The notes under the pieces are model-generated. The model did no database searches. It saw only the letters and a list, made by a program, of their open reading frames with translations, and had not been told where the DNA came from. From contig JACPYM010000029.1 in NCBI GenBank assembly GCA_016196035.1, positions 62,001 through 126,000 of the forward strand: a stretch of 64,000 nt of DNA, read 5' to 3'. This DNA comes from Acidobacteriota bacterium. GTDB taxonomy: Bacteria; Acidobacteriota; Blastocatellia; RBC074. The position numbers and the translations under genes are program-made. Shown in pieces: positions 1 through 64,000 of this stretch (its first letter is position 1; every line of letters starts with the position of its first letter).

Positions 1-988
1 TGGCGAGCGCTTCGTGAATAGACGCGCGATGATAATTGGCGCGGCCGGTGAGAAAGCCATCATGGGATTCCAGCGCTTTGCGCGAAGGTTTGGTGTCCCA
101 CAGATCAACATAGCGTTTCAGGAAATGCAGCGCGCCGTCGTAAAGCCGCAATAGATTGCCTTGCAATTGCACGCGTTCGACGAGGGGCGCATTGGCAGCG
201 TGGCCGCTGACGCGCATGAGTTGCAGGCTGGCTTGCGGCAGCAATTTGGCAACGCGTTCGTTCTGGCCAAAGAGCAACAACCCGCCCACAGTCGGCAATA
301 ACACCTCGCCGAATTTGATTACCAAGCCCATCTCACGCAACACCGCATCGGTCGGAAAGCCTTTGGTGGACTCACCCCAGTAACCGGGATTGACGCCGCG
401 CACATAGCTCCAAAACAGCGATTCATCAATGTCTTTTTCAAGTTCGGCCTGAAAGACCAGCGCATATTCAAAACGTGACGGATGAGTTTCGCCATAAACG
501 CGGGCAAGTTCTTCGCGGGTTGTTTCGCGTTTGATGGCGCCTTCGCGCAGATAGAATTTGTCGTCGAGCGTGCGATGCGGGCGATTGTGGGCGTCTACTT
601 CCAGCACGACGACGCGCCGACCGCTGTCAAAGGCGACTTTATTGATGTACGGAAAGACGGGCGGTCGGATTTGGGTGGCGCAAATCTCACGCAGTTTTTC
701 TTCGACGTCTTCGACATCGTCAACGCCCTCGATGCGCAGTTGGTCATTGACACCGAAGATGATTGCTCCGCCTTCGGTATTAGCCAGCGCAATGATCTCT
801 GCCGTGATCTTTTCGGCGTTGCTGAAGCGGACTTTTAATTCGAGGTAGGTGTCTTCGCCGCCACGAATCAGGCGCACTAACTCCAGGCGCGAGGTCGCTT
901 GCAGAGGCACATCGAATTGATAGGCGTGATAAGAGCGTTCAGAACCAGGGGCGTGGCGATGAGCATTATTGAAGCGTTTGCGGCCCAT
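1..988 (-). CDS. AlbA_2 (Schlafen-like) domain protein, 3' end outside window
   Basis: Minus-strand frame open from ATG at 988 to the window edge, so the C-terminus is missing. The protein starts MGRKRFNNAH. Around residues 35-150 it has the layout of the AlbA_2 putative nucleic-acid-binding domain (COG2865 type): an ELVRLIRGGEDTYLELK segment near residue 50, ALANTEGGAIIFGVND near residue 80, then FYLREGAIKRE. The following region resembles the ATP-dependent helicase/transcriptional-regulator-like part of COG2865 proteins. An in-frame stop at 1034-1036 makes ATG 988 the first available ATG; no strong Shine-Dalgarno sequence is seen. Role unknown; family members are usually called transcriptional regulators or RNA-binding proteins on weak evidence. 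Confidence 0.8.
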   Translation of the reverse strand, partial: MGRKRFNNAHRHAPGSERSYHAYQFDVPLQATSRLELVRLIRGGEDTYLELKVRFSNAEKITAEIIALANTEGGAIIFGVNDQLRIEGVDDVEDVEEKLREICATQIRPPVFPYINKVAFDSGRRVVVLEVDAHNRPHRTLDDKFYLREGAIKRETTREELARVYGETHPSRFEYALVFQAELEKDIDESLFWSYVRGVNPGYWGESTKGFPTDAVLREMGLVIKFGEVLLPTVGGLLLFGQNERVAKLLPQASLQLMRVSGHAANAPLVERVQLQGNLLRLYDGALHFLKRYVDLWDTKPSRKALESHDGFLTGRANYHRASIHEALA

Positions 989-1132
989 GGCGGATGGTAA
1001 AACAACGCGGGCGGCGTTGCGGGAAACGAGGCGTTAAAACAGTTTGAGCGGAGTACGCATCGCCAATGGATTGTGACGAACGATGGGTCTCCGCTCAGTA
1101 AATTCGCGTTACCAGTTGCGTGACTGGAAAAA

Positions 1133-1303
1133 CTACTTGGGCAATTCAGGTTTCTTTTCGTCAGGATCTTCGTGCATGCCCTGCTTGAAGTTGCGGATGC
1201 CTTCACCCATGCCTTTCATCAAGCCGGGCAGGCGGCTGCCGCCGAAGAGGATCAGAACGATCACCAGCAGGACAATCATTTCCGTTGGACCTAAGCCAAA
1301 CAT
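1133..1303 (-). CDS. tatA: Sec-independent translocase subunit TatA/TatE
   Basis: A 56-aa protein with one N-terminal membrane helix (MIVLLVIVLILFGGSRLPGL), the FG-x-x-x-LP hinge after it, and an amphipathic then charged tail (MGEGIRNFKQGM). This is the full TatA/E pattern and forms the protein-conducting oligomer of the twin-arginine pathway. The start at 1303 is chosen because GGAG lies 8 nt upstream; an upstream in-frame ATG at 1360 would add 19 residues that do not fit TatA. tatB/tatC are not in the window. A likely substrate here is the RR-signal oxidoreductase at 12141. Confidence 0.93.
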   Translation of the reverse strand: MFGLGPTEMIVLLVIVLILFGGSRLPGLMKGMGEGIRNFKQGMHEDPDEKKPELPK

Positions 1304-1580
1304 AAGCGTCTCCTTGAATAAAACATACGTGACAAGCTTGCCAGTCGAAAGCGCAGGCATTCTAGCTTTATCTTTCGCGGCTCCGCAAGAGCGTCAATTC
1401 GCAAAATCTTGCTGTGCACTAGCGGGGATGCTATAGTCCAAGTGTTCTAATGATGCTTGATTTACAAGCCTATCTGCGCTGGTGCCCCGGTTTCTGAGCC
1501 GGTTTTCGGTCGTGTGGCCGGGAAGTTTAGCGAGCACCTTTATCAAGATCATTTTTCGAGGTCATTTAGGAGGAAATACG
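1304..1580. promoter_or_regulatory. Divergent intergenic region between tatA and the YtxH gene
   Basis: About 280 bases without a gene separating two divergently transcribed genes. It must hold both promoters. I see SD sites at each end (GGAG for tatA, AGGAGG for the YtxH gene) but no promoter boxes I would defend. Confidence 0.45.
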
Positions 1581-2006
1581 ATGGCAGACGAAAACAATGG
1601 CAGTGACAAGCTGGTCTATTTTTTGATTGGCGCGGGGATCGGCGCCGTGACAGCGTTGTTGTTTGCGCCCAAACCGGGGAGCGAGTTACGCGCCGATTTG
1701 GCCGACGCGACCAAACGCAGCTTGGATCAGGCGCGTGATACCACCCGCGAATTGAACGAGCGCGCCACCGAGCTATATCAAACGGGCGTTGAACGCGCGA
1801 GCGACATCGCCGCCCGCAGTCGCGAAGCCGTCACCGATTTGAATGCGCGTAGCCGGGACACGGTCAATGAATTGACCGAACGCGGCAAAGAACTGGTCAA
1901 TCGCCAGAAATCGCAAATTCAGGCCGCCTTGGAAGCCGGCAAACAAGGCTACTTGGAAGCGAAGCAGTCTGATCAATCGAAGGCGGCTTTTGAGGATAAC
2001 GCTTAG
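1581..2006 (+). CDS. YtxH domain-containing protein
   Basis: 141-aa protein. ATG 1581 follows an excellent SD (AGGAGG, 6-7 nt upstream); the frame stays open upstream to 1482 but without another SD. N-terminal LVYFLIGAGIGAVTALLFAPKPGSELR is the YtxH signature: a short glycine-rich membrane helix followed by FAPKSG-like motif. The rest is a repetitive amphipathic helix with many AR/ER/TEL repeats, typical of YtxH/gas-vesicle GvpP-like stress proteins. Probably membrane-anchored; precise role unknown. Pairs with the downstream gene. Confidence 0.88.
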   Translation: MADENNGSDKLVYFLIGAGIGAVTALLFAPKPGSELRADLADATKRSLDQARDTTRELNERATELYQTGVERASDIAARSREAVTDLNARSRDTVNELTERGKELVNRQKSQIQAALEAGKQGYLEAKQSDQSKAAFEDNA

Positions 2007-2016
2007 TTGAAAAAGC

Positions 2017-2083
2017 GGTCGGTGGTCGTGGTCAATGGTCAATTACTAAAGCTGACCACTGACCACCGGCCATTGACCACTGA
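2017..2083. repeat. Degenerate inverted repeat of the TGGTCA/TGACCA type
   Basis: Between the YtxH stop and the next start, a left arm built from repeated GGTCGGTGGTC and GGTCAATGGTCA words (2017-2041) faces a right arm of TGACCACTGACCACC words (2053-2083). The arms are short-period tandem repeats that are reverse complements of each other. The right arm ends about 10 nt before the likely GTG start at 2094. Confidence 0.75.
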
Positions 2084-2093
2084 GGTATTCGCA

Positions 2094-2648
2094 GTGGATA
2101 ACACGCTGACCATCGTCACCGCCATCGGTGTTGCGGTTTTGTTGCTTGTGCAAGTGGGTGTTTTTGTCGGCTTGTATTTCCTGGCGCGCCGCGTCGTGGC
2201 GGTTGTCGAACAGGCTTCCAAGTTGCAAACGCGGGCCGAGTATTTGATGAACAACACCGAGCCGCTCCTGAAGATGGCGCAGGGAATGATGGGCGAATTG
2301 AAACAGGCTACCGGCTATTTGACCCAGGGCGTGCAACACATTACTGCAATCACCGAGATGGCCAAAGACGAAGCTGCCGAAGTGCGCCATCTGCTGGGTG
2401 ATTCCACCGCCTTGGCCAAACGCGAAGTCGAACGCGCCCGCTTGCAAGTGGACAAAGTGCAAACCACCATCTCCACGGCGACGGATCAATTTGAACGCGC
2501 GACCGAACTGGTGCAGCACAGCGTGCTCGAACCGGTGCGCGAGTTTTCTTATGTAATGGCCGGCGTGCAGCGCGCGTTGGAAGTGTTAATGGCAGGCCGC
2601 CGCTTGCCGGTTGACCGCGTGTATCAGGACGAAGAAATGTTCATTTAG
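2094..2648 (+). CDS. DUF948-like membrane coiled-coil protein
   Basis: 184-aa protein assuming GTG 2094, preceded by GAGG; an upstream start at 2007 would translate the inverted repeat, so I reject it. Residues about 5-27 form one membrane helix (IVTAIGVAVLLLVQVGVFVG); the remainder is a long amphipathic helix (QASKLQTRAEYLMNNTEPLL, then repeated AxxE/RxQ heptad-like runs). This resembles DUF948 proteins, often found beside YtxH genes. Likely a membrane-tethered partner of the YtxH protein. Function not known. Confidence 0.75.
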   Translation: MDNTLTIVTAIGVAVLLLVQVGVFVGLYFLARRVVAVVEQASKLQTRAEYLMNNTEPLLKMAQGMMGELKQATGYLTQGVQHITAITEMAKDEAAEVRHLLGDSTALAKREVERARLQVDKVQTTISTATDQFERATELVQHSVLEPVREFSYVMAGVQRALEVLMAGRRLPVDRVYQDEEMFI

Positions 2649-2745
2649 CGCGCCGCATTGCGGCATTGGGCGGCCTTTGGTTTTTGTAACTGGAAGTCAG
2701 TCGCTAAACTCAAACCCTTGGCCGGAAGATCAATTCCACGCAATC

Positions 2746-3279
2746 CTATTTTGCCGCCCATTCCACCTTCGTCAGCGAAAAGCTGAGTTTACGTTCGTCG
2801 GTGGATTGTTTGTCCACAAGTTTGGGCACAAAGAATTTGTCGCTTTCCAGCGTCAGTTGCGAATACGCGCCGTTGGTTTGTTTGGCGGCAGGAATGTCGA
2901 ACTCTTTTTCCAGTTGCGGCTTCTCTTTGGTGGCCGTGAATTGATCGAGCGTTTCGCCGTTGAATTTGATCGTGAGCTTGACGGGGCCGCTGATCACATC
3001 GGTTGGGACTTTGCCGGCAATTTTGAGCCGCATCGCGGTGCGCTGATTTTTCAATTCGATGCTGCCGCTTTCCGCCATCCAGCGCCACGTCCCGCTTTCC
3101 GGCGTGCCTTCCATCGGCGAGAATCCCGTGCCATAACTGATGTCGGGCTTGGGCGTGGGCGCTGCCGGGGAGCTGGGCGTTGCGGGATTGTTTTCGGCGG
3201 GTTTGGGTGTGCTATCGCTGCAAGCGGCGAGACAAAACAGCGAGAAACAGCTTAGGGTTGCTATCATTGTTTTCAGCAT
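2746..3279 (-). CDS. Putative lipoprotein of unknown function
   Basis: 177 aa from ATG 3279. The N-terminus is a lipoprotein signal: positive MLKTM, hydrophobic core and lipobox LAAC with Cys about residue 19. A Pro/Ala/Thr/Ser-rich linker follows (KPAENNPATPSSPAAPTPKP), then a globular C-terminal part about residues 50-177 with no motif I recognise. Upstream in-frame ATGs at 3354 and 3297 would push the signal inward, so they are unlikely. Transcribed divergently from recF. Confidence 0.75.
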   Translation of the reverse strand: MLKTMIATLSCFSLFCLAACSDSTPKPAENNPATPSSPAAPTPKPDISYGTGFSPMEGTPESGTWRWMAESGSIELKNQRTAMRLKIAGKVPTDVISGPVKLTIKFNGETLDQFTATKEKPQLEKEFDIPAAKQTNGAYSQLTLESDKFFVPKLVDKQSTDERKLSFSLTKVEWAAK

Positions 3280-3438
3280 AAGGCTACAATTCTCCATTAA
3301 GTTGGGGTGGTTGATCGCTGGCCTGATTAGGCGCAGTCGAAACAGACTCTCCACTCATCATTGCGCGTTGTGATAATGCATGCTTGAACAGCTTTTAGCG
3401 ACGCGCCTTTGCCCTGTCAAGCTGCCGCACCATCACGA

Positions 3439-4773
3439 ATGTTTTTGCAACGCCTCGAATCCTTCCACTTTCGCAACCTCACCGGCGCCATCGAATTCGC
3501 CCCCGGTCTCAATGTGATTTACGGCCAGAACGCCCAAGGCAAAAGCTCCTGGCTCGAAGCCGTCTACCTGTTGGCCACGACCAAATCGTTTCGCACGAAG
3601 TATCCCAAAGAGGCTATTCAACACGGCCTGACCGAGGCCATCTTGCGTGGCACGGTCGCGCGCGGCAATCTCACCAAAGACCTGCAACTGCTCATTACCG
3701 ACTCAGTCAAACAATCCTTCATCAACTGCAAGCGCGAGCCGGTGACGCGCTATTTGGGCAATCTGGATGCGATTGCTTTCACCGCCGATGAAGTGGAGAT
3801 CGTGCGCGGCGCGCCCGAAGCGCGGCGGCGCTTTCTGGATCGCGGGTTGGTGGGGACGCTGCCATCATATCTGGGCACGCTTAGCGAATATGGCCGTGTG
3901 CTGAAACAGAAAAATGCGCTGTTACGCGAAGCAGCACAGGCTGATGACCCGACACGCTATTTCGACATGCTGCAACCGTGGAATGATCAGTTGGTCGAAT
4001 TGGGTACCGAGATTCACGGGCTGCGGCTGGGTTACGTTGAGAAATTGCAGGCGCAGTTAAAACCGGAATTATTTCAGCATGAACAGATCACGATCCGCTA
4101 TCGCTCATCGCTGGAAGGCAAGGGCGACCTGGGTGCGTATGCCGCTTTGTTCCGCGAACGGCTGCAATTGCGCCTGAAAAATGAGATCGTGATTGGCTAT
4201 GCGCTGGTGGGGCCGCACCGCGATGATTTGGAGGTACTGTTTGACGGCTATGAGATTGCAAAATATGGCAGTTCGGGGCAACAACGTAGCGCCCTGCTCA
4301 TTCTTGATCTAGCGCAGATGAGCGTGTACCATACAGTGTTTGAAGAATATCCGCTTTTTCTAGTGGATGACATAGACGCGGAATTGGATCGGGAACGGAT
4401 CGGGATTTTGCTGGATTACCTGGATGGCAAAGCCCAAACGCTGGTCTCGACCTCGAAGCATTCGATTGCCGAACGTTACCGCGCCCGCGCCCAGACGCAT
4501 TGGGTAGTCGCCGGGCAAGTGATTGAAGATAAAGAATTAAATCGGGATTTGGGCCAGACCGAAAGGGAACCGGCGCTTGCAGACCCTGCGCCGCTCCTAC
4601 AAGCGCCTTCCACGCAAGCGCCAGATGCCCAGTTGGTCGGCACGCCTGCCCTCTCAAAAACGGATTCGCCAGATACTGAGACGCTGGATTGGTTGCGACA
4701 AGAGGAAACGGCGGTGAACGTTGCGCCACCAAATGATAATGATGCTGAAGACAGACATCGCGCACCGTTCTAA
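3439..4773 (+). CDS. recF: DNA replication and repair protein RecF, with extended C-terminal tail
   Basis: SMC-like ATPase that loads RecA at gaps together with RecO/RecR. Visible motifs: N-terminal FLQRLESFHFRNL, Walker A GQNAQGKSS near residue 31, PHRDDLEV in the middle, ABC signature KYGSSGQQRSALL, and Walker B with FLVDDIDAELD near residue 315. Start chosen at ATG 3439 because RecF proteins begin at the strand before FRNL. The family normally ends about residue 365; this protein has roughly 75 extra residues rich in P, A, D and Q (DPAPLLQAPSTQAPDAQ). The neighbouring gyrB downstream is the classical recF-gyrB order. Confidence 0.93.
   Translation: MFLQRLESFHFRNLTGAIEFAPGLNVIYGQNAQGKSSWLEAVYLLATTKSFRTKYPKEAIQHGLTEAILRGTVARGNLTKDLQLLITDSVKQSFINCKREPVTRYLGNLDAIAFTADEVEIVRGAPEARRRFLDRGLVGTLPSYLGTLSEYGRVLKQKNALLREAAQADDPTRYFDMLQPWNDQLVELGTEIHGLRLGYVEKLQAQLKPELFQHEQITIRYRSSLEGKGDLGAYAALFRERLQLRLKNEIVIGYALVGPHRDDLEVLFDGYEIAKYGSSGQQRSALLILDLAQMSVYHTVFEEYPLFLVDDIDAELDRERIGILLDYLDGKAQTLVSTSKHSIAERYRARAQTHWVVAGQVIEDKELNRDLGQTEREPALADPAPLLQAPSTQAPDAQLVGTPALSKTDSPDTETLDWLRQEETAVNVAPPNDNDAEDRHRAPF
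4573..4618. repeat. Palindromic repeat inside the recF tail
   Basis: The arms GGCGCTTGCAG and CTACAAGCGCC enclose a GC-rich core inside the non-conserved recF tail. The composition resembles an intergenic REP-like sequence that has become translated. This is an impression from the sequence; no other copy was found in the window. Confidence 0.4.
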
Positions 4774-4787
4774 TCGCCCTCGGCATG

Positions 4788-7374
<2,587 letters not shown>

Positions 7375-7387
7375 GTCGTGATACGAC

Positions 7388-7420
7388 GCAGCCGATGGCA
7401 AACCAAGCCAATCGGCTGCG
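7388..7420. terminator. Stem-loop between convergent gyrB and methylase fragment
   Basis: CGCAGCCGAT (7388-7397) pairs with ATCGGCTGCG (7411-7420) across a 13-nt loop, immediately downstream of gyrB and of the converging minus-strand gene. There is no clear U-tract. Probably a shared transcription end point. Confidence 0.55.
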
Positions 7421-7453
7421 ACGCGTGGCATTTAGTGAACCCAACCCAGCGTT

Positions 7454-8128
7454 TTAACTGCTTGGCTTTCCCTGAATAAACCAACGGCGCAATACATCCA
7501 ACACTTGCTTCCGCAGCTTTTGCGTACCTGCGCGCACTTCAGCCAATTCCTCCAAGCGGGTTTGCCCCTTCTCCAATCTGGCTTTCAATTCAGTCAACAA
7601 CCGCTGGCAATCTTTTTCCGACGCGGGGACGACTATCTCACCACGTAAACCCACCTGAGCGATGGCAAAAAGCAATTCGGCTTCGGCGCGGGTGTCGCAT
7701 ACCAGATGCGCTTTGCCTTTCTTGCCGAAGTAAAGCGTCGTGGCTTCAAAGAAGTTGGCAGCGTCTGGCAGTTGAGCGTCGCCTTCTGGTAATTCGCGCG
7801 CTTTGGCGGAGCGGCTTTGCGCCACCAGCCATTCGTGCAGCGGCTGTTGCCAGTGGGCTTCGAGTTCTGTCCAGGCGTCTTGCGCCAGTTGATTGGCGGA
7901 GACTGCCGTGCGGTTGCTCTGGCGGCGTTGCTCCATCTTTTGCACTTCGACAATGCGAATGGCGCGGAAGTGCAGCGCGACTTCACGGTAAAGCCGGTCA
8001 ATCAAGGCGGCGCGCTCCTGCGCGTCGGTGACGCCCAGCAATTCAAAGACAGCATCGTCTAACGCGCGGCGGTCGGCTTGCTGCAATTCGCGCGGCAAGC
8101 CCAGCGGCAGCTTGGCGGCTTCGCGCAC
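7454..8128 (-). CDS. C-terminal portion of the type IIG-like methylase, separated by an in-frame TAG
   Basis: 224 aa if started at GTG 8128, but the same frame is open back to the TAG at 8189-8191 that ends the preceding methylase gene, with 20 sense codons in between and no gap in the reading phase. The sequence ([14 protein letters not shown], then an LYREV segment) looks like the C-terminal target-recognition/helical end of Eco57I-like type IIG enzymes. I infer it was one protein with the upstream gene. Whether this piece is translated separately is not decidable; no good SD precedes GTG 8128. Confidence 0.7.
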
Positions 8129-8188
8129 CTCTTCGGCAGTGTGGCATTGCAGAAAGGCTTCTTCGACCAGATGCGTAACTTCGCGTTG

Positions 8189-11100
8189 CTACAGGGCGGC
8201 GAATGCGGTTTCGAGCCGTTGCAGTAGGGCTTCAGTGATGTGGCGTGGGTCGGGGATTTCGATCAGCACGGTATCCACGACTTCGGTCTTGAGATTGCCT
8301 TCTGTACCTGCGTAACGCCCAAAGAAACATTTGATCAAAGCGATCAATGTTGAATTGAGCAGTGGCATCAAGGCGCGCGTTGCCAGCGACGAACCAAGCA
8401 ATGAATGCAAATCGTAGAGATTGCAGTTGCAATTCAGGCTGTAAGTATTTGCTGGAATGATGTGCCGATACTGTTGCGACTTCGGCCAGAAACCAATACC
8501 AGTCTCAATTCCGGTTAAGTCGTACCAACGCGGACGGCCAGCGCATGTCGCGCGCTGCGGCACAGGCACGCTTTTGGATTTCTTGGAAGCAAAGGTTTCC
8601 TTGCTGCCCCAGATAATGAACTTGTATGCGAGGGTTCCTTTGATCTCCTTCAATTCCTGATTGACCCACAGTACGACGCGATTGAGTTGTTCGGGGGTAA
8701 CAACCGGACGATCAACCTGCATCAGGCTGTGAACTTCTGGTTTAACGAAGTGGGCTTCGATGGGATGCAACGTATTGTCGCCACATCTGACAATGACCAA
8801 TTCGCCGCTGGCGACAGCGGCGCGACTACAACGATGCATCAGTGGCAAGATCTTCCATTCCGCTTCGGTCTGATATTTCGCCAACAACTCTGCCGAGACG
8901 TTGCGCGGCATAAAGAAAGCATCACAGCCGCTCGTGATGCCGCGTTTGATCGTGGCGACATCGCCCAGTCGCGTGAAGCGCGCGCCAAAGCGCCGCATCA
9001 CGTCGAAGTAAAAATCCGGCGCGCGCAAATAGCGCCCCCACTTGCCGCCGCCGTATTCGCTTTGGTTCGTAGGCAGCGCCACCTGACCGGTTTCGCGTGC
9101 GGGGACGTCATCGGTTTCTTCAAAGTCCTCTTCGTCTTCTGCCCCCGCTGTTGTCTGCTGTGCGGCGACGAGCACCTTTTGCCGGGCGAACATTTGCGCG
9201 ACTGAAAGCCCTTCTTGCCAGAGTTCGCTTTGCGCGCGCTGCATGATGCGCCAGTCGTCAGTGCTTTGGTCGCTCCTGGCTTTGAGCATCAAATCGCGCA
9301 GCCGTTCTGCCGCAGCTTGCCGCAAAGGTTCCGCGCCTTCTTCGCGGCTGCCGCGCGCGCCGAGAATTTCTTTGAGCGGACGTTTGAGCCGCACGAAGCG
9401 TGTCAGGTTGGCGTTGCGTGCGGCTTCGTCATCGCAACGTTGCAGGATGACGGCGACGGTTTTGACGCGCGCGTCTTCGAACCACGGCTCGTCTACGCTC
9501 TCGATCAAAGCGACCAGCTTGAAGTAGCGCAGAATCCATTCCTGCAATGCAAACCCGTAGCGCGCATCAAGCCAACTCGATGAAACGAGAAAGCCGAACC
9601 AACCGTCCGCTTTCAAAAAACGCGCTGCCGCAGGCCAGAAATAAACGTGCAAGTCTGATTGTTTCGACAAGCCGATGCCCGGCCAGGCGCGTGTGACCAG
9701 TTCATACAAATGCTCTTTGGTTTGATCGCGGATGACGCCTTTAGCGGCTTTGGGAATTTCTTCGTGCCGCACGTAAGGCGGATTACCGACTACGGCATCG
9801 AGTGCGGGCAGCACAACGTCATAACGTTCCAGCTTGCCGCCGAGGGCGTGGCGCGGCAATTCACAAAACATCTTGTTTGGCTCGACAGTGAAGAAGTTGC
9901 GCCGGGCGATGCGCGGGTAATTCTCTTCGTTCGAGATGTTGCGCGCCGCCAGATTGAGCGTCGCCAGATGCGCCGGAAAAGGATTAATGTCGCATCCATA
10001 CAAGCCGCTGAGCAATTCCTGATTGGTCAGCCGTTTGTCGAGTTGATGTTTGCGGTAATAAGCGCGGACCAGAAAGCTGCCCGATCCGCAGGCCGGATCG
10101 AGTACGGCAGCGTCGGCGCGGCGAATGCAAAAGGCGTTGATAACATCCACCAAATCTTCGTCGGTGTAATGCTGGCCGAACTTATGGCGTTCTTCGGGGC
10201 TAATGAGCTTTTGAAAGACGCCGCCCAAAATATCGGTCGGGACTTCCTTGAAGTTGAACTTGTCTATCGCGACGATGAACTTGCCCCAGGCTTCGAGCGA
10301 ACCCGCACACGACAACGCCATCAGCGCCGATTCCTCTTTGCTTTCTGGAAAGAACACCGGTTCGTAATCGCCCGTGCGGTCAACGGCTTCCTCAAAGCGC
10401 GCCCGCAAGTAATCAAGCGCCAGTTGCGGCGTATCGGCATTACGCGGCAGTTTCAATTCGGGCAGCCGGTTGCGCGCCCGCACGGCTTGATAAAACAGGA
10501 TGCGATTGCTGAGCACGTAACACATGCTGCGCGCGGTGCGGTCAATCATGTCGCGCCACGATTCCGGGTCGCTGCGGTCGAAGTTCCATTGCTGTTCGAT
10601 CATCCATTTGATTAACAGCGCGTCGAACTCTTTGTTGCGGCTGGCTTCGACTTCCAAGTAATCGCGCAACTCACGCACTGGCCCCAGCGGGCCTGAGAGA
10701 TGCGTTTCGAGTACGGCGATGTAAAACTCGGCAGGCGGTTGGCCGAGATTGGGTTTGACGCCCTGATAAATTTCGCTGAAGTCCGCGAAGAATTTGGGCA
10801 GAAACTCATCACGCAATTTCTGGCTGACCAATTCGCGCGCCACATCGGTCGGCTTGTTCAGTTCGAGGCCGAGCCGCCATTGCCCAATGCACCGCTCGTG
10901 CATGGATTCGGCGTCCCACAACGAACGATCAAAGAGCGCCAGATGCTCGACGTTCCAGGTGAAAAAGTAGCGGCAGTTTTCGGCGGTGGCTTTGTTGAAA
11001 GCGTCCTGCATCAGCGCCAGATCGAAGGGTGAGCGGCCTTGCGGTGTGCCGGGCAGTTTGACTTCGCCACACAAGGCCAGCTTGCCTTGCCCGCCCGATT

Positions 11101-11269
11101 GTCGCGCGTAAAAGCGCAGGTCTTGGCGCTTCTGGCTGCCGCGACCAAAGCTCTCGATGTCGGATGACCCCAAAGACAGACGCGGGTCTTCGTCAAAAAG
11201 CTTTTCCGCCCATTTCGCCACCTCGGCGCAAAAGGCGACTTCGTGTTTGCGAGCTGATTCTTTTGCCAT
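8189..11269 (-). CDS. Type IIG-like restriction/DNA adenine methyltransferase, truncated by in-frame TAG
   Basis: 1026 aa ending at an amber codon. The N-terminus has a possible nuclease-like region (GSSDIESFGRGSQKRQDLRFY...CGEVKLPG, a D-(E/C)xK-like signature about residues 35-72). AdoMet motif I is VLDPACGSGSFLVRAY near residue 390 and motif IV is NPPY near residue 496, the N6-adenine methylase signature. About residues 720-1026 resemble a TaqI-type recognition domain. Such enzymes fuse nuclease, methylase and specificity in one chain and usually run to about 1,200-1,300 aa; here the missing end lies just beyond the TAG. No separate restriction gene is adjacent. Confidence 0.85.
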   Translation of the reverse strand: MAKESARKHEVAFCAEVAKWAEKLFDEDPRLSLGSSDIESFGRGSQKRQDLRFYARQSGGQGKLALCGEVKLPGTPQGRSPFDLALMQDAFNKATAENCRYFFTWNVEHLALFDRSLWDAESMHERCIGQWRLGLELNKPTDVARELVSQKLRDEFLPKFFADFSEIYQGVKPNLGQPPAEFYIAVLETHLSGPLGPVRELRDYLEVEASRNKEFDALLIKWMIEQQWNFDRSDPESWRDMIDRTARSMCYVLSNRILFYQAVRARNRLPELKLPRNADTPQLALDYLRARFEEAVDRTGDYEPVFFPESKEESALMALSCAGSLEAWGKFIVAIDKFNFKEVPTDILGGVFQKLISPEERHKFGQHYTDEDLVDVINAFCIRRADAAVLDPACGSGSFLVRAYYRKHQLDKRLTNQELLSGLYGCDINPFPAHLATLNLAARNISNEENYPRIARRNFFTVEPNKMFCELPRHALGGKLERYDVVLPALDAVVGNPPYVRHEEIPKAAKGVIRDQTKEHLYELVTRAWPGIGLSKQSDLHVYFWPAAARFLKADGWFGFLVSSSWLDARYGFALQEWILRYFKLVALIESVDEPWFEDARVKTVAVILQRCDDEAARNANLTRFVRLKRPLKEILGARGSREEGAEPLRQAAAERLRDLMLKARSDQSTDDWRIMQRAQSELWQEGLSVAQMFARQKVLVAAQQTTAGAEDEEDFEETDDVPARETGQVALPTNQSEYGGGKWGRYLRAPDFYFDVMRRFGARFTRLGDVATIKRGITSGCDAFFMPRNVSAELLAKYQTEAEWKILPLMHRCSRAAVASGELVIVRCGDNTLHPIEAHFVKPEVHSLMQVDRPVVTPEQLNRVVLWVNQELKEIKGTLAYKFIIWGSKETFASKKSKSVPVPQRATCAGRPRWYDLTGIETGIGFWPKSQQYRHIIPANTYSLNCNCNLYDLHSLLGSSLATRALMPLLNSTLIALIKCFFGRYAGTEGNLKTEVVDTVLIEIPDPRHITEALLQRLETAFAAL

Positions 11270-11310
11270 TCGAGATTGTTACAGATTGCAGAGGTGCGTC
11301 ATTGATAGGA

Positions 11311-11640
11311 TTAGTCTTCGTCTCCAAAAATCGCGTCCACGTCTCTGGCCGCGTGCAGGATGCGCAGAATCTCGATGCGATTGCCGAGTGGGCGGTAGAA
11401 GATACGGTACTTATCGAAGCCTTTGATAGGCCACATGCGCACGTTGACGAGCATTGCATTGTTGAAGCGGCGGCGGTTGCCGATCTCCGGCATTTCACAG
11501 ATACGGTCAAAGGCCGCCAGCGTCGCGGTAAAGAAGCGGTCAGCGACTTCCCAGTCAGCAGCCTCGCAGAAGTAGGCAAACTGTTCGGCGAAATCGCTGC
11601 CCGCGTCTGCTGAAAGAAAGTAGCGCCGTTTCAGCTTCAT
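11311..11640 (-). CDS. parE: RelE/ParE-family toxin
   Basis: 109 aa from ATG 11640, which overlaps the antitoxin stop by ATGA. The fold markers of ParE are present: N-terminal helix SADAGSDFAEQFAYF, central PEIGNRRRF, then strands VRMWPIKGFDKYRIFYRPLGNRIEILRILHAARD, where the Y-R-I-F-Y and H-A-x-R-D end is typical. ParE toxins act on DNA gyrase; that is family knowledge. The longer frame from 11694 is ignored because it overlaps the antitoxin. Confidence 0.88.
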   Translation of the reverse strand: MKLKRRYFLSADAGSDFAEQFAYFCEAADWEVADRFFTATLAAFDRICEMPEIGNRRRFNNAMLVNVRMWPIKGFDKYRIFYRPLGNRIEILRILHAARDVDAIFGDED

Positions 11641-11921
11641 TGCTTGGTCTGTGGTTGGTATTGCGCGACGAGTTCGGCTTTCTTTTGCGCCCAATACTCC
11701 GGCGTGCCCTCAATCCAGGTATCGTTTTCGATGGCATTGACGAGCAATTGTTCCAACTCCGCTTGGGCTTGGCGTTGTTGGTCGGCACGAATCAGTTGGC
11801 GCAGATAATCGCCTGGCTCGGCCAAGCCTTCCAGCGCTGCCCGCTGTTCGAGGTAGCTTTTCTGCGAGGTCAGCACGGGAATCTTTAAGCTGGTAAGTGT
11901 GTCTTGCGTTTCAGTCTTCAT
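11637..11921 (-). CDS. parD: ParD-family antitoxin
   Basis: 94 aa, preceded by a good SD (GGGAG, 8 nt). The N-terminus (TLTSLKIPVLTSQKSYLEQRAALEG) fits a ribbon-helix-helix DNA-binding part and the C-terminal half is a toxin-binding helix with EYWAQKKAEL. It precedes and overlaps the toxin gene by 4 nt, the usual arrangement for translational coupling and autoregulation. The pair lies directly upstream of the restriction-methylase gene, an accessory-type neighbourhood. Confidence 0.82.
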   Translation of the reverse strand: MKTETQDTLTSLKIPVLTSQKSYLEQRAALEGLAEPGDYLRQLIRADQQRQAQAELEQLLVNAIENDTWIEGTPEYWAQKKAELVAQYQPQTKQ

Positions 11922-12140
11922 CTTAATTCTCCCTCAGTAATTCTCAGTAGTCTCTGTAAGCACAAACGCAATTTGATTATGCCGAAGTCATGTCAAGGCG
12001 ACAAGCATTGTGCCGCTGTTCCAACTGAGCAGCGGCACTTGTCTTTAGTGCTGCGCGACACAGCGGCGATTGCCATTTCGCGGCCTGCCTCGTAAACTGC
12101 GCCCGCATTCGCATTCAAATCCACCTCTAACAGGAAGACT

Positions 12141-13379
12141 ATGAGCAAGAACATTACTCGTCGCACATTTGTCACTACGTCCACGGCATCTGTCATTGCG
12201 ACTGCCGCTAGCGCCCGCCGCGTGCCGGGCGCGAATGGCCGGTTGCGCGTCGGCGTTATCGGCTGTGGCGGTCAGTCGCAGGGCTCGCACATTCCGCCCT
12301 TACTGAAGATGAAAGACAGCGACAACGTAGACATCGTTGCCGTTTGCGATGTTTACCAAAAACGGCTGGATCAGGTCGTCGAAAAGACCGGCGCGAAACC
12401 GTTCAAAGAATACCGCCAGTTGCTCGAGCAGAAAGATATTGATTACGTCACCATCGTCACGCCCGAACACTGGCACGCGCGCATGACGCTGGATGCCGCC
12501 GATGCGGGCAAGCACATCTATTGCGAAAAGCCGATGACGTGGTCTATCGAAGAGGCTAAGAAAGTCGTCGCCAAAATCAAACAGACCGGCGTCAAAATGC
12601 AGGTCGGTGTGCAAGGCATGTCCGATGACTCATACGAAGTGGCGCAAAAGATGATCAAAGAGGGCAAGATCGGCACACCCATCCAGGCGCAGATTGATTA
12701 TTCGCGCAACCACAAGCGCGATTTCTGGGTGGACGATAATCCAGACCAGGACGTCAAACCCGGCGTCAATCTGGACTGGAACGCTTTTCTGGGCCAAGCG
12801 CCGAAACGTCCGTTTGATCTCGACCGCTTTCTGCACTGGCGGCGCTATTGGGATTATTCCGGCGGCATCGCGACCGACCTGTTCGTACACCGCATCACGC
12901 GCATGATTCGCGCGCTCGATTTGAAATTCCCGGATAAGGTTTGCGCCGTGGGCGGCAAGTGGGAGTTTCGTCAGAGTCCGGCGGAGATTCCCGATACGTT
13001 CAACATGATGCTGGATTATCCGCAAGGCCTGTCGGTGGTGGTGCTGTCTTCGATGGCGAATGCCGAGCCAATTCCGCACGTCATTCGCGGCCACGAGGCG
13101 ACGCTCGAATTCACGCGCAGCGGCTTCGTGATTCGCCCCGAAGGCCGCCTGAACAGAGAAGGTGGCAAGGAAGTCATCACGCACCAAAAGACGGGCGGCG
13201 AAGACACCTTGCTGCACCATCGCAACCTGCAAGACGCGATTCGCAATGGCGCGGCGATCAAGACCGATGTGATGACGGGCTATTACGGCATCGTGGCCGT
13301 GCGCATGGCAATTGATTCGTATCGGAAGCGGAAATATATGCGCTGGGACCCGGTCAGGGAGCGTTCGGTCGAAGCATAA
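12141..13379 (+). CDS. Tat-exported Gfo/Idh/MocA family oxidoreductase
   Basis: 412 aa. N-terminal twin-arginine signal ([23 protein letters not shown]) with the RRxF core. The Rossmann NAD(P)-binding motif is [14 protein letters not shown] about residue 38; the conserved CEKPM is about residue 130, and the C-terminal Gfo/Idh domain follows with a [13 protein letters not shown] stretch. Such secreted Gfo/Idh enzymes act on sugars or cyclitols; substrate unknown. SD AGGAAG precedes ATG 12141. It stands alone, flanked downstream by a perfect inverted repeat. Export by Tat fits the tatA gene at 1133-1303. Confidence 0.9.
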
Positions 13380-13388
13380 GGCCGGTAC

Positions 13389-13474
13389 GGTACCGCGCGC
13401 GTGAGCAAGCGGAGACTGCACCGTTGCGCCAGTTCGCCTGACTTGACGCGCCGCTTGCTCACGCGCGCGGTACC
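13389..13474. repeat. Perfect inverted repeat beginning in GGTACC
   Basis: Left arm 13389-13412 and right arm 13451-13474 are exact reverse complements over 24 nt, separated by 38 nt. The left arm runs GGTACCGCGCGCGTGAGCAA and on to GCGG. It fills the gap between the convergent oxidoreductase and DUF2156 genes. A single related arm lies at 24097-24120. Confidence 0.9.
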
Positions 13475-13526
13475 GGCTCGGCGTGGCTGGTCGTTTGTAT
13501 TCTTAGCTTGGCTTCAGAGACTTAAT

Positions 13527-14612
13527 TCAAGCCGCCTTGCCCGCCAGCCACTCCAATTCCGTCTGCGCTGCCTTCAGCGTTGCCCGCAACATTGCCCCGA
13601 ACGGCGAGCTTTGCGTGAAGGCCGCCGCGACCGCATACAACGTCAGCGGCGAAAAATGCGCCTCGTTGGCGATGGCGAAGATCGGTTCCCAGCGTTCCGG
13701 TTGAAATTTAGATTTGAAAGCATCCAAACCGTCAAAGTTATAAAACCGCCGCCCGTGCGCACGCACCCAAGCCAGCACCAGGCGCAGCCAAAGCGGGTTG
13801 GGATTCGCGCCAGCCAACGCGCGGTGTGAGAGCGGCGATAGGCCCAGCGTGACGAATTCGCTGCCGTCAGAGGCCAGCGTGCGAATCGCCGTATCAATCA
13901 TCAATTCACTGGTGCCGTTGACGGCACCGCGCCCGCGTATGATCTGTTCGATCAACCAGCCCTGCCGGCGTGGTACGGGCGAAGCGACGACAAATCCGAC
14001 GATCTCATTACGCCGTTCGGCCACAAAGATGCGCCGGTCATAGAGCCGTTCCAACGTCATCGGTTCAATCAAAAAATGCAACGTCGGAAAGCTGCGCGTT
14101 GCCAGCCATTCGCGCAAACAGCGCAACAATTCAGGCGCGCGGCGGGCGCGTTCGACCGGCCATTCGCTGACCGTCACGGCTTTGTTGCGAGCGCGGTTCA
14201 GTTGCGCTTTTAAGGAAGAGCGCTGTTCAAAGGCGCGTGACCATTGCTGCGGTTGCCACGCCGGTTGCGCACCCAGCACGACCATCGAGTGCTTGGCCGA
14301 TTCACGCAGCACGTTTTCTAACCGCGATTCGGCGCAGAAATAACAAACGCGCTGTCCGGCAGCCGTGCTGGCGCTTTCAAATTCGCCGACGACTTCGGCC
14401 AGTCGCGCTTGTTCGCACACAGGCGCGCCCGCGACGATGCGCACGCCGTGGTGTTCGACAAAACCGAGCACCGCGTCACCCGCGGATGAAAACCAATGTG
14501 ATATGCCGGGATTGAGAATCTGGTAGGCTGTCGAGTTCCAGCCGTGGCGCAACACCAGTGCGCGCACGCGCTGCAACTCCGGCGGGATCGTGTTGAACTG
14601 CTGCCACTCCAT
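13527..14612 (-). CDS. DUF2156 (phosphatidylglycerol lysyltransferase C-terminal-like) acyltransferase
   Basis: 361-aa soluble protein without membrane segments. It matches the GNAT-like aminoacyl transfer module seen at the end of MprF and in free DUF2156 proteins: GNSTAYQIL..WFSSAGDAVLGFVEHHGVRIVAGAPVC at the start, a RNKAV segment, and a C-terminal half with YDRRIFVAER, a run ending NGTSELMID, and FYNFDGLDAFKSKFQPERW. Members transfer aminoacyl groups or act in unusual lipid modification. Last gene of the minus-strand run beginning at 19880. No SD of note. Confidence 0.82.
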   Translation of the reverse strand: MEWQQFNTIPPELQRVRALVLRHGWNSTAYQILNPGISHWFSSAGDAVLGFVEHHGVRIVAGAPVCEQARLAEVVGEFESASTAAGQRVCYFCAESRLENVLRESAKHSMVVLGAQPAWQPQQWSRAFEQRSSLKAQLNRARNKAVTVSEWPVERARRAPELLRCLREWLATRSFPTLHFLIEPMTLERLYDRRIFVAERRNEIVGFVVASPVPRRQGWLIEQIIRGRGAVNGTSELMIDTAIRTLASDGSEFVTLGLSPLSHRALAGANPNPLWLRLVLAWVRAHGRRFYNFDGLDAFKSKFQPERWEPIFAIANEAHFSPLTLYAVAAAFTQSSPFGAMLRATLKAAQTELEWLAGKAA

Positions 14613-14641
14613 CTAGCCGGAGTATTGGAGACGGCAGCAAT

Positions 14642-14677
14642 GATTGCAAAAGGGATTGCAAAAGGGATTGCAAAAGG
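14642..14677. repeat. Three exact tandem copies of a 12-mer
   Basis: GATTGCAAAAGG occurs three times head to tail at 14642-14677, in the 75-nt gap between the lactonase stop and the DUF2156 start. A multiple of 3 and slippage-prone; read on the minus strand it is CCTTTTGCAATC. Not coding as far as I can see. Confidence 0.9.
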
Positions 14678-14687
14678 GGCCGTCGCC

Positions 14688-15578
14688 TCAACCCGCGTAT
14701 TCGTTCATTGGCAAGCCGCACACGCCGGGACGACATTTGAAAATACTCCCCGCCAATGGCTGTCCGGCCAGCTTCTCCGCGCTCAGCCGCGTGCGCGCCG
14801 ACGTGATGTAAAGCGTCCCAAAATCCGCGCCGCCAAACACACACGACGTTGGGCGCGACACCGGCACTTTGATCTCGGCCAACTCTTCGCCCGTTTGCGG
14901 ATTCCAGCGGCAAATGTGCCCGCCATCCCAATGCGCGACCCAGAGCATGCCCTCTTCATCAATCGTCATCCCGTCGGGATAGCCGTGCGCGCTGCCGTCC
15001 ACGCGAATCACCTCGCGCCGGTTGGCAAGCGCGCCGCTTACCTTATCGTAGTCATACGCGACCACGCACTGCTGCGGCGAATCAATGTAGTACATCGTCC
15101 GTTCGTCGCGCGTCCACGCCAGGCCATTCGAAATCCACACGCCCGGTTCTTTCAACACAACGTTGTGGTTGGCATTCAGGCACCAGAGATTGCCTTGGCC
15201 TTCGCCGTGGTCTTCGTCCAGCGCCAGCGAACCGGCCCAGAACCGGCCCGCCGGATCGCACTTGCCATCGTTAAACCGATTGCCCGGCAGATGTGATTCG
15301 GCATCCGCGATGGGTGTGAGGGCGCCGGTTGCCAAGTCCAGCGCCGCAAAGCCGCTTTTCAAGGCCAGCACCAAACCGCCTGCTGCTTTGACCGCTGCCG
15401 AACCGACGAACTCGCCCACGTTGATGACGCGATGCGCCCGCGTGGCCGGGTTGTAAATGTGAACGCGGTAGCCCTCAATGTCTACCCAATAGAGTTGCTG
15501 TGTGCGCCAGTCCCAAACCGGCCCTTCGCCCAACAGTGAGTCGTGCTGGAATTCCAATTCTGCTGTAAGTGCTGACAT
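14688..15578 (-). CDS. SMP-30/gluconolactonase/LRE family protein
   Basis: 296-aa six-bladed beta-propeller. The metal ligands of the family are visible: Glu in LLGEGPVWDW near residue 18, Asn in SNGLAW near residue 150, and Asp in the YPDGMTIDEEGMLWVAHWDGG loop near residue 200. Such enzymes hydrolyse sugar lactones. SD AAGGA precedes ATG 15578. No signal peptide, so cytosolic. It is downstream of the CHAT gene but separated by a 27-bp inverted repeat, so co-transcription is uncertain. Confidence 0.92.
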   Translation of the reverse strand: MSALTAELEFQHDSLLGEGPVWDWRTQQLYWVDIEGYRVHIYNPATRAHRVINVGEFVGSAAVKAAGGLVLALKSGFAALDLATGALTPIADAESHLPGNRFNDGKCDPAGRFWAGSLALDEDHGEGQGNLWCLNANHNVVLKEPGVWISNGLAWTRDERTMYYIDSPQQCVVAYDYDKVSGALANRREVIRVDGSAHGYPDGMTIDEEGMLWVAHWDGGHICRWNPQTGEELAEIKVPVSRPTSCVFGGADFGTLYITSARTRLSAEKLAGQPLAGSIFKCRPGVCGLPMNEYAG

Positions 15579-15599
15579 GAAGTTGATCCTTGGTTAGTG

Positions 15600-15692
15600 A
15601 TGTCCGGCAAGCTGCCAGCTTGCCGGACGCTTAGCAGTAAAACCCATTGTTCGCCAGCCGCGACCCCGGCAAGCTGGCAGCTTGCCGGACAT
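15600..15692. repeat. Perfect 27-bp inverted repeat with self-palindromic arms
   Basis: Left arm 15600-15626 and right arm 15666-15692 are exact reverse complements. Each arm contains CCGGCAAGCT..AGCTTGCCGG, a near-perfect palindrome by itself. It separates the CHAT gene stop from the lactonase start. Unlike most of the others the outer edge reads ATGTCCGG, not GTAC. Confidence 0.9.
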
Positions 15693-15702
15693 CCTGGCGG
15701 CT

Positions 15703-18312
15703 TCAGCGCGCCGCGCCCACCAACACAAACGGCGCCCAGTAATACGGATGCCGCCACGCCGGTTGTTGTCCGCGCAATAATTCCAGCTTGGCTTGGCGCA
15801 AGGCGTCGTCCTTGTTTTGTCCTTGCCGCAGATTTTTATAAAACGCCTTCATCAGCGAGGCCGTGGCGATGTCGTTGACGTTCCAGAGGCTAACGACGAC
15901 GCTTTCGGCCCCGGCGTAAAGAAACGCGCGCGTTAAACCGATGATGCCTTCGCCGTAAAGCATGTGGCCCAGACCCGTGCGGCAGGCCGAGAGCGTGACC
16001 AGCTCGGCGTTCAGTTTCAGCCGCATCACTTCGGCCATTTGCAACGCGCCGTCTTCTCTTTTGTCATTCGCTTGATCGTCAACCGGAGCCGACAACACGA
16101 TGGCCGAGCGCGCCGGGAATTCTTCGTCCACCAGCGCGTGCGTGGCGAAATGTACGTAGCGGTATTGGCCGAGCGCTGCGGCCTTGACGCTCCCCTCGGT
16201 TGCTTCCGCGCCGAGCAGCACGCGACGTTCGTTGGCGGGGAACAGCGCGGCGATTTCGTTGACCTCGTTGCGCGTGTACGGCAATGGCCGTAAGTCGGGG
16301 CCGCGCTCATTGTGTTGGATCGTCGGTACGCTTTCGGTTTCGGTTTTGGCATAGACCGGATCGCCGAACGCGATGAGACCCTTTGCCTCAGCCACGTTGG
16401 TTTTGAGCGCACGCAACGCGGCCAGGGCCGAAGCCGAGGGTGCATAACTGATGGCGAAACGTTCGAGCAGGAAGGCGGACGCGCCACGTTGCGTTTTGCC
16501 TGCCAGCGTCTCAAACGGCAAATAGGCCAGTACGCCATCGGGCACGATGATCAGTTTGCGCGCGGCGGTCAGGCGCGCTTCCAGCGGTTGAAAGAGCTTT
16601 TCATACAGCAACTGGCTTTGCGCTTTGAGCTTCGCTATGGCCTGCGCCGCCGTGGTCGAGTTGACCTTGGCGGAAGAGGCCGCGCGAAAGGCCGTGACCA
16701 GCGGCTCCAATTCTTTGCGCGGCGGCAGCGTAACCGCAGCCAGCCTGCCGGCTTGCAATACCCAAGCGAAAGAGCGCTCTTCGCCCAAGACGAATTCGAC
16801 GAGCGCTGTTTCTTGATCCGGCAATTCTGCCGCGACACGCGCAAAGCCAAGCGAGGGCGGCGCTTTGACGCTGGCATAACGCGGGTCGGCGCGGCGCAAT
16901 TCCAAGCGGTACAGTTCCAGCGCGCTCTCGGCTTCGGCGAGTTGGCGTTTCAACTGTGCTTCCTGTTCAGGCGCGAGTTCCGGCTGCCACAACTCGCGTT
17001 GAATCGCGGAGACTTGCTCAAAAAGCAGGTCTTCACGTTCCTGCTGCGCCGGGGTCAGTTCTTCTTCTGCTTCCAACCCGGTTTCGGCCAGCACATCCAG
17101 AAAGGCGCGCGCGTGATATGACTCGGCGACCTCAAAAGCTTCTTCGTGGCGCGCTTGATTGAGCAGCAGGGCAATCGCGCCGGCAAAGACCTGCTGGCGC
17201 GAGGCGACGATGCCAGCGCGCGAAATTTCAGTCGGGATCGAATGCGCGCGGGCCTCTTCGATGGCGGCGAGCGCCGCGCGGTAACTGGCGAGCGCATCAG
17301 CGGGCTGCCCCAGCTTGCGTTGTGCTTCGGCCAAGGTGGCGTGGTAGCGGGCTTCCAGATGTTTGTTCCCGCCCGTGCGCTGCAAAATGCTCAGGGCTTG
17401 TTTCGCCGCCTCGCGCGCGCCCGGTGCATTGCCGGATTTGAGTTGCGTTGCGGCGTAATCACCCAGCACCAGCGCTTCGGGTTGCGGCAGGCGCAACGTG
17501 CGCACGATGCGCAGCGCCTGCTCAAAAAGCGCTGCGGCTTTGGCGGGCTGCTCGAGCGCGGCGTGCACGGTGGCGAGTTGATAGTACAGTTCGGCGTGCG
17601 GGAAGGCGGCGGGCACGCGCGCCAGCAACGCTTGCGCCTGTTGGCCGTATTGCAACGCGGTTTGCCAATTGCCGCGCCCTTTCTCGACGGCGACCAACCG
17701 GCGCAAGACGGTGGCTTCGGTTTCCTGGTCGGCCACCGTGCGGGCGATAGGCAAGGCGCGTTGCAGGTGCGACATGGCCTGGGCAAAGTCGCCGGTCTCG
17801 GCAAAGACTGCGCCCAGGCGGGCGAGGGCGCGCGCTTCGCCCGCTTGATCCTGGCGCTGGCGATAGAGTTGCAGGGTTTGCTGAAAGCAAAACAGCGCAT
17901 CGGCATAGCGGCCTGACTGCAACAACAGCCCGCCCGCGCGCGATAGCGCATTGGTTTGCAAGGGGCCGATACCCGCTTCATCGGCGTTGAGCGAAGCTTG
18001 TTTGAACAAGCGAATGGCTTCGTTCATGCGGCCCGTGTGAAAGGCCGCGAGGGCCAGCAAATTGGTGGCACGCGCCTGTCGCGCTTTGTCGCCTTGTTCT
18101 TGGCTCAACCTAAGGGCCTGATTGGCGGCTTGATAAGCGGGCAAAAAGTTTTTGTTCTGTAAGTGCCGGGCGGCGGTTTTGAGCAGTTGTTCAGCGTTGG
18201 CGGATTGGGCCGGTGTTTGCGGATTGGAGCGGCGGGCTTGCAGATGGGCAGAGCACGGCAACGACAGGCAAATCAACGCCAGCAGACCCAGCAAAAACGC
18301 CATTCGCTTCAT
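15703..18312 (-). CDS. Exported TPR-CHAT (caspase-like) protein
   Basis: 869 aa from ATG 18312 (GGGAG 9 nt upstream); the frame continues to 18339 without SD. N-terminal signal peptide MKRMAFLLGLLALICLSLPCSAH, so exported. Residues about 40-400 are tandem TPR helices (LLKTAARHLQNKNFLPAYQAANQALRL and similar). The C-terminal about 300 residues form a CHAT domain: catalytic His in VHFATHALV and Cys in TLSACRTGLGHM, followed by GLTRAFLYAGAESVVVSLWNVND. CHAT domains are caspase-superfamily cysteine proteases. Third gene after the sigma and anti-sigma genes; a 38-bp inverted repeat sits between it and the anti-sigma gene. Confidence 0.92.
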   Translation of the reverse strand: MKRMAFLLGLLALICLSLPCSAHLQARRSNPQTPAQSANAEQLLKTAARHLQNKNFLPAYQAANQALRLSQEQGDKARQARATNLLALAAFHTGRMNEAIRLFKQASLNADEAGIGPLQTNALSRAGGLLLQSGRYADALFCFQQTLQLYRQRQDQAGEARALARLGAVFAETGDFAQAMSHLQRALPIARTVADQETEATVLRRLVAVEKGRGNWQTALQYGQQAQALLARVPAAFPHAELYYQLATVHAALEQPAKAAALFEQALRIVRTLRLPQPEALVLGDYAATQLKSGNAPGAREAAKQALSILQRTGGNKHLEARYHATLAEAQRKLGQPADALASYRAALAAIEEARAHSIPTEISRAGIVASRQQVFAGAIALLLNQARHEEAFEVAESYHARAFLDVLAETGLEAEEELTPAQQEREDLLFEQVSAIQRELWQPELAPEQEAQLKRQLAEAESALELYRLELRRADPRYASVKAPPSLGFARVAAELPDQETALVEFVLGEERSFAWVLQAGRLAAVTLPPRKELEPLVTAFRAASSAKVNSTTAAQAIAKLKAQSQLLYEKLFQPLEARLTAARKLIIVPDGVLAYLPFETLAGKTQRGASAFLLERFAISYAPSASALAALRALKTNVAEAKGLIAFGDPVYAKTETESVPTIQHNERGPDLRPLPYTRNEVNEIAALFPANERRVLLGAEATEGSVKAAALGQYRYVHFATHALVDEEFPARSAIVLSAPVDDQANDKREDGALQMAEVMRLKLNAELVTLSACRTGLGHMLYGEGIIGLTRAFLYAGAESVVVSLWNVNDIATASLMKAFYKNLRQGQNKDDALRQAKLELLRGQQPAWRHPYYWAPFVLVGAAR

Positions 18313-18326
18313 CGTTGCAACTCCCG

Positions 18327-18450
18327 CCTGGGTACGCACCGCTTCCAGCGTGCGGGCTTGGCAGAGAACGAATGAATGCCAGGGGGAAACCCTATCGGCA
18401 TCAATGCGTCCGCTGCCAAGCCCGCACGCTGGAAGCGGTGCGTACCCAGG
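18327..18450. repeat. Perfect 38-bp inverted repeat, family copy 1
   Basis: Left arm 18327-18364 and right arm 18413-18450 are exact reverse complements (38 nt). The arm starts CCTGGGTACGCACCGCTTCC. A second copy at 57152-57259 has the same first 29 nt but a different loop. The loop here has its own small hairpin (ATGCC..GGCAT). It lies inside the sigma-antisigma-CHAT gene run. Confidence 0.93.
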
Positions 18451-18453
18451 TTG

Positions 18454-19266
18454 TCACGGCTTCTGAACTTGTAATTTATATTCGCCGACCAACTCGCGCT
18501 GGCCGTCGTGTAAGCCGTAACACTTCACCACATATTTGCCGGTCTGTAAAAGGTTGGCGGGCACACTGGCTGAAATGGCCCCGCGTGGGCTGGCTTTGCC
18601 GCTGTTGACGGTCGTGACCAGCCGTTTGGAGTTGTCGAAGAGTTGAAACTGAAAGCCGGAATACGAACTGTTGGGCTCGACTTCAATACGCAGCGCGGCG
18701 CTGGCCGCGTTCGCGGGAATGGTCAGTTGATTGCCGCCGCCGCTGCCATCGCGTTCGGAATCCAAAAAGACGACGGGCGCTTTGCCGGGCGCAAGGTCGG
18801 GCGTTTGGGGCGGGCGGTTTTGCGCCAGCAGGTCGGGTTGATTTTGCAGCTTCGGGCGCGCACCGGGCGTAGGTGTGGAGGTTGTTCCTGGCGTGACTGC
18901 CGGGTGGGGTGTTGGCGTCGGCGTTTGCTGAATGGCCAGTTCCTGACGCGGCGCAGAGTTTTGTTTGAACAACAGCCAGCCAAACGCCACGGCCAGCGCC
19001 AGCCCGGTGGCGACGGCAAAACCGAGCGCGGGTTTGAACAGTACCACTCGCCAGGGCCACCAGCGCTCCGCCACGCTTTCGGCCAGTAAGCCTTGGCGAG
19101 ACGCTTGCCGGACACCGGCCACAAAACGCGCGGTCATTTCCACCTGCTCAAAGCATTCCTCACAGCCAAAATAATGTTCCTGGAACGCGCGCCGCTCGTC
19201 AGGCGTGAGTTGGCGCCGCACGAAGCGTTCGACGATCTCGCCCTGTTGTACCTCTTGGTGCGTCAT
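18454..19266 (-). CDS. Anti-sigma factor-like zinc-finger membrane protein
   Basis: 270 aa. Residues about 10-42 carry an anti-sigma ZAS-like motif, HYFGCEECFEQV (H-x3-C-x2-C), after LTPDERRAFQE. One membrane helix about residues 80-100 (ALGFAVATGLALAVAFGWLLF). A long P/T-rich linker (TPTPTPHPAVTPGTTSTPTPG) leads to an extracytoplasmic beta-rich domain of about 110 residues. It is 38 nt behind the ECF sigma gene. By position and motif it likely holds that sigma factor at the membrane and releases it on an extracytoplasmic signal. Confidence 0.82.
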   Translation of the reverse strand: MTHQEVQQGEIVERFVRRQLTPDERRAFQEHYFGCEECFEQVEMTARFVAGVRQASRQGLLAESVAERWWPWRVVLFKPALGFAVATGLALAVAFGWLLFKQNSAPRQELAIQQTPTPTPHPAVTPGTTSTPTPGARPKLQNQPDLLAQNRPPQTPDLAPGKAPVVFLDSERDGSGGGNQLTIPANAASAALRIEVEPNSSYSGFQFQLFDNSKRLVTTVNSGKASPRGAISASVPANLLQTGKYVVKCYGLHDGQRELVGEYKLQVQKP

Positions 19267-19304
19267 GGTTTCTGTTGCTTAGTGCAGCGAGTTGCCCGTT
19301 TGTA

Positions 19305-19880
19305 TCACTTTATTTTTCGAGCACGCGTCATTTTCTGATAAAGCTCCCGAAAGCTCTGCAACGCGCGCGATTTGATCAGCCGCAAGCGTTCTTCTTTGAT
19401 GCCCAGCTTTTGTGCAATCTCCGGGTTCGGCAGCTCTTCGTAATAATACATGCGCAAAAACTGTTGCTCGCGCGGCTTCAACTGGCGGGCGAGTTCCTTC
19501 AACGCGCGGCCCGTCTCGGCATCCAGCAGCGCCTGTTCCAGCGAGCCGTCGCCCGCGCTGTCGTATTCATAATCTTCCAGCGAATCCACGCGATACTTTT
19601 GCCGCACAAGCTCGCGCACGACGTTGAGCGTGATGCCGACGATAAATGAAGGCAGTGAATCAGCCGAACGCAACTTGTCTTGCCGCAGCGCCTGAATCAC
19701 ACGCAAGAAAGTTTCGGCCCGCGCATCCTCGGCGTCTTCTTTTGAGTGGGTTTCGCTAAGCGCGGTGAAGTAAACGCGCGTCGAGAACTTTTGATAGAGC
19801 ACGGCTTCCGCCTCGGCCTCGCCTTGGCGGATGCGGGTGACGATTTCCTGATTGGTGAGGATTTCCGCGCGGGTGTGCAT
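19305..19880 (-). CDS. ECF RNA polymerase sigma factor
   Basis: 191 aa. Region 2 (AVLYQKFSTRVYFTALSETHSKEDAEDARAETFLRVIQAL) and region 4 (LKPREQQFLRMYYYEELPNPEIAQKLGIKEERLRLIKSRALQ) of a group IV sigma-70 factor are clear. Start at ATG 19880; a longer frame to 20264 would run through an inverted repeat. First gene of a run with the anti-sigma and TPR-CHAT genes, which implies co-regulated expression of the CHAT protein in response to envelope signals (inference). Confidence 0.9.
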   Translation of the reverse strand: MHTRAEILTNQEIVTRIRQGEAEAEAVLYQKFSTRVYFTALSETHSKEDAEDARAETFLRVIQALRQDKLRSADSLPSFIVGITLNVVRELVRQKYRVDSLEDYEYDSAGDGSLEQALLDAETGRALKELARQLKPREQQFLRMYYYEELPNPEIAQKLGIKEERLRLIKSRALQSFRELYQKMTRARKIK

Positions 19881-19927
19881 ACGGGCGGGGATTCTACTCA
19901 AAGCCCGCCAAGAGCGATAGGGTGAGA

Positions 19928-20030
19928 CAGTACGGGGAGCGTGAGCGACCTGAGTCCCGGTAATCGAAGCATTGAAGGAAAGCCAAACCGCCTGACACCA
20001 AGACTCAGGTCGCTCACGCTCCCCGTACTG
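19928..20030. repeat. Perfect 28-bp inverted repeat starting CAGTACGGGGAGCG
   Basis: Left arm 19928-19955 and right arm 20003-20030 are exact reverse complements over 28 nt with a 47-nt loop. It lies just upstream of the ECF sigma gene. A related but decayed element occurs at 32619-32694. The rest of the 19881-20176 gap shows nothing else identifiable. Confidence 0.9.
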
Positions 20031-20176
20031 TTTGGGGGCTTCCCAAGAAAAAATAAAAAGCCCAAAAAAGTTTGATACACCTTGCGGCCCCGCCGCACTA
20101 CTTACCGAACAAGCAAGCCGGAGCTGAGGCCGGTTGAAAGATTGAAACAGTTGAAACGAAGCAAAGGAGCTATGAA

Positions 20177-20419
20177 ATGAAAAGGACGACGTTCGCCAGC
20201 GCAGTGTTGAGTTTGATGATGGCCTGTTCGACCGTGGGCTTGGGCCAGAGCAAGGCCAAAGCACGCGTCAAACCGCCAGTCAAAGGCGGCGGGCAGATTT
20301 GCACCGGTTGCTGCGATCCCTGCTATTCCGATGACTGGTGGAAAATCCGGCAGCCGCAATCAAACGCCCCCAATGCAAAGGCAACCAAGTCCACCCGCGC
20401 CAGGAAAGGCAATCGCTAG
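20177..20419 (+). CDS. Small exported cysteine-rich protein, unknown
   Basis: 80 aa. Signal peptide MKRTTFASAVLSLMMACSTVGLGQ, then a basic linker and a cysteine-rich knot ICTGCCDPCYSDDWW, ending in a basic tail. SD AAAGGAG precedes ATG. Not recognised. The CxxCCxxC spacing could bind metal or form disulphides after export. First of three small exported proteins in a row. Confidence 0.65.
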   Translation: MKRTTFASAVLSLMMACSTVGLGQSKAKARVKPPVKGGGQICTGCCDPCYSDDWWKIRQPQSNAPNAKATKSTRARKGNR

Positions 20420-20502
20420 TCCCGGCGCGGGCACCTAACGCAACTGTTTAACCGCGCGGCCACGGGCCGTTGTAACCGTTGATCACTGAGAAACAACAAA
20501 AC

Positions 20503-20521
20503 GACCGGGCCACGCCCGGTC
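20503..20521 (+). promoter_or_regulatory. Leader hairpin next to the SD of the 20539 gene
   Basis: GACCGGGC-CAC-GCCCGGTC is a perfect 8-bp stem with a 3-nt loop, ending 2 nt before the AAGGAG SD of the 20539 gene. It may end the upstream transcript or control translation. Confidence 0.55.
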
Positions 20522-20538
20522 ACAAGGAGATTACAGCT

Positions 20539-20886
20539 ATGAAAACACTATCCACCATTCTTTTCGCCTTCACGCTTTCATTGGGCTTGACCGTCATCGC
20601 TGCGGCGCAAACCCCTACGCCGACGCCTGGGAAAAAGACGCCGGTCGCTACTGCGCGGCAGGGCAATCAGCAAAAACGCATTGGCCGCGGCGTCGCTTCA
20701 GGCGAATTGAAGGCCGGCGAAGCGCGCAAGCTGGAAAAGGAACAGCAAGAGATTCAGCAAGAGAAGAAAGAAGCGCGCGCCGATGGCACCGTGACGGGCG
20801 AGGAACGCAAAGACATTCAGAAAGATCAGAACAAAGCGAGCCGCCACGTGTACCGCGCCAAGCACAACAACAAAACGCGGAAGTAA
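20539..20886 (+). CDS. Small exported basic protein with ELKAGEARKLEKEQ motif
   Basis: 115 aa from ATG 20539 (SD AAGGAG, 9 nt upstream). Signal peptide MKTLSTILFAFTLSLGLTVIAAAQ; PTPTPGKK linker; then a helical region with repeated motifs SGELKAGEARKLEKEQQEIQ and DGTVTGEERKDIQKDQN. The latter looks like an EF-hand-like calcium loop (D-G-T-V-T-G-E-E). Homologous small proteins of this layout are known only as hypothetical proteins. Exported; possibly a calcium- or cation-binding protein (inference). Confidence 0.7.
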   Translation: MKTLSTILFAFTLSLGLTVIAAAQTPTPTPGKKTPVATARQGNQQKRIGRGVASGELKAGEARKLEKEQQEIQQEKKEARADGTVTGEERKDIQKDQNKASRHVYRAKHNNKTRK

Positions 20887-20989
20887 GCGGCGGCTGACGG
20901 TGCGATTGAGAGCACCGGTGGCAGAGCAGCCCGCGCTTGACTGGCACAGGGCAGCCCTTGCTGACGCTTTGTCATCACCCAAATTTTTT

Positions 20990-21251
20990 GTGCGCTTTCA
21001 GCCCGCGAAAGCGGGCGGCAACATAAAGCCTGGGGTGCAGGCGGAGCCGGAACCCCAGGAAAGCGTTAAATTGAATCACCTAGCCCACGGAGTGGGCGAC
21101 AGACATTGATTGGCTAGTCGTGACGCTCTGCCGCCCGCCTTCGCGGGCTAGGTGGATTTTCGCCAATGTTCCCAGGGTTCCGCGCGCAACGCGCTGCACC
21201 CTGGGCTGTATGCTGCCGCCCGCCTTCGCGGGCCAAAAAACCAAGCGCACG
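20990..21251. repeat. Two inverted copies of a three-hairpin unit of about 115-125 nt
   Basis: Left unit 20990-21105 and right unit 21127-21251 face each other. Each contains, in the same order: GTGCGCTT, a GCCCGC/GCGGGC stem, a CCTGGGGT or CCCAGGGT stem enclosing GCAG..GGAAC, and an AGCCC stem followed by C(A/G)GA. The middle stems differ between units but stay paired (CCTGGGGT/ACCCCAGG against CCCAGGGT/ACCCTGGG), and the third stem is GCCCAC/GTGGGC in one and GCCCGC/GCGGGC in the other. This makes up most of the 450-nt gap 20887-21336. Confidence 0.8.
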
Positions 21252-21336
21252 TTTCGAGCGAAAGTTTGGGTAATAACAAGGCTCACGCGCGGGCTACTGT
21301 CACGGGCAATTTCTCTGGCAAAGAAAGGAAGACGCT

Positions 21337-21660
21337 ATGTTCAAAAGCAAAATCATTATCGCTGGTTTGAGTTTCGTCCTGCTGCTTTACACTGCCGCGC
21401 TTGCGCAAGGCAAAGGCCAGCGCAGCGGCGCGAACCACCAGCGCAAAGCCGGGAAATACGCCAATCAGGAAGTGAGCTATCGCCAGTCCAACACCGCCCG
21501 CAAATTCGACCAGAGCACGTTGCCTCCCGCTGGGAATACCCAGACCCAATTGTTGCCTTACGTCGAACAGGGCAATCTGAAAACGGCCAGGCCGAAACCG
21601 CAAAATCTGTTGCCGTACATCGAACAATCCAACCTGCGCCGCCACCCGCGCAAACGATAA
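21337..21660 (+). CDS. Small exported protein with LLPY(V/I)EQ repeats
   Basis: 107 aa. Signal peptide MFKSKIIIAGLSFVLLLYTAALAQ, a basic segment, then two near-copies of an 11-residue motif: LLPYVEQGNLK and LLPYIEQSNLR. SD AAAGGAAG upstream. Not recognised. The repeat suggests a short binding element present twice. Follows the three-hairpin repeat element. Confidence 0.65.
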   Translation: MFKSKIIIAGLSFVLLLYTAALAQGKGQRSGANHQRKAGKYANQEVSYRQSNTARKFDQSTLPPAGNTQTQLLPYVEQGNLKTARPKPQNLLPYIEQSNLRRHPRKR

Positions 21661-21742
21661 GCGCCACCGCGCCATCGCGGAAGCCACCGTCCGCTCCCGC
21701 CCAAACAATCATCATCATCATCCAGAGTAGAAGGAGACGAAT

Positions 21743-22756
21743 ATGAAAGGTCTAGTGTACCTGTTGACGATCAGTGTCTTTATTGGCGCCTTGTCCGGCG
21801 CAACGTTGGGGCAAACCGTTCCCACCCGCTTCGGCTTTCCAAAAGAAGACGCCGGCAAACGCACGGTGAATCTGCAAGTGGAAGGCGTGGCGCGCGAAGT
21901 CGTTTTTTATCGCCCGCCCAATTTGCCGGCGAATCAGGCCGTACCGGTGGTGTTTGTTTTTCACGGCACGGGCGGTTCAGGCGAAGGCGCTTATGACGAC
22001 ATGGGCTGGAAAGAAAAGGCCGAGCAGGAAGGTTTCATGGCCGTTTTCCCCTCGGCCTTGCGCTATCACATCTTTGACGAAACGCTGGTCAAGAACGGGC
22101 AGGTCTTGCACGACATGCAACGCAACACGACCAAGTTCAATTTCTTTGGCTTCGAGAAACTGCTTGATCCGGCCTACCCCGATCAGCATGTGTACGATGA
22201 CGTGAAATTCGTGCAGGTGATCGTCGAGTTGTTGACCAAGCACTATGCCGTAGACGCCGACCGGTTTTATGTGACGGGCTTTTCCAACGGTGGGCAATTC
22301 GCGCAACGCTTGCTGGTACAGATGTCGGATGTGTTTGCGGCCTTCGCGCTGTGTTCCATCGGACGCGGCTTTAATGCCGAAGATTTCACGCACGCCAACG
22401 ATTACACCAGCGCACCGTTCCAACCACGCACTGTCATGCACATGATCGGCGAACTCGATCCGAAGCTGAATTACGCGGCGCAGGTCGCAGGCTTTCCGCT
22501 CGACGAATCCGCCGCCGCGCCGGGCACGTGGACGAATGCCGTGATGCAGGGCTTCGTCCAATTGTTAGGTTTGTCGGCTGATTACGGCTACAAACGCACC
22601 CCCCGCGCGTCGGTGTTTCACTACGGCGGAACCGGCGCGACGACTTATGATTTCGTGCTTGTCGAAGGCATGCGCCACATCTATCCGAACGGCGAGAACT
22701 TCAGCTTCCAAGCGGTGGATGTCTTCTGGCTGTTTCTGAAACAGCATCACCGCTAA
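21743..22756 (+). CDS. LpqC/feruloyl-esterase-like secreted alpha/beta hydrolase
   Basis: 337 aa with signal peptide MKGLVYLLTISVFIGALSGATLGQ. The alpha/beta hydrolase fold is marked by VVFVFHGTGGSG (oxyanion HGxGG) and the nucleophile elbow GFSNGGQ (G-x-S-x-G) about residue 180; a late His in EGMRHIYP is the likely catalytic His. Belongs with PHB depolymerase/feruloyl esterase (COG3509) enzymes; substrate could be a polyester or an aryl ester. SD AAGGAG. Confidence 0.87.
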   Translation: MKGLVYLLTISVFIGALSGATLGQTVPTRFGFPKEDAGKRTVNLQVEGVAREVVFYRPPNLPANQAVPVVFVFHGTGGSGEGAYDDMGWKEKAEQEGFMAVFPSALRYHIFDETLVKNGQVLHDMQRNTTKFNFFGFEKLLDPAYPDQHVYDDVKFVQVIVELLTKHYAVDADRFYVTGFSNGGQFAQRLLVQMSDVFAAFALCSIGRGFNAEDFTHANDYTSAPFQPRTVMHMIGELDPKLNYAAQVAGFPLDESAAAPGTWTNAVMQGFVQLLGLSADYGYKRTPRASVFHYGGTGATTYDFVLVEGMRHIYPNGENFSFQAVDVFWLFLKQHHR

Positions 22757-22762
22757 GCCACG

Positions 22763-23041
22763 TCACGGTTGAACCGGTTTGGTCAAGACCTCCAACCGGT
22801 TCAACCGTTGCAACGCCTCTGCCGCATCAGTTCCGCACATCTCTTCACTTGGCCGCAAGCCCACACAAAACGCCGGACGCTCTGGCAAGCCAAACAACCG
22901 GCAACGATTGTCCGCCGTTAATTGCACACAGCGCTCACCCGCCGGTTTGCCGTTTGGCATTCCTGGAATCGGTGAATTGATTGAAGGCGCGATGCAGCAG
23001 GCACCGCAGCCAATGCGGCATTCCATAGATAGAGGCTCCAT
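22763..23041 (-). CDS. YkgJ family cysteine cluster protein
   Basis: 92 aa. N-terminal CRIGCGACCIAPSINSPIPG, then C-x-L-TADNRCRLFGLPERPAFCVGLRPSEEMC is the YkgJ-type zinc/iron-chelating cysteine cluster; about eight Cys are conserved. Function unproven in the family; probably binds a metal. Its last codons overlap a perfect 15-bp inverted repeat shared with the converging esterase gene. Confidence 0.87.
   Translation of the reverse strand: MEPLSMECRIGCGACCIAPSINSPIPGMPNGKPAGERCVQLTADNRCRLFGLPERPAFCVGLRPSEEMCGTDAAEALQRLNRLEVLTKPVQP
22765..22808. terminator. Bidirectional terminator-like hairpin inside the ykgJ 3' end
   Basis: ACGGTTGAACCGGTT (22765-22779) and AACCGGTTCAACCGT (22794-22808) are perfect reverse complements with a 14-nt loop. 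It begins 9 nt after the esterase stop and ends the opposing gene. It lies inside the YkgJ coding sequence, so the protein end is shared with a structure. No U-run. Confidence 0.65.
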
Positions 23042-23083
23042 TCAAAGGTCGAAACGACGGGCAGCCGTGAACAGTAGGCCCGC

Positions 23084-23155
23084 ACTGAAGCCTGATTCCC
23101 GAATCCTGACGACTGTTAGCTAAAAGCCGTCAGGATTCGGGAATCAGGCTTCAGT
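23084..23155. repeat. Perfect 28-bp inverted repeat with short loop
   Basis: Left arm 23084-23111 and right arm 23128-23155 are exact reverse complements, with a 16-nt loop. The arms read ACTGAAGCCTGATTCCCGAA and onwards. It lies between the ROK and YkgJ genes. This is one of the longest perfect stems in the window. Confidence 0.9.
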
Positions 23156-23194
23156 TGTTTGCGTGTGCAAAATAAGTAAACAGCTTGCCGCCTT

Positions 23195-24082
23195 TCAACC
23201 GATGGACTTGTTTTCAGCTTCCATCGCCAGCGCGATTGCCCCCAGCACGCCCGCGCGGTCGCCCAAGCCCGGCGGCACAATGTATTCGTCAATGCGCGCG
23301 GTGATCTGTGGCATTTGCAAATAGCCGTTCAGTAAATGCTGCACCGCAGGCCGCAAGGCCGCGAAGACTTGCGGCTGATGCATCACGCCGCCGCCCAGGA
23401 TGATGCGTTGGGGCGAGAGGATGCAGATCAGATTGACGATGGCTTGGGCCAGGTAGTGCGCTTCCAATCCCCACGCCGTGTGATCAACTGGCAAGGTCTC
23501 GGCTCGCACGCCCCAACGTTTTTCGAGCGCTGGGCCGGTTGCCAACGCTTCCAAACAATCTTCGTGAAAGGGGCATGCGCCGGCGAAGGGATCGCGCGCG
23601 ACGTCGCGTCGCATCAGCATGTGGCCCATCTCAGGATGCAAGAGGCCGTGCAAGAGCTTGCCGTTAACCAGCGCGCCGCCGCCGATGCCGGTGCCGATGG
23701 TCAGGTAAACAAAGGTGTCCAACCCCTGCGCCGCGCCCCAACGCCATTCGCCCAACGCCGCCGCGTTGACGTCGGTGTCGAAACCGACCGGCACGCCAAA
23801 CGCCGCGCGCAACGGCCCGACGACATCGGTGAATTGCCAGCCCGCTTTCGGCGTCGTCGTGATGTAGCCATACGTGGGCGAATCCGCGTGCAAATCAAGC
23901 GGGCCGAAAGAACCTACGCCAATGGCTTGCAGGGCGGGGAATTGCCCCAGGAAATCAATGGCGCGCGCGATGGTTTCCGCTGGGGTGGTGGTGGAAAAGC
24001 GTTCGAGCGCGGTGATGTCATCCGGCCCGCTGCCAACGGCGCACACCCATTTGGTGCCGCCTGCTTCGATGCCTGCGTACAT
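23195..24082 (-). CDS. ROK family sugar kinase, fructokinase-like
   Basis: 295 aa. ATP-binding ROK features: N-terminal [48 protein letters not shown], and the zinc-binding segment [17 protein letters not shown], which is the pattern of the fructokinase subgroup (C-P-F-H-x-x-C-L-E-x-L). Phosphorylates a hexose, probably fructose. Spaced 54 nt behind the SDR gene. Confidence 0.9.
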
Positions 24083-24096
24083 AGTTTCCCCTGAAG

Positions 24097-24120
24097 CCGG
24101 TACCGCGCGTGAGCCAGCGG
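24097..24120. repeat. Solo arm related to the 13389 repeat
   Basis: CCGGTACCGCGCGTGAGCCA and four more bases match the 13389-13412 arm with few differences. No opposite arm is seen nearby. It lies between the ROK and SDR genes. Confidence 0.6.
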
Positions 24121-24136
24121 CGGCCTGCGCTAAAAG

Positions 24137-24952
24137 TCAGAATGGCATTCGCCGGGCCGCCCACGCGCCACCCGCTTGTGCCAGCGCGGGCGAGAGCCGC
24201 GTCAGCCAGTCAATCGCCGCGTAATCCAGACTGAGCCGGACGCGCGCGGCATTGCGTTGAATTCCCCGTGCGACTTGCCGGGCGACGCGTGTGGCGGGGA
24301 TGGCGCGGCTGGATAAGAACTCGGTTTCGGCTTGCCGTTGCGCTTCGCTGGCCGTGCGTCCATCGCGCAGGATATTGGTTTGCACCGGCCCCGGATAAAC
24401 GACCGTCAGCCCCGTGCTAGTGCCCGCCAATTCCATCCGCAGTGCTTCGCTGAAGCCACGCACGGCAAATTTCGAGGCGGAGTACGCCGATTTGCCCGCA
24501 AAGCCCAGCAGCCCGAACGAACTGCACATGGTCACGACGTGCGCTTCGGGTTCGTTGAGCAAGCGCGGCAAAAACGCTTTGCAGCAATATACCGTGCCCC
24601 AAAAATTCACGCGCATGAGCCAGTCGAAATCGGCCAGACTGGTTTCCAAGAAAGGGCCAGCCACAGAAACGCCCGCGTTGTTGATCAATAAGTGGACGTG
24701 GCCATGCGCTTGGCTGACCGCTTCGCACAACGCCTCGACTTGCGCGAAATCACCGATGTCACATTCGTGAGTAGTGACGTGACGACCGCTCGTCACCAGT
24801 TGCCGTTGTGCCTCCTGCAAGCGGTCGGCGCGGCAATCCACCAGCGCCACATTGCAACCGCGCTGGCTTAATTCTGCGGCAAGCGCCAACCCGATGCCGC
24901 TTGCTCCGCCTGTGACGACAGCGGTTTTTTGCGTGAAGTCTTTGAGGGGCAT
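24137..24952 (-). CDS. Short-chain dehydrogenase/reductase
   Basis: 271 aa. NAD(P) site TGGASGIG near residue 15, NNAG at about 91, catalytic Ser in MCSSFG and the Y-x-x-x-K in YSASK near residue 160. Classical SDR length. The start is 3 nt after the hutI stop, so it is almost certainly co-transcribed. Substrate unknown; closest in pattern to short-chain alcohol dehydrogenases. Confidence 0.9.
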   Translation of the reverse strand: MPLKDFTQKTAVVTGGASGIGLALAAELSQRGCNVALVDCRADRLQEAQRQLVTSGRHVTTHECDIGDFAQVEALCEAVSQAHGHVHLLINNAGVSVAGPFLETSLADFDWLMRVNFWGTVYCCKAFLPRLLNEPEAHVVTMCSSFGLLGFAGKSAYSASKFAVRGFSEALRMELAGTSTGLTVVYPGPVQTNILRDGRTASEAQRQAETEFLSSRAIPATRVARQVARGIQRNAARVRLSLDYAAIDWLTRLSPALAQAGGAWAARRMPF

Positions 24953-24955
24953 GGA

Positions 24956-26218
24956 TCAGGGCCTTTCCCAAATAAGTTGTCCAGCAACGTAAACCGTTGC
25001 TGGATGCTCAAGCCCGGCGAAGTACGCCAGTTCGCGGTAATCAGCGCAATCGTGAATGACGAAATCCGCGCGTTTGCCCGCTTCCAACGAACCGCTTTCA
25101 GCGCCGCGCCCCAAACTGTATGCCGCATTGATCGTCGCCGCAGTGAGGGCTTCGGCGGGCGTCAGTTTCATCTGCGTGCAAGCCAGCGTCAGCACCAACA
25201 ACATCGAAACGACTGGCGACGAACCGGGATTGAAATCGGTCGCGAGGACGATGGCCAGCCCGGCCTCAATCATTGCGCGGGCATTGGGATAACGCGCCGC
25301 GCCGATCATTAGCACCGAAGCGGGCAACAAGACGGGTTGTACCTGAGCTGCCTGCAGCGCCGCGATCCCCGCTGCATCGGCGTGTTCAAGATGATCGGCA
25401 GTCACTGCGCCTAACTCCGCCGCCAAGGCTGCGCCGCCATTCAGCGAAAGTTGGTCGGCATGCACGCGCAGCTTCAACCCGAGTTGTTGTGCCGCCGTCA
25501 GAATGCGGCGCGACTCTTCGACGCTGAACGCGCCCGCTTCGCAAAACACATCGCAATACTCGGCCAATTGTTCTTGCGCGACGCGGGGCAGCATCTCTTC
25601 GATCACCAACGCCACGTATTCGTCGCCACGCCCGACAAACTCGGCGGGTACCGTGTGCGCGCCCAGAAAGGTCGGCACGTAACGCAATGGCGTCTCGGCG
25701 TTCAAGCGTCGTATCGCGCGCAGCATTTTCAATTCGTCTGCGGTCGTCAGCCCATACCCCGATTTTGCTTCGACCGTGGTCGTGCCGCAGCGTAGGAACC
25801 ATTGCGCGTAACGCTGGCCCACTTCAACCAATTTATCTTCGCTGGCCGCCCGTGTCTGGCGCACGGTGGATTTGATGCCGCCGCCCGCCGCCGCGATTTG
25901 CTGATAGGTTGCGCCCGAAGCGCGCTGCTCAAATTCGTCGGCGCGACTGCCGGCGAAAACCGGATGCGTGTGGGCGTCCACAAAGCCCGGCAACACAACC
26001 CGACCACCCGCCTCGACAACTTGGCAAGCGGTGTCAATGAGCGGTTCAATTTCAGCGCGTGTACCAACCCGTTCGATCCGCCCCGCACGCACGAACAGTG
26101 CCCCTTGAGGAATGATGCCAAGCTCGCGCATAGACACACCGGTACGTGGGGCGGCAGGGCCTGCCAAGGTGACGAGTTGTGAGCAGCCAACGAGCGCCAG
26201 GGTATCCGGCATGAACAA
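24956..26218 (-). CDS. hutI: Imidazolonepropionase
   Basis: 420 aa amidohydrolase of the histidine degradation pathway. Metal-binding [10 protein letters not shown] near residue 80, catalytic [41 protein letters not shown] with His/Asp ligands, TADHLEHAD and [10 protein letters not shown] near residue 330. These match HutI closely. It opens the imidazolone ring to N-formimino-glutamate. hutH and hutU are not in the window; a HutG-like gene lies two genes upstream. Confidence 0.95.
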
Positions 26219-26227
26219 GCAGTTGAT

Positions 26228-26671
26228 TTATTTCCCCGCTGCTGCGGGGATAGAGTGGATGTATTCGTTCAAAAACCTGTTTTCTTCATCCTTCTCTTCA
26301 AGCTCGACTTGCAACAGGTCACGCAGCGAGATGAAGCCTAGCAGATGGCTGTCTTGCACGACCGGCAGGTGACGGCATTTGGCCTGTTGCATTTTACGCA
26401 GCCCTTCTTCTAACGAGTCCTGCGGAGCGCTCACCACAATGTCTCGGGTCATGACGTCAGCCAGGCGCGTCCGGTCGGCAGGCACGCCAGATACGACGAT
26501 ACGAGTCATCAGATCACGTTCAGAAAAGACGCCCACTACGCGCTCGCCATCAAGCACGGCTGCCGCACCGACCCGCTTGTCCGCCATATAGCGCGCTGCT
26601 TCGAGCACCGTCATTTCTTGGTTGAGCGAATAAACCTCCCGTCCACGGATGATGGAATTCAAAGTGTTCAC
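26228..26671 (-). CDS. Twin CBS domain protein
   Basis: 147 aa with two CBS motifs: MTVLEAARYMADKRVGAAAVLDGERVVGVFSERDLMTRIV and LEEGLRKMQQAKCRHLPVVQDSHLLGFISLRDLL. Such free CBS pairs bind adenosine ligands and regulate partners. Only 9 nt separate it from hutI, so it may be part of the same transcript. SD AGGAGG in the upstream sequence. Confidence 0.9.
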   Translation of the reverse strand: MNTLNSIIRGREVYSLNQEMTVLEAARYMADKRVGAAAVLDGERVVGVFSERDLMTRIVVSGVPADRTRLADVMTRDIVVSAPQDSLEEGLRKMQQAKCRHLPVVQDSHLLGFISLRDLLQVELEEKDEENRFLNEYIHSIPAAAGK

Positions 26672-26830
26672 GATGTCCTCCTTTGTTGGTGGCTTAGTTG
26701 TGCGCCAGGGCGCTTACGAGTTTGGAAGTGAAAAACTGGCCGGATTCTAGGACGAGTAAAGGATAAGCACAATCACCGCTGAGCTTTTTGCCGCGCGGAA
26801 AATCAAGCGGATGGGAGCGGCGGCCCTTTT

Positions 26831-27763
26831 TCACACAGGCTTGGACAGACGGCGCACCAATCCGGCGGCAAACGACAAGAGACTTTGTGCGGTCACCATC
26901 ACAGTCACATTGGCCACATCCCGGGTCGGATCTACTTCGACCAAATCCATTGCTTTGACTTTGGGATGCCGCCCGCACAACCACGCGGCGCGCCGCAATT
27001 CCCAGGGCTGCAAACCGCCGGGCCGCGCGCCCGGACAGGCCGGGGCAAAGGCGCGGTCGAGCACGTCAACATCCAGGTCAAAGTAGATCACGCTGACGCG
27101 CGCCGACAGATAGTCGAGCGCGGCGCTGATGGCGGGTTCAATGCCTTGTGCGCGCAGCTTATCCATCGTGACGACGTTGATGCCAGCGTCGCGGGCGACT
27201 TGGGCATAGGCTTGCGAATTGGCGAAACCGAGGATGCCGAGTTGTACGATGTGCGCGCCGGGCAAACCGTCTTCGAGCAACGCACGCACTGGGTTGCCGT
27301 TCGATAAGCCATGCGCGGTGTCGCGCAGATCGAAATGCGCATCCAGCGTCAGCAAGCCGACTTCACTCAATGACTCGCCAATGCCATGCACGCCGGGCCG
27401 CGTGACGCCGTTGTCGCCGCCAAGCAGGATGACCGCGTCTGCCTGTTGCGCAGCTTGGTTGACCGCCGCGCGCAATGGGGCAAAGGCGTCTTCGAGTTTC
27501 GTTTCGACCAGCGGCAAATCACCGTGGTCATTCACCGCCAAGGCCCGCACGTCTACGTCAGTTTCGATGTCATAGGTGCTGAACCGGCGCAAGCTGTCGC
27601 GCACGGCTTGTGGGGCCAAGTCGCCGCGCCCCGGTGTGACTGAACCTAAACGCACGGGCGCGCCTAAGACGGCCAGGTTACCGAGCGTGTGTTCGAATTT
27701 GTCACCCGCCAACCACGCGCTGGCACGTGGCCAGAATGGATCGTCTGAAATGGGAGTTTGCAT
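26831..27763 (-). CDS. hutG: Arginase/agmatinase superfamily, probably formimidoylglutamase
   Basis: 310 aa from ATG 27763; an upstream ATG at 27808 would extend it by 15 residues. Ureohydrolase metal motifs: [17 protein letters not shown] (usual GGDH-like position reads GGDN), [14 protein letters not shown], and [19 protein letters not shown]. The first motif has Asn where His is usual in arginases, as known in HutG relatives. Context with hutI supports HutG. Agmatinase or another ureohydrolase is the alternative. Confidence 0.8.
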
Positions 27764-27823
27764 GATTACACCGGTGCAACTATGCGAGATGTCCGGCGGG
27801 CAATTCAAGCGCGGGCGGGTTTT

Positions 27824-28564
27824 TCAGGTACGCTCGCCCAAATGCAGTGCCGCGATGCCGCCCGACAGGTTGTGATAGCGCACGTTCGTGAAGCCGGTCT
27901 GGCGCATCAATTCGGCCAGCCGTTTTTGATCGGGGAAATTACTGACCGATTGCGGCAGGTAGGTGTATGCGCCGTTCGACCCGGACAGCAGTGCGCCGAT
28001 GCGCGGCAGGATGTGATGGAAATAAAACGCAAAGGCTTCGCGGAAGCCAGGCAGAATCGGGCGTGAGAATTCCAGAATGGCGGCGCGTCCGCCCGGTTTG
28101 AGCACGCGATAGATTTCAGTCAAACCGGCGGGCACGTCTTCGAGATTGCGCAACCCGAACGCCACCGTGACCGCATCTGCGCAACAGTCGGCAAAGGGCA
28201 GGTGCAAGGCATCGGCTTCGGAAAGGGAAGCGCGGTGGACTTGTTGTTGCGCCAGTTTGCCGTTGCCGATGACCAGCATCGGGTGGCAGAAATCGGAGCC
28301 GATGACGCGGGCGTATTGGGCGAGTTCGAGCGTCAAATCCGCCGTGCCGCAGCACAGATCAAGCGCGAGCGCATTAGGCCGCGCCAGTACATCGGCCAGT
28401 TGGTTGACGGTGAACCGCCGCCAGCGTTTATCAATGTTGAGCGAGAGCAGATGATTGAGCCGGTCGTAACTGGGCGCAATTTGCGCAAACATCGCCTGCA
28501 CGGCGACGCCTTTGGCTGTGTTGAATTGCGGGTTGGGAAGATCAGCGCCGATCAGTTTGGCCAT
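27824..28564 (-). CDS. ubiE: Demethylmenaquinone / ubiquinone methyltransferase
   Basis: 246 aa from ATG 28564. Class I methyltransferase fold: [31 protein letters not shown] is motif I and post-I, then [26 protein letters not shown] is the UbiE/MenG signature, with [16 protein letters not shown] near residue 165. C-terminal [21 protein letters not shown] matches MenG. Methylates demethylmenaquinol in the respiratory quinone pathway. Downstream of the M16 gene. Confidence 0.93.
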
Positions 28565-28579
28565 GTGCAAAAGCTAAGT

Positions 28580-29923
28580 TTACAACTGAGATTTCAATTC
28601 GTTGACACGGCCCAGCGCGACGACGGTGAGCGCGTTGGCTTCGAGCAGGCGTTTGGCCACACGCTGTAATTCGGCGGCGGTCAGCTCCTTGATGTTAGTG
28701 TTCAACGTCAACGGCCAGGGTTTCGGCAGATTGAACGCCTCGATGTCGCGCAAGGAAAGTTCGATGGGATATGCGGCATATTCGGCATTCAGCGCCGCCT
28801 TGGCGTTGGCCAATTCTTCCGCCGTCAGCTCCGTCGTGGCCAGCGCCGCGAAGGCCTCGGTGATCTGGCGCGAAACGGCTTGGGCCTGATCGGCGGTGAC
28901 GGTCGCCGCGAAATAGAAGGGCGCCGCCAGCACGCGCTCGGGGTGGTGAATGGTGACCCCTTCGACCCCAGCGCGTTTGAGCCGGACAGCCAGTATCCGC
29001 GCCAGCAGTTCGACCGCCAGATAATCGCCTTCGGTCAAACGCGCGCCCAGCACTCCGCCGCGTAATTCCACGGTGGCCGCCTCGGCGACTTCGACTTTGA
29101 CGAAGTTGAGTTGTTCGACGCGGGCCGGAGCGCGGAAGGTCGGTTGCACGATTGCGCCTTTGATCCAGCCACCAAAGAATGTCTTGAACGTCCGCATAAT
29201 GCGTTCGTGTTTGACCGGGCCGGTCACCACGGCAAAGGCGTCGTTGCCCATATAAAAGCGTTTATGGAAATCGTAAAGATCCCCCAGTTTCATACTGGCG
29301 ATGGTTTGTAAGTTGCCGAGCAAGTTGTGGCCATACGGATGTGTGCCGTAAAGGGCGCGCAGAAACGCTTCATCAGCGCGTTCGGCCAGCGTTGGTTGGG
29401 TTGTTTTGAGTTTGTCGAGGGTGTCTTGCTGCGCGCGTTTGAACGCATCCGCACGGATGTTTTCGACGATCAACAAGCGCGACAGGATTTCCATCACGGC
29501 GTCAAAGCTACCGGGCGGGCTTTCAATATGAAACCAGGTCAGATCCCAATTGACGCCCCACTCGAGCTTGGCATTGAGTGATTCAAACTCTTCTTTGACA
29601 CGCGGGTTGACGGCCATCAGGGTTGCTTGGGTGAGCGTGGCGAGGCCGGTTTTATCCGCCAGATCGAACATCGCGCCCGCGCGCAAGACGACATCGCATT
29701 TCAGGACAGGCTCACTCACGCGTTCGAGCGTGATAATTTGAAAGCCATTCAGCAGGTTGTCGCGGCGCACATCGCTGAACGGCGTGCTGGGCGCGGGCGT
29801 GACGGGCGCGAGCGGCGTCTTATTGTCTTTTTGGGCGGGCTTTTGGGCACGCGCACTGGACGCGCAGAGGCCCGTCAACAATGCAGCAAACAAGGCAGAT
29901 GAAAGCAACTTCGAGAATGACAT
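28580..29923 (-). CDS. M16 peptidase homologue lacking the HxxEH zinc motif
   Basis: 447 aa from ATG 29923 with signal peptide (FSKLLSSALFAALLTGLCASSARAQ). Two M16 folds: N-terminal half begins DNLLNGFQIITLERVSEPVL and the place of the zinc motif reads DKTGLATLTQATLMAV, with no HxxEH. C-terminal half has LYGTHPYGHNLLG and FYMGNDAFAVVTGPV. It matches the inactive partner subunit of paired M16 systems. No active partner gene is in the window. Confidence 0.87.
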   Translation of the reverse strand: MSFSKLLSSALFAALLTGLCASSARAQKPAQKDNKTPLAPVTPAPSTPFSDVRRDNLLNGFQIITLERVSEPVLKCDVVLRAGAMFDLADKTGLATLTQATLMAVNPRVKEEFESLNAKLEWGVNWDLTWFHIESPPGSFDAVMEILSRLLIVENIRADAFKRAQQDTLDKLKTTQPTLAERADEAFLRALYGTHPYGHNLLGNLQTIASMKLGDLYDFHKRFYMGNDAFAVVTGPVKHERIMRTFKTFFGGWIKGAIVQPTFRAPARVEQLNFVKVEVAEAATVELRGGVLGARLTEGDYLAVELLARILAVRLKRAGVEGVTIHHPERVLAAPFYFAATVTADQAQAVSRQITEAFAALATTELTAEELANAKAALNAEYAAYPIELSLRDIEAFNLPKPWPLTLNTNIKELTAAELQRVAKRLLEANALTVVALGRVNELKSQL

Positions 29924-30048
29924 AGCGGTAAACTCGGTTCGATTGATGATGCCAAAAAAGGGAAGCAAGAGTGTACCGGTCGCATCGCAACAGCGTCAAC
30001 CAGCGCAAATTTGTCGGCAGTAGAACGAAGTTGGCAGAGGCTCTTGCG

Positions 30049-30882
30049 TTAGCGTTGCTGTTTGGGATCAAGCCATTCGCGCAATCCATCGCCCACAAAA
30101 TTAAACGCCAACACCGTCAGCATTACCGCCAACCCTGGAAAGATCAACAGGTGCGGCGCGATGGTCAGGAAGGTGCGCGCGTCGTTCAACATCGCGCCCC
30201 AACTCGCCGCCGGTGGCGGCACCCCCAGGCCGAGGAAGCTCAGCGAGGCTTCAGAAAGCACTGCGCCCGCCATGCCCAAGCTGGCCTGCACGATCAGCGG
30301 TTGAATCGCATTAGGCAAAATGTGGCGCACAATCAGCCGCAGATCGTTCGCGCCCAAGGCGCGCGCGGCAGTGACGAAATCGTATTCGCGCACTTTCAGC
30401 ACCTGCCCGCGCATCAGCCGCGCGTAACCGACCCAGCCGATTACCGACAGCGCCAAAATCAAATTGCTCAAGCTCGGCCCCAGAAACGCCACCATCGCAA
30501 TCGCCAGCAAAATGCTAGGGAAGGACATAAACACATTGAAGAGGAAGCCGGAAAGAAGCCGGTCTACCCAGCCGCCATAAAAGCCGGAAACCGCGCCGAT
30601 CAGCACGCCGATCAAGGCCGAGATCAACACGACCGTCACGCCCACACGCATCGAAATCCGCGCGCCGTAAAGAATGCGCGACAGTACATCGCGCCCCAGA
30701 TCATCGCTGCCCAACCAATGCGCACGGCTTGGTTTCAAGCGCTCCTCGGTCGGCAGATCGCGGCTCAGCGGCAACTGCGCCGCCGGGTCATACGGCGCAA
30801 TCACGGGTGCCAGCAACGCCGCCAGAAAGAAGAGCGTGATGATCACCAGCCCAATTTTTCCCAGACGATTCATAAGCCTCAA
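30049..30882 (-). CDS. Peptide/nickel ABC transporter permease, DppC/OppC type
   Basis: 277 aa, about six membrane helices. The N-terminal LGKIGLVIITLFFLAALLAPVIAPYDP and the HWLGSDDLGRDVLSRILYGARISMRVG stretch are OppC/DppC signatures; EAA loop ARALGANDLRLIVRHILPNAIQPLIV. Forms the inner-membrane channel with the DppB-type gene upstream. No ATPase or substrate-binding protein is present here. A degenerate inverted repeat occupies the gap to the DppB gene. Confidence 0.93.
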   Translation of the reverse strand: MRLMNRLGKIGLVIITLFFLAALLAPVIAPYDPAAQLPLSRDLPTEERLKPSRAHWLGSDDLGRDVLSRILYGARISMRVGVTVVLISALIGVLIGAVSGFYGGWVDRLLSGFLFNVFMSFPSILLAIAMVAFLGPSLSNLILALSVIGWVGYARLMRGQVLKVREYDFVTAARALGANDLRLIVRHILPNAIQPLIVQASLGMAGAVLSEASLSFLGLGVPPPAASWGAMLNDARTFLTIAPHLLIFPGLAVMLTVLAFNFVGDGLREWLDPKQQR

Positions 30883-30979
30883 AGTTCTACGTTCCAGGTT
30901 CTACGTTCTACGTTTTAGGCTCGGCAGGCAACAACGTCGCACCTAGAACTCAGAACCTAGAACTCAGAACCTAGAACTC
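30882..30979. repeat. Degenerate TTCTACGTTC / ACCTAGAACTCAG inverted repeat
   Basis: Left arm 30882-30918 has repeats of GTTCTACGTTC and the right arm 30941-30979 has three copies of ACCTAGAACTCAG. The arms are approximate reverse complements (short-period tandem words). It lies between the two permease genes, in a region that is not expected to break the operon. Confidence 0.75.
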
Positions 30980-31912
30980 TTATTCAACCTTGATACGTGG
31001 ATCAAGCAGCCGATAGGCCAAGTCGGTCAGCAGATTGGCGGCGATATACGTCACCGCGATCATCAGAATGCAGCCCTGCACCAACGGATAATCGCGCGCA
31101 TTGATGGCGTCCACCGTCAAACGCCCCAGGCCCGGCCAACTGAAAATCGTTTCGGTGATAATCGCGCCCGCCAACAAAACGCCGAATTGCAGGCCCAAAA
31201 CCGTGACGACCGGGATCAGTCCGTTTTTCAGCACGTGTTTGTAAATGACCCAATTCTCGCTCAAGCCTTTGGCGCGCGCCGTGCGGACGTAATCTTCGCC
31301 CAACTCTTCGATCACGCTGGAACGCACCATCCGCGTCAGAATCGCCGAGAGCGCCGCGCCCATCGTGACCGCCGGCAAGATCAGATACTCAAGGCCGCCG
31401 CGCCCCGATACCGGCAACAAATCCAGCTTCAACGCGAATAGATAAATCATCAGCGGCCCCAGCACGAAGCCCGGCGTGCTGATGCCCAAGAGCGCCATGA
31501 CCGACGCGACATTATCAATCCATTTGCCCTGATGCCGCCCCGCCGTCACACCCAAGGGAATAGCGATGAACAAGGCGACGACCAGGCCGGCCAGCGTCAA
31601 TTCCAGCGTCGCCGGATAGCGCGCCAGAATGCGTTCTAGCACTTTTTCGGAAGGGTTGTTCAGACTGACGCCCAAATCGCCTTGCAACACGCCGCGCCAG
31701 TAATTGACGTATTGCCGCCCCAAGGGCAGATCGAGTCCGAGTTTATGCTTGAGTTCGGCGACCTGCGCCTGCGTCGCGTTATCGCCCAAGGTATTGCGCA
31801 CCGGATCGCCCGGTACGAGGTGGATCAGCAAAAAGACGAGCGACACGACCGCCCAGACAACCGGCAGGATGAAGAATAGGCGTTTGAAAAGGGCCAGCAG
31901 GAAGTTGCGCAT
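30980..31912 (-). CDS. Peptide/nickel ABC transporter permease, DppB/OppB type
   Basis: 310 aa from ATG 31912. N-terminal LFFILPVVWAVVSLVFLLIHLVPGDPVRNTLGDNATQAQV is the DppB signature; the EAA loop is about residues 205-225 (TARAKGLSENWVIYKHVLKNGLIPV). Forms a dimer with the DppC-type permease to carry peptides or related substrates. First gene of the permease pair. Confidence 0.93.
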   Translation of the reverse strand: MRNFLLALFKRLFFILPVVWAVVSLVFLLIHLVPGDPVRNTLGDNATQAQVAELKHKLGLDLPLGRQYVNYWRGVLQGDLGVSLNNPSEKVLERILARYPATLELTLAGLVVALFIAIPLGVTAGRHQGKWIDNVASVMALLGISTPGFVLGPLMIYLFALKLDLLPVSGRGGLEYLILPAVTMGAALSAILTRMVRSSVIEELGEDYVRTARAKGLSENWVIYKHVLKNGLIPVVTVLGLQFGVLLAGAIITETIFSWPGLGRLTVDAINARDYPLVQGCILMIAVTYIAANLLTDLAYRLLDPRIKVE

Positions 31913-32013
31913 CGAACGGGATGATAACAAGCAAACCGTGGCTTGCGAAGCACGCTGTCAGTAAAATCTCGCCGCTTGCAGGCCATATCAACTTAAACAG
32001 TCAGCTTAAACAG

Positions 32014-32517
32014 TCAACGTTTGCGCGCTTTGCGTGGAGCTTCGGCTTTTTGCTCAGCCGGTTGCCGCTCAATCAACCGCTTCGCCACCGGCGATGACAG
32101 CACAATCGAAGTCGTCGTCGTCCCAAATGGCAACAGCCGGTCAATCAATCGCTCCAGGTGATGCACCGAGGCCACATTCACTTTCATAATGAACGAATCA
32201 CCGCCTGTGCCGCGATGGCATTCGCTGATTTCGGGCAGCTCTTTCAGCAATACCGTCAAGCGTGGCGTCATATCCCCGACGATGTTCATGCGAATGAAGG
32301 CCGTGATGGGCAAGTCGATTTTTTCGGCATCCACCTCGGCGTGATAGCCGGTGATGATACCTGCGTCTTCCAAGCGCCTTACACGCTCGGTCACCGCCGG
32401 GATGGATAGATTGACGCGGCGGCCCAGTTCGGCAAACGAGATGCGGGCGTTCTCTTGCAGTTCGCGCAAAATCTTCCAGCCGATTTCGTCGAGTATTTTT
32501 CCTGATCCTGAAGCCAT
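32014..32517 (-). CDS. Lrp/AsnC family transcriptional regulator
   Basis: 167 aa. N-terminal winged HTH ([55 protein letters not shown]) and C-terminal RAM ligand domain ([26 protein letters not shown]). Lrp-type regulators sense amino acids. It is divergent from ilvE, so it may control that gene and the amino acid genes downstream (inference). Confidence 0.93.
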
Positions 32518-32618
32518 TTTATTTAATCGCCTTAGAAACTAAAGTGAATTCCTGGTTTTTCCAGCGAGAGTTTATTCAATTGATCGCTTAACCACCATAT
32601 CATGCGGTCAACAAGCGG

Positions 32619-32694
32619 TGCGGTACGGGGAGCGGTAGCGATCTGGTCATTTTGCAAGGTACAGATGACGAAGCACCAAGTCGCTTGTACCGCA
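32619..32694. repeat. Decayed copy of the GTACGGGGAGCG inverted repeat
   Basis: Left arm TGCGGTACGGGGAGCGGTAG and onwards (32619-32647) resembles the 19928 arm. The right side at about 32675-32694 is CCAAGTCGCTTGTACCGCA, consistent with a shortened partner that has lost about 10 nt. It lies in the ilvE/Lrp gap, upstream of ilvE. Confidence 0.6.
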
Positions 32695-32720
32695 TCAAAC
32701 TTCATCTTGGAGGAGACGCA

Positions 32721-33659
32721 ATGGCATTCGAGAAAACGAAATGGGTTTGGCACAACGGACAGAACGTCCCGTTTGATCAGGCGACGATTCATTCGACAGC
32801 CTTTGGGCTGCATTACGGCACGGGCGTGTTTGAAGGCATCCGCGCCTATGACACACAAACTGGCCCGGCTATCTTTCGCCTGAAAGAACATCTCGACCGG
32901 CTTTACGCCTCGGCGCAGGTTTATGACCTGGACATCCCCTACACGCCGGAACAACTCACCCAGGCCATTTGCGACAACATCACGGCCAACGGATTCACGA
33001 ACTGTTACATTCGCCCGACGGTCTTTTTTGATGCGGGAGGATTGGGCATACGCGTGCGCACGCCGGTCAGCGTCAACATTCTGACCTGGGAATGGCCGAG
33101 CGATTTTGCCGCCAAACAGCGCGACGGCATGCGGCTGACGCTTTCGCCCTGGCGCAAGTTTCATCAGACGATGATGCCGACGACGGCCAAGGCCACCGGG
33201 CAATATCTGAACTCGATCCTGGCCGTGCGCGAGGCCGAACAGCGCGGTTATGACGAAGCCCTGTTGCTCAACGCCGATGGTAATGTCGCCGAAGGCGCAG
33301 TCGAGAATGTCTTCGTCATCAAGGACGGCAAGCTCAAAACGAATGACGAGCGTTCTTCGATCCTGCTGGGCATCACGCGGCTCTCGGCCATCCAACTCGC
33401 GCAGCACTTCGGCATTGAGGTCGAAGTCGGCACGCTCACACTGGACGAAGTGTTGAACGCCGATGAAATGTTCCTGACCGGCACCGCCATCGAACTCATG
33501 CCCGTGCGCGAGATTGACGGCAGACAGATTGGTAACGGCGGACGTGGGCCGCTGACGGAAAAGATTCAACAGGCCTATTTCGACAGCGTGCGTGGACGCA
33601 AGTCAGAGTTTTTGCATTGGCTGACGCCAGTGCAACAAACGGCCCGCGCAAAGGCTTGA
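32721..33659 (+). CDS. ilvE: Branched-chain amino acid aminotransferase
   Basis: 312 aa, SD GGAGGAG before ATG 32721. Class IV PLP aminotransferase: [15 protein letters not shown] near the start, [26 protein letters not shown] near residue 155 (PLP lysine in KATGQY), then [26 protein letters not shown] and [19 protein letters not shown]. Transaminates Leu/Ile/Val. Opens the amino acid catabolic gene block. Confidence 0.95.
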
Positions 33660-33662
33660 AAC

Positions 33663-33792
33663 GTACAGCAGGCTGCCAGCCTGCTGTGGTCTCTGCGGCG
33701 CACCCCCCGCGAGGCAATTGCAGGCTGGCAGCCAATCGTTGCCCGCAAGCCGTTTGATGCGGAGACCGCAGCAGGCTGGCAGCCTGCTGTAC
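33663..33792. repeat. GTAC-ended compound palindrome next to the acyl-CoA synthetase start
   Basis: Left arm 33663-33694 and right arm 33761-33792, 32 nt each with 2 mismatches. Each arm contains CAGCAGGCTG..CAGCCTGCTG, itself a palindrome. A third partial copy lies in the loop (GCAGGCTGGCAGCC). The right arm ends 6 nt before the ATG at 33799, where no SD can be seen. Confidence 0.88.
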
Positions 33793-33798
33793 ATTAAG

Positions 33799-35772
33799 AT
33801 GAAACACATCCACGACGACAACGCGATTGCCTGGACGCCAGATGCGGCGACGATTGAGCGCGCCCAACTCACGCGCTTTCTGCGTTTCTGCGGCTTCGAT
33901 TCGTGGGATGCGCTCTATCAGCGTTCAATCACCGACATCGCCTGGTTTCACGAACAATTGCTGCGCTTCCTCGCCATCCCCTTCGACAAACCCTACACCA
34001 ATATCGTAGACCTGAGTCGCGGCATTCAATGGCCGCACTGGTGCGTCGGCGCGCAACTCAACATCACCAAAGCCTGTCTGGATCGCTGGCTCGATGACGA
34101 AGCCACCGCCAACCAACCCGCCGTCATTTGGGAAGGCGAAGAGGGCGTGGTGCGCACGCTCACATATCAGGAACTGCGGGACGAGGTCGGACTATGCGCC
34201 GCTGGTTTGCGCGCGTGCGGCATGGGCAAAGGCGATGCCGTAGGGTTGCACTTACCAATGTGCCCTGAAACGGTGATTGCCTTGTTAGCGATCAATCGCA
34301 TCGGGGCGATTGCAGTGCCGCTCTTTTCCGGCTACGGCCCAGCGGCGATTGAGGCGCGGTTGCAGGATGTTGGGGCAAAAGCGCTGTTCACTTGTGACGG
34401 CTTCCCGCGCCGGGGCAAGAACGTCAACGCCAAAGCCATCGCTGATGAAGCCGTCGCCAATCTCACGACTGTCGTCCGCGTTATCGTCGTGCGCCGCACG
34501 TTGGAAACGGTGCCGCTGAAAACCGGGCGCGACATTTACTTCGATCAATTGCTGGAGACCGGCGCGCAGCAAGCGCGCTTGCGTTACGCCGAAAGCACCG
34601 AGGCCGAAGACCCGTTGATCGCCATTTACACGTCAGGCACAACCGGCAAACCCAAAGGCATTTTGCATACGCACGGCGGTTTTCCTATCAAAGCCGCGCA
34701 GGATATGTGCTTCGGCACCGATGTTGGCGCGGGCACGCGCATCGCTTGGGTGACCGACATCGGGTGGATGATGGGGCCGTGGCTGATTTACGGCGCGTTG
34801 CTGCTAGGCGGAACGATGGTGCTGTATGACGGCGCACCCGATTTCCCGGCGGCGGATCGCTTGTGGGACTTCGCCGCCAAACACCGCGTCGAAGTGCTGG
34901 GTATCTCGCCCACGCTAGTGCGCGCGCTGCTCACGCACGGCGACGAATTGCCCGCGCGGCATGATCTATCCAGCGTCCGCATCTTGGCCTCGACCGGCGA
35001 GCCGTGGAATCCCGCGCCGTGGTGGTGGCTGTTTGAAACGGTCGGCCAGTCGCGCGTCCCGATCATCAACTACTCCGGCGGCACAGAGATTTCGGGCGGC
35101 ATCCTGATGGGCAATCCGCTGCTGCCAATCAAACCGTGCAGCTTTCCCGCGCCGTGCCCCGGCATCGCGGCGGACGTGCTAGACGAAAACGGCAACTCGG
35201 TGCGCGGTGCAGTCGGCGAACTCGCCATCCGCCAGCCGTGGATTGGGCAGGCGCGCGGTTTCTGGCGCGACAACGATCGCTATTTGCAAACGTACTGGGC
35301 GCGCTTTGAAAACATCTGGGTGCATGGCGATTGGGCGCGGGTGGACGCAGACGGCCATTGGTACATCCTGGGCCGCAGCGATGACACCATAAAGGTCGCG
35401 GGCAAACGCGTCGGCCCTGCCGAAGTCGAATCCATCCTGGTCGCGCACTCCGCCGTTGCCGAGGCCGGCGTCATTGGTGTGCCCGATGAGATGAAAGGCA
35501 GCGAGTTGGTGGCGTTTTGCGTCTTAAAGCCCGGCGCGGAGGCGAGCGATTTGCTGGCACACGAATTGAAACAACGTGTTGGGGAGGCCCTAGGCAAACC
35601 ATTGCGACCCGCGCGCGTGCATTTCGTCGCCGCGTTGCCGAAAACGCGCAATGCCAAAGTGATGCGCCGCGTGATACGCGCGGCATACTTGGGCGAAAAT
35701 CCCGGCGATGTGACAGCGCTGGAAAACCCGGCGGCAGTCGTGAGGATTGCGGAATTGAAAGAGGGCGGCTAA
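33799..35772 (+). CDS. AMP-dependent acyl-CoA synthetase, acetate/acetoacetate-CoA ligase-like
   Basis: 657 aa from ATG 33799; the frame runs upstream through a palindromic repeat. AMP-binding core: [19 protein letters not shown] near residue 275, [46 protein letters not shown] (the A8 motif) and [15 protein letters not shown], whose lysine is the catalytic one. It matches acetyl/acetoacetyl-CoA synthetase-like AMP ligases with an N-terminal ACAS-like region. Acetoacetate is the end product of the tyrosine pathway beside it, so acetoacetyl-CoA formation is a plausible role (inference). Confidence 0.87.
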
Positions 35773-35773
35773 C

Positions 35774-35909
35774 CCTGGGTACGCAGGCGTCTCGCCTGCT
35801 GTAGAAAAAGCCGCGAAGCTTTCCTTGTTCCAACGCTGTCTTTGGCGAACACAGGCAAAGGAGGCTGCGCGACTTCTTTTACCGCAGGCGAGACGCCTGC
35901 GCTCCCAGG
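35774..35909. repeat. Long imperfect inverted repeat starting CCTGGGTACGCAGGCG
   Basis: Left arm 35774-35822 and right arm about 35862-35909. The outer 29 nt have 3 mismatches; the inner part pairs less well. Each arm contains GCAGGCG-TCT-CGCCTGC, a perfect 7-bp hairpin. It lies between the synthetase gene and the phenylalanine hydroxylase gene. Confidence 0.82.
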
Positions 35910-35933
35910 CTTAGCTTGAGAAAGCGAGTGATT

Positions 35934-36857
35934 ATGTTGAGCAATGCAGTAGCAACAGCGAGTAACACCGGGCAACCGATTCCCGATTTGGCTTTCGCCG
36001 AGATCAGCACGTTGCCGCTCGATCATCCGGGCGCGCACGACCTGGAATACCGCGCGCGCCGTGATTACATCGCCCGGCTGGCGCGCCAATACCGCCAAGA
36101 CCCGCAACACCGCTTGCCCGATGTTGATTACACGCCCGAAGAGCGCGCCGTCTGGCAGCACGTCTGTTGCCAGTTGGAGAAAGTCCACACCCGGCACGCC
36201 TGTTCGTTTTATCTCGCAGCCAAGCGCCAACTCGGCATCAGTTGTTTGCAGGTGCCGCAACTGAGTTGGCTGAGCGCCGAACTGTTCCGCCGCACGGGCT
36301 TTCGCCTGGCGCCGATTGAAGGCCTGGTCGAGACGCGCGGCTTTCTGAGTTGGCTGAGCAAACGGACGATGCTCTGCACGCAGTACGTGCGCCATCATTC
36401 GCGGCCCGATTACACGCCCGAACCCGACGTGGTGCACGAGTTCATCGGCCACGTCCCGGCGTTTAGCAATCCCGACTTCGCTGACTTCTCGCAATACATC
36501 GGCGCGGGCGCGGTGCGCGCGAGCGAAGAGCAGTTGGAACAACTGGGCCGCTTGTACTGGTTCACCGTCGAGTTCGGGTTGATTGCGGAAGGCAGCGAGA
36601 CAAAAGCCTTTGGCGCGGGATTGCTGTCGTCGTACAGCGAACTGGAACACGCCTTCACCAGCGAGGTCGAGCGCCGTCCGTTTGATCTGCGCGAAGTGAT
36701 TGCGATGCCGTTTGACTATTCGGACATGCAGCCGCTGCTGTTCGTGATTCCGTCGTATGCATATTTGAAAGAGGTGACGCGCGAATTTATCGAAAGCTTC
36801 GGCAGGGCGCGGGATCAAGAGATGAGGCCAGTGGGGGCGGCGCAGGCGGTTTGGTAG
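35934..36857 (+). CDS. phhA: Phenylalanine 4-monooxygenase
   Basis: 307 aa from ATG 35934. Biopterin-dependent aromatic amino acid hydroxylase catalytic domain. Iron ligands are seen: His168 and His173 in [10 protein letters not shown], and Glu213 in WFTVEFGL. Also RSYPRSPY-like [14 protein letters not shown] in the N half and the YSELEHAF C-terminal stretch. No ACT regulatory domain, so a bacterial single-domain type. Converts Phe to Tyr and feeds the downstream HPPD-HmgA-Fah genes. Confidence 0.93.
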
Positions 36858-36896
36858 TTGGCGCTCGTATTGAACCTGGATGAAACACGTCTTGCA

Positions 36897-37217
36897 ATGA
36901 AGACCTTTACCGTCGAAGTACCGGATGAGTTGGCCGAACAGTTACGGCGTGAGCAGGCGCGATTGCCTGAGCTGCTGGCGCTGAGTTTGCGGCAACCGCC
37001 GCTGTCGGCGCAGGCCTAACGTTATGTGCTGATGTTTCTGGCCGGTTCGCCCACGCCCGCAGAGCTTGCCGCTTTCGGCCCCACGCCCGAAATGATTGAA
37101 CGGCACAGAACGCTGGTTGGGCGCGAACATACTAGCGAGATTACACCAACGGAAAAGGCTGAGCTTGACGAGTATGCGCATATCGAACACCTGATGGTAA
37201 TGATCAAGACTCAGTAG
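36897..37217 (+). pseudogene. Small antitoxin-like protein gene split by an in-frame TAA
   Basis: ATG 36897 opens MKTFTVEVPDELAEQLRREQ and continues 40 codons to TAA at 37017-37019. The same frame goes on without a shift: RYVLMFLAGSPTPAELAAFGPTPEMIERH up to TAG at 37217. The two halves read as one roughly 106-aa protein of a small family with an RHH-like N-terminus. A single in-frame stop interrupts it, so it is either a recent nonsense mutation or a read-through case. The second half could also start at GTG 37026 on its own. Confidence 0.7.
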
Positions 37218-37399
37218 TTCCAAAGTTCAAGAGAGCGTTGAAATGTAGGAACCAAGCTGACTCCTGATTCCTGGCTCCTGACTCCTGTCAGCATGAAAAA
37301 TGCGGATGATTTGCATGATTTCAGGAATCAGGAATCAGGAATCAGGAGTCAGCAAGCAAGCGTGACACGCCTCTCACCTTGAACTTTGGAACTACTGAG
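37210..37399. repeat. Nested inverted repeats of short-period words
   Basis: Outer arms 37210-37237 (CTCAGTAGTTCCAAAGTTCA) and 37371-37399 are approximate reverse complements. Inside, 37258-37290 (ACTCCTGATTCCTGGCTCCTG) and 37319-37352 (CAGGAATCAGGAATCAGGAG) are another pair. A hairpin within a hairpin, mostly period-8 to 10 words. Confidence 0.8.
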
Positions 37400-37512
37400 A
37401 CTGGCAATCTCCATTACCTTGGATACGCGCGGTAAATACGCCCAGTATTTCAGTGACGTCATTGCACATTTTGGTGGTGAAGCTTAGCGCCGCAGCCTTT
37501 ACATTAACTCAA

Positions 37513-37660
37513 CCGTGAACGGCTGGGCGGTGGATTCGTTAAAGGTTCAGTCCGCTTCAGCGGGCTTATCCAAAGTCTTTAGCTGAAGCTGGGCGAGGAA
37601 GCCCGCTGAAGCGGACTAAATTTCAATTGGCTTCGTTTCCCCAGCCGTGAACGGCTGGGC
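37513..37660. repeat. CCGCTTCAGCGGGCTT inverted repeat flanked by CCGTGAACGGCTGGGC direct repeats
   Basis: Arms AGTCCGCTTCAGCGGGCTT at 37549-37567 and its exact complement at 37599-37617 (19 nt). They are flanked by two exact copies of CCGTGAACGGCTGGGC (37513-37528 and 37645-37660); the second sits inside the palindrome CCAGCCGTGAACGGCTGG (37641-37658). Both fill most of the 37218-37675 gap with the nested repeat before them. Confidence 0.82.
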
Positions 37661-37675
37661 TAGTGGAAAAGCAGT

Positions 37676-38395
37676 ATGAAACGCAGTCTCACAACCATCG
37701 TCGTAATCATCGGAGTTCTACACAGTGCACTTCACCTCAGCTTGGCTGATGAAAGAAAAGCCGGGCACCCGCTCAAGCTGGCGGGTGAAGTAGTTGAAGT
37801 TAAAGAAAACATGGAGTTCACAGACAAAGACTACCTTGCATTTGATGTCAAACTCCGGTTGCATTTTATCAATATCAGTTCCAAACCAATAATCCTTTTG
37901 CTGGGGATGTACGACAAAAACGAATGGTGGATTGGCGGGAACAGAGTTGCTCGCTCCGCTGACGAGTTGGTTGCTCGCAATTTTCTTTTGAACGATAGCT
38001 ATTGGCCTTCGAATAGCAGCACTTCTCAAAAATGGATAGGCTTGCGAAGCAGGCTTTCTCAAAAAGTCCCACCGTCAGAGTTAACCCGCGTCATTGCCCC
38101 TAACAAAGAATTTGCCCAAGTGGCGTATACGTTCCTCAAGTTTCGGAGAATCGCATCAAGTAATGATTTTGATAAAAATCAGCCTTGGACCGTCATCAAA
38201 GAAATATCGCCATTGTTTCTTTCAGTGACACTTGAAATTTGGCCGATCAATCTCGAAACCACTTTCCCGCAACATGATTACCGACTAGGCAAGAAACTAC
38301 AGAAGCAATGGCGAGATGTCGGCGATCTCCAACTCGATTACTTAGCATCTGAACCCATAAAATTTGAGCTCCCAACAAGCAAGCGGACGCTGTAA
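37676..38395 (+). CDS. Exported protein of unknown function, AT-richer than its neighbours
   Basis: 239 aa with signal peptide [24 protein letters not shown]. No motif recognised in the mature part; it is all-beta in flavour at first ([30 protein letters not shown]). The codon use is visibly AT-richer than the surrounding genes, suggesting recent gain or weak constraint. It sits 13 nt before the HPPD start, within the tyrosine gene block, without an obvious functional link. Confidence 0.65.
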
Positions 38396-38408
38396 GGAGA
38401 ACTTTGCT

Positions 38409-39503
38409 ATGAGCGAAAAAAATCCACTCAAAATCCGACAAGTCCACCACATCGAAATGTACGTCGGCAACGCCAAGCAAGCCGATTACTACTACCGCAA
38501 CGCCTTTGGTTTCGACCGCGTCGCTTACACCGGCCTCGAAACCGGCAACCGGGAGCAGTGTTCGTATGCGTTGCAACAGGGCACCTTCCGGTTGTTGCTG
38601 ACGACGCCGTATACGCCGCGTGATGCTTCGAGTTTGCATATCCTGAAACACGGTGACGGAGTGCGCGACATCGCCTTTGAGGTGGACGATGCCGATTTCG
38701 CCTTTGAACAGGCCGTCGCGCGCGGGGCCGAACCGGCGGTCGCGCCCTATTCGATCAAGAGCGAACGCGGCGAAGCGCGGCGCGCGGCGGTCAAGATTTA
38801 CGGCGACACGATCCATTCGTTTTTCGCGAAGCGCAATTACGACGGGCCGTTTATGCCCGACTTCGTTCCCTCGCAAGCGCCGGGTCGCAACGCCGGCTTG
38901 CTGCGGTTGGATCATTACGTCGCCAACGTGCAGATGGGCCAGATGACGGTGTGGGAGGAGTGGTATAAGCGCGTGCTTGGGCTGGAACGATTTATGACCT
39001 TTGACGACAAGGATATTGCGACCGATTACACGGCGCTCCAAAGCATCGTGATGGCGAATGAGTCGCGCAGCATCAAGTTCCCCATCAACGAACCCGCGCC
39101 CGGCAAACGCAAGAGCCAGGTCGAAGAGTACAACGACTTTTACCAGGCGGCGGGCGTGCAACACATCGCGCTGCTGACGACCGACATCATTGCGACGATT
39201 CGTCAACTGCGTGCCAACGGCGTCGAGTTTCTGGAAGTGCCCGACACTTACTACGAACTACTGAAAGACCGCATCGGCGCGATTGATGAGGACATCAGCG
39301 TATTGCGCGAATTGAAAATTTTGGTGGACAGGGATGACCAGGGTTACTTGCTGCAACTGTTCACCAAGCCGGTCGAAGATCGCCCGACGCTGTTTTTTGA
39401 AATCATCCAGCGCAAGGGCGCGCAGGGTTTTGGCAAGGGCAATTTCAAGGCGTTGTTCGAGGCCATCGAGCGCGAACAGGCCTTGCGCGGGAATCTGATA
39501 TGA
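38409..39503 (+). CDS. hppD: 4-hydroxyphenylpyruvate dioxygenase
   Basis: 364 aa, SD AAGGAG before ATG 38409. Vicinal oxygen chelate fold with the Fe ligands in place: His169 in [12 protein letters not shown], His252 in [10 protein letters not shown] and Glu331 in [11 protein letters not shown]-terminal [18 protein letters not shown] is the family signature. Converts 4-hydroxyphenylpyruvate to homogentisate. Confidence 0.96.
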
Positions 39504-39521
39504 TGTCTCAAAACACATCCT

Positions 39522-39577
39522 GCCGCAGATGAACGCAGAGAAACGCAGATCGGCGTTGGCCCGCGTTTATCTGCGGC
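39522..39577. repeat. CGCAGATGAACGCAG inverted repeat
   Basis: Left GCCGCAGATGAACGCAGAG (39522-39540, extended by AAACGCAGAT) and right GCGTTTATCTGCGGC (39563-39577). Short words in reverse-complement orientation. It lies between HPPD and the 39599 gene. Confidence 0.7.
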
Positions 39578-39598
39578 TGACCCCTGAGGAGATTCCCG

Positions 39599-39964
39599 AT
39601 GAAAGTTCGCATTGCGTTGATCGCGCTGGCTGTGCTGTTGCTGATTGGCGGAGGCTGTGCCGCCTATGTCTGGGCTACGTTGAAAATCAGTTATTCGACC
39701 GGCGAGCGTTCCGGTTATGTGCAAAAGCTGTCGAAAAAAGGCTGGGTCTGCAAGACCTGGGAAGGCGAGATGGCGATGGTCTCGATGCCGGGCACCGCGC
39801 CGGAGATTTTCTATTTCAGCGTGCGCTCTGATGCCGTCGCCGAGAAGATCAATCGCACGTTGGGCAAGCGCGTGGCTGTTAGCTACGAACAACACAAGGG
39901 CGTGCCGTCGCGCTGTTTCGGCGAGACGCAGTATTTCATCACCGACGTGAAAGCGGTGGAATGA
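39599..39964 (+). CDS. Single-pass membrane protein of unknown function
   Basis: 121 aa, SD GAGGAG before ATG 39599. One N-terminal helix (ALIALAVLLLIGGGCAAYVWATL), then a small domain starting SYSTGERSGYVQKLSKKGWVCKTWEGE and ending VAVSYEQHKGVPSRCFGETQYFI. Similar proteins are common and have occasionally been mislabelled 6-phosphogluconate dehydrogenase. Role unknown. Stop overlaps the next ATG (ATGA). Confidence 0.75.
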   Translation: MKVRIALIALAVLLLIGGGCAAYVWATLKISYSTGERSGYVQKLSKKGWVCKTWEGEMAMVSMPGTAPEIFYFSVRSDAVAEKINRTLGKRVAVSYEQHKGVPSRCFGETQYFITDVKAVE

Positions 39965-40557
39965 TGCAACAGACAACACCAAACCGCTTGCCGCTGTTGT
40001 GGCTGGGCTTGGCGGCAGCGTTGATCGCGTTGCTGACCGGAGTCGTGCTGTGGCAGCGCGTTGCCGCATTTCCTTTTCGCAACCAAACCAATATCACGCA
40101 TTCGCTGGTGCTGGAAAAAGTGCAAGCGGTCGCCAAGCTGGTGTCGAGCGAATCCACCATGCGCGATGTGGTGATTTACGAAGATACCTGGCTCGGTTCA
40201 ACCAAGCGCTCGCTGGTGGTGGTGACGGCGCGGGTGCTGGCTGGCATCAATTTGCAAACCGGCGCGGACGTGCGGATTGACGAAGCGGCGCGCAAGATCA
40301 GCATCACGCTGCCGCCTGCCACGTTGTTGGCGACTGACGTCAGCGAGATGAAAACCTATGACGAACAGCGCGGCCTGTGGAATCCCTTCGAGCCTGCCGA
40401 CCGCGACAAGATTTATCAGCAGGCGCGTCAGCAGTTTCAGGACGCGGCGCAACAGGCCAAGCTGACTGAACACGCGAACCAGAGCGCGAAGCAGATGCTG
40501 GAGGCAATGTTCAGCCGCGATGGTTTCACGGCTGAAGTGCTATTCAAGGCGCAGTAG
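39961..40557 (+). CDS. DUF4230 domain membrane protein
   Basis: 198 aa. One N-terminal helix (LPLLWLGLAAALIALLTGVVLWQRV), then the DUF4230 core beginning NITHSLVLEKVQAVAKLVSSESTMRDVVIYEDTW and continuing SLVVVTARVLAGINLQ and ISITLPPATLLATDVSEMKTYDEQRGLWNPF. Members are exported, function unknown. Translationally coupled to the preceding gene by a 4-nt overlap. Confidence 0.83.
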   Translation: MMQQTTPNRLPLLWLGLAAALIALLTGVVLWQRVAAFPFRNQTNITHSLVLEKVQAVAKLVSSESTMRDVVIYEDTWLGSTKRSLVVVTARVLAGINLQTGADVRIDEAARKISITLPPATLLATDVSEMKTYDEQRGLWNPFEPADRDKIYQQARQQFQDAAQQAKLTEHANQSAKQMLEAMFSRDGFTAEVLFKAQ

Positions 40558-40559
40558 CT

Positions 40560-40659
40560 GTACCGCAGGCTGCCAGCCTGCTGGGAACTCGCGCCGAGGC
40601 TCGCCGGGTTACAACTACGTCATTTATCAAACACGCAACAGGCTGGCAGCCTGCTGTAC
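40560..40659. repeat. GTAC-ended compound palindrome before hmgA
   Basis: Left arm 40560-40584 and right arm 40636-40659, 24 nt with 2 mismatches, GTAC(C/A)GCAGGCTGCCAGCC. Each arm holds a CAGGCTG..CAGCCTG palindrome. It ends 6 nt before the hmgA ATG at 40666, so the hmgA RBS (AAGG) abuts it. Same family as 33663-33792. Confidence 0.85.
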
Positions 40660-40665
40660 AAGGTT

Positions 40666-41982
40666 ATGGGCACTCTCACTTATCAATCCGGCTTCGGCAA
40701 CGAATTCGCCACCGAAGCCATTGCGGGCGCGCTGCCCCAAGGCCAGAACTCGCCGCAACGCGCGCCGCTGGGGCTTTATGCCGAACAACTCAGCGGCACG
40801 GCGTTCACCGCGCCGCGCGCACAAAACCGCCGCACGTGGACGTATCGCATTCGCCCATCGGTGCTGCACAAACCCTTTCGCCAAATCGGCCACGGCTTGC
40901 TCAGCAGCGGGCCGTTCAACGAAGTGCCGCCTACACCTCAACAACTCCGCTGGGATCCGTTGCCGGTGCCGGATGAGCCGCGCGATTTCATTGACGGACT
41001 GGTTACGCTGGCGGGCAACGGCGATGTAGGCGCTAATGTGGGCATCGCCGTGCACCTTTACGCCTGCAACCGTTCGATGCAGGGGCGTTACTTTTACAAC
41101 GCCGATGGCGAGTTGCTAGTCGTGCCGCAACTGGGGGCATTGCGCTTGCACACCGAACTGGGCGTACTGGATTGCGCGCCGGGCGAAATCGCCGTGTTGC
41201 CGCGCGGCGTCAAGTTCCGCGTCGAACTGTTGGAGGCACGGGCGCATGGTTACGTTTGCGAAAATTACGGCGCGTTGTTGCGGCTGCCTGAACTGGGGCC
41301 AATTGGCGCGAATGGCTTGGCGAATGCGCGCGACTTTCTGACGCCCGTTGCCGCGTATGAAGAGTTGGAAGGCGACTTCCGCGTGGTCGCCAAGTTTCAA
41401 GGCAATTTGTGGGAAGCCGAGAGCGGCCATTCGCCGCTGGATGTCGTCGCGTGGCACGGCAACTATGCGCCGTACAAATACGACCTGGCGCGCTTCAATA
41501 CGCTCAACACGGTCAGTTACGATCATCCCGATCCTTCGATTTTCACGGTGCTGACTGCGCCGGCCTCTTTAGGAGTGGGCACGCCGGGCACGGCCAACGT
41601 GGATTTCGTGATCTTCCCGCCGCGTTGGATGGTGGCTGAAAATACTTTCAGGCCACCCTGGTTTCATCGCAACGTGATGAACGAATTCATGGGTTTGATC
41701 TTTGGGCAATACGACGCCAAACCGGCCACGGGCGCGGGCAGCTTCGTGCCGGGCGGGTCGAGTTTGCACAATTGCATGGCGGGTCACGGGCCGGATGCCG
41801 AAGCCTTTGCCCACGCGAGCAGCGTCGAGTTGAAGCCGGTGAAGTACGAACGCACGCTGGCCTTTATGTTCGAGTCGAATTGCGTGCTGCGTCCGACGCG
41901 CTTTGCAATGGAAACGACTACGTTGCAAGCGGAGTATTGGCAGTGTTGGCAGGGCTTGCAGAAGCATTTTGAAAAACCATAA
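40666..41982 (+). CDS. hmgA: Homogentisate 1,2-dioxygenase
   Basis: 438 aa. N-terminus [13 protein letters not shown] and the beta-sandwich core match HmgA. The metal-ligand region shows [23 protein letters not shown], followed by [26 protein letters not shown]. Opens homogentisate to maleylacetoacetate, the third step of the tyrosine pathway here. Downstream genes follow in the same direction within 15 nt. Confidence 0.96.
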
Positions 41983-41994
41983 CGAGGCTGAGAT

Positions 41995-42297
41995 ATGGGT
42001 TGGGCGCTGGGGCACATTGCAAGATTGAAAGCGGGCGAAACGGTCGCGTTCCGCCCGCGCGGCAATTCGATGACGGGCAAGATCGAATCGGGACAGCTTT
42101 GCACGGTCGAACCGGTTGCCGCTGAAACGCTCAAGGCCGGCGACATCGTGCTGTGCAAAGTGCATGGGCACGAATACTTGCATTTGGTCAAAGCGATTCA
42201 AGGGAAGCGGTTTTTGATCGGCAACAATCGCGGCGGGATCAATGGCTGGATCACGGCCAATGCTATCTACGGGCGCTGCATCAAAATCGGAGATTGA
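41995..42297 (+). CDS. S24/S26-like (LexA/signal-peptidase fold) protein
   Basis: 100 aa. GNSMTGKIESGQLCTVEP about residue 24 matches the catalytic Ser region of S24/S26 proteases, with L-x-L-V-K about residue 64 as the possible lysine. The small fold without DNA-binding or membrane domains is unlike LexA or SPase. It is 12 nt after hmgA and 10 nt before the 42308 gene, in the same direction, so it seems to belong to the tyrosine operon. Role there unknown. Confidence 0.7.
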   Translation: MGWALGHIARLKAGETVAFRPRGNSMTGKIESGQLCTVEPVAAETLKAGDIVLCKVHGHEYLHLVKAIQGKRFLIGNNRGGINGWITANAIYGRCIKIGD

Positions 42298-42307
42298 AGA
42301 AGCACTT

Positions 42308-43189
42308 ATGGATTACGCCATTCGCGCACTGCTCACCGAATTGATTGATTACGCCGGGTTGTTTCCACCCGCCGCGTTGAACATGAACACGGCAGTGCGC
42401 AACTACGCCGCTTATCGCCAGAGCAATCACCGCTGGCTGCTGGCACACTTCGTTGTGCCAATGGCGCGCTTGGGCGAATTTGAAACAGCGGCAGCGGAGT
42501 TGTTGCCGACAGAAAGCCCGTGGCAATTGAGCGCGTTGCTCGGCAGCGATTGGCAAAATGATTTGGCGCAGATAGCGGCGTTCAATGAACGCCATGCCGG
42601 GCGCGCCGTGATTGACACTGTCGAAGGCAAAGCCGAAACCAGCGCGCAACTTGAATCGTTGCGCCAAACCTTGCCCGCTGGATTGACAGCTTATTTTGAA
42701 ATCCCGCTCAAAGACGACCCGGCAGAATTGATCACCACGCTCGCGCAAACCGGCGGACTAGCAAAAGCGCGCACAGGTGGTGTCACAGCAGAGGCGGTTC
42801 CATCCGCGCTTGAACTGGCACGTTTCATTGCGGCCTGTGCCAAAGCGGAAGTGCCGTTCAAAGCCACCGCCGGATTGCATCATCCCTTGCGTGGCGCATA
42901 CCGGTTGACCTACGCGCCGGACAGCCCGACCGCGACGATGCATGGCTTCTTGAATGTGTTTTTGGCGGCGGCCTTCGCGCAAAGCGGCATGGACGTTGCG
43001 CAATTGATCGAGGTGTTGGAGGAGCGTTCGCCCACGGCCTTCACCTTTGAAAGCGGTCGCGTCGTCTGGCGCGACGAAGAGTTGGTGCGGGCGCATTTGA
43101 TTAACGCGCGGCATTTGGCGGCGCTAGCGTTCGGCTCGTGCTCCTTCACCGAACCGGTTGAAGACCTGCAAAAACTCGGACTGTTGTGA
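42308..43189 (+). CDS. Unassigned 293-aa protein between hmgA and fumarylacetoacetase
   Basis: 293 aa from ATG 42308. N-terminal LLTELIDYAGLFPPAALNMNTAVRNYAAYR; middle DTVEGKAETSAQLESLRQTLPAGLTAYFEIPLKDDP and FKATAGLHHPLRGAYRLTYAP. It looks like a TIM-barrel-type globular enzyme without signal or membrane parts (weak impression). Not a glutathione transferase-like maleylacetoacetate isomerase by sequence. It fills the slot where maiA would stand in the pathway, so an alternative isomerase or an accessory role is a hypothesis. Confidence 0.7.
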   Translation: MDYAIRALLTELIDYAGLFPPAALNMNTAVRNYAAYRQSNHRWLLAHFVVPMARLGEFETAAAELLPTESPWQLSALLGSDWQNDLAQIAAFNERHAGRAVIDTVEGKAETSAQLESLRQTLPAGLTAYFEIPLKDDPAELITTLAQTGGLAKARTGGVTAEAVPSALELARFIAACAKAEVPFKATAGLHHPLRGAYRLTYAPDSPTATMHGFLNVFLAAAFAQSGMDVAQLIEVLEERSPTAFTFESGRVVWRDEELVRAHLINARHLAALAFGSCSFTEPVEDLQKLGLL

Positions 43190-43202
43190 GGAAGAAGTAA
43201 GC

Positions 43203-43297
43203 CGTAGTCAGGATTGACTGAATGCCGGGACGGATTGACAGGATTCAAACGCCACCCTGTTAATCCTGTTGGCAATCCTGTTCATCCTGTCTAAACC
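43203..43297. repeat. GGATTGACAGGATT / AATCCTGTTNNNAATCCTG repeat
   Basis: Left GGATTGACAGGATT at 43232-43245 (with a related GGATTGACTG at 43211-43220) and right three or four words AATCCTGTTGGCAATCCTG, TTCATCCTGTC at 43257-43291. Degenerate short words in inverted orientation, directly before the fumarylacetoacetase start. Confidence 0.7.
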
Positions 43298-43320
43298 TGC
43301 CCGACTTCAGCGGTGAACTT

Positions 43321-44643
43321 ATGAGCGATTCGATCAACGAAACCCACGATCCCAATTTGCAAAGCTGGGTCGAATCGGCCAACGACCCGGCCACCGATTT
43401 CCCCATCCAAAACCTGCCGCTCGGCGTGTTTGTCGAAGACAGCGAAGACCTGCCGCGCCTGGGCGTTGCCATCGGCGATCAGGTGCTGGATTTATCCGCC
43501 GTGGCCGAGACGCTCTGGGATGATGCGGATGATGTCATCGCGGATGCCTGCGGCTATGAATCACTGAATTACTTGATGCTGTGGGAACCGCAGCATTGGT
43601 CTGAACTGCGGCGGCGTGTGAGTGAATTGCTGCGCGCGGACAAGCGCAACACCAAACGTTTCTTGATCGAAGGCTGCCTGCTTCTGCAAACCGAAGTCGA
43701 AATGCTGTTGCCGGCGGAGATCAAGAATTACACCGATTTTTACGCCTCGCTTTACCACGCAACCAATATCGGCAAGCTATTCCGGCCCGATCAACCGCTG
43801 CTGCCCAATTACAAATGGGTGCCCATCGGCTATCACGGGCGCGCGTCCTCGGTGGTCGTCAGCGGCGCGCCGGTGCGCCGTCCATCAGGACAAACTATGG
43901 CCGACAATGCTGACAAACCCGAGTTCGGGCCGAGCAAGGTGCTCGATTACGAACTGGAGGTCGGCCTTTTCGTCGGGCAAGGCAATGCGCTGGGCACACC
44001 TGTCACCATTGACCAAGCTGAAGAACACATCTTTGGCCTGTGCCTGGTCAACGACTGGTCGGCGCGCGACATACAGCGGTGGGAATACCAGCCGCTGGGG
44101 CCGTTCCTGTCAAAAAGCTTTGCGACTTCGATTTCGCCATGGATCGTGACGGCAGAGGCGCTCGCGCCGTTCCGCGTGCCGGCCTTTCAACGCACAGCGG
44201 GTGATCCCGTACCGCTGCCTTACTTGGATTCACCCTACAATCGCCAGCAAGGCGGCTTCGACATCAACCTGGAAGTCTGGCTGCAAACGCCGCAAATGCG
44301 CGAACACAATTTGCCGCCGCACCGCCTGAGCCAGAGCAACACGCGCGATCTTTACTGGACGCTGGCGCAACTGTTGACGCACCACACCAGCAATGGTTGC
44401 AACCTGCAACCCGGCGATCTGTTGGCGAGCGGGACGGTGTCGGGCGCGACGCCGGATGCGTTTGGTTGTTTGCTGGAACTGACAAAGCGCGGGGCCGAAC
44501 CAATTGCCTTGCCCAACGGCGAGACGCGGCGCTTTTTGCAGGATGGTGATGAAGTGATTTTGCGCGGCTGGTGCGAAGGTACAGGCTTCCGGCGCATTGG
44601 GTTTGGCGAGTGCCGTGGTGTGGTGATGCCCCCCGCCAACTGA
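43321..44643 (+). CDS. fahA: Fumarylacetoacetase
   Basis: 440 aa. N-terminal SH3-like half begins NLPLGVFVEDSEDLPRLGVAIGDQVLDLS. Catalytic half: YTDFYASLYHATNIGKLFRP (the metal and His region), YHGRASSVVVSGAPVRRPSGQ, LDYELEVGLFVGQGN, and NDWSARDIQRWEYQPLGPFLSKSFATSISPWI, ending GCNLQPGDLLASGTVSGATPD. Splits fumarylacetoacetate to fumarate and acetoacetate, the final step of tyrosine breakdown. Confidence 0.96.
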   Translation: MSDSINETHDPNLQSWVESANDPATDFPIQNLPLGVFVEDSEDLPRLGVAIGDQVLDLSAVAETLWDDADDVIADACGYESLNYLMLWEPQHWSELRRRVSELLRADKRNTKRFLIEGCLLLQTEVEMLLPAEIKNYTDFYASLYHATNIGKLFRPDQPLLPNYKWVPIGYHGRASSVVVSGAPVRRPSGQTMADNADKPEFGPSKVLDYELEVGLFVGQGNALGTPVTIDQAEEHIFGLCLVNDWSARDIQRWEYQPLGPFLSKSFATSISPWIVTAEALAPFRVPAFQRTAGDPVPLPYLDSPYNRQQGGFDINLEVWLQTPQMREHNLPPHRLSQSNTRDLYWTLAQLLTHHTSNGCNLQPGDLLASGTVSGATPDAFGCLLELTKRGAEPIALPNGETRRFLQDGDEVILRGWCEGTGFRRIGFGECRGVVMPPAN

Positions 44644-44662
44644 CCATTTCAATGGGATAACA

Positions 44663-45238
44663 ATGCCAATAACCGACAGCGAAACCCTGACCTTACTTTT
44701 GCAACGCGCCAGCTCCGGTGAACAAGCCGCCGTGGACCAACTTCTTTCGATCGTGTATCCCGAGTTGCGCCGCATGGCAAGCAAACGATTGCGGCTGGAA
44801 CGATCCGACCACACCTTGCAACCCACAGCACTGGTCAACGAAGTCTACCTGCGCCTGTTTGGCGCGCTGCCCATTAACTGGCAGAACCGGGCGCATTTTT
44901 TTGCCCTCGCCGCCAAACACATGCGCTTCATTCTGGTGGAACACGCGCGCAACCGGCGCGGCGGTGCGCAGTTCACTATTTCGCTGGAAGGCGGTGAAGA
45001 CGGCGAGCCGCTGCAAATTCCCGTTAGCTCCAAGCAGGATTTGCTCGAACTGGACGAAGTCTTGGGGCAACTGGAAGCGATTGACCCGCGCGCCGCACAC
45101 GGCGTGGAGTTGCGCTATTTCGTTGGCCTGACGCAACAGGAGATTGCCGAGATACAAAAGATTGACGTCGCCACGGTCAAACGCGATTGGGTCTTTGCCA
45201 AAGCGTGGTTGCATAGCCGCCTCAAATCTTCTGCCTGA
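44663..45238 (+). CDS. ECF-like sigma factor, acidobacterial type (TIGR02999-like)
   Basis: 191 aa. Region 2: LLQRASSGEQAAVDQLLSIVYPELRRMASKRLRLERSDHTLQPTALVNEVYLRLF, the pattern typical of the Acidobacteria/Planctomycetes ECF subfamily. Region 4: LEAIDPRAAHGVELRYFVGLTQQEIAEIQKIDVATVKRDWVFAKAWLHSRL. Such sigma factors often sit next to a Ser/Thr kinase gene; one lies at 52477. It is 19 nt after fahA but probably belongs to the following signalling block. Confidence 0.92.
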   Translation: MPITDSETLTLLLQRASSGEQAAVDQLLSIVYPELRRMASKRLRLERSDHTLQPTALVNEVYLRLFGALPINWQNRAHFFALAAKHMRFILVEHARNRRGGAQFTISLEGGEDGEPLQIPVSSKQDLLELDEVLGQLEAIDPRAAHGVELRYFVGLTQQEIAEIQKIDVATVKRDWVFAKAWLHSRLKSSA

Positions 45239-45239
45239 T

Positions 45240-45343
45240 GTACAGCAAGCTTTCCAGCTTGCTGTTGGTCGCCTGCTGATGACTGGCGTGACTTCCGTAT
45301 GTTCACGCGGCAAGTTCGCAGCAACCTGGAAAGGTTGCTGTAC
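45240..45343. repeat. GTAC-ended compound palindrome with compensatory arm differences
   Basis: Left arm GTACAGCAAGCTTTCCAGCT.. (45240-45264) and right arm (45319-45343), reverse complement GTACAGCAACCTTTCCAGGT... The two arms differ at exactly two positions (G/C and C/G), and each difference is complementary within its own arm (AAGCT..AGCTT and AACCT..AGGTT). Sits downstream of the sigma gene, convergent with the next. Confidence 0.9.
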
Positions 45344-45431
45344 ACGCAAACCGAAACGCTGGCGGTGGCAGCCACAGCGCGCCATGACTGCCGCCACTCA
45401 GAAATACCCTGGGCTGCGGACACTCGAAGAT

Positions 45432-46013
45432 TCACTTTCTGGGTTTGCTCTCAGCCGCCACGAGTTCCAATTCCCGCTCCAATGTGTCGAACTGCTCCTG
45501 CAACTCGGCCAGTTTGGCCTGCTCCGTGCGCCACGCGACTTCGAGTTGTTGCTGCCGTTCGCGGCTGCGGTCAGCCTCTTGCCGGGCGTATTCGCGCTGG
45601 CGTTCCAACGCGCGTTTCAGGCTGTTGTACGACTGCGCTAGCGCGGCGCGCTGTTGCGGGTCGGCGGTTTCATTGATCGTGGCGAGCAAATCTTTCAACT
45701 CGTCTTCGTCACGCGTGTCCTGCGCGTGCTGGATGACGGATTTGAGCTGCGCGATTTCTTCGCCCAGGCTGTCCACGCGCGCCTGTTGCCGCGCCAGCCG
45801 CTCGGTCAACGTCTGCGCGCGGTAGGCGTTGACATAGGTGCGCTGCAAGACGGTGCGTTGCAGGCGTAACTCTTCGAGGATGGCGCGCAGCAATTGCACG
45901 TCGGGCGTGGCGGCAACAGGCGATGTGGCGGGGGATTGTGTTTGCGCCTGTGCCGCCAACGTCAACACCAGGCAAATACCAATGAACGACAGAATCAATT
46001 TCATTTTTGACAT
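45432..46013 (-). CDS. Exported coiled-coil protein
   Basis: 193 aa from ATG 46013 (SD AGGAG). Signal peptide KLILSFIGICLVLTLAAQAQ, then residues about 50-190 are a heptad-like coiled coil (LRAILEELRLQRTVLQRTYV..RLARQQARVDSLGEEIAQLKSVIQ and REYARQEADRSRERQQQLEVAW). Contains no enzymatic motif. Probably a periplasmic structural protein of the signalling block. Confidence 0.75.
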   Translation of the reverse strand: MSKMKLILSFIGICLVLTLAAQAQTQSPATSPVAATPDVQLLRAILEELRLQRTVLQRTYVNAYRAQTLTERLARQQARVDSLGEEIAQLKSVIQHAQDTRDEDELKDLLATINETADPQQRAALAQSYNSLKRALERQREYARQEADRSRERQQQLEVAWRTEQAKLAELQEQFDTLERELELVAAESKPRK

Positions 46014-46112
46014 CGCAAGATTCTCCTGGAAGGGCCGGGAGCTTCGACAGACATGCGCCAGACGAGGCTCCCGGCAATTTGAGGTTATGGGCAACGGCAC
46101 GCTGCGCGCTGC

Positions 46113-46691
46113 TTAGCGCAACGTGTAGCTCACGCGATAAGGCGACACGGGACGGCAATCACAAATACCGCCCAGAATCGGCCGCGGCGGTGTGTACGGG
46201 CCGGCGAAATACAAATGCCGGTAGTCCGTGACGACGACCCGCCCGGCCCCGCCGTTGACAAACGTGATTTCCAGCGTCGCCACCCCGTGAGATTGCGGCG
46301 TGTAGCCGTTGATCCGCTCAAAGGCCGTCAAATTGGTAATGACCAGCTTCTTGCCATTGGTCACCGTGTACCAGCGCGCACTGCTCTGGCTAACCCCATC
46401 CACACCCAGCCTGAACTCGGTCAGTCGGCCCGTGCCGCCATCATTCACCGGGTCGAGGTAGAAGCTGAGTTGCGTCAAAGCTCCGCCGCGAATGCGCCCG
46501 AAGAATCCGCCGCGCACCGTCCCTTGCAACGCGCCGCCAGCCGAAACGTATGAGATCGTGCTGCTGCTGCTGCCGAAGTCCATGTCGGGCGGCAACCCTT
46601 GCGCCACCGCCGTATTGGCCGCCAGACCCAATAGCAGCGCGCAAACCAGCGCTTGGCTCAGCCGTAGGAAGAAGTTGTAATTGAGTGTCAT
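46113..46691 (-). CDS. Exported beta-rich protein of unknown function
   Basis: 192 aa from ATG 46691, with a perfect GGAGG SD. Signal peptide FFLRLSQALVCALLLGLAANTAVAQ; mature part is beta-rich (STISYVSAGGALQGTVRGGFFGRIRGGALTQLSFYLDPVNDGGTGRLTEFRLG). Function unknown. Its upstream region of about 110 nt is nearly the same as that of the gene at 50600, and its promoter motif recurs at two other genes. Confidence 0.75.
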   Translation of the reverse strand: MTLNYNFFLRLSQALVCALLLGLAANTAVAQGLPPDMDFGSSSSTISYVSAGGALQGTVRGGFFGRIRGGALTQLSFYLDPVNDGGTGRLTEFRLGVDGVSQSSARWYTVTNGKKLVITNLTAFERINGYTPQSHGVATLEITFVNGGAGRVVVTDYRHLYFAGPYTPPRPILGGICDCRPVSPYRVSYTLR

Positions 46692-46804
46692 GCGATTTGC
46701 CTCCGTGAGAGTTCGATACGTTGAAGTGGAAAAGAACCGGACGGCTGCCCTGTTCTTTCGCTGTTTGCCGAAGCGGCGCGTTGCCGCCTTCACTCCCTTA
46801 AGCG
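46689..46804 (-). promoter_or_regulatory. Leader shared with 52256-52370
   Basis: Reading to the start codon, this roughly 115-nt leader and the one at 52256-52370 are near-identical: GCGAAGGCGGC-type core (CGAAGCGGCGCGTTGCCGCC on the + strand), GAGAGTTCGAT, GGAAAGAACCG and the GGAGGCAAA SD area. Both end next to the shared promoter element. Suggests the leader itself is conserved, as a regulated 5' UTR. Confidence 0.75.
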
Positions 46805-46827
46805 CAGGTTTTTTGGAAAGTAGCGCA
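46799..46827 (-). promoter_or_regulatory. ECF-like promoter motif TGCGC-N18-CGCTTA
   Basis: On the minus strand: TGCGC (46827-46823), 18 nt beginning TACTTT, then CGCTTA (46804-46799), 108 nt upstream of the 46691 ATG. AT-rich stretch upstream (AAAAAATATAA). Same layout at 52365-52393 and 55815-55843. Confidence 0.6.
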
Positions 46828-46920
46828 CGGGCGCTTATATTTTTTGTGCGGGCGGGCTAAGCTCACAGCCGTTCGCCGTTTTCGATCCTTAGCGGAACCA
46901 TCATCACAAGGAGTTTGCTT

Positions 46921-49900
46921 ATGTTCGCTCGTGCTTTTCGTGCTTCAGCTTCTGCGGCCAAGCCGTTGTCGGGTTCGTTGCGTGTGTTTTGGCTGCTGGC
47001 GTTTTTCAGTGTTGCGCTGAGTGCGGGTTGGCGGGTGAACAGCAACGCGCAGACCGGGGCGGCAAACCAGTCGCAAACGAATGCCGCACCTTTGGTTACA
47101 TTGGAACTGGGAAAGCCGATTGAGCGTGAGTTGGCGGGCGGGCAAAGACATGGTTATCAAGTCAAGCTCGAAGCCGGACAATACTTGCGCGTGGTAGCCG
47201 AGCAGCGTGGAGTTGATGTAGTGCTGTCAATGTTCAAGCCTGATGGCACAAAATCTTTTGAGATTGATAGCCCTAATGGAACCGAGGGAGAGGAAAGTAT
47301 TGCGACTGCCGCTGATATTGCAGGTATTTATCTTATTGAAGTAACAGCGCCTGACACAAAGGTTAAGCCGGGCAAATATCAAATACAGGTTGGCGAATTA
47401 CGAAAGTTGACTGAAGAGGAATTGAAACTTCCCAGCCTGCTTCAGTCAATCAAGCGTGAAATGGCAGGAGGGCAATCGCACGACTACAGTCTGGCATTAG
47501 GCGCTGATGAATATCTTTATTTCTTCGCGAAACAAAACAATTTAGATGTCATGTTGACAATCTTCGACCCGTACGGAAATCGGCTTGCCCGCTTTGATAA
47601 CACCTACGGTGCAAGGCTTTCACAAGACCTCATGTTTGTAACTACTGTGGCGGGCGTTTATCGGCTTGAAGTGAAAGCAGTCGAGAAAGAGGCAAAAGCT
47701 GGTAGCTATGAACTGAGGATTGTTGACTGGCATTTTGCGACACCAAGAGATCGCGATCTAGCGGAAGCAGAAAAATGTTTCAACGAAGAAGGCTTTTTGC
47801 GTGAAGAAATAAAGTTCAATGAGGCGATGCTGGCAGCAGAAAAAGCCTTGGCGTTATACGAGAAAATTTACGGCTCGGAACATGTCATGGTTGCGAATGC
47901 GCTTCAGTCGCTGGCATTTATTCATCACGAGCGTGGGGAGTTGGCAAAGTCCGAACAATGCTTTCTGCGTGAGATCAAAATACGCGAGAAAATAGACGGT
48001 CCAAAATCCATTTGGATTGTGAGGCTCTCTTATCACTTGGCAAACTTATATCTCGACATGGGGGAATACACACGGGCCGAGCAGTTTTATCAGCGTGCGT
48101 TAGACTTGCGGAAAAACTTCTCTTATGAGCGGCTTTATCCGGCACGGGCGGCAATTCTGAATGGCCTGGCCTTGGCTTACCGCAACATGGGTAGTTATGA
48201 AAAAGCCGAGCCGCTATTTCAAAGTTCTCAGGAGACCTTTGCCAAACTCGGTGGCCCAGAAAACTCGGAGAACCTTGATAGAGCTTATGTGTTCAACAAC
48301 CTTGGAGTTCTGTATCACTGGAAAGGCGACGTTGAAAAAGCTGTGGCCGCTTACGAGCGTTCTCTCGGGATGATGGAGAAGGTTGAAAGCATTGATGTCG
48401 TTGCCCCGCTCAGCGGCCTCGCCCGCATCTACACCGACAAACAAAATTACGATCGGGCTGAGCCTCTTTATCAACGTGCCTTGGCGATTCGAACTAAGTC
48501 TCACGGTGCTGATGGGTATAGCACGGCTTTCGTCTTGAGAGACTTTGCGCAAATGTACGGCGCGCAGGGAAACTACGACCAAGCCAGTTCGTTCTATCAG
48601 CGCTCCATCGAAATCTTTGAGCGACTGCTCGGCCCCGAACACCCGGACTTGGCTGGAAGTTTACTCGGACTTGCCAAGGTGGAGCGAGACCATGGAAACC
48701 TGCGCGAAGCTTTGGCGTTGTTCGAGCAGGGTGTTGAGATCACCGAGAAAAACTTTAGGAAGAATCTGGGTGCCGGATCAGAACAGCAGAAATTGAACTA
48801 TCTGGCGCGCTTCAATCCCCTCATCAATGACGCCATCACGCTCCACGCCCGCTATGCTCCCGGCGACACACAAGCGCGCCGTATGGCGTTGACCAGTCTA
48901 CTTCGTTTCAAAGGACGCGGGCTGGACGAGATGACCGACACCATCGCCTTCTTGCGTCGTAGCACGCGGCAGGAAGATCAGACATTGCTGGAGCAACTCG
49001 CTTCCGCCCGCTCCCGGCTGGCCGTGCTAACCTTGCGCGGGCCGGAAGAGCGTACAATGACGATCTATCGTGCATTGCTCATTCAATTGGGAGAAGAAAT
49101 TGATCGATTGGAAAGCGAGTTGAGTTCCAAAAGCGACGAAATTCGCGCACGGCTACAACCAGTTACACTGGCGGCTGTGCAAGCCGCCCTACCCGCTGAG
49201 TCGGCTGTTGTCGAGTTCGCGCTTTATTCGCCAATGAAAAGGCTGACACGGCAGCAGGACGCGCATTACTTGGCATACGTTCTTTCATCTCGAGACGAAC
49301 CACGCTGGGTCGAACTCGGCGAAGCAGCGGTTATTGACCAAGCGGTAGACCAACTCCGGCAATCGCTTTGCCGCCAACAACCCGGCGAATCACGCTGCCG
49401 TCCGTTAAGTCTGAGCGAAACCCGTGCTAGTGCTCGCAAACTGGATGAGTTAGTAATGCGCCCGATCCGCAGATTGTTGGGCGCGGCCAGACATGTGCTC
49501 ATCTCTCCTGACGGGGCGCTCAACCTTGTCCCATTCGCCGCGTTAGTTGATGAGCACAATAGCTACCTGACGGAGCATTATTCATTTACCTATTTGACCA
49601 GCGGGCGCGATTTACTGCGTTTGCAAATTCAGCAACCAGATAGCAACTCCGCCGCTGTGTTGGTTGCTGCGCCGGCTTTCGATAGCGCGACAGGCGGGAC
49701 TGTCATGGCGCAAGTGAAAGCCGAGCAGGCGCGCGACATCATCAAACATCCCGCGAGCGGTCAACAACCGAACGTCATCAGTCAAAGCGTCAGCATGGCG
49801 CAACTCAGTTTTCCGCCATTGCCTGGTACTGCGGCGGAAGTTGAAACCTTGAAAAAGCTCCTACCACAAGCTGACCTGCTACTCGGTCCGCAAGCTACCG

Positions 49901-50493
49901 AAGCGGCGTTGAAACAATTGCACCGTCCGCGCATTCTGCATATCGCCACACATGGTTTCTTCCTGAAAGACCTTGCGCTGCCAGATGCGCCGCACGGCCC
50001 GAACGGTTCGTTTAGCGAGGCATTGGCGAGTGCGCCAAGTGCGCCAACGAATGGCGAGAAGATTGAAAATCCGTTGCTGCGCTCTGGGCTGGCGCTGGCC
50101 GGTGCCAACCGGCATCAAGGCGACGAAGACGGTATCTTGACGGCACTCGAAGCTGTCGGACTTGACCTCTGGGGCACGAAGCTCGTCGCCCTCTCAGCCT
50201 GCAACACGGGCGTCGGCGAAATCAAAAACGGCGATGGCGTCTACGGCCTGCGCCGCGCCTTTGTGCTCGCAGGGTCTGAAACGCAAGTGATGAGCTTGTG
50301 GTCAGTCTCCGATCAAGGCACGAAAGAATTGATGGTGGCGTATTACAAACGCCTGTTGCATGGTGAAGGGCGCGGCGAAGCGTTGCGCCAGGTGCAATTG
50401 CAATTGCTGAAACAGCCCAAGCGTCGTCATCCTTACTACTGGGCCAGCTTCATTCAATCTGGTGAGTGGGCGAATCTGGACGGGCGGCGTTAG
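46921..50493 (+). CDS. Large exported PPC-TPR-CHAT protein
   Basis: 1190 aa from ATG 46921 (SD AAGGAG). Signal peptide then membrane-like N-terminus (SLRVFWLLAFFSVALSAGWRV). Two bacterial pre-peptidase C-terminal-type domains about residues 50-145 and 165-265 (PIERELAGGQRHGYQVKLEAGQYLRVVAEQ; REMAGGQSHDYSLALGADEYLYFFAKQN). TPRs about residues 280-620. CHAT domain at the end: His about residue 1011 in HIATHGFFL, Cys about 1093 in ALSACNTGVGEI. AT-richer for the first 2 kb. Caspase-like protease or pseudo-enzyme, exported. Confidence 0.9.
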   Translation: MFARAFRASASAAKPLSGSLRVFWLLAFFSVALSAGWRVNSNAQTGAANQSQTNAAPLVTLELGKPIERELAGGQRHGYQVKLEAGQYLRVVAEQRGVDVVLSMFKPDGTKSFEIDSPNGTEGEESIATAADIAGIYLIEVTAPDTKVKPGKYQIQVGELRKLTEEELKLPSLLQSIKREMAGGQSHDYSLALGADEYLYFFAKQNNLDVMLTIFDPYGNRLARFDNTYGARLSQDLMFVTTVAGVYRLEVKAVEKEAKAGSYELRIVDWHFATPRDRDLAEAEKCFNEEGFLREEIKFNEAMLAAEKALALYEKIYGSEHVMVANALQSLAFIHHERGELAKSEQCFLREIKIREKIDGPKSIWIVRLSYHLANLYLDMGEYTRAEQFYQRALDLRKNFSYERLYPARAAILNGLALAYRNMGSYEKAEPLFQSSQETFAKLGGPENSENLDRAYVFNNLGVLYHWKGDVEKAVAAYERSLGMMEKVESIDVVAPLSGLARIYTDKQNYDRAEPLYQRALAIRTKSHGADGYSTAFVLRDFAQMYGAQGNYDQASSFYQRSIEIFERLLGPEHPDLAGSLLGLAKVERDHGNLREALALFEQGVEITEKNFRKNLGAGSEQQKLNYLARFNPLINDAITLHARYAPGDTQARRMALTSLLRFKGRGLDEMTDTIAFLRRSTRQEDQTLLEQLASARSRLAVLTLRGPEERTMTIYRALLIQLGEEIDRLESELSSKSDEIRARLQPVTLAAVQAALPAESAVVEFALYSPMKRLTRQQDAHYLAYVLSSRDEPRWVELGEAAVIDQAVDQLRQSLCRQQPGESRCRPLSLSETRASARKLDELVMRPIRRLLGAARHVLISPDGALNLVPFAALVDEHNSYLTEHYSFTYLTSGRDLLRLQIQQPDSNSAAVLVAAPAFDSATGGTVMAQVKAEQARDIIKHPASGQQPNVISQSVSMAQLSFPPLPGTAAEVETLKKLLPQADLLLGPQATEAALKQLHRPRILHIATHGFFLKDLALPDAPHGPNGSFSEALASAPSAPTNGEKIENPLLRSGLALAGANRHQGDEDGILTALEAVGLDLWGTKLVALSACNTGVGEIKNGDGVYGLRRAFVLAGSETQVMSLWSVSDQGTKELMVAYYKRLLHGEGRGEALRQVQLQLLKQPKRRHPYYWASFIQSGEWANLDGRR

Positions 50494-50599
50494 CACGTGA
50501 AAGATGCCGGTGGCGGCAAATAACAGAGCGGCAGCCACTGCACAGGTGGCTGCCGCTCTGTGGGCGGCTGCGGACGCGCGGGGTGGAATTCAACACGCT

Positions 50600-52258
50600 T
50601 TATTCGACCGAGATTTCATGCCAGGCGACCCACGAAGGGCTCAAGGTCGTGCGGACGCACAGGAAGCGAAACGTTCGCGCAATAGGCAAGGCATAGGAAA
50701 GCTGCTGACCGTTTTGCGTAAACGAGGTCAGCGTGGTGATGTTTGTCCAGACGGTAGCGCCCGCCAGCCGGCCTTCCAAGACGTGCGAAGTCTGCCCAGC
50801 CGGATTTTGCGCCACTGTCAGATTGATGCGCGATACGAGACGGTTGCGCCCCAAATCCAATTGAATCCATTGCGGCGCGAACCCGCCAGCGTTCCAGGCC
50901 GTTGCAGCATTCCCATCCGCCGCCAGAAAGGGATAGGTTGGCGCAATTGAACTGGATGCCGTCACCCGTGAGAGCGGTGCCAACGCGCCATTAATTGCCC
51001 CACCGGCTTCGCTCGCCGGATAAATCCGATTGTCGGCGCCGCGCGCCGCGTCCCACGTCCACAGCAAACTGCCGGCAAAGCTCCACAAATCATAGGCTTT
51101 GTTGCGGTGATTCTGTAACGCACCCGCAGCCGTATAAACCGTCGAATAGACTTGGTCGGAGGCGCCAAATTCACCCATCACCAGCGGCTGGTTTTTTGTC
51201 TTGGAATCCACCGCACTGCTTTTCAGGTCGGCATCAATGCTATAGGAACTGCTCGTTGGATAGAGATGCACATCCTGGAAAGAAAGCCCGCGCGCCCATA
51301 CATTGAACACCTTTGGCCGCGCGGGAAACCGGGGCCAAGGGCTGCCCGATCGCATCCGCACACCATCCAGCATTTGGTTGCCTGCGGCTGCATACGTAAA
51401 GACGCTGGCCGAAACCATTGCTTGGGCATCGTTTTCACGAATCGCGGCGGCGACCGCGTTGGCCCAATACACCAGGTTGGCGTCCATACACTGCTGGCGC
51501 GAGGCGTCATTCGCCATGTCATAGGTCAACCCATTCGCCGTTTTCACCAATCCGCTGGTCAGGCTAAACGGCGGTTCGTTGGCCATCACCACCACCTCAT
51601 TTTCAAGCTCATAAGCAAAGATCGTGGAGCGCAGTTCGGGGCGGATGGCGCTGACGAATTTGCGCACGTATTGCTTCTTCGCTTCGATGGCGCCTGAACC
51701 AAGATAGAAGCGATTGAAGCCGCCGATGTTCGGTTCAGGCCGGTTGACGATGGCTGAGTAATACGCCGTGTAGGGCGTGTAGGTCAGCACCGGTAGCACG
51801 TAAATGCGATGCCGGTTGGCGCGAATCAGAAAATCGGTGAGATTCGCCATGTATTCTGGCGACAGATCGGCGGATTGTGTCTGCGATGACCCGCCAACGC
51901 CCCAGTAAGGCCCGGCGTCAGCATTGGGTCGCGCGGCAAACTGAACGAAGATGCGCACGATGTTGTAACCATCGTGTTGCATCTGGGCCAGTATGGCTTC
52001 TGCCTTTGCGCTATCGTAGGCGTAGAGGTTGAACTCGCAGGCCACGCCACAGAGCGATTGAGAGATGTAGTTATTGCCCTCGGGAAAGAAGGCTTTGCGC
52101 GTAACGGTGTCAATGAATTCCGAGGGCCGCATGGGGTTGACGCCGATCCTATTCAACGGAGTTACCCACTGCCCAACAGCCCCAGACGCCAACACCATGG
52201 TTAGGGCCAGGGCGGAACAGAGAATGAAAAATCTGTGCTTGGTGAAATTGCGAGTCAT
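50600..52258 (-). CDS. GH5-like (GH-A clan) glycoside hydrolase with discoidin domain
   Basis: 552 aa from ATG 52258 (GGAGG). Signal peptide FFILCSALALTMVLASGAVGQ. The (beta/alpha)8 part includes the acid/base region YELENEVVVMANEPP about residue 220 and the likely nucleophile MGEFGASDQVYST about residue 350. C-terminal F5/8-type discoidin domain about residues 420-552 (APTYPFLAADGNAATAWNAGGFAPQWIQLDLGRNRLVSRINL). Extracellular polysaccharide degradation or modification. Shares leader and promoter with the 46113 gene. Confidence 0.85.
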   Translation of the reverse strand: MTRNFTKHRFFILCSALALTMVLASGAVGQWVTPLNRIGVNPMRPSEFIDTVTRKAFFPEGNNYISQSLCGVACEFNLYAYDSAKAEAILAQMQHDGYNIVRIFVQFAARPNADAGPYWGVGGSSQTQSADLSPEYMANLTDFLIRANRHRIYVLPVLTYTPYTAYYSAIVNRPEPNIGGFNRFYLGSGAIEAKKQYVRKFVSAIRPELRSTIFAYELENEVVVMANEPPFSLTSGLVKTANGLTYDMANDASRQQCMDANLVYWANAVAAAIRENDAQAMVSASVFTYAAAGNQMLDGVRMRSGSPWPRFPARPKVFNVWARGLSFQDVHLYPTSSSYSIDADLKSSAVDSKTKNQPLVMGEFGASDQVYSTVYTAAGALQNHRNKAYDLWSFAGSLLWTWDAARGADNRIYPASEAGGAINGALAPLSRVTASSSIAPTYPFLAADGNAATAWNAGGFAPQWIQLDLGRNRLVSRINLTVAQNPAGQTSHVLEGRLAGATVWTNITTLTSFTQNGQQLSYALPIARTFRFLCVRTTLSPSWVAWHEISVE

Positions 52259-52370
52259 GCGATTGCCTCCAAAGAGAGTTCGATGCATTGATGCAGGAAA
52301 GAACCGATTGCTGTCCGGTTCATCTGCTGACTGTCGAAGCGGCGCGTTGCCGCCTTCACCCGCATAAGCG
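52256..52370 (-). promoter_or_regulatory. Leader duplicated from 46689-46804
   Basis: Near-identical to the 46689-46804 leader over its length, with small gaps. The two genes it precedes share no coding similarity that I can see. Confidence 0.75.
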
Positions 52371-52393
52371 AGCCATTGCGGCAAAAGAGCGCA
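52365..52393 (-). promoter_or_regulatory. ECF-like promoter motif TGCGC-N18-CGCTTA
   Basis: On the minus strand: TGCGC (52393-52389), 18 nt beginning TCTTTT, then CGCTTA (52370-52365), 107 nt upstream of the 52258 ATG. Second of three occurrences. Confidence 0.6.
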
Positions 52394-52476
52394 CGTCGGG
52401 CCAGAAAAATTTATGGCTCAATGATTCAGCCGAAACTTTGGCAAACCGGGCTGGATGCCGGATACTTGCGCGCGCT

Positions 52477-54234
52477 ATGCAACTTGACTGGGCCAAAGCC
52501 AAGACTATTCTGAATGCCGCGCTGCAATGCGACCCAAGCCAGCGCCAAGCCTTCTTACGCGAAGCCTGCGACGCAGATGACGCGTTGCGGGCTGAAGTCG
52601 AAAAGCTCCTGCGCGCCCATGCCAACGCCAATCCTTCATTTCTCGAAAATCCGGTTTTGGCCGACACGGCCAGCTTCGTGGATGAGTTAGACAAGCTGCC
52701 GCAACAGCGGTTCGGGCCGTACCGTATCGTGCGCGAGTTGGGGCGGGGCGGTATGGGCGCGGTGTTCCTGGCCGAACGCGCGGATGGCGAATTCAACAAA
52801 CAGGTCGCCATCAAAGTCATGCAGGGCGGTCTTAGCCGCGCCGAGGTCGCGCGCTTCAAACAAGAACGGCAGATACTGGCCGATCTGGATCATCCGAACA
52901 TTGCGCGATTGCTGGATGGCGGCACGCAGGACGGGCTGCCTTACGTCGTGATGGAATTGGTCGAAGGCCGCAGCTTGCGCGCGTTGCTCAAAGAACAAGG
53001 CGCTTTGCCGCTGGCGCAAGCCATCGCGCTGACACAACAGGTTTGCGCGGGTTTGGCTGCGGCGCACCGGTTGGGCGTAGTGCATCGCGACATCAAACCG
53101 GAAAACCTGATGGTGATCGAAGGCGCGGGGCAACCGGCGGTCAAAATTCTGGATTTCGGCATTGCGCGCGCTAGCGCGGCAATTAGCGAATTAAGCCAGA
53201 CCAAGACTGGTGTGGTGATGGGCACGGCGGCCTACATGTCGCCAGAGCAGGCGCTGGGCGTGACACACGACCAGATTGACGCGCGGTCAGATATTTATTC
53301 GCTGGGCATGGTGCTTTATGAAATGTTGACCGGACAAGTCGCCTTCACGGGCGCTTCGCAACAGGCCGTCATCGTCAAACGGTTGCAAGAACGTCCCACG
53401 CCGCCCAACCAGTTGCGCGTGGTCCCGCCTATCCCACGCGCGGTCGAAGCCGTCGTGCTCAAGGCCTTGGAAAAAGAGCGTGCCGACCGCCCGCAAACGG
53501 TCGAGGAATTGGCGCAGGCGTTGACGACGGCGAGTGAAGCGCACCCGCGACCGGCTTGGTTGAATTGGAAGTGGGCAGCCTTGTTGGTTGTTGTTTGTGC
53601 GGCGCTGGCCTTCGGCTATCGGGGCTGGCCGCGTGGACAAACGAAAATCGAGACGACAGCGCCACCAGCCAATCTGCCGGTAGCTGCGGCGCAACGTCTG
53701 ACCTATCGCGTCTTCAAACGCGGCCCAAATGGCGCGACGCAGGCGTTGGGGTTGGAAGATGCCGTACGCACGGACGATGAGGTTTATCTGGAGATCACGC
53801 CGCCGTTTCAATGCGCCGTTTATCTGCTTTACGAAGACCGCCAAGAAACGCTGGTTTGGGCCAATCCGAAACCCAATCGCGCGCCGCAAATCGGACTGGC
53901 TGGTCAATTGTTGCGGGTGCCGGAGCGGGCCGGAGTCAAGCTCGACGCTCCACCACGCAAACAAAACTTCCTGGTTGTTTACGTGCCGGACAGCGTGAAC
54001 TGGTCGCTGGAAGACGCTGTGCTGCCGGAACGGTTCGTGGTCAAAACGGAAGATGTGTTTATCCCGTATGCATTGATCAGTGTGGCGGCGGCGCGGCGGT
54101 TGCGCGCTCATTTGCTGAACACGGCGGAACAGCTTGAACTGACCGCGCCACCCGTCAAGGCAGCGTATGCGCTTGAACTCAAGCCAGAGGCGCGGACGCT
54201 TTATCACCGCGTGACGGTCAGGCAGACGGAGTGA
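52477..54234 (+). CDS. Serine/threonine protein kinase with C-terminal DUF4384-like domain
   Basis: 585 aa from ATG 52477. N-terminal AALQCDPSQRQAFLREACDADD typical of acidobacterial kinases linked to ECF sigma factors. Kinase domain about residues 81-349: P-loop GRGGMG, Lys113, HRDIKPEN with Asp205, DFG at 226-228, and APE-like SPEQ. Membrane helix about 365-380 and an extracytoplasmic domain about 405-585 with a DUF4384-like stretch (YLEITPPFQCAVYLLYEDRQETLVWAN). Likely a membrane receptor kinase. ATG without clear SD; start is by family alignment. Confidence 0.92.
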   Translation: MQLDWAKAKTILNAALQCDPSQRQAFLREACDADDALRAEVEKLLRAHANANPSFLENPVLADTASFVDELDKLPQQRFGPYRIVRELGRGGMGAVFLAERADGEFNKQVAIKVMQGGLSRAEVARFKQERQILADLDHPNIARLLDGGTQDGLPYVVMELVEGRSLRALLKEQGALPLAQAIALTQQVCAGLAAAHRLGVVHRDIKPENLMVIEGAGQPAVKILDFGIARASAAISELSQTKTGVVMGTAAYMSPEQALGVTHDQIDARSDIYSLGMVLYEMLTGQVAFTGASQQAVIVKRLQERPTPPNQLRVVPPIPRAVEAVVLKALEKERADRPQTVEELAQALTTASEAHPRPAWLNWKWAALLVVVCAALAFGYRGWPRGQTKIETTAPPANLPVAAAQRLTYRVFKRGPNGATQALGLEDAVRTDDEVYLEITPPFQCAVYLLYEDRQETLVWANPKPNRAPQIGLAGQLLRVPERAGVKLDAPPRKQNFLVVYVPDSVNWSLEDAVLPERFVVKTEDVFIPYALISVAAARRLRAHLLNTAEQLELTAPPVKAAYALELKPEARTLYHRVTVRQTE

Positions 54235-54245
54235 GCAATGATTTA

Positions 54246-55001
54246 CTACCTCGGAGCACCGATACTTTTAAGTTCCATCCCGAACAAGGCCACGTCATTG
54301 ATCCCAAGTTTTCCCGGCTTGTTACGACGAAGAACTGTTATTAGAGAGGCACGTTTCTTAACATCCCAAATTGGATCGTAGGTAGGAAGGACGACTGGTT
54401 CCCAAGTTGCCCAACTTGGTGCGAATTGCTGTTTAGCGGTGTGGGGCAGCACTCTCTCTTTTAGTTTAATGGGGGTCTTCTTGCGCTTACTTTCTTGCCA
54501 TAGCTTTTCAATCAATTCCCACTCGGAAGGGGCGAGTTCTCCCTTTCTCTTTCGACCTGCTTCTTCAAGGAATGGGATAGAAGATCTTGAAATCAAAATG
54601 CGAAGCGACTCTACTCCTGGCGGACCGGCGAACGCCATAAAAGAGTTCGATTCTACAGGCACAAGGTAACGTTGATGTGGCTTAATCAGATATTCCTTCT
54701 CTCGAGAGTTAGGAAAGAGAATTCCTGCTCCCCCAGATGCAACACCGCTAACAACATAAAGGTAACCACCAAAATTGTTGGATAACAACAGCTTGACTCT
54801 ATCACCAGAGTGAAAGACATGGTTTGGCCGGACGGGCAATAATAAATCACTTTGGTCAGCTTGCAGCAATTCCAAGTAAATTCCGTCCACTGAGGCCTGC
54901 GCATATTTTTTGATGATCTCGCTCTCTGCCTTACTCGTTTGTGCCACACAGGAAAACGGAATCAGGCAAACACAAAACAAAGCTATCAATGATTTGCTCA
55001 T
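54246..55001 (-). CDS. Exported DUF4384-like protein, diverged paralogue
   Basis: 251 aa from ATG 55001, ATGA overlap with the preceding gene. Signal peptide SLIALFCVCLIPFSCVAQ. Body parallels the neighbour: LLQADQSDLLLPVRPNHVFHSGDRVKLLLSNNFGGYLYVVSG. AT-richer than its partner, so a faster-evolving copy. The DUF4384 part also matches the kinase C-terminus. Role unknown. Confidence 0.82.
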   Translation of the reverse strand: MSKSLIALFCVCLIPFSCVAQTSKAESEIIKKYAQASVDGIYLELLQADQSDLLLPVRPNHVFHSGDRVKLLLSNNFGGYLYVVSGVASGGAGILFPNSREKEYLIKPHQRYLVPVESNSFMAFAGPPGVESLRILISRSSIPFLEEAGRKRKGELAPSEWELIEKLWQESKRKKTPIKLKERVLPHTAKQQFAPSWATWEPVVLPTYDPIWDVKKRASLITVLRRNKPGKLGINDVALFGMELKSIGAPR

Positions 55002-55738
55002 TGTTGTGTCGTTCCTTTCGTTCCGCCATTTTTCATATTGATCCTGAACATCGCAACCTTGTTTCGCACTAACTTGCCGCCTGCACCTTTTTGCTGGCGC
55101 AACGTCACGAGCGCGGTCTTTTTCTTCGCATCCCAAACCGGATCACGGCTTTCCATGGCGCGCGAAGATTCCATTTTTATCGTACTGCCACTGATGCCCG
55201 GCGATTGCGCGTTGCCGTCCTGCCACCAGCGTTCGAGCGCTGCCACTTCGCGCGCGTTGAGCGTGCCGTCAGCGCGTTTGGCCGCCGTCGCGAGAAAGGC
55301 GATGGGTTGGCGCGAGGTGAAGACTTTCAGCACTTCGGTGCCGGTGTTTTCGTCGAACGCAAACGCGCAGCGATTGGGGAGCAGATATTTTTGGCGAGGT
55401 TTGATCTGATTGTCTTCGCCGCTGCACGGGAAGATGACGCGCTGGGCGCCGCTCGAACCATAGTTGACGATATACAGATAGCCGCCGAAATTGCTTTCGA
55501 GCGCAAGTTTGATTTGCTCGCCGGTCTTGAATTCGCGTTGCGGTTCGACGGGCAGCAACGCGCCGTTCGCCTGCACGAGCAGAATGGCCAACTCGACGCC
55601 ATTCACTTTGCCGCTCTGATAATTATTGACGATGTCGCGCGCAGCCCGGTCGTCTGGCGCGGCGGCTTGGGCGAAAGCCAGCAGCGGCAGGATGCAAAGG
55701 AAAGAGAGCACGGCCATCAAGCGGGCCTGGGGTTTCAT
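54998..55738 (-). CDS. Exported DUF4384-like protein
   Basis: 246 aa. Signal peptide RLMAVLSFLCILPLLAFAQ, then LLVQANGALLPVEPQREFKTGEQIKLALESNFGGYLYIVNYGSSGAQRVIFP, the DUF4384 pattern. Tandem paralogue of the 54246 gene with 4-nt overlap. Its promoter motif matches those of the 46113 and 50600 genes. Confidence 0.85.
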   Translation of the reverse strand: MKPQARLMAVLSFLCILPLLAFAQAAAPDDRAARDIVNNYQSGKVNGVELAILLVQANGALLPVEPQREFKTGEQIKLALESNFGGYLYIVNYGSSGAQRVIFPCSGEDNQIKPRQKYLLPNRCAFAFDENTGTEVLKVFTSRQPIAFLATAAKRADGTLNAREVAALERWWQDGNAQSPGISGSTIKMESSRAMESRDPVWDAKKKTALVTLRQQKGAGGKLVRNKVAMFRINMKNGGTKGTTQQ

Positions 55739-55814
55739 CGGTTGATCCTCCTCTTGTTCATTATCGCCGGTGCAAGACAGCGGCGATAGCGGTGTTTCGC
55801 TTACCCTACTTCAT

Positions 55815-55843
55815 AAAGCGAGCGGCGCGGGGAAAAGGGCGCA
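55815..55843 (-). promoter_or_regulatory. ECF-like promoter motif TGCGC-N18-CGCTTT
   Basis: On the minus strand: TGCGC (55843-55839), 18 nt beginning CCTTTT, then CGCTTT (55820-55815), 77 nt upstream of the 55738 ATG. AT-rich stretch upstream (AAAAAATAAAAATTT). Third occurrence. Confidence 0.6.
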
Positions 55844-55982
55844 GCCGGAAATTTTTATTTTTTGTGCTATCAGTCATAGCCCCGATTAAGCGGCGGTTGT
55901 TTGCCAGCGCAAACGCTTGTGGCAAAATACGTCGCACCCCTGGGATCAACAACGCATCATTATTCAGTTGGCACGAGTTCCC

Positions 55983-57143
55983 ATGTACAACAAAGCAATT
56001 TCCAAAATCTCTATCACGGTCCTCTTCCTGCTATTGGCGAGTTGGCGCGTGGCCAGTCATCCGGCTTACCAGAATATGTACGCCAATGACCCGCGCTCCA
56101 AACCGGAGTTGCGCACTGATTGCACGATCTGCCATGCGATTGAGGGCAAGGCGAGCCAGCCGAATTTTCTGAGCGAATTCGGCAAGGCGTTCAAAACCAA
56201 TCGCAACCGGTTGAGCGATGAATTGCGCACACGGTTTCCCCGGCTGTTCAATCAGTCTGACAATCCGGTGTCGGGCGTGCCGGTTGAGACGCTCAAAATG
56301 GCGACTGCCCAAGTGGTGATTAACATCTCTGTCACCGATGCCAAGGGCAAGTTCGTCACCGGCCTGGACAAAGACGCCTTCAAGTTAAGCGAAGATCAGC
56401 AGCAGCAGGAAATGGTCGAATTCTTGGGCGAGGATGCGCCGCTGGCCGTGGCCGTGTTAGTTGATACGTCGGGCAGTGCGCTTGAGGCTGATTTGCAAAA
56501 GGCGCGCAATGCCGTGCTTGACCTGGCGAATCGCTTGCGGCCAAACGATGTGCTGGCCGTTTACACCTTTGGCGAAGGCGGCGTGCAAATGGTGCGCGAT
56601 TACTCGCAAGGCGTGAAGGATTTGAAGCCCTTGCTGAAAAAGCTGCAAGGGCAAGGCAACACGCCGCTGTTTGACGCCGTGTTGAATGCGACCGAGGATT
56701 TACGCAAACGGCCTGAACGGCGGCGCGCGTTGGTGTTGATTTCAGACGGCGCCGATAGCGAGAGTCAGGCGACCTTACGCGAGACCGAGAAGCAGACCTT
56801 TCTGGCGGGTGTTTCGATCTACGCAATTGATCTGATCAATACGCAAAAGAGCGCCAGGCGCTCCGCCGAACGGCAGGCCGCCGCCCAGGTCTTACAGCAA
56901 TTGACCGAGGTCACGGGAGGCCGTTACATCACCACCGACGGCGGCTTTTTCCTGCTGACGAGCCGGGCCAAGTTGAAGCGCATTTTTACCGACCTGATTG
57001 ACGAATGGCATAGTCAATACACGATCACTTATGAGCCGAACAACGTGCGCCAGCAGGGCCGTTGGCGCACGTTGCGCGTGCAATTGGAGCAGGCCGATCT
57101 GACAGCGCGCACGCGGCTGGGGTATCGTGAGGCTGTCCAATAA
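55983..57143 (+). CDS. Exported VWA-domain protein with an N-terminal CxxCH motif
   Basis: 386 aa from ATG 55983. Signal peptide SKISITVLFLLLASWRVAS. Residues about 45-50 read CTICHAIEG, a c-type heme-binding motif (CxxCH). VWA domain about residues 150-335 with MIDAS DTSGS (in VAVLVDTSGSALE), then ISDGADSES. Ends YTITYEPNNVRQQGRWRTLRVQLE as in VWFA-related Acidobacteria proteins. Possibly heme-binding, or the motif may be a redox/cysteine pair. Confidence 0.87.
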   Translation: MYNKAISKISITVLFLLLASWRVASHPAYQNMYANDPRSKPELRTDCTICHAIEGKASQPNFLSEFGKAFKTNRNRLSDELRTRFPRLFNQSDNPVSGVPVETLKMATAQVVINISVTDAKGKFVTGLDKDAFKLSEDQQQQEMVEFLGEDAPLAVAVLVDTSGSALEADLQKARNAVLDLANRLRPNDVLAVYTFGEGGVQMVRDYSQGVKDLKPLLKKLQGQGNTPLFDAVLNATEDLRKRPERRRALVLISDGADSESQATLRETEKQTFLAGVSIYAIDLINTQKSARRSAERQAAAQVLQQLTEVTGGRYITTDGGFFLLTSRAKLKRIFTDLIDEWHSQYTITYEPNNVRQQGRWRTLRVQLEQADLTARTRLGYREAVQ

Positions 57144-57151
57144 CGCTTGAG

Positions 57152-57259
57152 CCTGGGTACGCACCGCTTCCAGCGTGCGGTCTTGGCAGCGGGCGTATTC
57201 CTTCCGGTAGGAATTCGTCACTTGCCGAGACTGCACGCTGGAAGCGGTGCGTACCCAGG
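57152..57259. repeat. Inverted repeat, family copy 2
   Basis: Left arm 57152-57189 and right arm 57221-57259. The outer 29 nt of the left arm are identical to 18327-18355. The loop is different, containing GAATTC..GGAAT hairpin-like sequence. Paired arms are less perfect in the inner part. The next gene starts 7 nt after the right arm. Confidence 0.88.
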
Positions 57260-57266
57260 TGGCTTC

Positions 57267-57758
57267 ATGACAATTATGAGCATTGAATTGAACTTCTTTT
57301 TGCAACGCGACGAGTATTACGCCGCGCTGGAATTCTTCCGCAACCGGCGGCCCAACGCCTCTGCCGACAAACTGGTTGGGGCACTGCTGATTTTGTTGGG
57401 CGGCGCGCTGTGGCTGGTAACAGGGAAGGGCGCGCTTTTTGCCATCTTTTTGATCGTCGGTCTGGCCGTCGCGCTTTTGTCGGCTCCGCTGCGGCGGGTG
57501 CTATTCAATCAAAAGTGGGCGCGCGAGCCGTTGTTTAGCACCGAGCACACCATTGCGGCGGATGAGCAGGGCGTCTTCTTTCGTATGGGGCAGATCGAAT
57601 CGAACCTGCCGTGGAATTACTACGAAAGCTTTCTGGAAAGCAGAGACGGGTTCTTGCTGGTTTATGGCGACTCGTTCAACTTCCTGCCGAAGCGCGTGTT
57701 TGCCGGGGAAACGGCGCAACAGCAGTTTCGGGAATTGATGGCGAAAAAGCTAACGTAA
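57267..57758 (+). CDS. YcxB-like family membrane protein
   Basis: 163 aa from ATG 57267 (AGGTGG upstream; ATG 57276 is the alternative). Two membrane helices about residues 38-70 (LVGALLILLGGALWLV; ALFAIFLIVGLAVALLSAPL), then a cytosolic YcxB-like part FSTEHTIAADEQGVFFRMGQIESNLPWNYYESFLESRDGFLLVYG. Function unknown. Confidence 0.8.
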   Translation: MTIMSIELNFFLQRDEYYAALEFFRNRRPNASADKLVGALLILLGGALWLVTGKGALFAIFLIVGLAVALLSAPLRRVLFNQKWAREPLFSTEHTIAADEQGVFFRMGQIESNLPWNYYESFLESRDGFLLVYGDSFNFLPKRVFAGETAQQQFRELMAKKLT

Positions 57759-58181
57759 GCGGTCTTCCTCAGTTTTTCTCCTACACTGCCTTCCAATCAG
57801 CCTGACACTAGAGGATTAATCATCACTATCGTCAGGCACTGCTGGCCTATAGCGCGGGTAATATTTCAGTGCCAAATCGTCTTAATTAGCCATCCTTTCC
57901 TATCTCTATTTCTGCAAAATGGTCAGCTTGCACGATGCCGGACTTTGAAAAATTATGTATTCATACATCCGCGTCACCGAGGACGGCTGACGCAGTTAGT
58001 TTTGGGGGGGAGTAACGGCTCGGTTGGCAAAGGCGGCCAACAGCATCCCAGGTCAAGTTTGAAAGCCGGGTCGTTACCAGAAAACAAACTCAAAACATTC
58101 CCAAAAATTTTCCCACGAAGAAGCTGCCAAGCAAAGCGTCTCTTTCGTTGGGGAGCAATTGATCTGGTGTTGGAGGGTGGC
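57759..58181 (+). other. Intergenic region before the 531-aa gene
   Basis: About 420 bases. A start at 57945 would extend the downstream gene by 79 residues, but this section is low-quality protein and lacks an SD, so I treat it as non-coding. It contains AT-rich sequence near 57945-57965. I see no repeat or further gene. Confidence 0.4.
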
Positions 58182-59777
58182 ATGGAAAAGCAGGAGATCA
58201 TCAGGACTCCCGAAGCGAAAGGGATGCGCACGCAAATTTCCGACAAATCAGCGGTCATCACGGCCAAAGAGTTGCCAGTGCGCCTTGGGTTTCAACTCAA
58301 TGAACGCCGCACGGCTGCGGTCGGACATTACGATTCCGAATCAGAATATTGCCAGGCAAAACAAGCAGCGGTAGCGCGTCCGCCCGCCACGCGGCGCACA
58401 CGCAACCAGCAGGCTGACGCGCAACCCGCCGATCCGGCGTTGATTTTGCAAAGCTTGCGCCTGCCCACTGATTTTGCTGGGACAGAGACTGCGGGTTGGG
58501 CGCCGCCAGATGGGGCGATGGCGGTTGGGCCAGGGCATTTGCTGGTGGCTGTAAATGATACTTGCGTCGTGTTTGATAAGTCAGGCCGGCAGTTGCTTTT
58601 CGTTGAGTTGAGCGATTGGTTTGCGCCTGTCACGAACTCGGTCGGCGAGCAAATCGAGATTTTCAATCCGAAGGTCGTTTTTGATCATCAGCGGGGTTGC
58701 TGGTTGCTGGCCGCCTGCGCGCGCAACGCCGATCACACGCAAACGCGGTTTTTACTGGCGGTGTCACAGAGCAGCGATCCGCAAGATACGTGGTGGATTT
58801 GGTCGCTCGACGCCAGCTTTGATGGTTCCTTGAAAACCAGCCATTGGGCCGATGGCTTGGGGCTGGCCGTAGACAACACGGCGGTCTATCTGACCGCGAA
58901 CATGTTCGACCCGCAGGCCCGCTTTGTTTACGCCAAGATTCGCACCCTGTTCAAACGCGAGGTTTATACCGGCAGCGCCTTGCACGGCTGGGATTATTGG
59001 GATTTGCGCAATCCGAACGGCACGCCTGCCTTTGGTGTGACACCCGCGCTGAATTTGGGCGGAACGGACGTGCAACATTTTCTGAACACGTTGCCCGACG
59101 GCAAAGGCCTGGCGCACTGGAGCATTCAGCACGCCGCCCAACGTTCGCCCCAACTGAGCCGCCGCCATCTGGCGACGCTGGAATACCGGCTGGCCCCGAA
59201 CGGCAAGCTCTTCAATTCCGACACCGAAGTCGAAACGGGCGACACGCGTTTGAGCAACGTGGTTTTTAGAAATGGCTCGTTGTGGGCCGCGCATACCGTG
59301 TCGGCCAATTGGGGCGGCGATACAAATGTGGCGGCGATCCAATGGTTTCAAATCAATCCGATCACCGGTTCGGTCACGCAACAGGGCGTGTATGGCACAC
59401 CGCACGCGCATTACTTTTGCCCGTCAGTGATGGTAGACCGGCACAACCGGATGATGCTGGTTTTCAATCGCACGGGGGAAACCGAATTCCCCGCGATCCG
59501 TTTCACCGGTCGCCGCGCCAGCGACCGCCCGAACACGCTGCAAGCGAGCGCTCTGCTCAAACAAAGCCCTGTGCCCGGCGGCAAAGTGTGGAGCGCTTGC
59601 AGCGGCGCGTCGCTTGATCCGAGCGGTTCCGATTTCTGGATCATCGGGCAGTACTCCATCGGTCGCAACGAATGGGCGACCTGGATCGGCGAAACGGCTT
59701 ACGCCCCGCGCGCCACGGATTACAACACTCCTTCCGTCAGAAGCAGAAGCAGGGGTAGACGCGCTGTCTACGCCTGA
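58182..59777 (+). CDS. Beta-propeller-like protein of unknown function
   Basis: 531 aa from ATG 58182 (GGAGG). No signal peptide from this start. N-terminal ISDKSAVITAKELPVRLGFQLNERR, then an aromatic-rich body: GWAPPDGAMAVGPGHLLVAVNDTCVVFDKSGRQLLFVE, repeated DGLGLAVDN, GSLWAAHTV, RNEWATWIG. The layout looks like a repeating beta-propeller. Not recognised. C-terminal basic tail RSRSRGRRAVYA. Confidence 0.65.
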   Translation: MEKQEIIRTPEAKGMRTQISDKSAVITAKELPVRLGFQLNERRTAAVGHYDSESEYCQAKQAAVARPPATRRTRNQQADAQPADPALILQSLRLPTDFAGTETAGWAPPDGAMAVGPGHLLVAVNDTCVVFDKSGRQLLFVELSDWFAPVTNSVGEQIEIFNPKVVFDHQRGCWLLAACARNADHTQTRFLLAVSQSSDPQDTWWIWSLDASFDGSLKTSHWADGLGLAVDNTAVYLTANMFDPQARFVYAKIRTLFKREVYTGSALHGWDYWDLRNPNGTPAFGVTPALNLGGTDVQHFLNTLPDGKGLAHWSIQHAAQRSPQLSRRHLATLEYRLAPNGKLFNSDTEVETGDTRLSNVVFRNGSLWAAHTVSANWGGDTNVAAIQWFQINPITGSVTQQGVYGTPHAHYFCPSVMVDRHNRMMLVFNRTGETEFPAIRFTGRRASDRPNTLQASALLKQSPVPGGKVWSACSGASLDPSGSDFWIIGQYSIGRNEWATWIGETAYAPRATDYNTPSVRSRSRGRRAVYA

Positions 59778-59884
59778 GGCTGCGAATTGTGGGTCTAACT
59801 TGAAGCGGGTTCACACCTGTGTTTCGGACGATTGGCACCCTGTCCGGCACGCAGATGTGGCCCGCTAATTTTTTTGTTCAGCGC

Positions 59885-60721
59885 CTACGCAGCCAATACA
59901 TGTTTTTCAATCGCTTTGGCGACGCCGTCGGCTTCATTGGTGTCAGTCACTTCAAAGCCCATCTGCTTCAATTCATCTTCCGCATTCCCCATCACAATGC
60001 CCGTGCCGGCATAACGCAGCATCGTCAGATCATTAAAATTGTCGCCGATGGCGAGGACTTCTTCGCGGGCGATGCCATGCTGGCTGGCGATTTCGGCCAG
60101 GCTGTCGCCTTTGGAAGCGGTGTGGCTGAGCGCGTCCAAAATCGTCAAATCAATCGCACGATAGCGCGTTTTGAAAAGCTGAATCCGGTCGCTCAGCACC
60201 GTTTGCAACTGTTCGGCAAACGCATCCATCGGATCGCACGCGCCCGAAAACATCATCTGAATCGGATCGTGGTCGAGGTAAGTGAGCAAGTCTTCGACCT
60301 CGCGCACGGCGTGCCAGTACTTTTCCAGGTAACGCTGCAAGGCACGGTTGCTGGCCGAAATGCCTTCCAACACCATCACGCCGTGACCGTGCGGGTCGTC
60401 GCAACAAATCACATCCGCGCCGAATGCGCGGCCCGCGTGCACGACCTGCTGCGCCAACCCCACCTTGAGTGGGTGATAGCCCAGCGTCGCCAGTGTCGTC
60501 ACGTCTTTAGTCAACGCGCCATTGTGCGAAACCAGCAGCACGTCCAATTGCAATTCCTGAATCAGTTGATGCGCTGAACCAAAGCGGCGACCGGTGACCA
60601 GCGCGACCTTGACACCTTGGGCTTGCGCAGCGGTGATAGCGGCGCGCGTGCGCGGCGTGAGTTCGCTACGATAGGTGAGTAATGTCCCGTCAATGTCGAG
60701 CGCGATGAGTTTGATTGGCAT
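59885..60721 (-). CDS. Cof-type HAD-IIB family phosphatase
   Basis: 278 aa. Motif [14 protein letters not shown] at residue 9, motif II region VTGRRFGS, Lys in the [27 protein letters not shown] stretch near residue 235. The C2B cap region lies between. Dephosphorylates a phosphosugar or similar small substrate. Confidence 0.92.
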
Positions 60722-60749
60722 AGCGCGAAGCTACCATCCCACCTAAGAC

Positions 60750-60786
60750 AATTTCAAATTCGGGATTTGAAATTTGAAATTGAAAT
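60750..60786. repeat. Degenerate AATTTCAAATT / GATTTGAAATTTGAAATTG
   Basis: Left AATTTCAAATT at 60750-60760 and right GATTTGAAATTTGAAATTGAAAT at 60764-60786. Short-period inverted words, small spacing. Between the HAD gene start and gmd. Confidence 0.65.
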
Positions 60787-60847
60787 GCCGTCGGCCCGCG
60801 TGTAGGCTCTCCGCGCATCCCAAACACAAGGAAACACCACGAACGTT

Positions 60848-61852
<1,005 letters not shown>

Positions 61853-61903
61853 ATCAGGTTGCTGAAGTAAGCAAGGTTTCAGTTCACCGCAAGACGGCGA
61901 AGC

Positions 61904-62015
61904 CTTTGGAGTGCGGCGGCCTGGTGCCGCTTTCCGTTTGAGGCTAACTGCTTTAGGTTCTACTGCGTTCGTCAGGGGCAAACAAAAAGCGGCGTCAGGC
62001 CGCCGCACTCCAAAG
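61904..62015. repeat. Inverted repeat with GGAGTGCGGCGGCCTG arms
   Basis: Left arm 61904-61939 (CTTTGGAGTGCGGCGGCCTG..) and right arm 61980-62015 are reverse complements over 36 nt with 4 mismatches, spacer 40 nt. Arms contain GCGGC..GCCGC hairpins. Between gmd and ileS. Confidence 0.85.
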
Positions 62016-62041
62016 ATAAAGCACACGCGGCTGATTACAGC

Positions 62042-62061
62042 AAAAAAGCGCGTGCTTTTTT
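62042..62061. terminator. Rho-independent-type terminator before ileS
   Basis: AAAAAAGC (62042-62049), loop GCGT, GCTTTTTT (62054-62061), followed by more T-rich sequence. Works in either direction. Most likely ends the gmd transcript. Confidence 0.65.
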
Positions 62062-62137
62062 CTTTGGGGTGATTACGTTATCATCGCCGCTCTTTTTGAC
62101 CGTAAACAATAACCCACAGGTGAGAACGCAGAGGATT

Positions 62138-64000
62138 ATGGCGACTGAAGCAACAACGCTCGATCTAAAAACGACTGTCAACCTACCCAAGACCGACTTC
62201 CCGCTCAAAGGCAATCTGGCGCAAAACGAACCGCTGCGTTTGCAAAAGTGGGAGGCTCTCGGCCTTTACGAGAAATTGCGTGAAGCGCGCGCGGGCCAGC
62301 CCTTGTTCGTTTTGCACGATGGGCCGCCGTATGCCAACGGCAATATTCACATCGGCACTGCGCTCAACAAGATTCTCAAGGATTTCGTCGTCAAATCGCG
62401 TTCGATGATGGGGTATTGGGCGCCCTACATTCCCGGCTGGGATTGTCACGGCCTGCCCATTGAGATCAAGGTCGAAGAGGAACTCAAAAAGAACAAGCAG
62501 GAACTCGACCGCCTGACCATTCGCAAGGCGGCGCGTGTTTACGCCGACAAGTATGTCGGCTTGCAGCGCGAAGATTTCAAACGGCTGGGCGTGTTTGGCG
62601 AATGGGAAGACCCTTACATCACGATGGCCCCGCGCTATCAGGCCAACATCGTGCGCGCCTTCGGCAAATTCGTAGAGCGCGGCGCGGTTTATAAAGGCTC
62701 GCGCCCGGTGCATTGGTGCATCAGTTGTGTCACCTCACTGGCCGAGGCCGAAGTTGAATATGCCGATCACACGAGCTATTCGGTCTATGTGAAATTCGCC
62801 TTCCCAGATGCGGCGAAAGTTGATCAGGCGTTGGCGGGCAAGAATGTCAGCATCATCATCTGGACGACAACGCCGTGGACGCTGCCCGCGAACCTGGGCA
62901 TCAGTCTCAATCCGAAATACGAGTACAACGCCGTTGCTGTCGGTGATGACGTCTTCATCGTTGCCAACGGTTTGTTGGAAGCGGTCGCGCAGAAACTTGG
63001 CTGGGAGAGCTACGAAATCATTGGCACCTACAGCGGCGAGGCATTCGACCGGCTGAAAGCGCGCCATCCCTTCGTTGACCGCGACAGCTTGTTGATGCTG
63101 GGCGATCACGTCACGCTTGATGCGGGCACGGGCGCTGTGCACACCGCGCCGGGGCATGGGTACGAAGACTTTCTGATTGGCCGCGAGTACGGGCTGGAAA
63201 TCTATAACCCGGTGGATTCGCGCGGCTATTTCATGAAAGACGTCGAGCATTTTGCCGGACAACGCGTGGTTGCTTTGAACAAGAACGATGCCGATGCCAA
63301 CAAAGCCGTTATCGCGCATCTCGAAGCCATCGGCGTGTTGCTCAAATCCGAAAAGTTCAACCACTCCTATCCGCATTGTTGGCGCTGCCGCAACCCGGTG
63401 ATCTTCCGCGCGACGCCGCAATGGTTCATCTCGATGGAAAAGAGTGGCCTGAATGCTGAAGCAGTCGCGGCCTGCGACAAGGTCGAATGGCATCCGTCGT
63501 GGGGCAACGAGCGGATGAAGAACATGTTCAAGGATCGCCCCGATTGGAACATCTCGCGCCAGCGCGCCTGGGGTGTCCCGATCACGGTCTTTTATTGCGA
63601 AGATTGCGGCGAAACGCTGCTTGATCCCAAGGTCATCAACCACGTCGCCGATCTGTTTGAGCAAGATTCCGCCGACGCCTGGTACGAACGCAGCGAAGCA
63701 GAATTGCTGCCACCCGGCACCAAATGCGCCGCCTGCGGTTCCGGCAAGCTCAGCAAAGAGCACGACATTCTGGACGTATGGTTCGATTCGGGCTGTAGCT
63801 GGATTTCGACGCTCGAACCGCGCGGCTTGCCTTATCCGGCGGATGTGTATCTGGAAGGTGGCGATCAGTTCCGCGGCTGGTTCAATTCGTCGCTGGTCAT
63901 CGGCCTCGCCGTCAAAGGCACGCCGCCCTATCACCAGATCATCACGTATGGGTGGGCGGTGGATGGCGAAGGCAAGAAGATGTCGAAATCGCTCGGCAAC
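62138..64000 (+). CDS. ileS: Isoleucyl-tRNA synthetase, 3' end outside window
   Basis: Open to the window end, at least 621 codons from ATG 62138. Class Ia: [20 protein letters not shown] (HIGH motif), [16 protein letters not shown], the editing-domain stretch [19 protein letters not shown], then [23 protein letters not shown] and, near the end, [12 protein letters not shown] (KMSKS). IleS charges tRNA-Ile. The upstream 61853-62137 gap holds an inverted repeat and a terminator; I see no T-box elements. Confidence 0.96.

Follow-up and report, generated by a model that had tools for sequence, protein, structure and literature searches.

An ECF sigma factor gene, an anti-sigma factor gene and a gene for a probably exported TPR-CHAT protein form a run on the minus strand of the window, as we call the whole 64-kb stretch of DNA analyzed here. 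What does such a CHAT protein do beside a sigma/anti-sigma pair? Judged by position, a CHAT gene next to an anti-sigma gene might just as well be an output of the sigma factor. The source genome comprises 9.59 Mb in 139 contigs. Computation established which genes are present and how they are conserved, the domain link, the catalytic dyad, and the promoter motif with the genes downstream of it. No description of the three-gene set was found in the literature searched for CHAT together with anti-sigma topics; this search yielded the Craspase paper, an ECF review and a CalpL paper.

Table 1. Coordinates of the studied features in the window
Feature	Position	Strand	Basis
Putatively exported TPR-CHAT protein P0001, 869 aa, predicted catalytic His725/Cys777	15703..18312	-	PF12770, A3, Csx29 fold match
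Dispersed palindrome between the anti-sigma and CHAT genes	18327..18450	.	genome copies; missing from ortholog gaps
Anti-sigma factor P0002, 270 aa	18454..19266	-	zf-HC2; AlphaFold helices 3-57, TM helix 80-101
Ig-like, predicted periplasmic C-terminal domain of P0002, residues 163-269	18460..18780	-	AlphaFold beta-sandwich; alignment A4
Predicted sigma-dependent promoter before the anti-sigma/CHAT pair, overlaps the sigma stop codon	19280..19307	-	TGATACA-N15-GCACTA
ECF sigma factor P0003, 191 aa	19305..19880	-	Sigma70_r2/r4, TIGR02937; orthologs
Second predicted sigma-dependent promoter, toward the divergent secreted-protein genes	20073..20100	+	TGATACA-N15-GCACTA
Predicted target, 80-aa secreted protein	20177..20419	+	motif ends 76 nt upstream of ATG
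Predicted target or co-transcribed gene, 115-aa secreted Lys/Glu-rich protein	20539..20886	+	homologs in G006, G009
107-aa secreted protein, same divergent run	21337..21660	+	position and signal sequence only
Secreted esterase-like protein, same divergent run	21743..22756	+	PF00756 22.7 bits

Gene products and palindromic elements

P0003 contains sigma regions 2 and 4 only, as ECF sigma factors do (Sigma70_r2 at residues 28–97 and r4 at residues 133–178, both over the Pfam cut-offs; TIGR02937 scores 77 bits). Its orthologs in four other genera are 86, 75, 70 and 55% identical to it. P0002 consists of an N-terminal zinc finger, one transmembrane helix at about residues 80–101, a proline-rich linker and a C-terminal beta-sandwich. 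The zf-HC2 score is 22.9 bits at a cut-off of 22.2, and the HX3CX2C motif at residues 31–38, which is followed by the membrane helix as in ZAS-type anti-sigma factors, is present likewise in three orthologs. The zinc-finger domain, predicted to be cytoplasmic, would bind and inhibit P0003. The C-terminal domain was modeled by AlphaFold with pLDDT of 87–94 per block across residues 181–270. Pfam has no match to it in P0002, L050, L054 or L085, and the best Foldseek rows obtained with the P0002 model were only generic beta-sandwiches (CopC, azurin, CTLA-4, baseplate proteins).

In P0001 a signal-like N-terminus precedes TPRs and helices, which take up about 400 residues, and a CHAT domain follows (PF12770, 278.6 bits, in addition to TPR matches). 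The hydrophobic N-terminus reads as a predicted Sec signal peptide, and the protein is probably exported. The GTG start at position 18339 given in the ORF list falls within the palindrome of Table 1; the ATG at 18312 is more plausible and likely to be the true start. The protein combines a caspase-like fold with the His/Cys dyad, as CHAT proteases do, its peptidase activity being a prediction. H725 and C777 are invariant in alignment A3. At locus L057, sigma and anti-sigma genes are retained beside a CHAT gene whose product lacks both catalytic residues, so at least one such system may work without cleavage.

The AlphaFold model of P0001 (pLDDT 83, built with 12 sequences) matched Csx29 with Z about 31 over residues 31–868 and separase with Z about 27. 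The top Foldseek matches were DdvA, separase and Csx29, those to DdvA having low TM-scores of about 0.26; DdvA was absent among 50 rows returned by a second structural aligner. The rmsd was often large, up to 13.5 Å, hence the domain arrangement of P0001 differs from that of the matches or is uncertain. High-Z rows were also obtained for pure TPR proteins, which shows that much of the fold score comes from the TPRs. The CHAT domain was identified by PF12770 and the CHAT-only profile A5 rather than by this score. Searched against PDB sequences, A5 found both DdvA and Csx29; the profile of A3 gave only TPR-type proteins among the best 60 of 238.

The initial annotation described the three genes as encoding an ECF sigma factor, a zinc-finger transmembrane anti-sigma factor and a TPR-CHAT protein with a signal sequence, which the ORFs and domain matches confirm. 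It also placed a 38-bp inverted repeat before the CHAT gene. The repeat exists, but as the central part of a palindrome of about 124 bp with 54-nt arms, which is found in at least 40 places of the source genome (80 matches over both strands, with 40 of 197 candidates scored). In the orthologous loci the anti-sigma and CHAT genes are separated by 37–66 bp and the palindrome is absent. Being dispersed and missing from these gaps, it is not a part of the system, and its role as an operon element was rejected. Further palindromes flank the 3’-end of the CHAT gene (15599–15693) and the 5’ side of the sigma gene (19927–20031). A defence-system reading was also rejected: across the three proteins, the sole PADLOC match was to a TPR model, in P0001.

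Conservation of the gene set and the Ig-like domain

The search with the anti-sigma protein covered 162 genomes of the class. Full-length close relatives were found in three other genera of the family, with identities of 61, 62 and 40%. The loci L084, L085 and L086 carry the sigma, anti-sigma and CHAT genes on the same strand and in the same order, the CHAT proteins in these genera being 73, 64 and 56% identical; in L086 the sigma and anti-sigma genes are separated by two genes for secreted proteins. The anti-sigma sequence alone gave no named relatives. The nearest named ones are the MAGs Acidobacteria Bin_42R (L105) and Blastocatellia MAG-252 (L104), which were counted once with G006 and G004. 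In genome G156 the sigma ortholog is 55% identical and the anti-sigma gene is broken; in G025 a TAG codon interrupts the sigma frame and the anti-sigma gene is split. CHAT is absent in the stretch fetched from either. The initial annotation treated the three genes as one functional unit and named a non-conserved gene order and a degenerate catalytic pair in relatives as evidence against its reading. The reading is not refuted on these grounds: the order is kept in three genera and the dyad is intact in 42 of the 43 CHATs examined, which supports the functional unit.

An iterative profile of the P0002 C-terminal domain recovered 38 ORFs in the fetched loci, some of which were fetched twice. Thirty of these Ig-like domains form alignment A4, some rows of which were drawn from CHAT neighbourhoods. 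A4 gave 44 matches across 11 genomes of the family. A CHAT domain is found at a distance of up to 5 kb from at least 31 of them (1.5 expected) and of up to 10 kb from at least 36. With the A4 seed rows left out, CHAT is within 5 kb in at least 15 of 26 cases (binomial P about 6e-15), and 5 of the 11 misses come from G003 and G004, whose assemblies are fragmentary. For the phylum, the sample consisted of the 40 top-ranking rows of a phylum-wide search, chosen without regard to their neighbours and after exclusion of own-family rows and six A4 rows. A sigma gene was found within 2.5 kb in 37 of the 40, CHAT within 5 kb in 29, and both in 29, these being raw counts; the remaining 11 anti-sigma genes lacked CHAT in this range. 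The sigma genes of this sample mostly belong to a diverged group (HMM sig2) distinct from P0003. The counts suggest that the Ig-like domain, presumably periplasmic, marks a class of anti-sigma factors tied to CHAT genes.

Fused forms were also found. At L042 and L049 in the source genome a sigma gene is followed by a single long protein composed of an anti-sigma domain, a transmembrane segment, TPRs and CHAT; the same arrangement is seen in L134, from a MAG titled Acidobacteriia, whose downstream gene is, by eye, of a similar kind. The anti-sigma part of the L042 and L049 fusions is a zinc finger or degenerate. Among the fusions, Pfam reports zf-HC2 in L042 only, at 20.5 bits and thus below the cut-off of 22.2, and the zinc motif in L049 and L134 was recognized by pattern only. 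Given a cytoplasmic zinc finger and a single membrane helix, the CHAT domain of a fusion would lie outside. An outside position also agrees with the signal sequence of the split-form CHAT. Taken together, the fusions and the Ig-domain link argue for an action of CHAT on the anti-sigma factor; the fusions suggest that CHAT works upstream of it and not solely as a downstream target.

Promoter motif and predicted regulon

By comparing upstream regions we found the motif TGATACA-N15-GCACTA, flanked by A-tracts before it and GTACCGAAC-like sequence after it. Two exact copies are present in the window (Table 1). The motif was found in 11 of 174 loci, every one of them with a sigma factor of the P0003 type, and 16 exact sites were counted across the 13 genomes searched, compared to none for the reversed pattern. 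All six genomes with an unbroken P0003 ortholog have the motif and none of the seven others do; the G003 ortholog, truncated by the contig end, was counted as unbroken, and the broken G025 sigma, among the seven. Adding L106, where the anti-sigma start was read from the sequence, gave 17 exact sites, 4 of them ahead of anti-sigma genes and 13 ahead of genes with signal-like sequences (judged by eye), at distances of 12–225 nt. The exact motif is absent between sigma and anti-sigma in G004. The generic ECF promoter GGAAC-N15-17-CGTC was considered and discarded: its only match in the window, at 2.07 expected by chance, is not at the locus.

Allowing one mismatch adds no further target in the source genome (the reversed control gave one match), therefore the predicted regulon is local. 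It would consist of the anti-sigma and CHAT genes together with four divergent genes in one run, all of which encode signal-like sequences. The gene of the 115-aa protein has homologs preceded by the exact motif in G006 and G009, and none directly before the gene here; the G006 homolog of the esterase-like gene is directly preceded by the motif. A predicted target in G004 is CsgG/LpoB-like.

These data bear on the regulation proposed initially, in which an envelope signal triggers the sigma factor, CHAT expression increases and a self-damage pathway may follow. Since the motif that tracks the sigma factor immediately precedes the anti-sigma/CHAT pair, the sigma factor is indeed predicted to raise CHAT expression, with the envelope signal as a putative trigger. 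Self-damage finds no support: apart from the anti-sigma factor and CHAT, the motif points to small secreted proteins and to two proteins that resemble an esterase and CsgG/LpoB, respectively. Thus the initial interpretation holds in part, for the functional unit but not for self-damage or the inverted repeat.

That one predicted promoter drives anti-sigma and CHAT together, and that the remaining predicted targets are likewise secreted, is also what would be expected if CHAT were an output only, an exported protease acting on envelope or foreign proteins, with the anti-sigma factor released by another protease or by a ligand. We consider this rather unlikely, because the L042, L049 and L134 fusions and the CHAT-bearing anti-sigma factor DdvA place CHAT in the signalling chain, and because the pairing is kept even though the CHAT gene varies in placement, on either side of the anti-sigma gene or convergent to it. 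High gene counts, 118 sigma and 35 CHAT matches in the source genome, could bring the three genes together by chance; a sigma gene lies within 5 kb of 11 of the 35 CHAT domains, however, which is more than the 4.05 expected by chance. A chance neighbourhood is strongly disfavoured and hardly credible given an order conserved at 56–73% CHAT identity in three genera, the Ig-like anti-sigma domains outside the seed rows that lie near CHAT, and a promoter motif that tracks the sigma ortholog.

Proposed switch and comparison with known systems

The DdvA/DdvS pair of Myxococcus xanthus (PDB 8rot, 8rw5) likewise combines an ECF sigma factor with a transmembrane anti-sigma factor, and DdvA carries a CHAT domain: the A5 profile matches residues 827–975 of its 991 with E 2e-9. 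The PDB title calls DdvA a transmembrane anti-sigma factor, and the molecule name is CHAT domain-containing protein. DdvS is reported to be active once DdvA is inactivated (PMC4374960). No paper on the DdvA structure was found in the literature searched. DdvA is a single chain, whereas at the window locus anti-sigma and CHAT are two separate genes and P0002 has an Ig-like domain of its own, predicted to be periplasmic; a DdvA-like fused form does exist in the source genome (L042, L049).

In Craspase, of type III-E CRISPR, Csx29 is described as cleaving Csx30 and thereby relieving CASP-sigma (PMC10028731). The likeness consists in a TPR-CHAT protein paired with an inhibitor of an ECF sigma factor, its substrate in Craspase and its putative substrate here, and in the fold match of P0001. 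However, Csx29 acts in a complex with Cas7-11 and RNA, P0001 instead has a signal sequence, and the inhibitor here is a membrane zinc-finger anti-sigma factor. P0001 is not a Csx29 equivalog by NCBIfam NF041237, which scores 17.1 bits at a cut-off of 300. In the sigma group ECF54, genes of CHAT and other peptidases are conserved in the sigma context and proteolytic control has been proposed (PMC8999054). That source describes ECF54 as having no anti-sigma factor, whereas here P0002 lies between sigma and CHAT. P0001 also resembles separase in joining a helical repeat array to a caspase-fold protease. Separase is eukaryotic and cleaves cohesin; unlike the P0001 locus, it is not known to have a link to a sigma factor.

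We propose an envelope-sensing switch, a reading that we regard as evenly poised between right and wrong. The cytoplasmic zinc-finger domain of the anti-sigma factor would hold the ECF sigma factor, the protein crossing the inner membrane to its Ig-like periplasmic domain. The exported TPR-CHAT protein would read a periplasmic signal, probably via its TPRs, and free the sigma factor by acting on its inhibitor, the anti-sigma factor; the likeliest action, by analogy with Craspase, would be a site-1 cleavage. Free sigma would then fire the two local TGATACA-N15-GCACTA promoters, one for anti-sigma and CHAT, which closes a feedback and puts CHAT itself in the sigma regulon, and the other for the divergent secreted-protein genes.

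CHAT may instead be a sensor or scaffold that binds the Ig-like domain and shifts the conformation or oligomer state of the anti-sigma factor, leaving the dyad unused. This would suit L057, where the gene set is retained without both catalytic residues, as well as DdvA, solved as a dimeric transmembrane anti-sigma factor according to the PDB entry titles; we think it distinctly unlikely in view of the His and Cys preserved in nearly all CHATs examined. A wider and tentative generalization, somewhat more apt to fail than to hold, is that in Acidobacteriota the exported separase-like CHAT would be a dedicated site-1 protease of the Ig-marked anti-sigma class, a caspase-type counterpart of transmembrane signalling by DegS/RseA, the fused (DdvA-like) and split forms having replaced one another during evolution.

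Craspase and DdvA are known cases of a CHAT-sigma link. CHAT proteins are common in such genomes, with 35 matches in the source genome alone, and their role is mostly unknown. Many of them are tied to a marked class of anti-sigma factors, and the predicted promoter and small local regulon open this role to a reporter experiment. Related sigma/anti-sigma/CHAT switches likely recur across Acidobacteriota, here with a recognizable promoter and with secreted proteins as the likely targets, which suggests that the link seen in Craspase and DdvA is far more widespread than CRISPR.

Palindromes and the start region of the sigma gene

The palindromic element located between the anti-sigma and CHAT genes is dispersed: a genome search, in which 40 of 197 first-look candidates were scored, placed it in at least 40 positions of the same genome, and its family is likely MITE- or REPIN-like. 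Two more near-perfect palindromes occupy the other junctions of the operon. The one at 19927–20031 falls within the upstream region of the sigma gene and may have displaced a housekeeping −35 element. Comparison of upstream regions revealed that each of the four orthologs has TAGAAT/TACAAT about 10 nt 5' of the start codon of sigma, which suggests that the sigma gene would be expressed as a leaderless housekeeping transcript.

Coordinates of the features (in the window unless the position column names a locus)
Feature	Position	Strand	Remarks
Dispersed palindromic element	18327–18450		~124 bp, arms 54 nt
Near-perfect palindrome	15599–15693		operon junction
Near-perfect palindrome	19927–20031		operon junction
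TAGAAT/TACAAT	19881–19915 region		upstream of sigma
Second CHAT gene (L031)	46915–50493	+	
ECF sigma gene (L031)	44663–45238	+	1.7 kb upstream of CHAT
In-frame stop in anti-sigma gene	L106 367–369		MAG contig labelled Verrucomicrobia
CHAT paralog	L057 6556–9927		P/A in place of both catalytic residues

Other CHAT loci

The second CHAT gene of the window is separated from the nearby ECF sigma gene by two opposite-strand ORFs. The L106 contig carries the TGATACA-N15-GCACTA motif and a CHAT ortholog at 44%. The L057 paralog, positioned after one sigma and one anti-sigma gene, is possibly a pseudo-protease version, judging by its residues at the catalytic positions. Similar-looking genes of ~280–290 aa lie downstream of the fused anti-sigma-TPR-CHAT genes L042, L049 and L134.

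Diverged sigma group

A diverged sigma group is widespread (L041, L044, L047, L052 and many of loci L088–L102 and L135–L174). Its members occur alongside CHAT and an anti-sigma factor whose zinc finger is degenerate; often CHAT comes first, followed by sigma and then anti-sigma. Pfam was silent for the L047 member. The group may be a new ECF group.

Follow-up and report, generated by a model that had tools for sequence, protein, structure and literature searches.

The intergenic element described here is best explained as a two-layer non-autonomous element, in which a MITE shell moved by a DDE transposase encloses a REPIN-like core of tripartite REP units partnered with a subclass 1.2 Y1 transposase, and we consider this reading quite probable. 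The element lies in the window, by which we mean the whole analysed stretch of 64,000 nucleotides (G000:C29:62001-126000 in its own genome). The outer layer carries terminal inverted repeats (TIRs) of the type CTTGTCATTACCCAAAT... and a target-site duplication (TSD) of (8-)9 bp, and would be moved by the DDE transposase in trans. The core appears to be an inverted pair of tripartite REP units, each reading H1, 12 nt, an NNAG foot, H2, 20-40 nt and H3, with the two H3 hairpins pointing inward. The putative partner of these units is a TnpA_Y1 subclass 1.2 (HuH) protein whose gene lies at another place in the genome, G000:C91. While the DNA is replicated, this protein may recognise the unit by one of its strands, folded as single-stranded DNA, and would thereby spread or rearrange the core. 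The repeat family, the TIRs, the TSDs, the covariation, the gene-specific repeats that flank subclass 1.2 genes and the common architecture were established by computation.

The window element and its parts

The original prediction described, at 20990-21251, two facing three-hairpin units with compensating stems, and we found this pair to be real. The repeat search gave inverted arms of 45 nt at 20996-21040 and 21194-21238 with 84% complementarity, the 281-nt stretch at this locus folded far below its shuffled versions (z = -10.7), and the stems covary over 95 distinct copies. Folding of each unit alone as single-stranded DNA produced exactly three hairpins, H1, H2 and H3 (z = -4.6 and -3.2). 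The hairpin GCCCGCnnnnGCGGGC (GCCCGC-N4-GCGGGC) was observed exactly three times in the 64-kb window, against 0.04 expected, and all three lie inside 20990-21251. However, the full element exceeds this interval. It spans 20968-21280 (313 bp) and is bordered by a target duplication at 20960-20967 and 21281-21288. The predicted order of motifs also had to be corrected, because GTGCGCTT is the inner part of the TIR and lies outside the three-hairpin unit. The parts are listed below.

20960-20967, no strand: left target-site duplication GCTGACGC, 7/8 match to 21281-21288 (TSD test over 41 TIR pairs)
20968-20996, + strand: left terminal inverted repeat, consensus CTTGTCATTACCCAAATCTTTGCACGA, holding GTGCGCTT (copy alignment, TIR searches of the genome)
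20999-21104, + strand: left three-hairpin unit (REP-like), H1 outermost (copy alignment, profile, pair counts, ssDNA fold)
21001-21016, + strand: left H1 hairpin, GCCCGC-gaaa-GCGGGC (hairpin count, pair counts, ssDNA fold)
21029-21059, + strand: left H2 hairpin, with an 8-bp stem, a GNA/GNA 3x3 internal loop and an inner stem; foot AAAG; 12 nt after H1 (sequence, pair counts, plan of upstream flanks, ssDNA fold)
21083-21097, + strand: left H3 hairpin, GCCCAC-gga-GTGGGC, then GACAG (sequence, pair counts, ssDNA fold)
21098-21132, no strand: short inner gap, interpreted as the place where the Y1 gene sits at G000:C91 (comparison with L017 and L134)
21127-21236, - strand: right three-hairpin unit, opposed to the left one (repeat search, copy alignment, pair counts, ssDNA fold)
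21133-21148, - strand: H3 of the right unit (repeat search, hairpin count, ssDNA fold)
21171-21205, - strand: H2 of the right unit, CCCAGGGTGCAG...CGGAACCCTGGG (sequence, pair counts, ssDNA fold)
21218-21233, - strand: H1 of the right unit (repeat search, hairpin count, ssDNA fold)
21241-21280, - strand: right terminal inverted repeat, ...GTTTGGGTAATAACAAG (copy alignment, TIR pairs, TSD test)
21281-21288, no strand: right target-site duplication GCTCACGC (sequence, TSD test)

The host sequence of the element is itself another repeat (AGTAGCCCGCGCGTNAGC), present at 20925-20967 and 21281-21310. Similar sequence is interrupted at the same place by other MITE copies (L010, L052, and perhaps L049 and L058), and this shared insertion place suggests that the AGTAGCCCGCGCGTNAGC-like repeat is a preferred target. 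Elsewhere in the window, at 37507-37662, we noted a second inverted palindrome pair, CCGTGAACGGCTGGG / CCCCAGCCGTGAACGGCTGGGCTA, enclosing AGTCCGC..GCGGGCT and AGCCCGC..GCGGACT. Its hairpins resemble H2 and H1/H3 of other Y1 genes of the family.

The repeat family and its MITE shell

In the own genome (9.6 Mb, 139 contigs) the element gave 58 blastn matches, both strands counted, at about 30 places, and matches were obtained in 7 of the 11 genomes searched, the own genome included. The copies sit in unrelated contexts. Confinement to this locus and a lack of covariation had been named in the original prediction as arguments against it, and we observed the opposite on both points. For the covariation analysis, 95 distinct units were gathered by a sequence-only profile and not by a structure filter, so that circular covariation was avoided. 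Standard pairs filled 96% of the pair cells in these units, compared with 86% in shuffles (maximum 87.6%). Double changes were found at 18 of the 23 stem pairs, with sequences, rather than independent events, as the counted unit and with H1 in part misaligned. The internal loop of H2 reads G-N-A on both its 5' and 3' sides, the outer G and A being nearly fixed and N being free on both sides. The internal-loop bases said to be constant are therefore so for G..A / G..A, whereas GCAG is variable at its 'C'. On the unit strand, G.T mismatches numbered 41 and A.C mismatches 10 (95 units). Such a bias fits selection that acts on the folding of one particular strand, which might be expected of a single-strand transposase substrate, and an RNA would also be compatible with it.

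Ten copies including that of the window, 301-321 bp long, have both the common TIR (CTTGTCATTACCCAAATCTTTGCACGA...) and the window core. The same TIR surrounds a different hairpin-unit pair in nine copies of 283-286 bp, and about 20 shell-bearing copies (283-321 bp, non-coding) were counted in the own genome. Among 41 TIR pairs, a few of which are internal matches of one element, 29 showed a strong direct repeat at the junction with a mode of 9 bp, while mismatched left and right flanks gave 2.1%. Palindromic insertion sites were seen in 12/41 as against 5% expected, for example CCGTGGGTTGAAACCCACGG repeats. The element shows these features of a MITE: TIRs, a TSD of constant length (7/8 in the window copy), and a short, non-coding and multicopy sequence. 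Larger target duplications are not made by Y1 enzymes of the IS200/IS605 type (PMC2817692). The TIRs together with the (8-)9-bp TSD are a signature of a DDE-type transposase; as read from the sequence, the window copy was most likely placed by such an enzyme acting in trans by cut-and-paste. Mobilisation of the shell in this manner, like the order in which the two layers were assembled, is what we infer from these patterns. No autonomous DDE element with the CTTGTCATTACCCAAAT... TIR was found in the own genome, even with a 12-nt exact core. TIR pairs more than ~330 bp apart were also absent from this genome, in which contig ends hide some copies, and no transposase adjoined the TIR at the inspected loci (singles near contig ends, G061, and G084, the last by eye).

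Shells and cores behave as modules. In G061, which represents another family of the class, the TIR surrounds an AT-rich core that is non-REP, and this makes shell and core separable. Conversely, the window core family was found inside a second, TA-flanked TIR type (L019, L021, L022, L025 and L026), and one TIR with several cores, together with the window core in a second TIR type, shows that the two layers are modular. This second MITE family has the TIR TAGATTTCAAGAAAA with TA on both sides in 14/21, is IS630-like, and its cores are interchangeable. Two further arrangements were noted. In G084, from another class of the phylum, L191-L195 carry a variant of the TIR shell, CTTGTCCTTACCCAGAT, with a different hairpin core. 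In a relative (L143, 900-1560), the insertion is nested: a MITE with the TIR of the window (TIR1) has entered a further three-hairpin pair at its end, and a duplication of 9-10 bp, GCTTTATGCT / GCTTAATGCT, accompanies it.

The Y1 gene and its flanking units

At G000:C91 (L017:2268-2720) we found a gene for a Y1 (HuH) transposase of 150 aa, with an array of window-core units on each side in inverted orientation. A relative, G004:C520, has the same layout in a clean unit-gene-unit form. The window element corresponds to the G000:C91 layout minus the gene, with the H3 hairpins inward and a gap of ~35 nt at the gene's place. Judged from this correspondence, the window layout is a REPtron's arrangement without the gene, that is, a putative REPIN. 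The G000:C91 protein matches the IS200 models PF01797 and NF033573 as well as solved structures of the IS608/ISDra2 type. In 19 aligned proteins of the family, H55.H57, W95-Q96 and Y115...Q119..H122H123 are invariant. The proteins carry the signature of TnpA_Y1 subclass 1.2, DH[VIL]H, WQ and Y---Q--HH, a few members having DHLH or NHVH. Subclass 1.2 was described as having ~148 aa, DH[IV]H, WQ and Y---Q--HH, with neither REPs nor IS properties (Quentin et al. 2018, PMC6006769), and with a distribution mostly in Cyanobacteria and Bacteroidetes (PMC6006769). A class 3 Y1 from Acidobacteria as the owner of the units was ruled out by its motifs.

A second Y1 gene of the own genome, at C88, has another core. 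Its unit gave 36 matches in the own genome, many of them within MITEs of ~285 bp, and matches the interiors of the ~285-bp TIR1 MITEs. We also noted, at L035 1000-2982 (G000:C24), a coding end resembling a restriction-modification specificity gene, followed by tandem hairpin-unit arrays beside a subclass 1.2 Y1 gene.

From GTDB genomes spread over many phyla we took a sample of 80 subclass 1.2-like genes, 70 of them testable, and compared the 350 nt upstream with the 350 nt downstream of each as inverted copies (E<=1e-4). Inverted flanks were present in 52 of the 70 genes (74%) across many phyla, compared with 2 of 146 control positions; within the family the figure was 18/25. Only 3.5% of mismatched upstream and downstream pairs from different genes matched, and the flanking repeats are therefore gene-specific. 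The published absence of associated REPs in subclass 1.2 does not hold for most genes of this sample. In 34 upstream flanks with simple hairpins, a highly regular plan could be read: H1 is followed, usually after 12 nt, by an NTAG foot and by H2, which has an 8-bp stem; a stretch of usually 20-27 nt then leads to H3, whose stem is like that of H1. The window units fit this plan with 12 nt between H1 and H2, their foot being AAAG or ACAG where it is mostly NTAG elsewhere. A strict tripartite scanner found no triple in the 64-kb window and none in 20 Markov controls; it misses the window element because of the internal loop in H2. Like the C88 unit in the own genome, the gene-adjacent unit of a complete Planctomycetes genome has copies at a distance from its gene (44 matches). 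In Algoriphagus, the unit was observed in a local array beside the gene and nowhere else.

We lean, by somewhat more than an even chance, to the broader view that subclass 1.2, thought to be an orphan HuH group and left in the published classification with neither a DNA partner nor a role (PMC6006769), would supply the transposase for a REP system that is widespread in many phyla and has a three-hairpin unit. In this view, one DDE-type MITE shell has, in this lineage, also taken up the units of several such systems, so that the resulting elements could move in two ways. If so, each subclass 1.2 protein gains a concrete candidate substrate, and binding, strand choice and cleavage become testable. 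The units would also account for a whole class of palindromes between the genes of Acidobacteriota, Planctomycetota, Verrucomicrobiota and Bacteroidota, and a MITE shell with interchangeable REP cores would be one second route for the spread of REPs.

Alternative readings and known systems

Could the element be a plain MITE, with the hairpin core as the mere interior of a DDE-type miniature element, functionally unrelated to Y1? Its TIRs and 9-bp TSDs agree with this, as do the shells of G061 that carry the same TIR around AT-rich non-REP cores, and the action of Y1 on the core is one that we infer. We nevertheless regard a plain MITE as unlikely. The core is also found without the TIR, in L005, L009, L011 and L013-L016 (copy alignment with flanks), within the second, TA-flanked TIR family, and on both sides of cognate Y1 genes; moreover, cores that belong to two different Y1 genes occur within one and the same TIR. 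Still less probable is a degenerate insertion sequence of the IS200/IS605 type, whose left and right ends the units would represent; this is the last of our alternatives in likelihood. The matches of the protein to NF033573, PF01797 and IS608/ISDra2-type structures would be in line with such a remnant. However, the established IS200/IS605 elements lack terminal inverted repeats, have subterminal hairpins in their place and make no larger TSD (PMC2817692), whereas the flanking units here are inverted copies of each other, and per genome the genes are few and diverged and the units many.

The original prediction had seen in the pair the look of a structured RNA or a cruciform-forming DNA element. 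As an RNA, the units would be transcribed into a non-coding RNA or an mRNA-stabilising element between two small exported-protein genes. We find this very improbable, only marginally less so than the insertion-sequence remnant, in spite of the strong fold, the covariation with G.U-type pairs and the intergenic site between two co-directional genes. Rfam gave no match at the gathering threshold over the whole window, no promoter-like site was seen, and the copies occur in unrelated contexts. The units flank transposase genes, and as the two units are oppositely oriented, one transcript reads only one of them in sense. The other suggestion, a cruciform-forming DNA, comes close to the evidence, which points to a mobile element that is palindromic, occurs dispersed and has hairpin-forming units. 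As a whole, the earlier reading is partly supported. The preferred explanation remains the two-layer one, a MITE shell around a REPIN-like core.

Compared with known systems, the core is close to the REP, REPIN and BIME elements that work with RAYT (TnpA_REP) (Nunvar 2010, PMC2817692; Bertels and Rainey 2011, PMC3116915). It shares with them palindromes that are scattered between genes and often form inverted pairs, a Y1 HuH gene between inverted copies (G000:C91, G004:C520), and a repeat family of its own for each gene. In contrast, the unit has three hairpins in ~105 nt with a fixed H1-H2 spacing, while a REP is one hairpin with a GTAG foot; the canonical 5' GT[AG]G foot at a single hairpin was not found here, the units having three hairpins and a foot that reads AAAG/ACAG in the window and NTAG in the consensus elsewhere. 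The protein belongs to subclass 1.2 (Y---Q--HH), whereas RAYT belongs to class 2 (Y---NP). With subclass 1.2 of PMC6006769 it shares ~148-150 aa, DH[IV]H, WQ and Y---Q--HH, but most of the genes sampled here have inverted hairpin units, and they occur in many further phyla. TnpA_Y1 class 3 has been reported from Acidobacteria (Solibacter), where high-copy, atypical secondary structures flank it, and has the motifs NHVH and YV[VI]xEQ and a CnGA foot (PMC6006769); the host group and the flanking structures are alike, but here the motif is Y---Q--HH and the foot NNAG.

Like bacterial MITEs (such as Correia/RUP-type, IS630-derived, MITEAba12), the shell has TIRs and TSDs, is non-coding, measures ~300 bp and is present in many copies. 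Unlike them, it encloses an inverted REP pair that has its match in a Y1 gene, and several unrelated REP cores occur in one TIR. The 'TIRtrons' are TIR-flanked Y1 genes, mainly of subclass 2.1, with GGGGWSAS motifs (De Nocera et al. 2013, PMC3733652). There too inverted repeats flank Y1 genes, and some TIRtrons fuse REP remnants with unrelated stem-loops; however, the hairpins here are tripartite, where TIRtrons have the GGGGWSAS motifs. The 'CGTC' REPs of De Nocera et al. were ruled out as the H1/H3 hairpins, having 8-9 bp stems, AT first pairs and a CCA tail. Our literature search, which covered sources other than subscription journals and preprints, returned no paper linking subclass 1.2 to such units. 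As to whether the element equals a known family, a point raised in the original prediction, it works like REP/REPIN, but its form is undescribed for TnpA_Y1 subclass 1.2 in the literature covered. The element would be a new form of the known REP/REPIN system, with its core tied to a transposase group of hitherto unknown substrate.

Follow-up and report, generated by a model that had tools for sequence, protein, structure and literature searches.

The paired hairpins that lie in the gap between two convergent genes of an Acidobacteriota bacterium are a REPIN, a known type of miniature mobile element in which two REP hairpins are arranged head to head, and each of the small hairpins in this element is conserved on its own. 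We consider it very probable that this is a non-autonomous REPIN, the hairpins of which are kept for recognition by a REP-associated tyrosine transposase (RAYT) as folded single-stranded DNA. The element was studied in its window, by which we mean the whole 64,000-nucleotide stretch of DNA that was analyzed, together with its relatives in the rest of the genome and in one other genome of the genus (G001).

The focal element is an inverted repeat with 26-nt arms that are 92% complementary and lie 54 nt apart (Table 1). Written from the outer end inward, the arm sequences are TGTACAGCAAGCTTTCCAGCTTGCTG and TGTACAGCAACCTTTCCAGGTTGCTG. Positions 11 and 20 alone differ, and within the 9-bp hairpin of each arm these two are partners, forming G·C in the left arm and C·G in the right arm. 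The original prediction, made from the letters of the sequence, had stated that the arms differ at exactly two positions and that each difference restores the pairing within its own arm; both statements hold, and the element is located where it had been placed, although the borders given at the time (45240-45343) fall one base short at each end, the true span being 45239-45344. Folded as single-stranded DNA, the single arms yield -10.1 and -9.8 kcal/mol (z-scores of -5.2 and -6.0 against shuffles). The tag of the focal subfamily is GTAC, not GTAG, and its fourth base, C, pairs with the last stem base, G. The spacer is partly self-complementary and mostly unlike those of other copies in sequence. 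The focal motif has two matches in the window against 0.00 expected, and chance G·C-rich palindromes were rejected by the shuffles and the reversed-pattern control. A sequence error behind the difference between the arms is unlikely given that both arm types recur and that the mixed pair is present also in the second species (G001:C204). The focal copy, for which the location was examined, is extragenic; the sigma factor gene upstream of it belongs to a large ECF group, with 46 matches in the genome at E-values of 1e-30 or lower.

Table 1. Location of the focal REPIN, its neighbors and related repeats (positions are those of the window unless a contig is given)
Feature	Position	Strand	Description
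Left REP	45239-45264	+	Tag GTA(C), 9-bp hairpin CAGCAAGCT-TTCC-AGCTTGCTG, variant AAGCT
Spacer between the focal REPs	45265-45318		54 nt, in the main 47-54 nt spacer class
Right REP	45319-45344	-	Tag GTA(C), 9-bp hairpin CAGCAACCT-TTCC-AGGTTGCTG, variant AACCT
ECF sigma factor gene	44663-45238	+	Stop codon directly before the left REP
Convergent gene downstream	45432-46028	-	Function unknown
Related REPIN	15601-15691		Stem CGGCAAGCT-GCC-AGCTTGCCG, arms identical
Related REPIN	33662-33793		GCC-loop subfamily, arms identical in the stem
Related REPIN	40559-40660		GCC-loop subfamily, one mismatch and one wobble
Copy of the ~205 bp repeat (L202)	G000 C31:138806		
Copy of the ~205 bp repeat (L205)	G000 C56:6003		
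Copy of the ~205 bp repeat (L216)	G000 C87:303		
Copy of the ~205 bp repeat (L218)	G000 C90:50905		
Copy of the ~205 bp repeat (L221)	G000 C95:82820		

The 26-nt REP unit is represented in the genome by 17 copies at three or fewer mismatches, most of which form inverted pairs with the GTAC tag outermost; the reversed control pattern has no match. A pattern with four free stem letters gave 94 exact matches in the genome and some in the second species, again with none for the reversed control, and a covariance model search detected further related REP units; the GTAC super-family includes about 120 REPs in the genome. Besides inverted pairs, single REPs and tandem arrangements occur. At least four stem/loop types are present in this genome, namely GTAC with the TTCC loop (the focal type), GTAC with the GCC loop, GTAG with the stem GCGCAACCT, and the types found beside the C24 and C97 transposase genes; the GTAG tag is present in C95:32671 and other REP families of the genome. 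With few exceptions, the tagged strand of a copy has the loop TTCC or GCC, and this loop is conserved in both orientations of the REP pair. The spacers of the GTAC REPINs fall into classes near 31-33, 47-54, 78-84 and 122 nt. A search of a plasmid collection produced no match.

Comparison of the copies shows which structure is constrained. In a set of 15 distinct REPs, pairing holds in 97.8% of the hairpin cells and four of the nine pairs have changed on both sides, with a covariation score that was reached in none of 500 shuffles. A pattern that left two letters free on either side of the stem matched 120 units, in which 236 of the 240 cells are paired, whereas shuffling gave 187 on average and at most 199. 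Within 78 REPINs, 15 stem pairs differ between the two arms on both sides, where independence predicts 1.9 two-sided differences, and all 15 pair in both arms, whereas 5000 permutations gave a mean of 0.70 compensated differences and a maximum of 6; the REP copies are related, and these counts are not counts of independent events. Because every two-sided difference is compensated in this manner, far beyond the permuted mean, we conclude that each hairpin is conserved separately. Seven of the nine stem positions and two tag families contain compensated differences, a distribution that a single inherited change would hardly produce. Pairing within the arms amounts to 98.5-99.3%, compared to an arm-to-arm identity of 90-95%. 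Some similarity between the arms remains, by descent or by constraint: in the GCC-loop family, the arms of the same element are 95.2% alike as against 93.8% for random arms (p 0.005), and in the TTCC-loop family (8 elements) the corresponding comparison is not significant (p 0.19). The original prediction had further held that the hairpin within each arm, and not the match between the arms, was kept, and had proposed covariation among the copies as a check; among the copies in the genome the within-arm compensation is strong, and the claim stands apart from the slight likeness of the arms left in the GCC-loop family.

With regard to the origin of the focal difference, we lean towards a combination of two existing REP variants, through recombination, conversion or independent arrival, as opposed to mutations in place. 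Each of the two focal arm types is also known from elements whose arms are alike (C15:210467 for AAGCT; C122 and C64 for AACCT), so that the focal element may mix ready-made variants. Within the REPINs the two types are common (4 and 5 copies), their combination is seen again at C15:2292, at C50 and in the second species, and a swap of C·G to G·C has no route through a wobble pair. Other elements, however, have an arm that is private to them and contains a compensated pair (for example C57:150164, C135 and C36:41729); at C57:150164, the arm CAGGAGGCT...AGCCTCCTG was found once, beside a common arm, and this and similar elements speak for compensation in place there. Moreover, no orthologue of the focal intergenic gap was found by which the ancestry of the element could be traced: in the sister species, represented by one genome that is 73% complete, a fumarylacetoacetase gene was identified (70%), and the sigma factor gene and the gap are absent.

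Several RAYT genes were detected in the genome with the NF047646 profile, two of them with scores above the curated cut-off of 80 bits. The C104 RAYT scores below this cut-off (70.9 bits, E 1e-19) and is tightly flanked by GTAC-tagged GTACAGCAGGCT-GCC-AGCCTGCTG REPs, which agree with the focal REPs in the tag and in most of the stem. This protein matches the solved structure of the E. coli TnpA-REP (4er8, E 6e-4) and contains the HUH histidines and a catalytic-type tyrosine (H149, H151 and Y229), which are invariant in six proteins. A RAYT with 60% identity to it is encoded in a Chloracidobacterium MAG and is flanked there by GTAC GTACAACAGGCT-GCC-AGCCTGTTG REPs, the stem of which shows a compensated change from G·C to A·T. 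The C24 and C97 RAYT genes are flanked by GTAG-tagged REPs; the latter gene (G000 C97:33384; L037, L056) is located amid at least four REPIN-like pairs with the stem GGGGCAGAC and the tag GTAG. Beside TTCC-loop REPs, no RAYT gene was found in either of the two genomes of the genus that were searched, which counts against assigning a particular enzyme to the TTCC-loop subtype.

TnpA-REP enzymes act strand-specifically, and what they bind and cleave is the REP in the form of a single-stranded hairpin (Corneloup et al. 2021, PMC8266576). A RAYT of this HUH family would most likely act in trans on the focal REPIN and recognize each REP once it has folded into a hairpin in single-stranded DNA, as could happen on the lagging-strand template. 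Such recognition would demand that each hairpin keep its own pairing, and the arms would be free to drift apart or to be combined from different variants. The constancy of the loop on the tagged strand matches what strand-specific recognition would demand. The anatomy, the repeat family, the covariation and the presence of matching REPs on both sides of RAYT genes are observed directly, and from there the single-stranded recognition, the mobilization in trans and the choice of the RAYT that serves the TTCC-loop subtype are inferred. Movement of whole units is not directly visible, the spacers of the focal family being largely unrelated in sequence. Between the two genomes of the genus that were compared, there is no clean pair of an empty and a filled insertion site; one element is missing from the other species, where, however, the gene order differs. 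The stem types of the REPINs at one shared intergenic spot are not the same in the two species (G000 C2:133425, L173, and G001 C204:11853, L133), which shows turnover and does not reveal its mechanism.

A role in RNA, in which REPs at the 3' ends would protect or terminate the transcripts of both convergent genes, appears unlikely. The location is suggestive, given that the left REP follows the sigma factor stop codon immediately and lies between convergent genes, and REPs are often found downstream of genes and are plausibly transcribed (Di Nocera et al. 2013, PMC3733652); furthermore, among the one-sided differences between the arms of the 78 REPINs, 25 keep a G-T wobble and 18 break the pair. 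On the other hand, there is no intrinsic terminator at the focal element, with no T-run after the hairpins, and the Rfam search of the window matched no family, whereas the tagged strand keeps its loop whichever way the pair is oriented and RAYT genes are flanked by matching REPs. The suggestion of a structure acting locally as DNA or RNA is borne out as far as the hairpin itself is concerned; covariation alone cannot separate the two, and it is the transposase association and the strand-specific loop that favor DNA over RNA. Use by the host could be secondary to mobility.

It is highly improbable that the conserved structure is instead a long arm-to-arm hairpin or cruciform, with the two mismatches as tolerated noise: although the whole 106-nt element folds arm-to-arm as DNA at -31.2 kcal/mol, which makes this fold more stable on one DNA strand than the separate arm hairpins, and the arms of GCC-loop elements are slightly more alike than random arms, each of the 15 two-sided differences disrupts the pairing between the arms and leaves the small hairpins intact, and REPs exist singly and in tandem.

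As a REPIN served by a RAYT, the focal element would resemble several known systems. The REPINs described by Bertels and Rainey (2011, PMC3116915) likewise consist of inverted REPs separated by a spacer of tens of bases, are dispersed, form single-strand hairpins and are linked to RAYTs; the present elements differ in that they come from another phylum, close to Chloracidobacterium (Acidobacteriota), and in their stems, the GTAC tag and the spacer classes near 32, 51, 81 and 122 nt. The GTAG REP families 1-24 (Di Nocera et al. 2013, PMC3733652) are similar in their stems of 6-13 bp with short loops, in the head-to-head dimers 20-100 bp apart and in the division into subfamilies by alternative complementary stem residues, which is found here as well; in those families, the tag varies at the second and third base only, whereas in the present family C takes the fourth place and pairs with the last stem base, G. 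As in the TnpA-REP/REPtron systems, in which the enzyme recognizes single-stranded REP hairpins (Corneloup et al. 2021, PMC8266576; E. coli 4er8), the gene of an HUH tyrosine transposase is flanked by its own REPs; in contrast to TnpA-REP, the RAYTs here score 66.9-71.8 bits against the NCBIfam cut-off of 80 bits and have a longer N-terminal part.

Stem changes that are compensated have been reported before for REPs and REPINs, and the only novelty is a REP family tagged GTAC instead of GTAG; a short literature search found no description of a GTAC tag with the fourth base in the stem. We tentatively suggest that a RAYT lineage of Acidobacteriota might use GTAC...G REPs in a genome that also has RAYTs with GTAG...C REPs. 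If true, this would be a natural change of a guide base with compensation, useful for testing how the tag chooses the cleavage site. In vitro, after a change of GTAG to GTAC, one TnpA-REP no longer cleaved its normal CT site, a point against the proposed recognition of GTAC REPs by a RAYT, and the tag-guide rule predicts the choice of a GT or GA site for GTAC (Corneloup et al. 2021, PMC8266576). The flanks of the GTAC REPs do not support this prediction, with CT or TT at the inner +5/+6 positions in 42 of 74; a T precedes the tag in 50 of the 74. The many copies in one genome identify the small hairpin, not the arm-to-arm match, as the constrained unit of REPINs, and a REP family with an unusual tag is added, along with transposase relatives that can be tested; because the general principle is already in print, the gain is modest.

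Among the other repeats of the genome, REPINs with the GACT/AGTC stem are contained in a larger repeat of ~205 bp, the copies of which are 88-96% identical (Table 1), with a more distant sixth copy in L199; the larger repeat may itself be a miniature element with a REPIN inside it.
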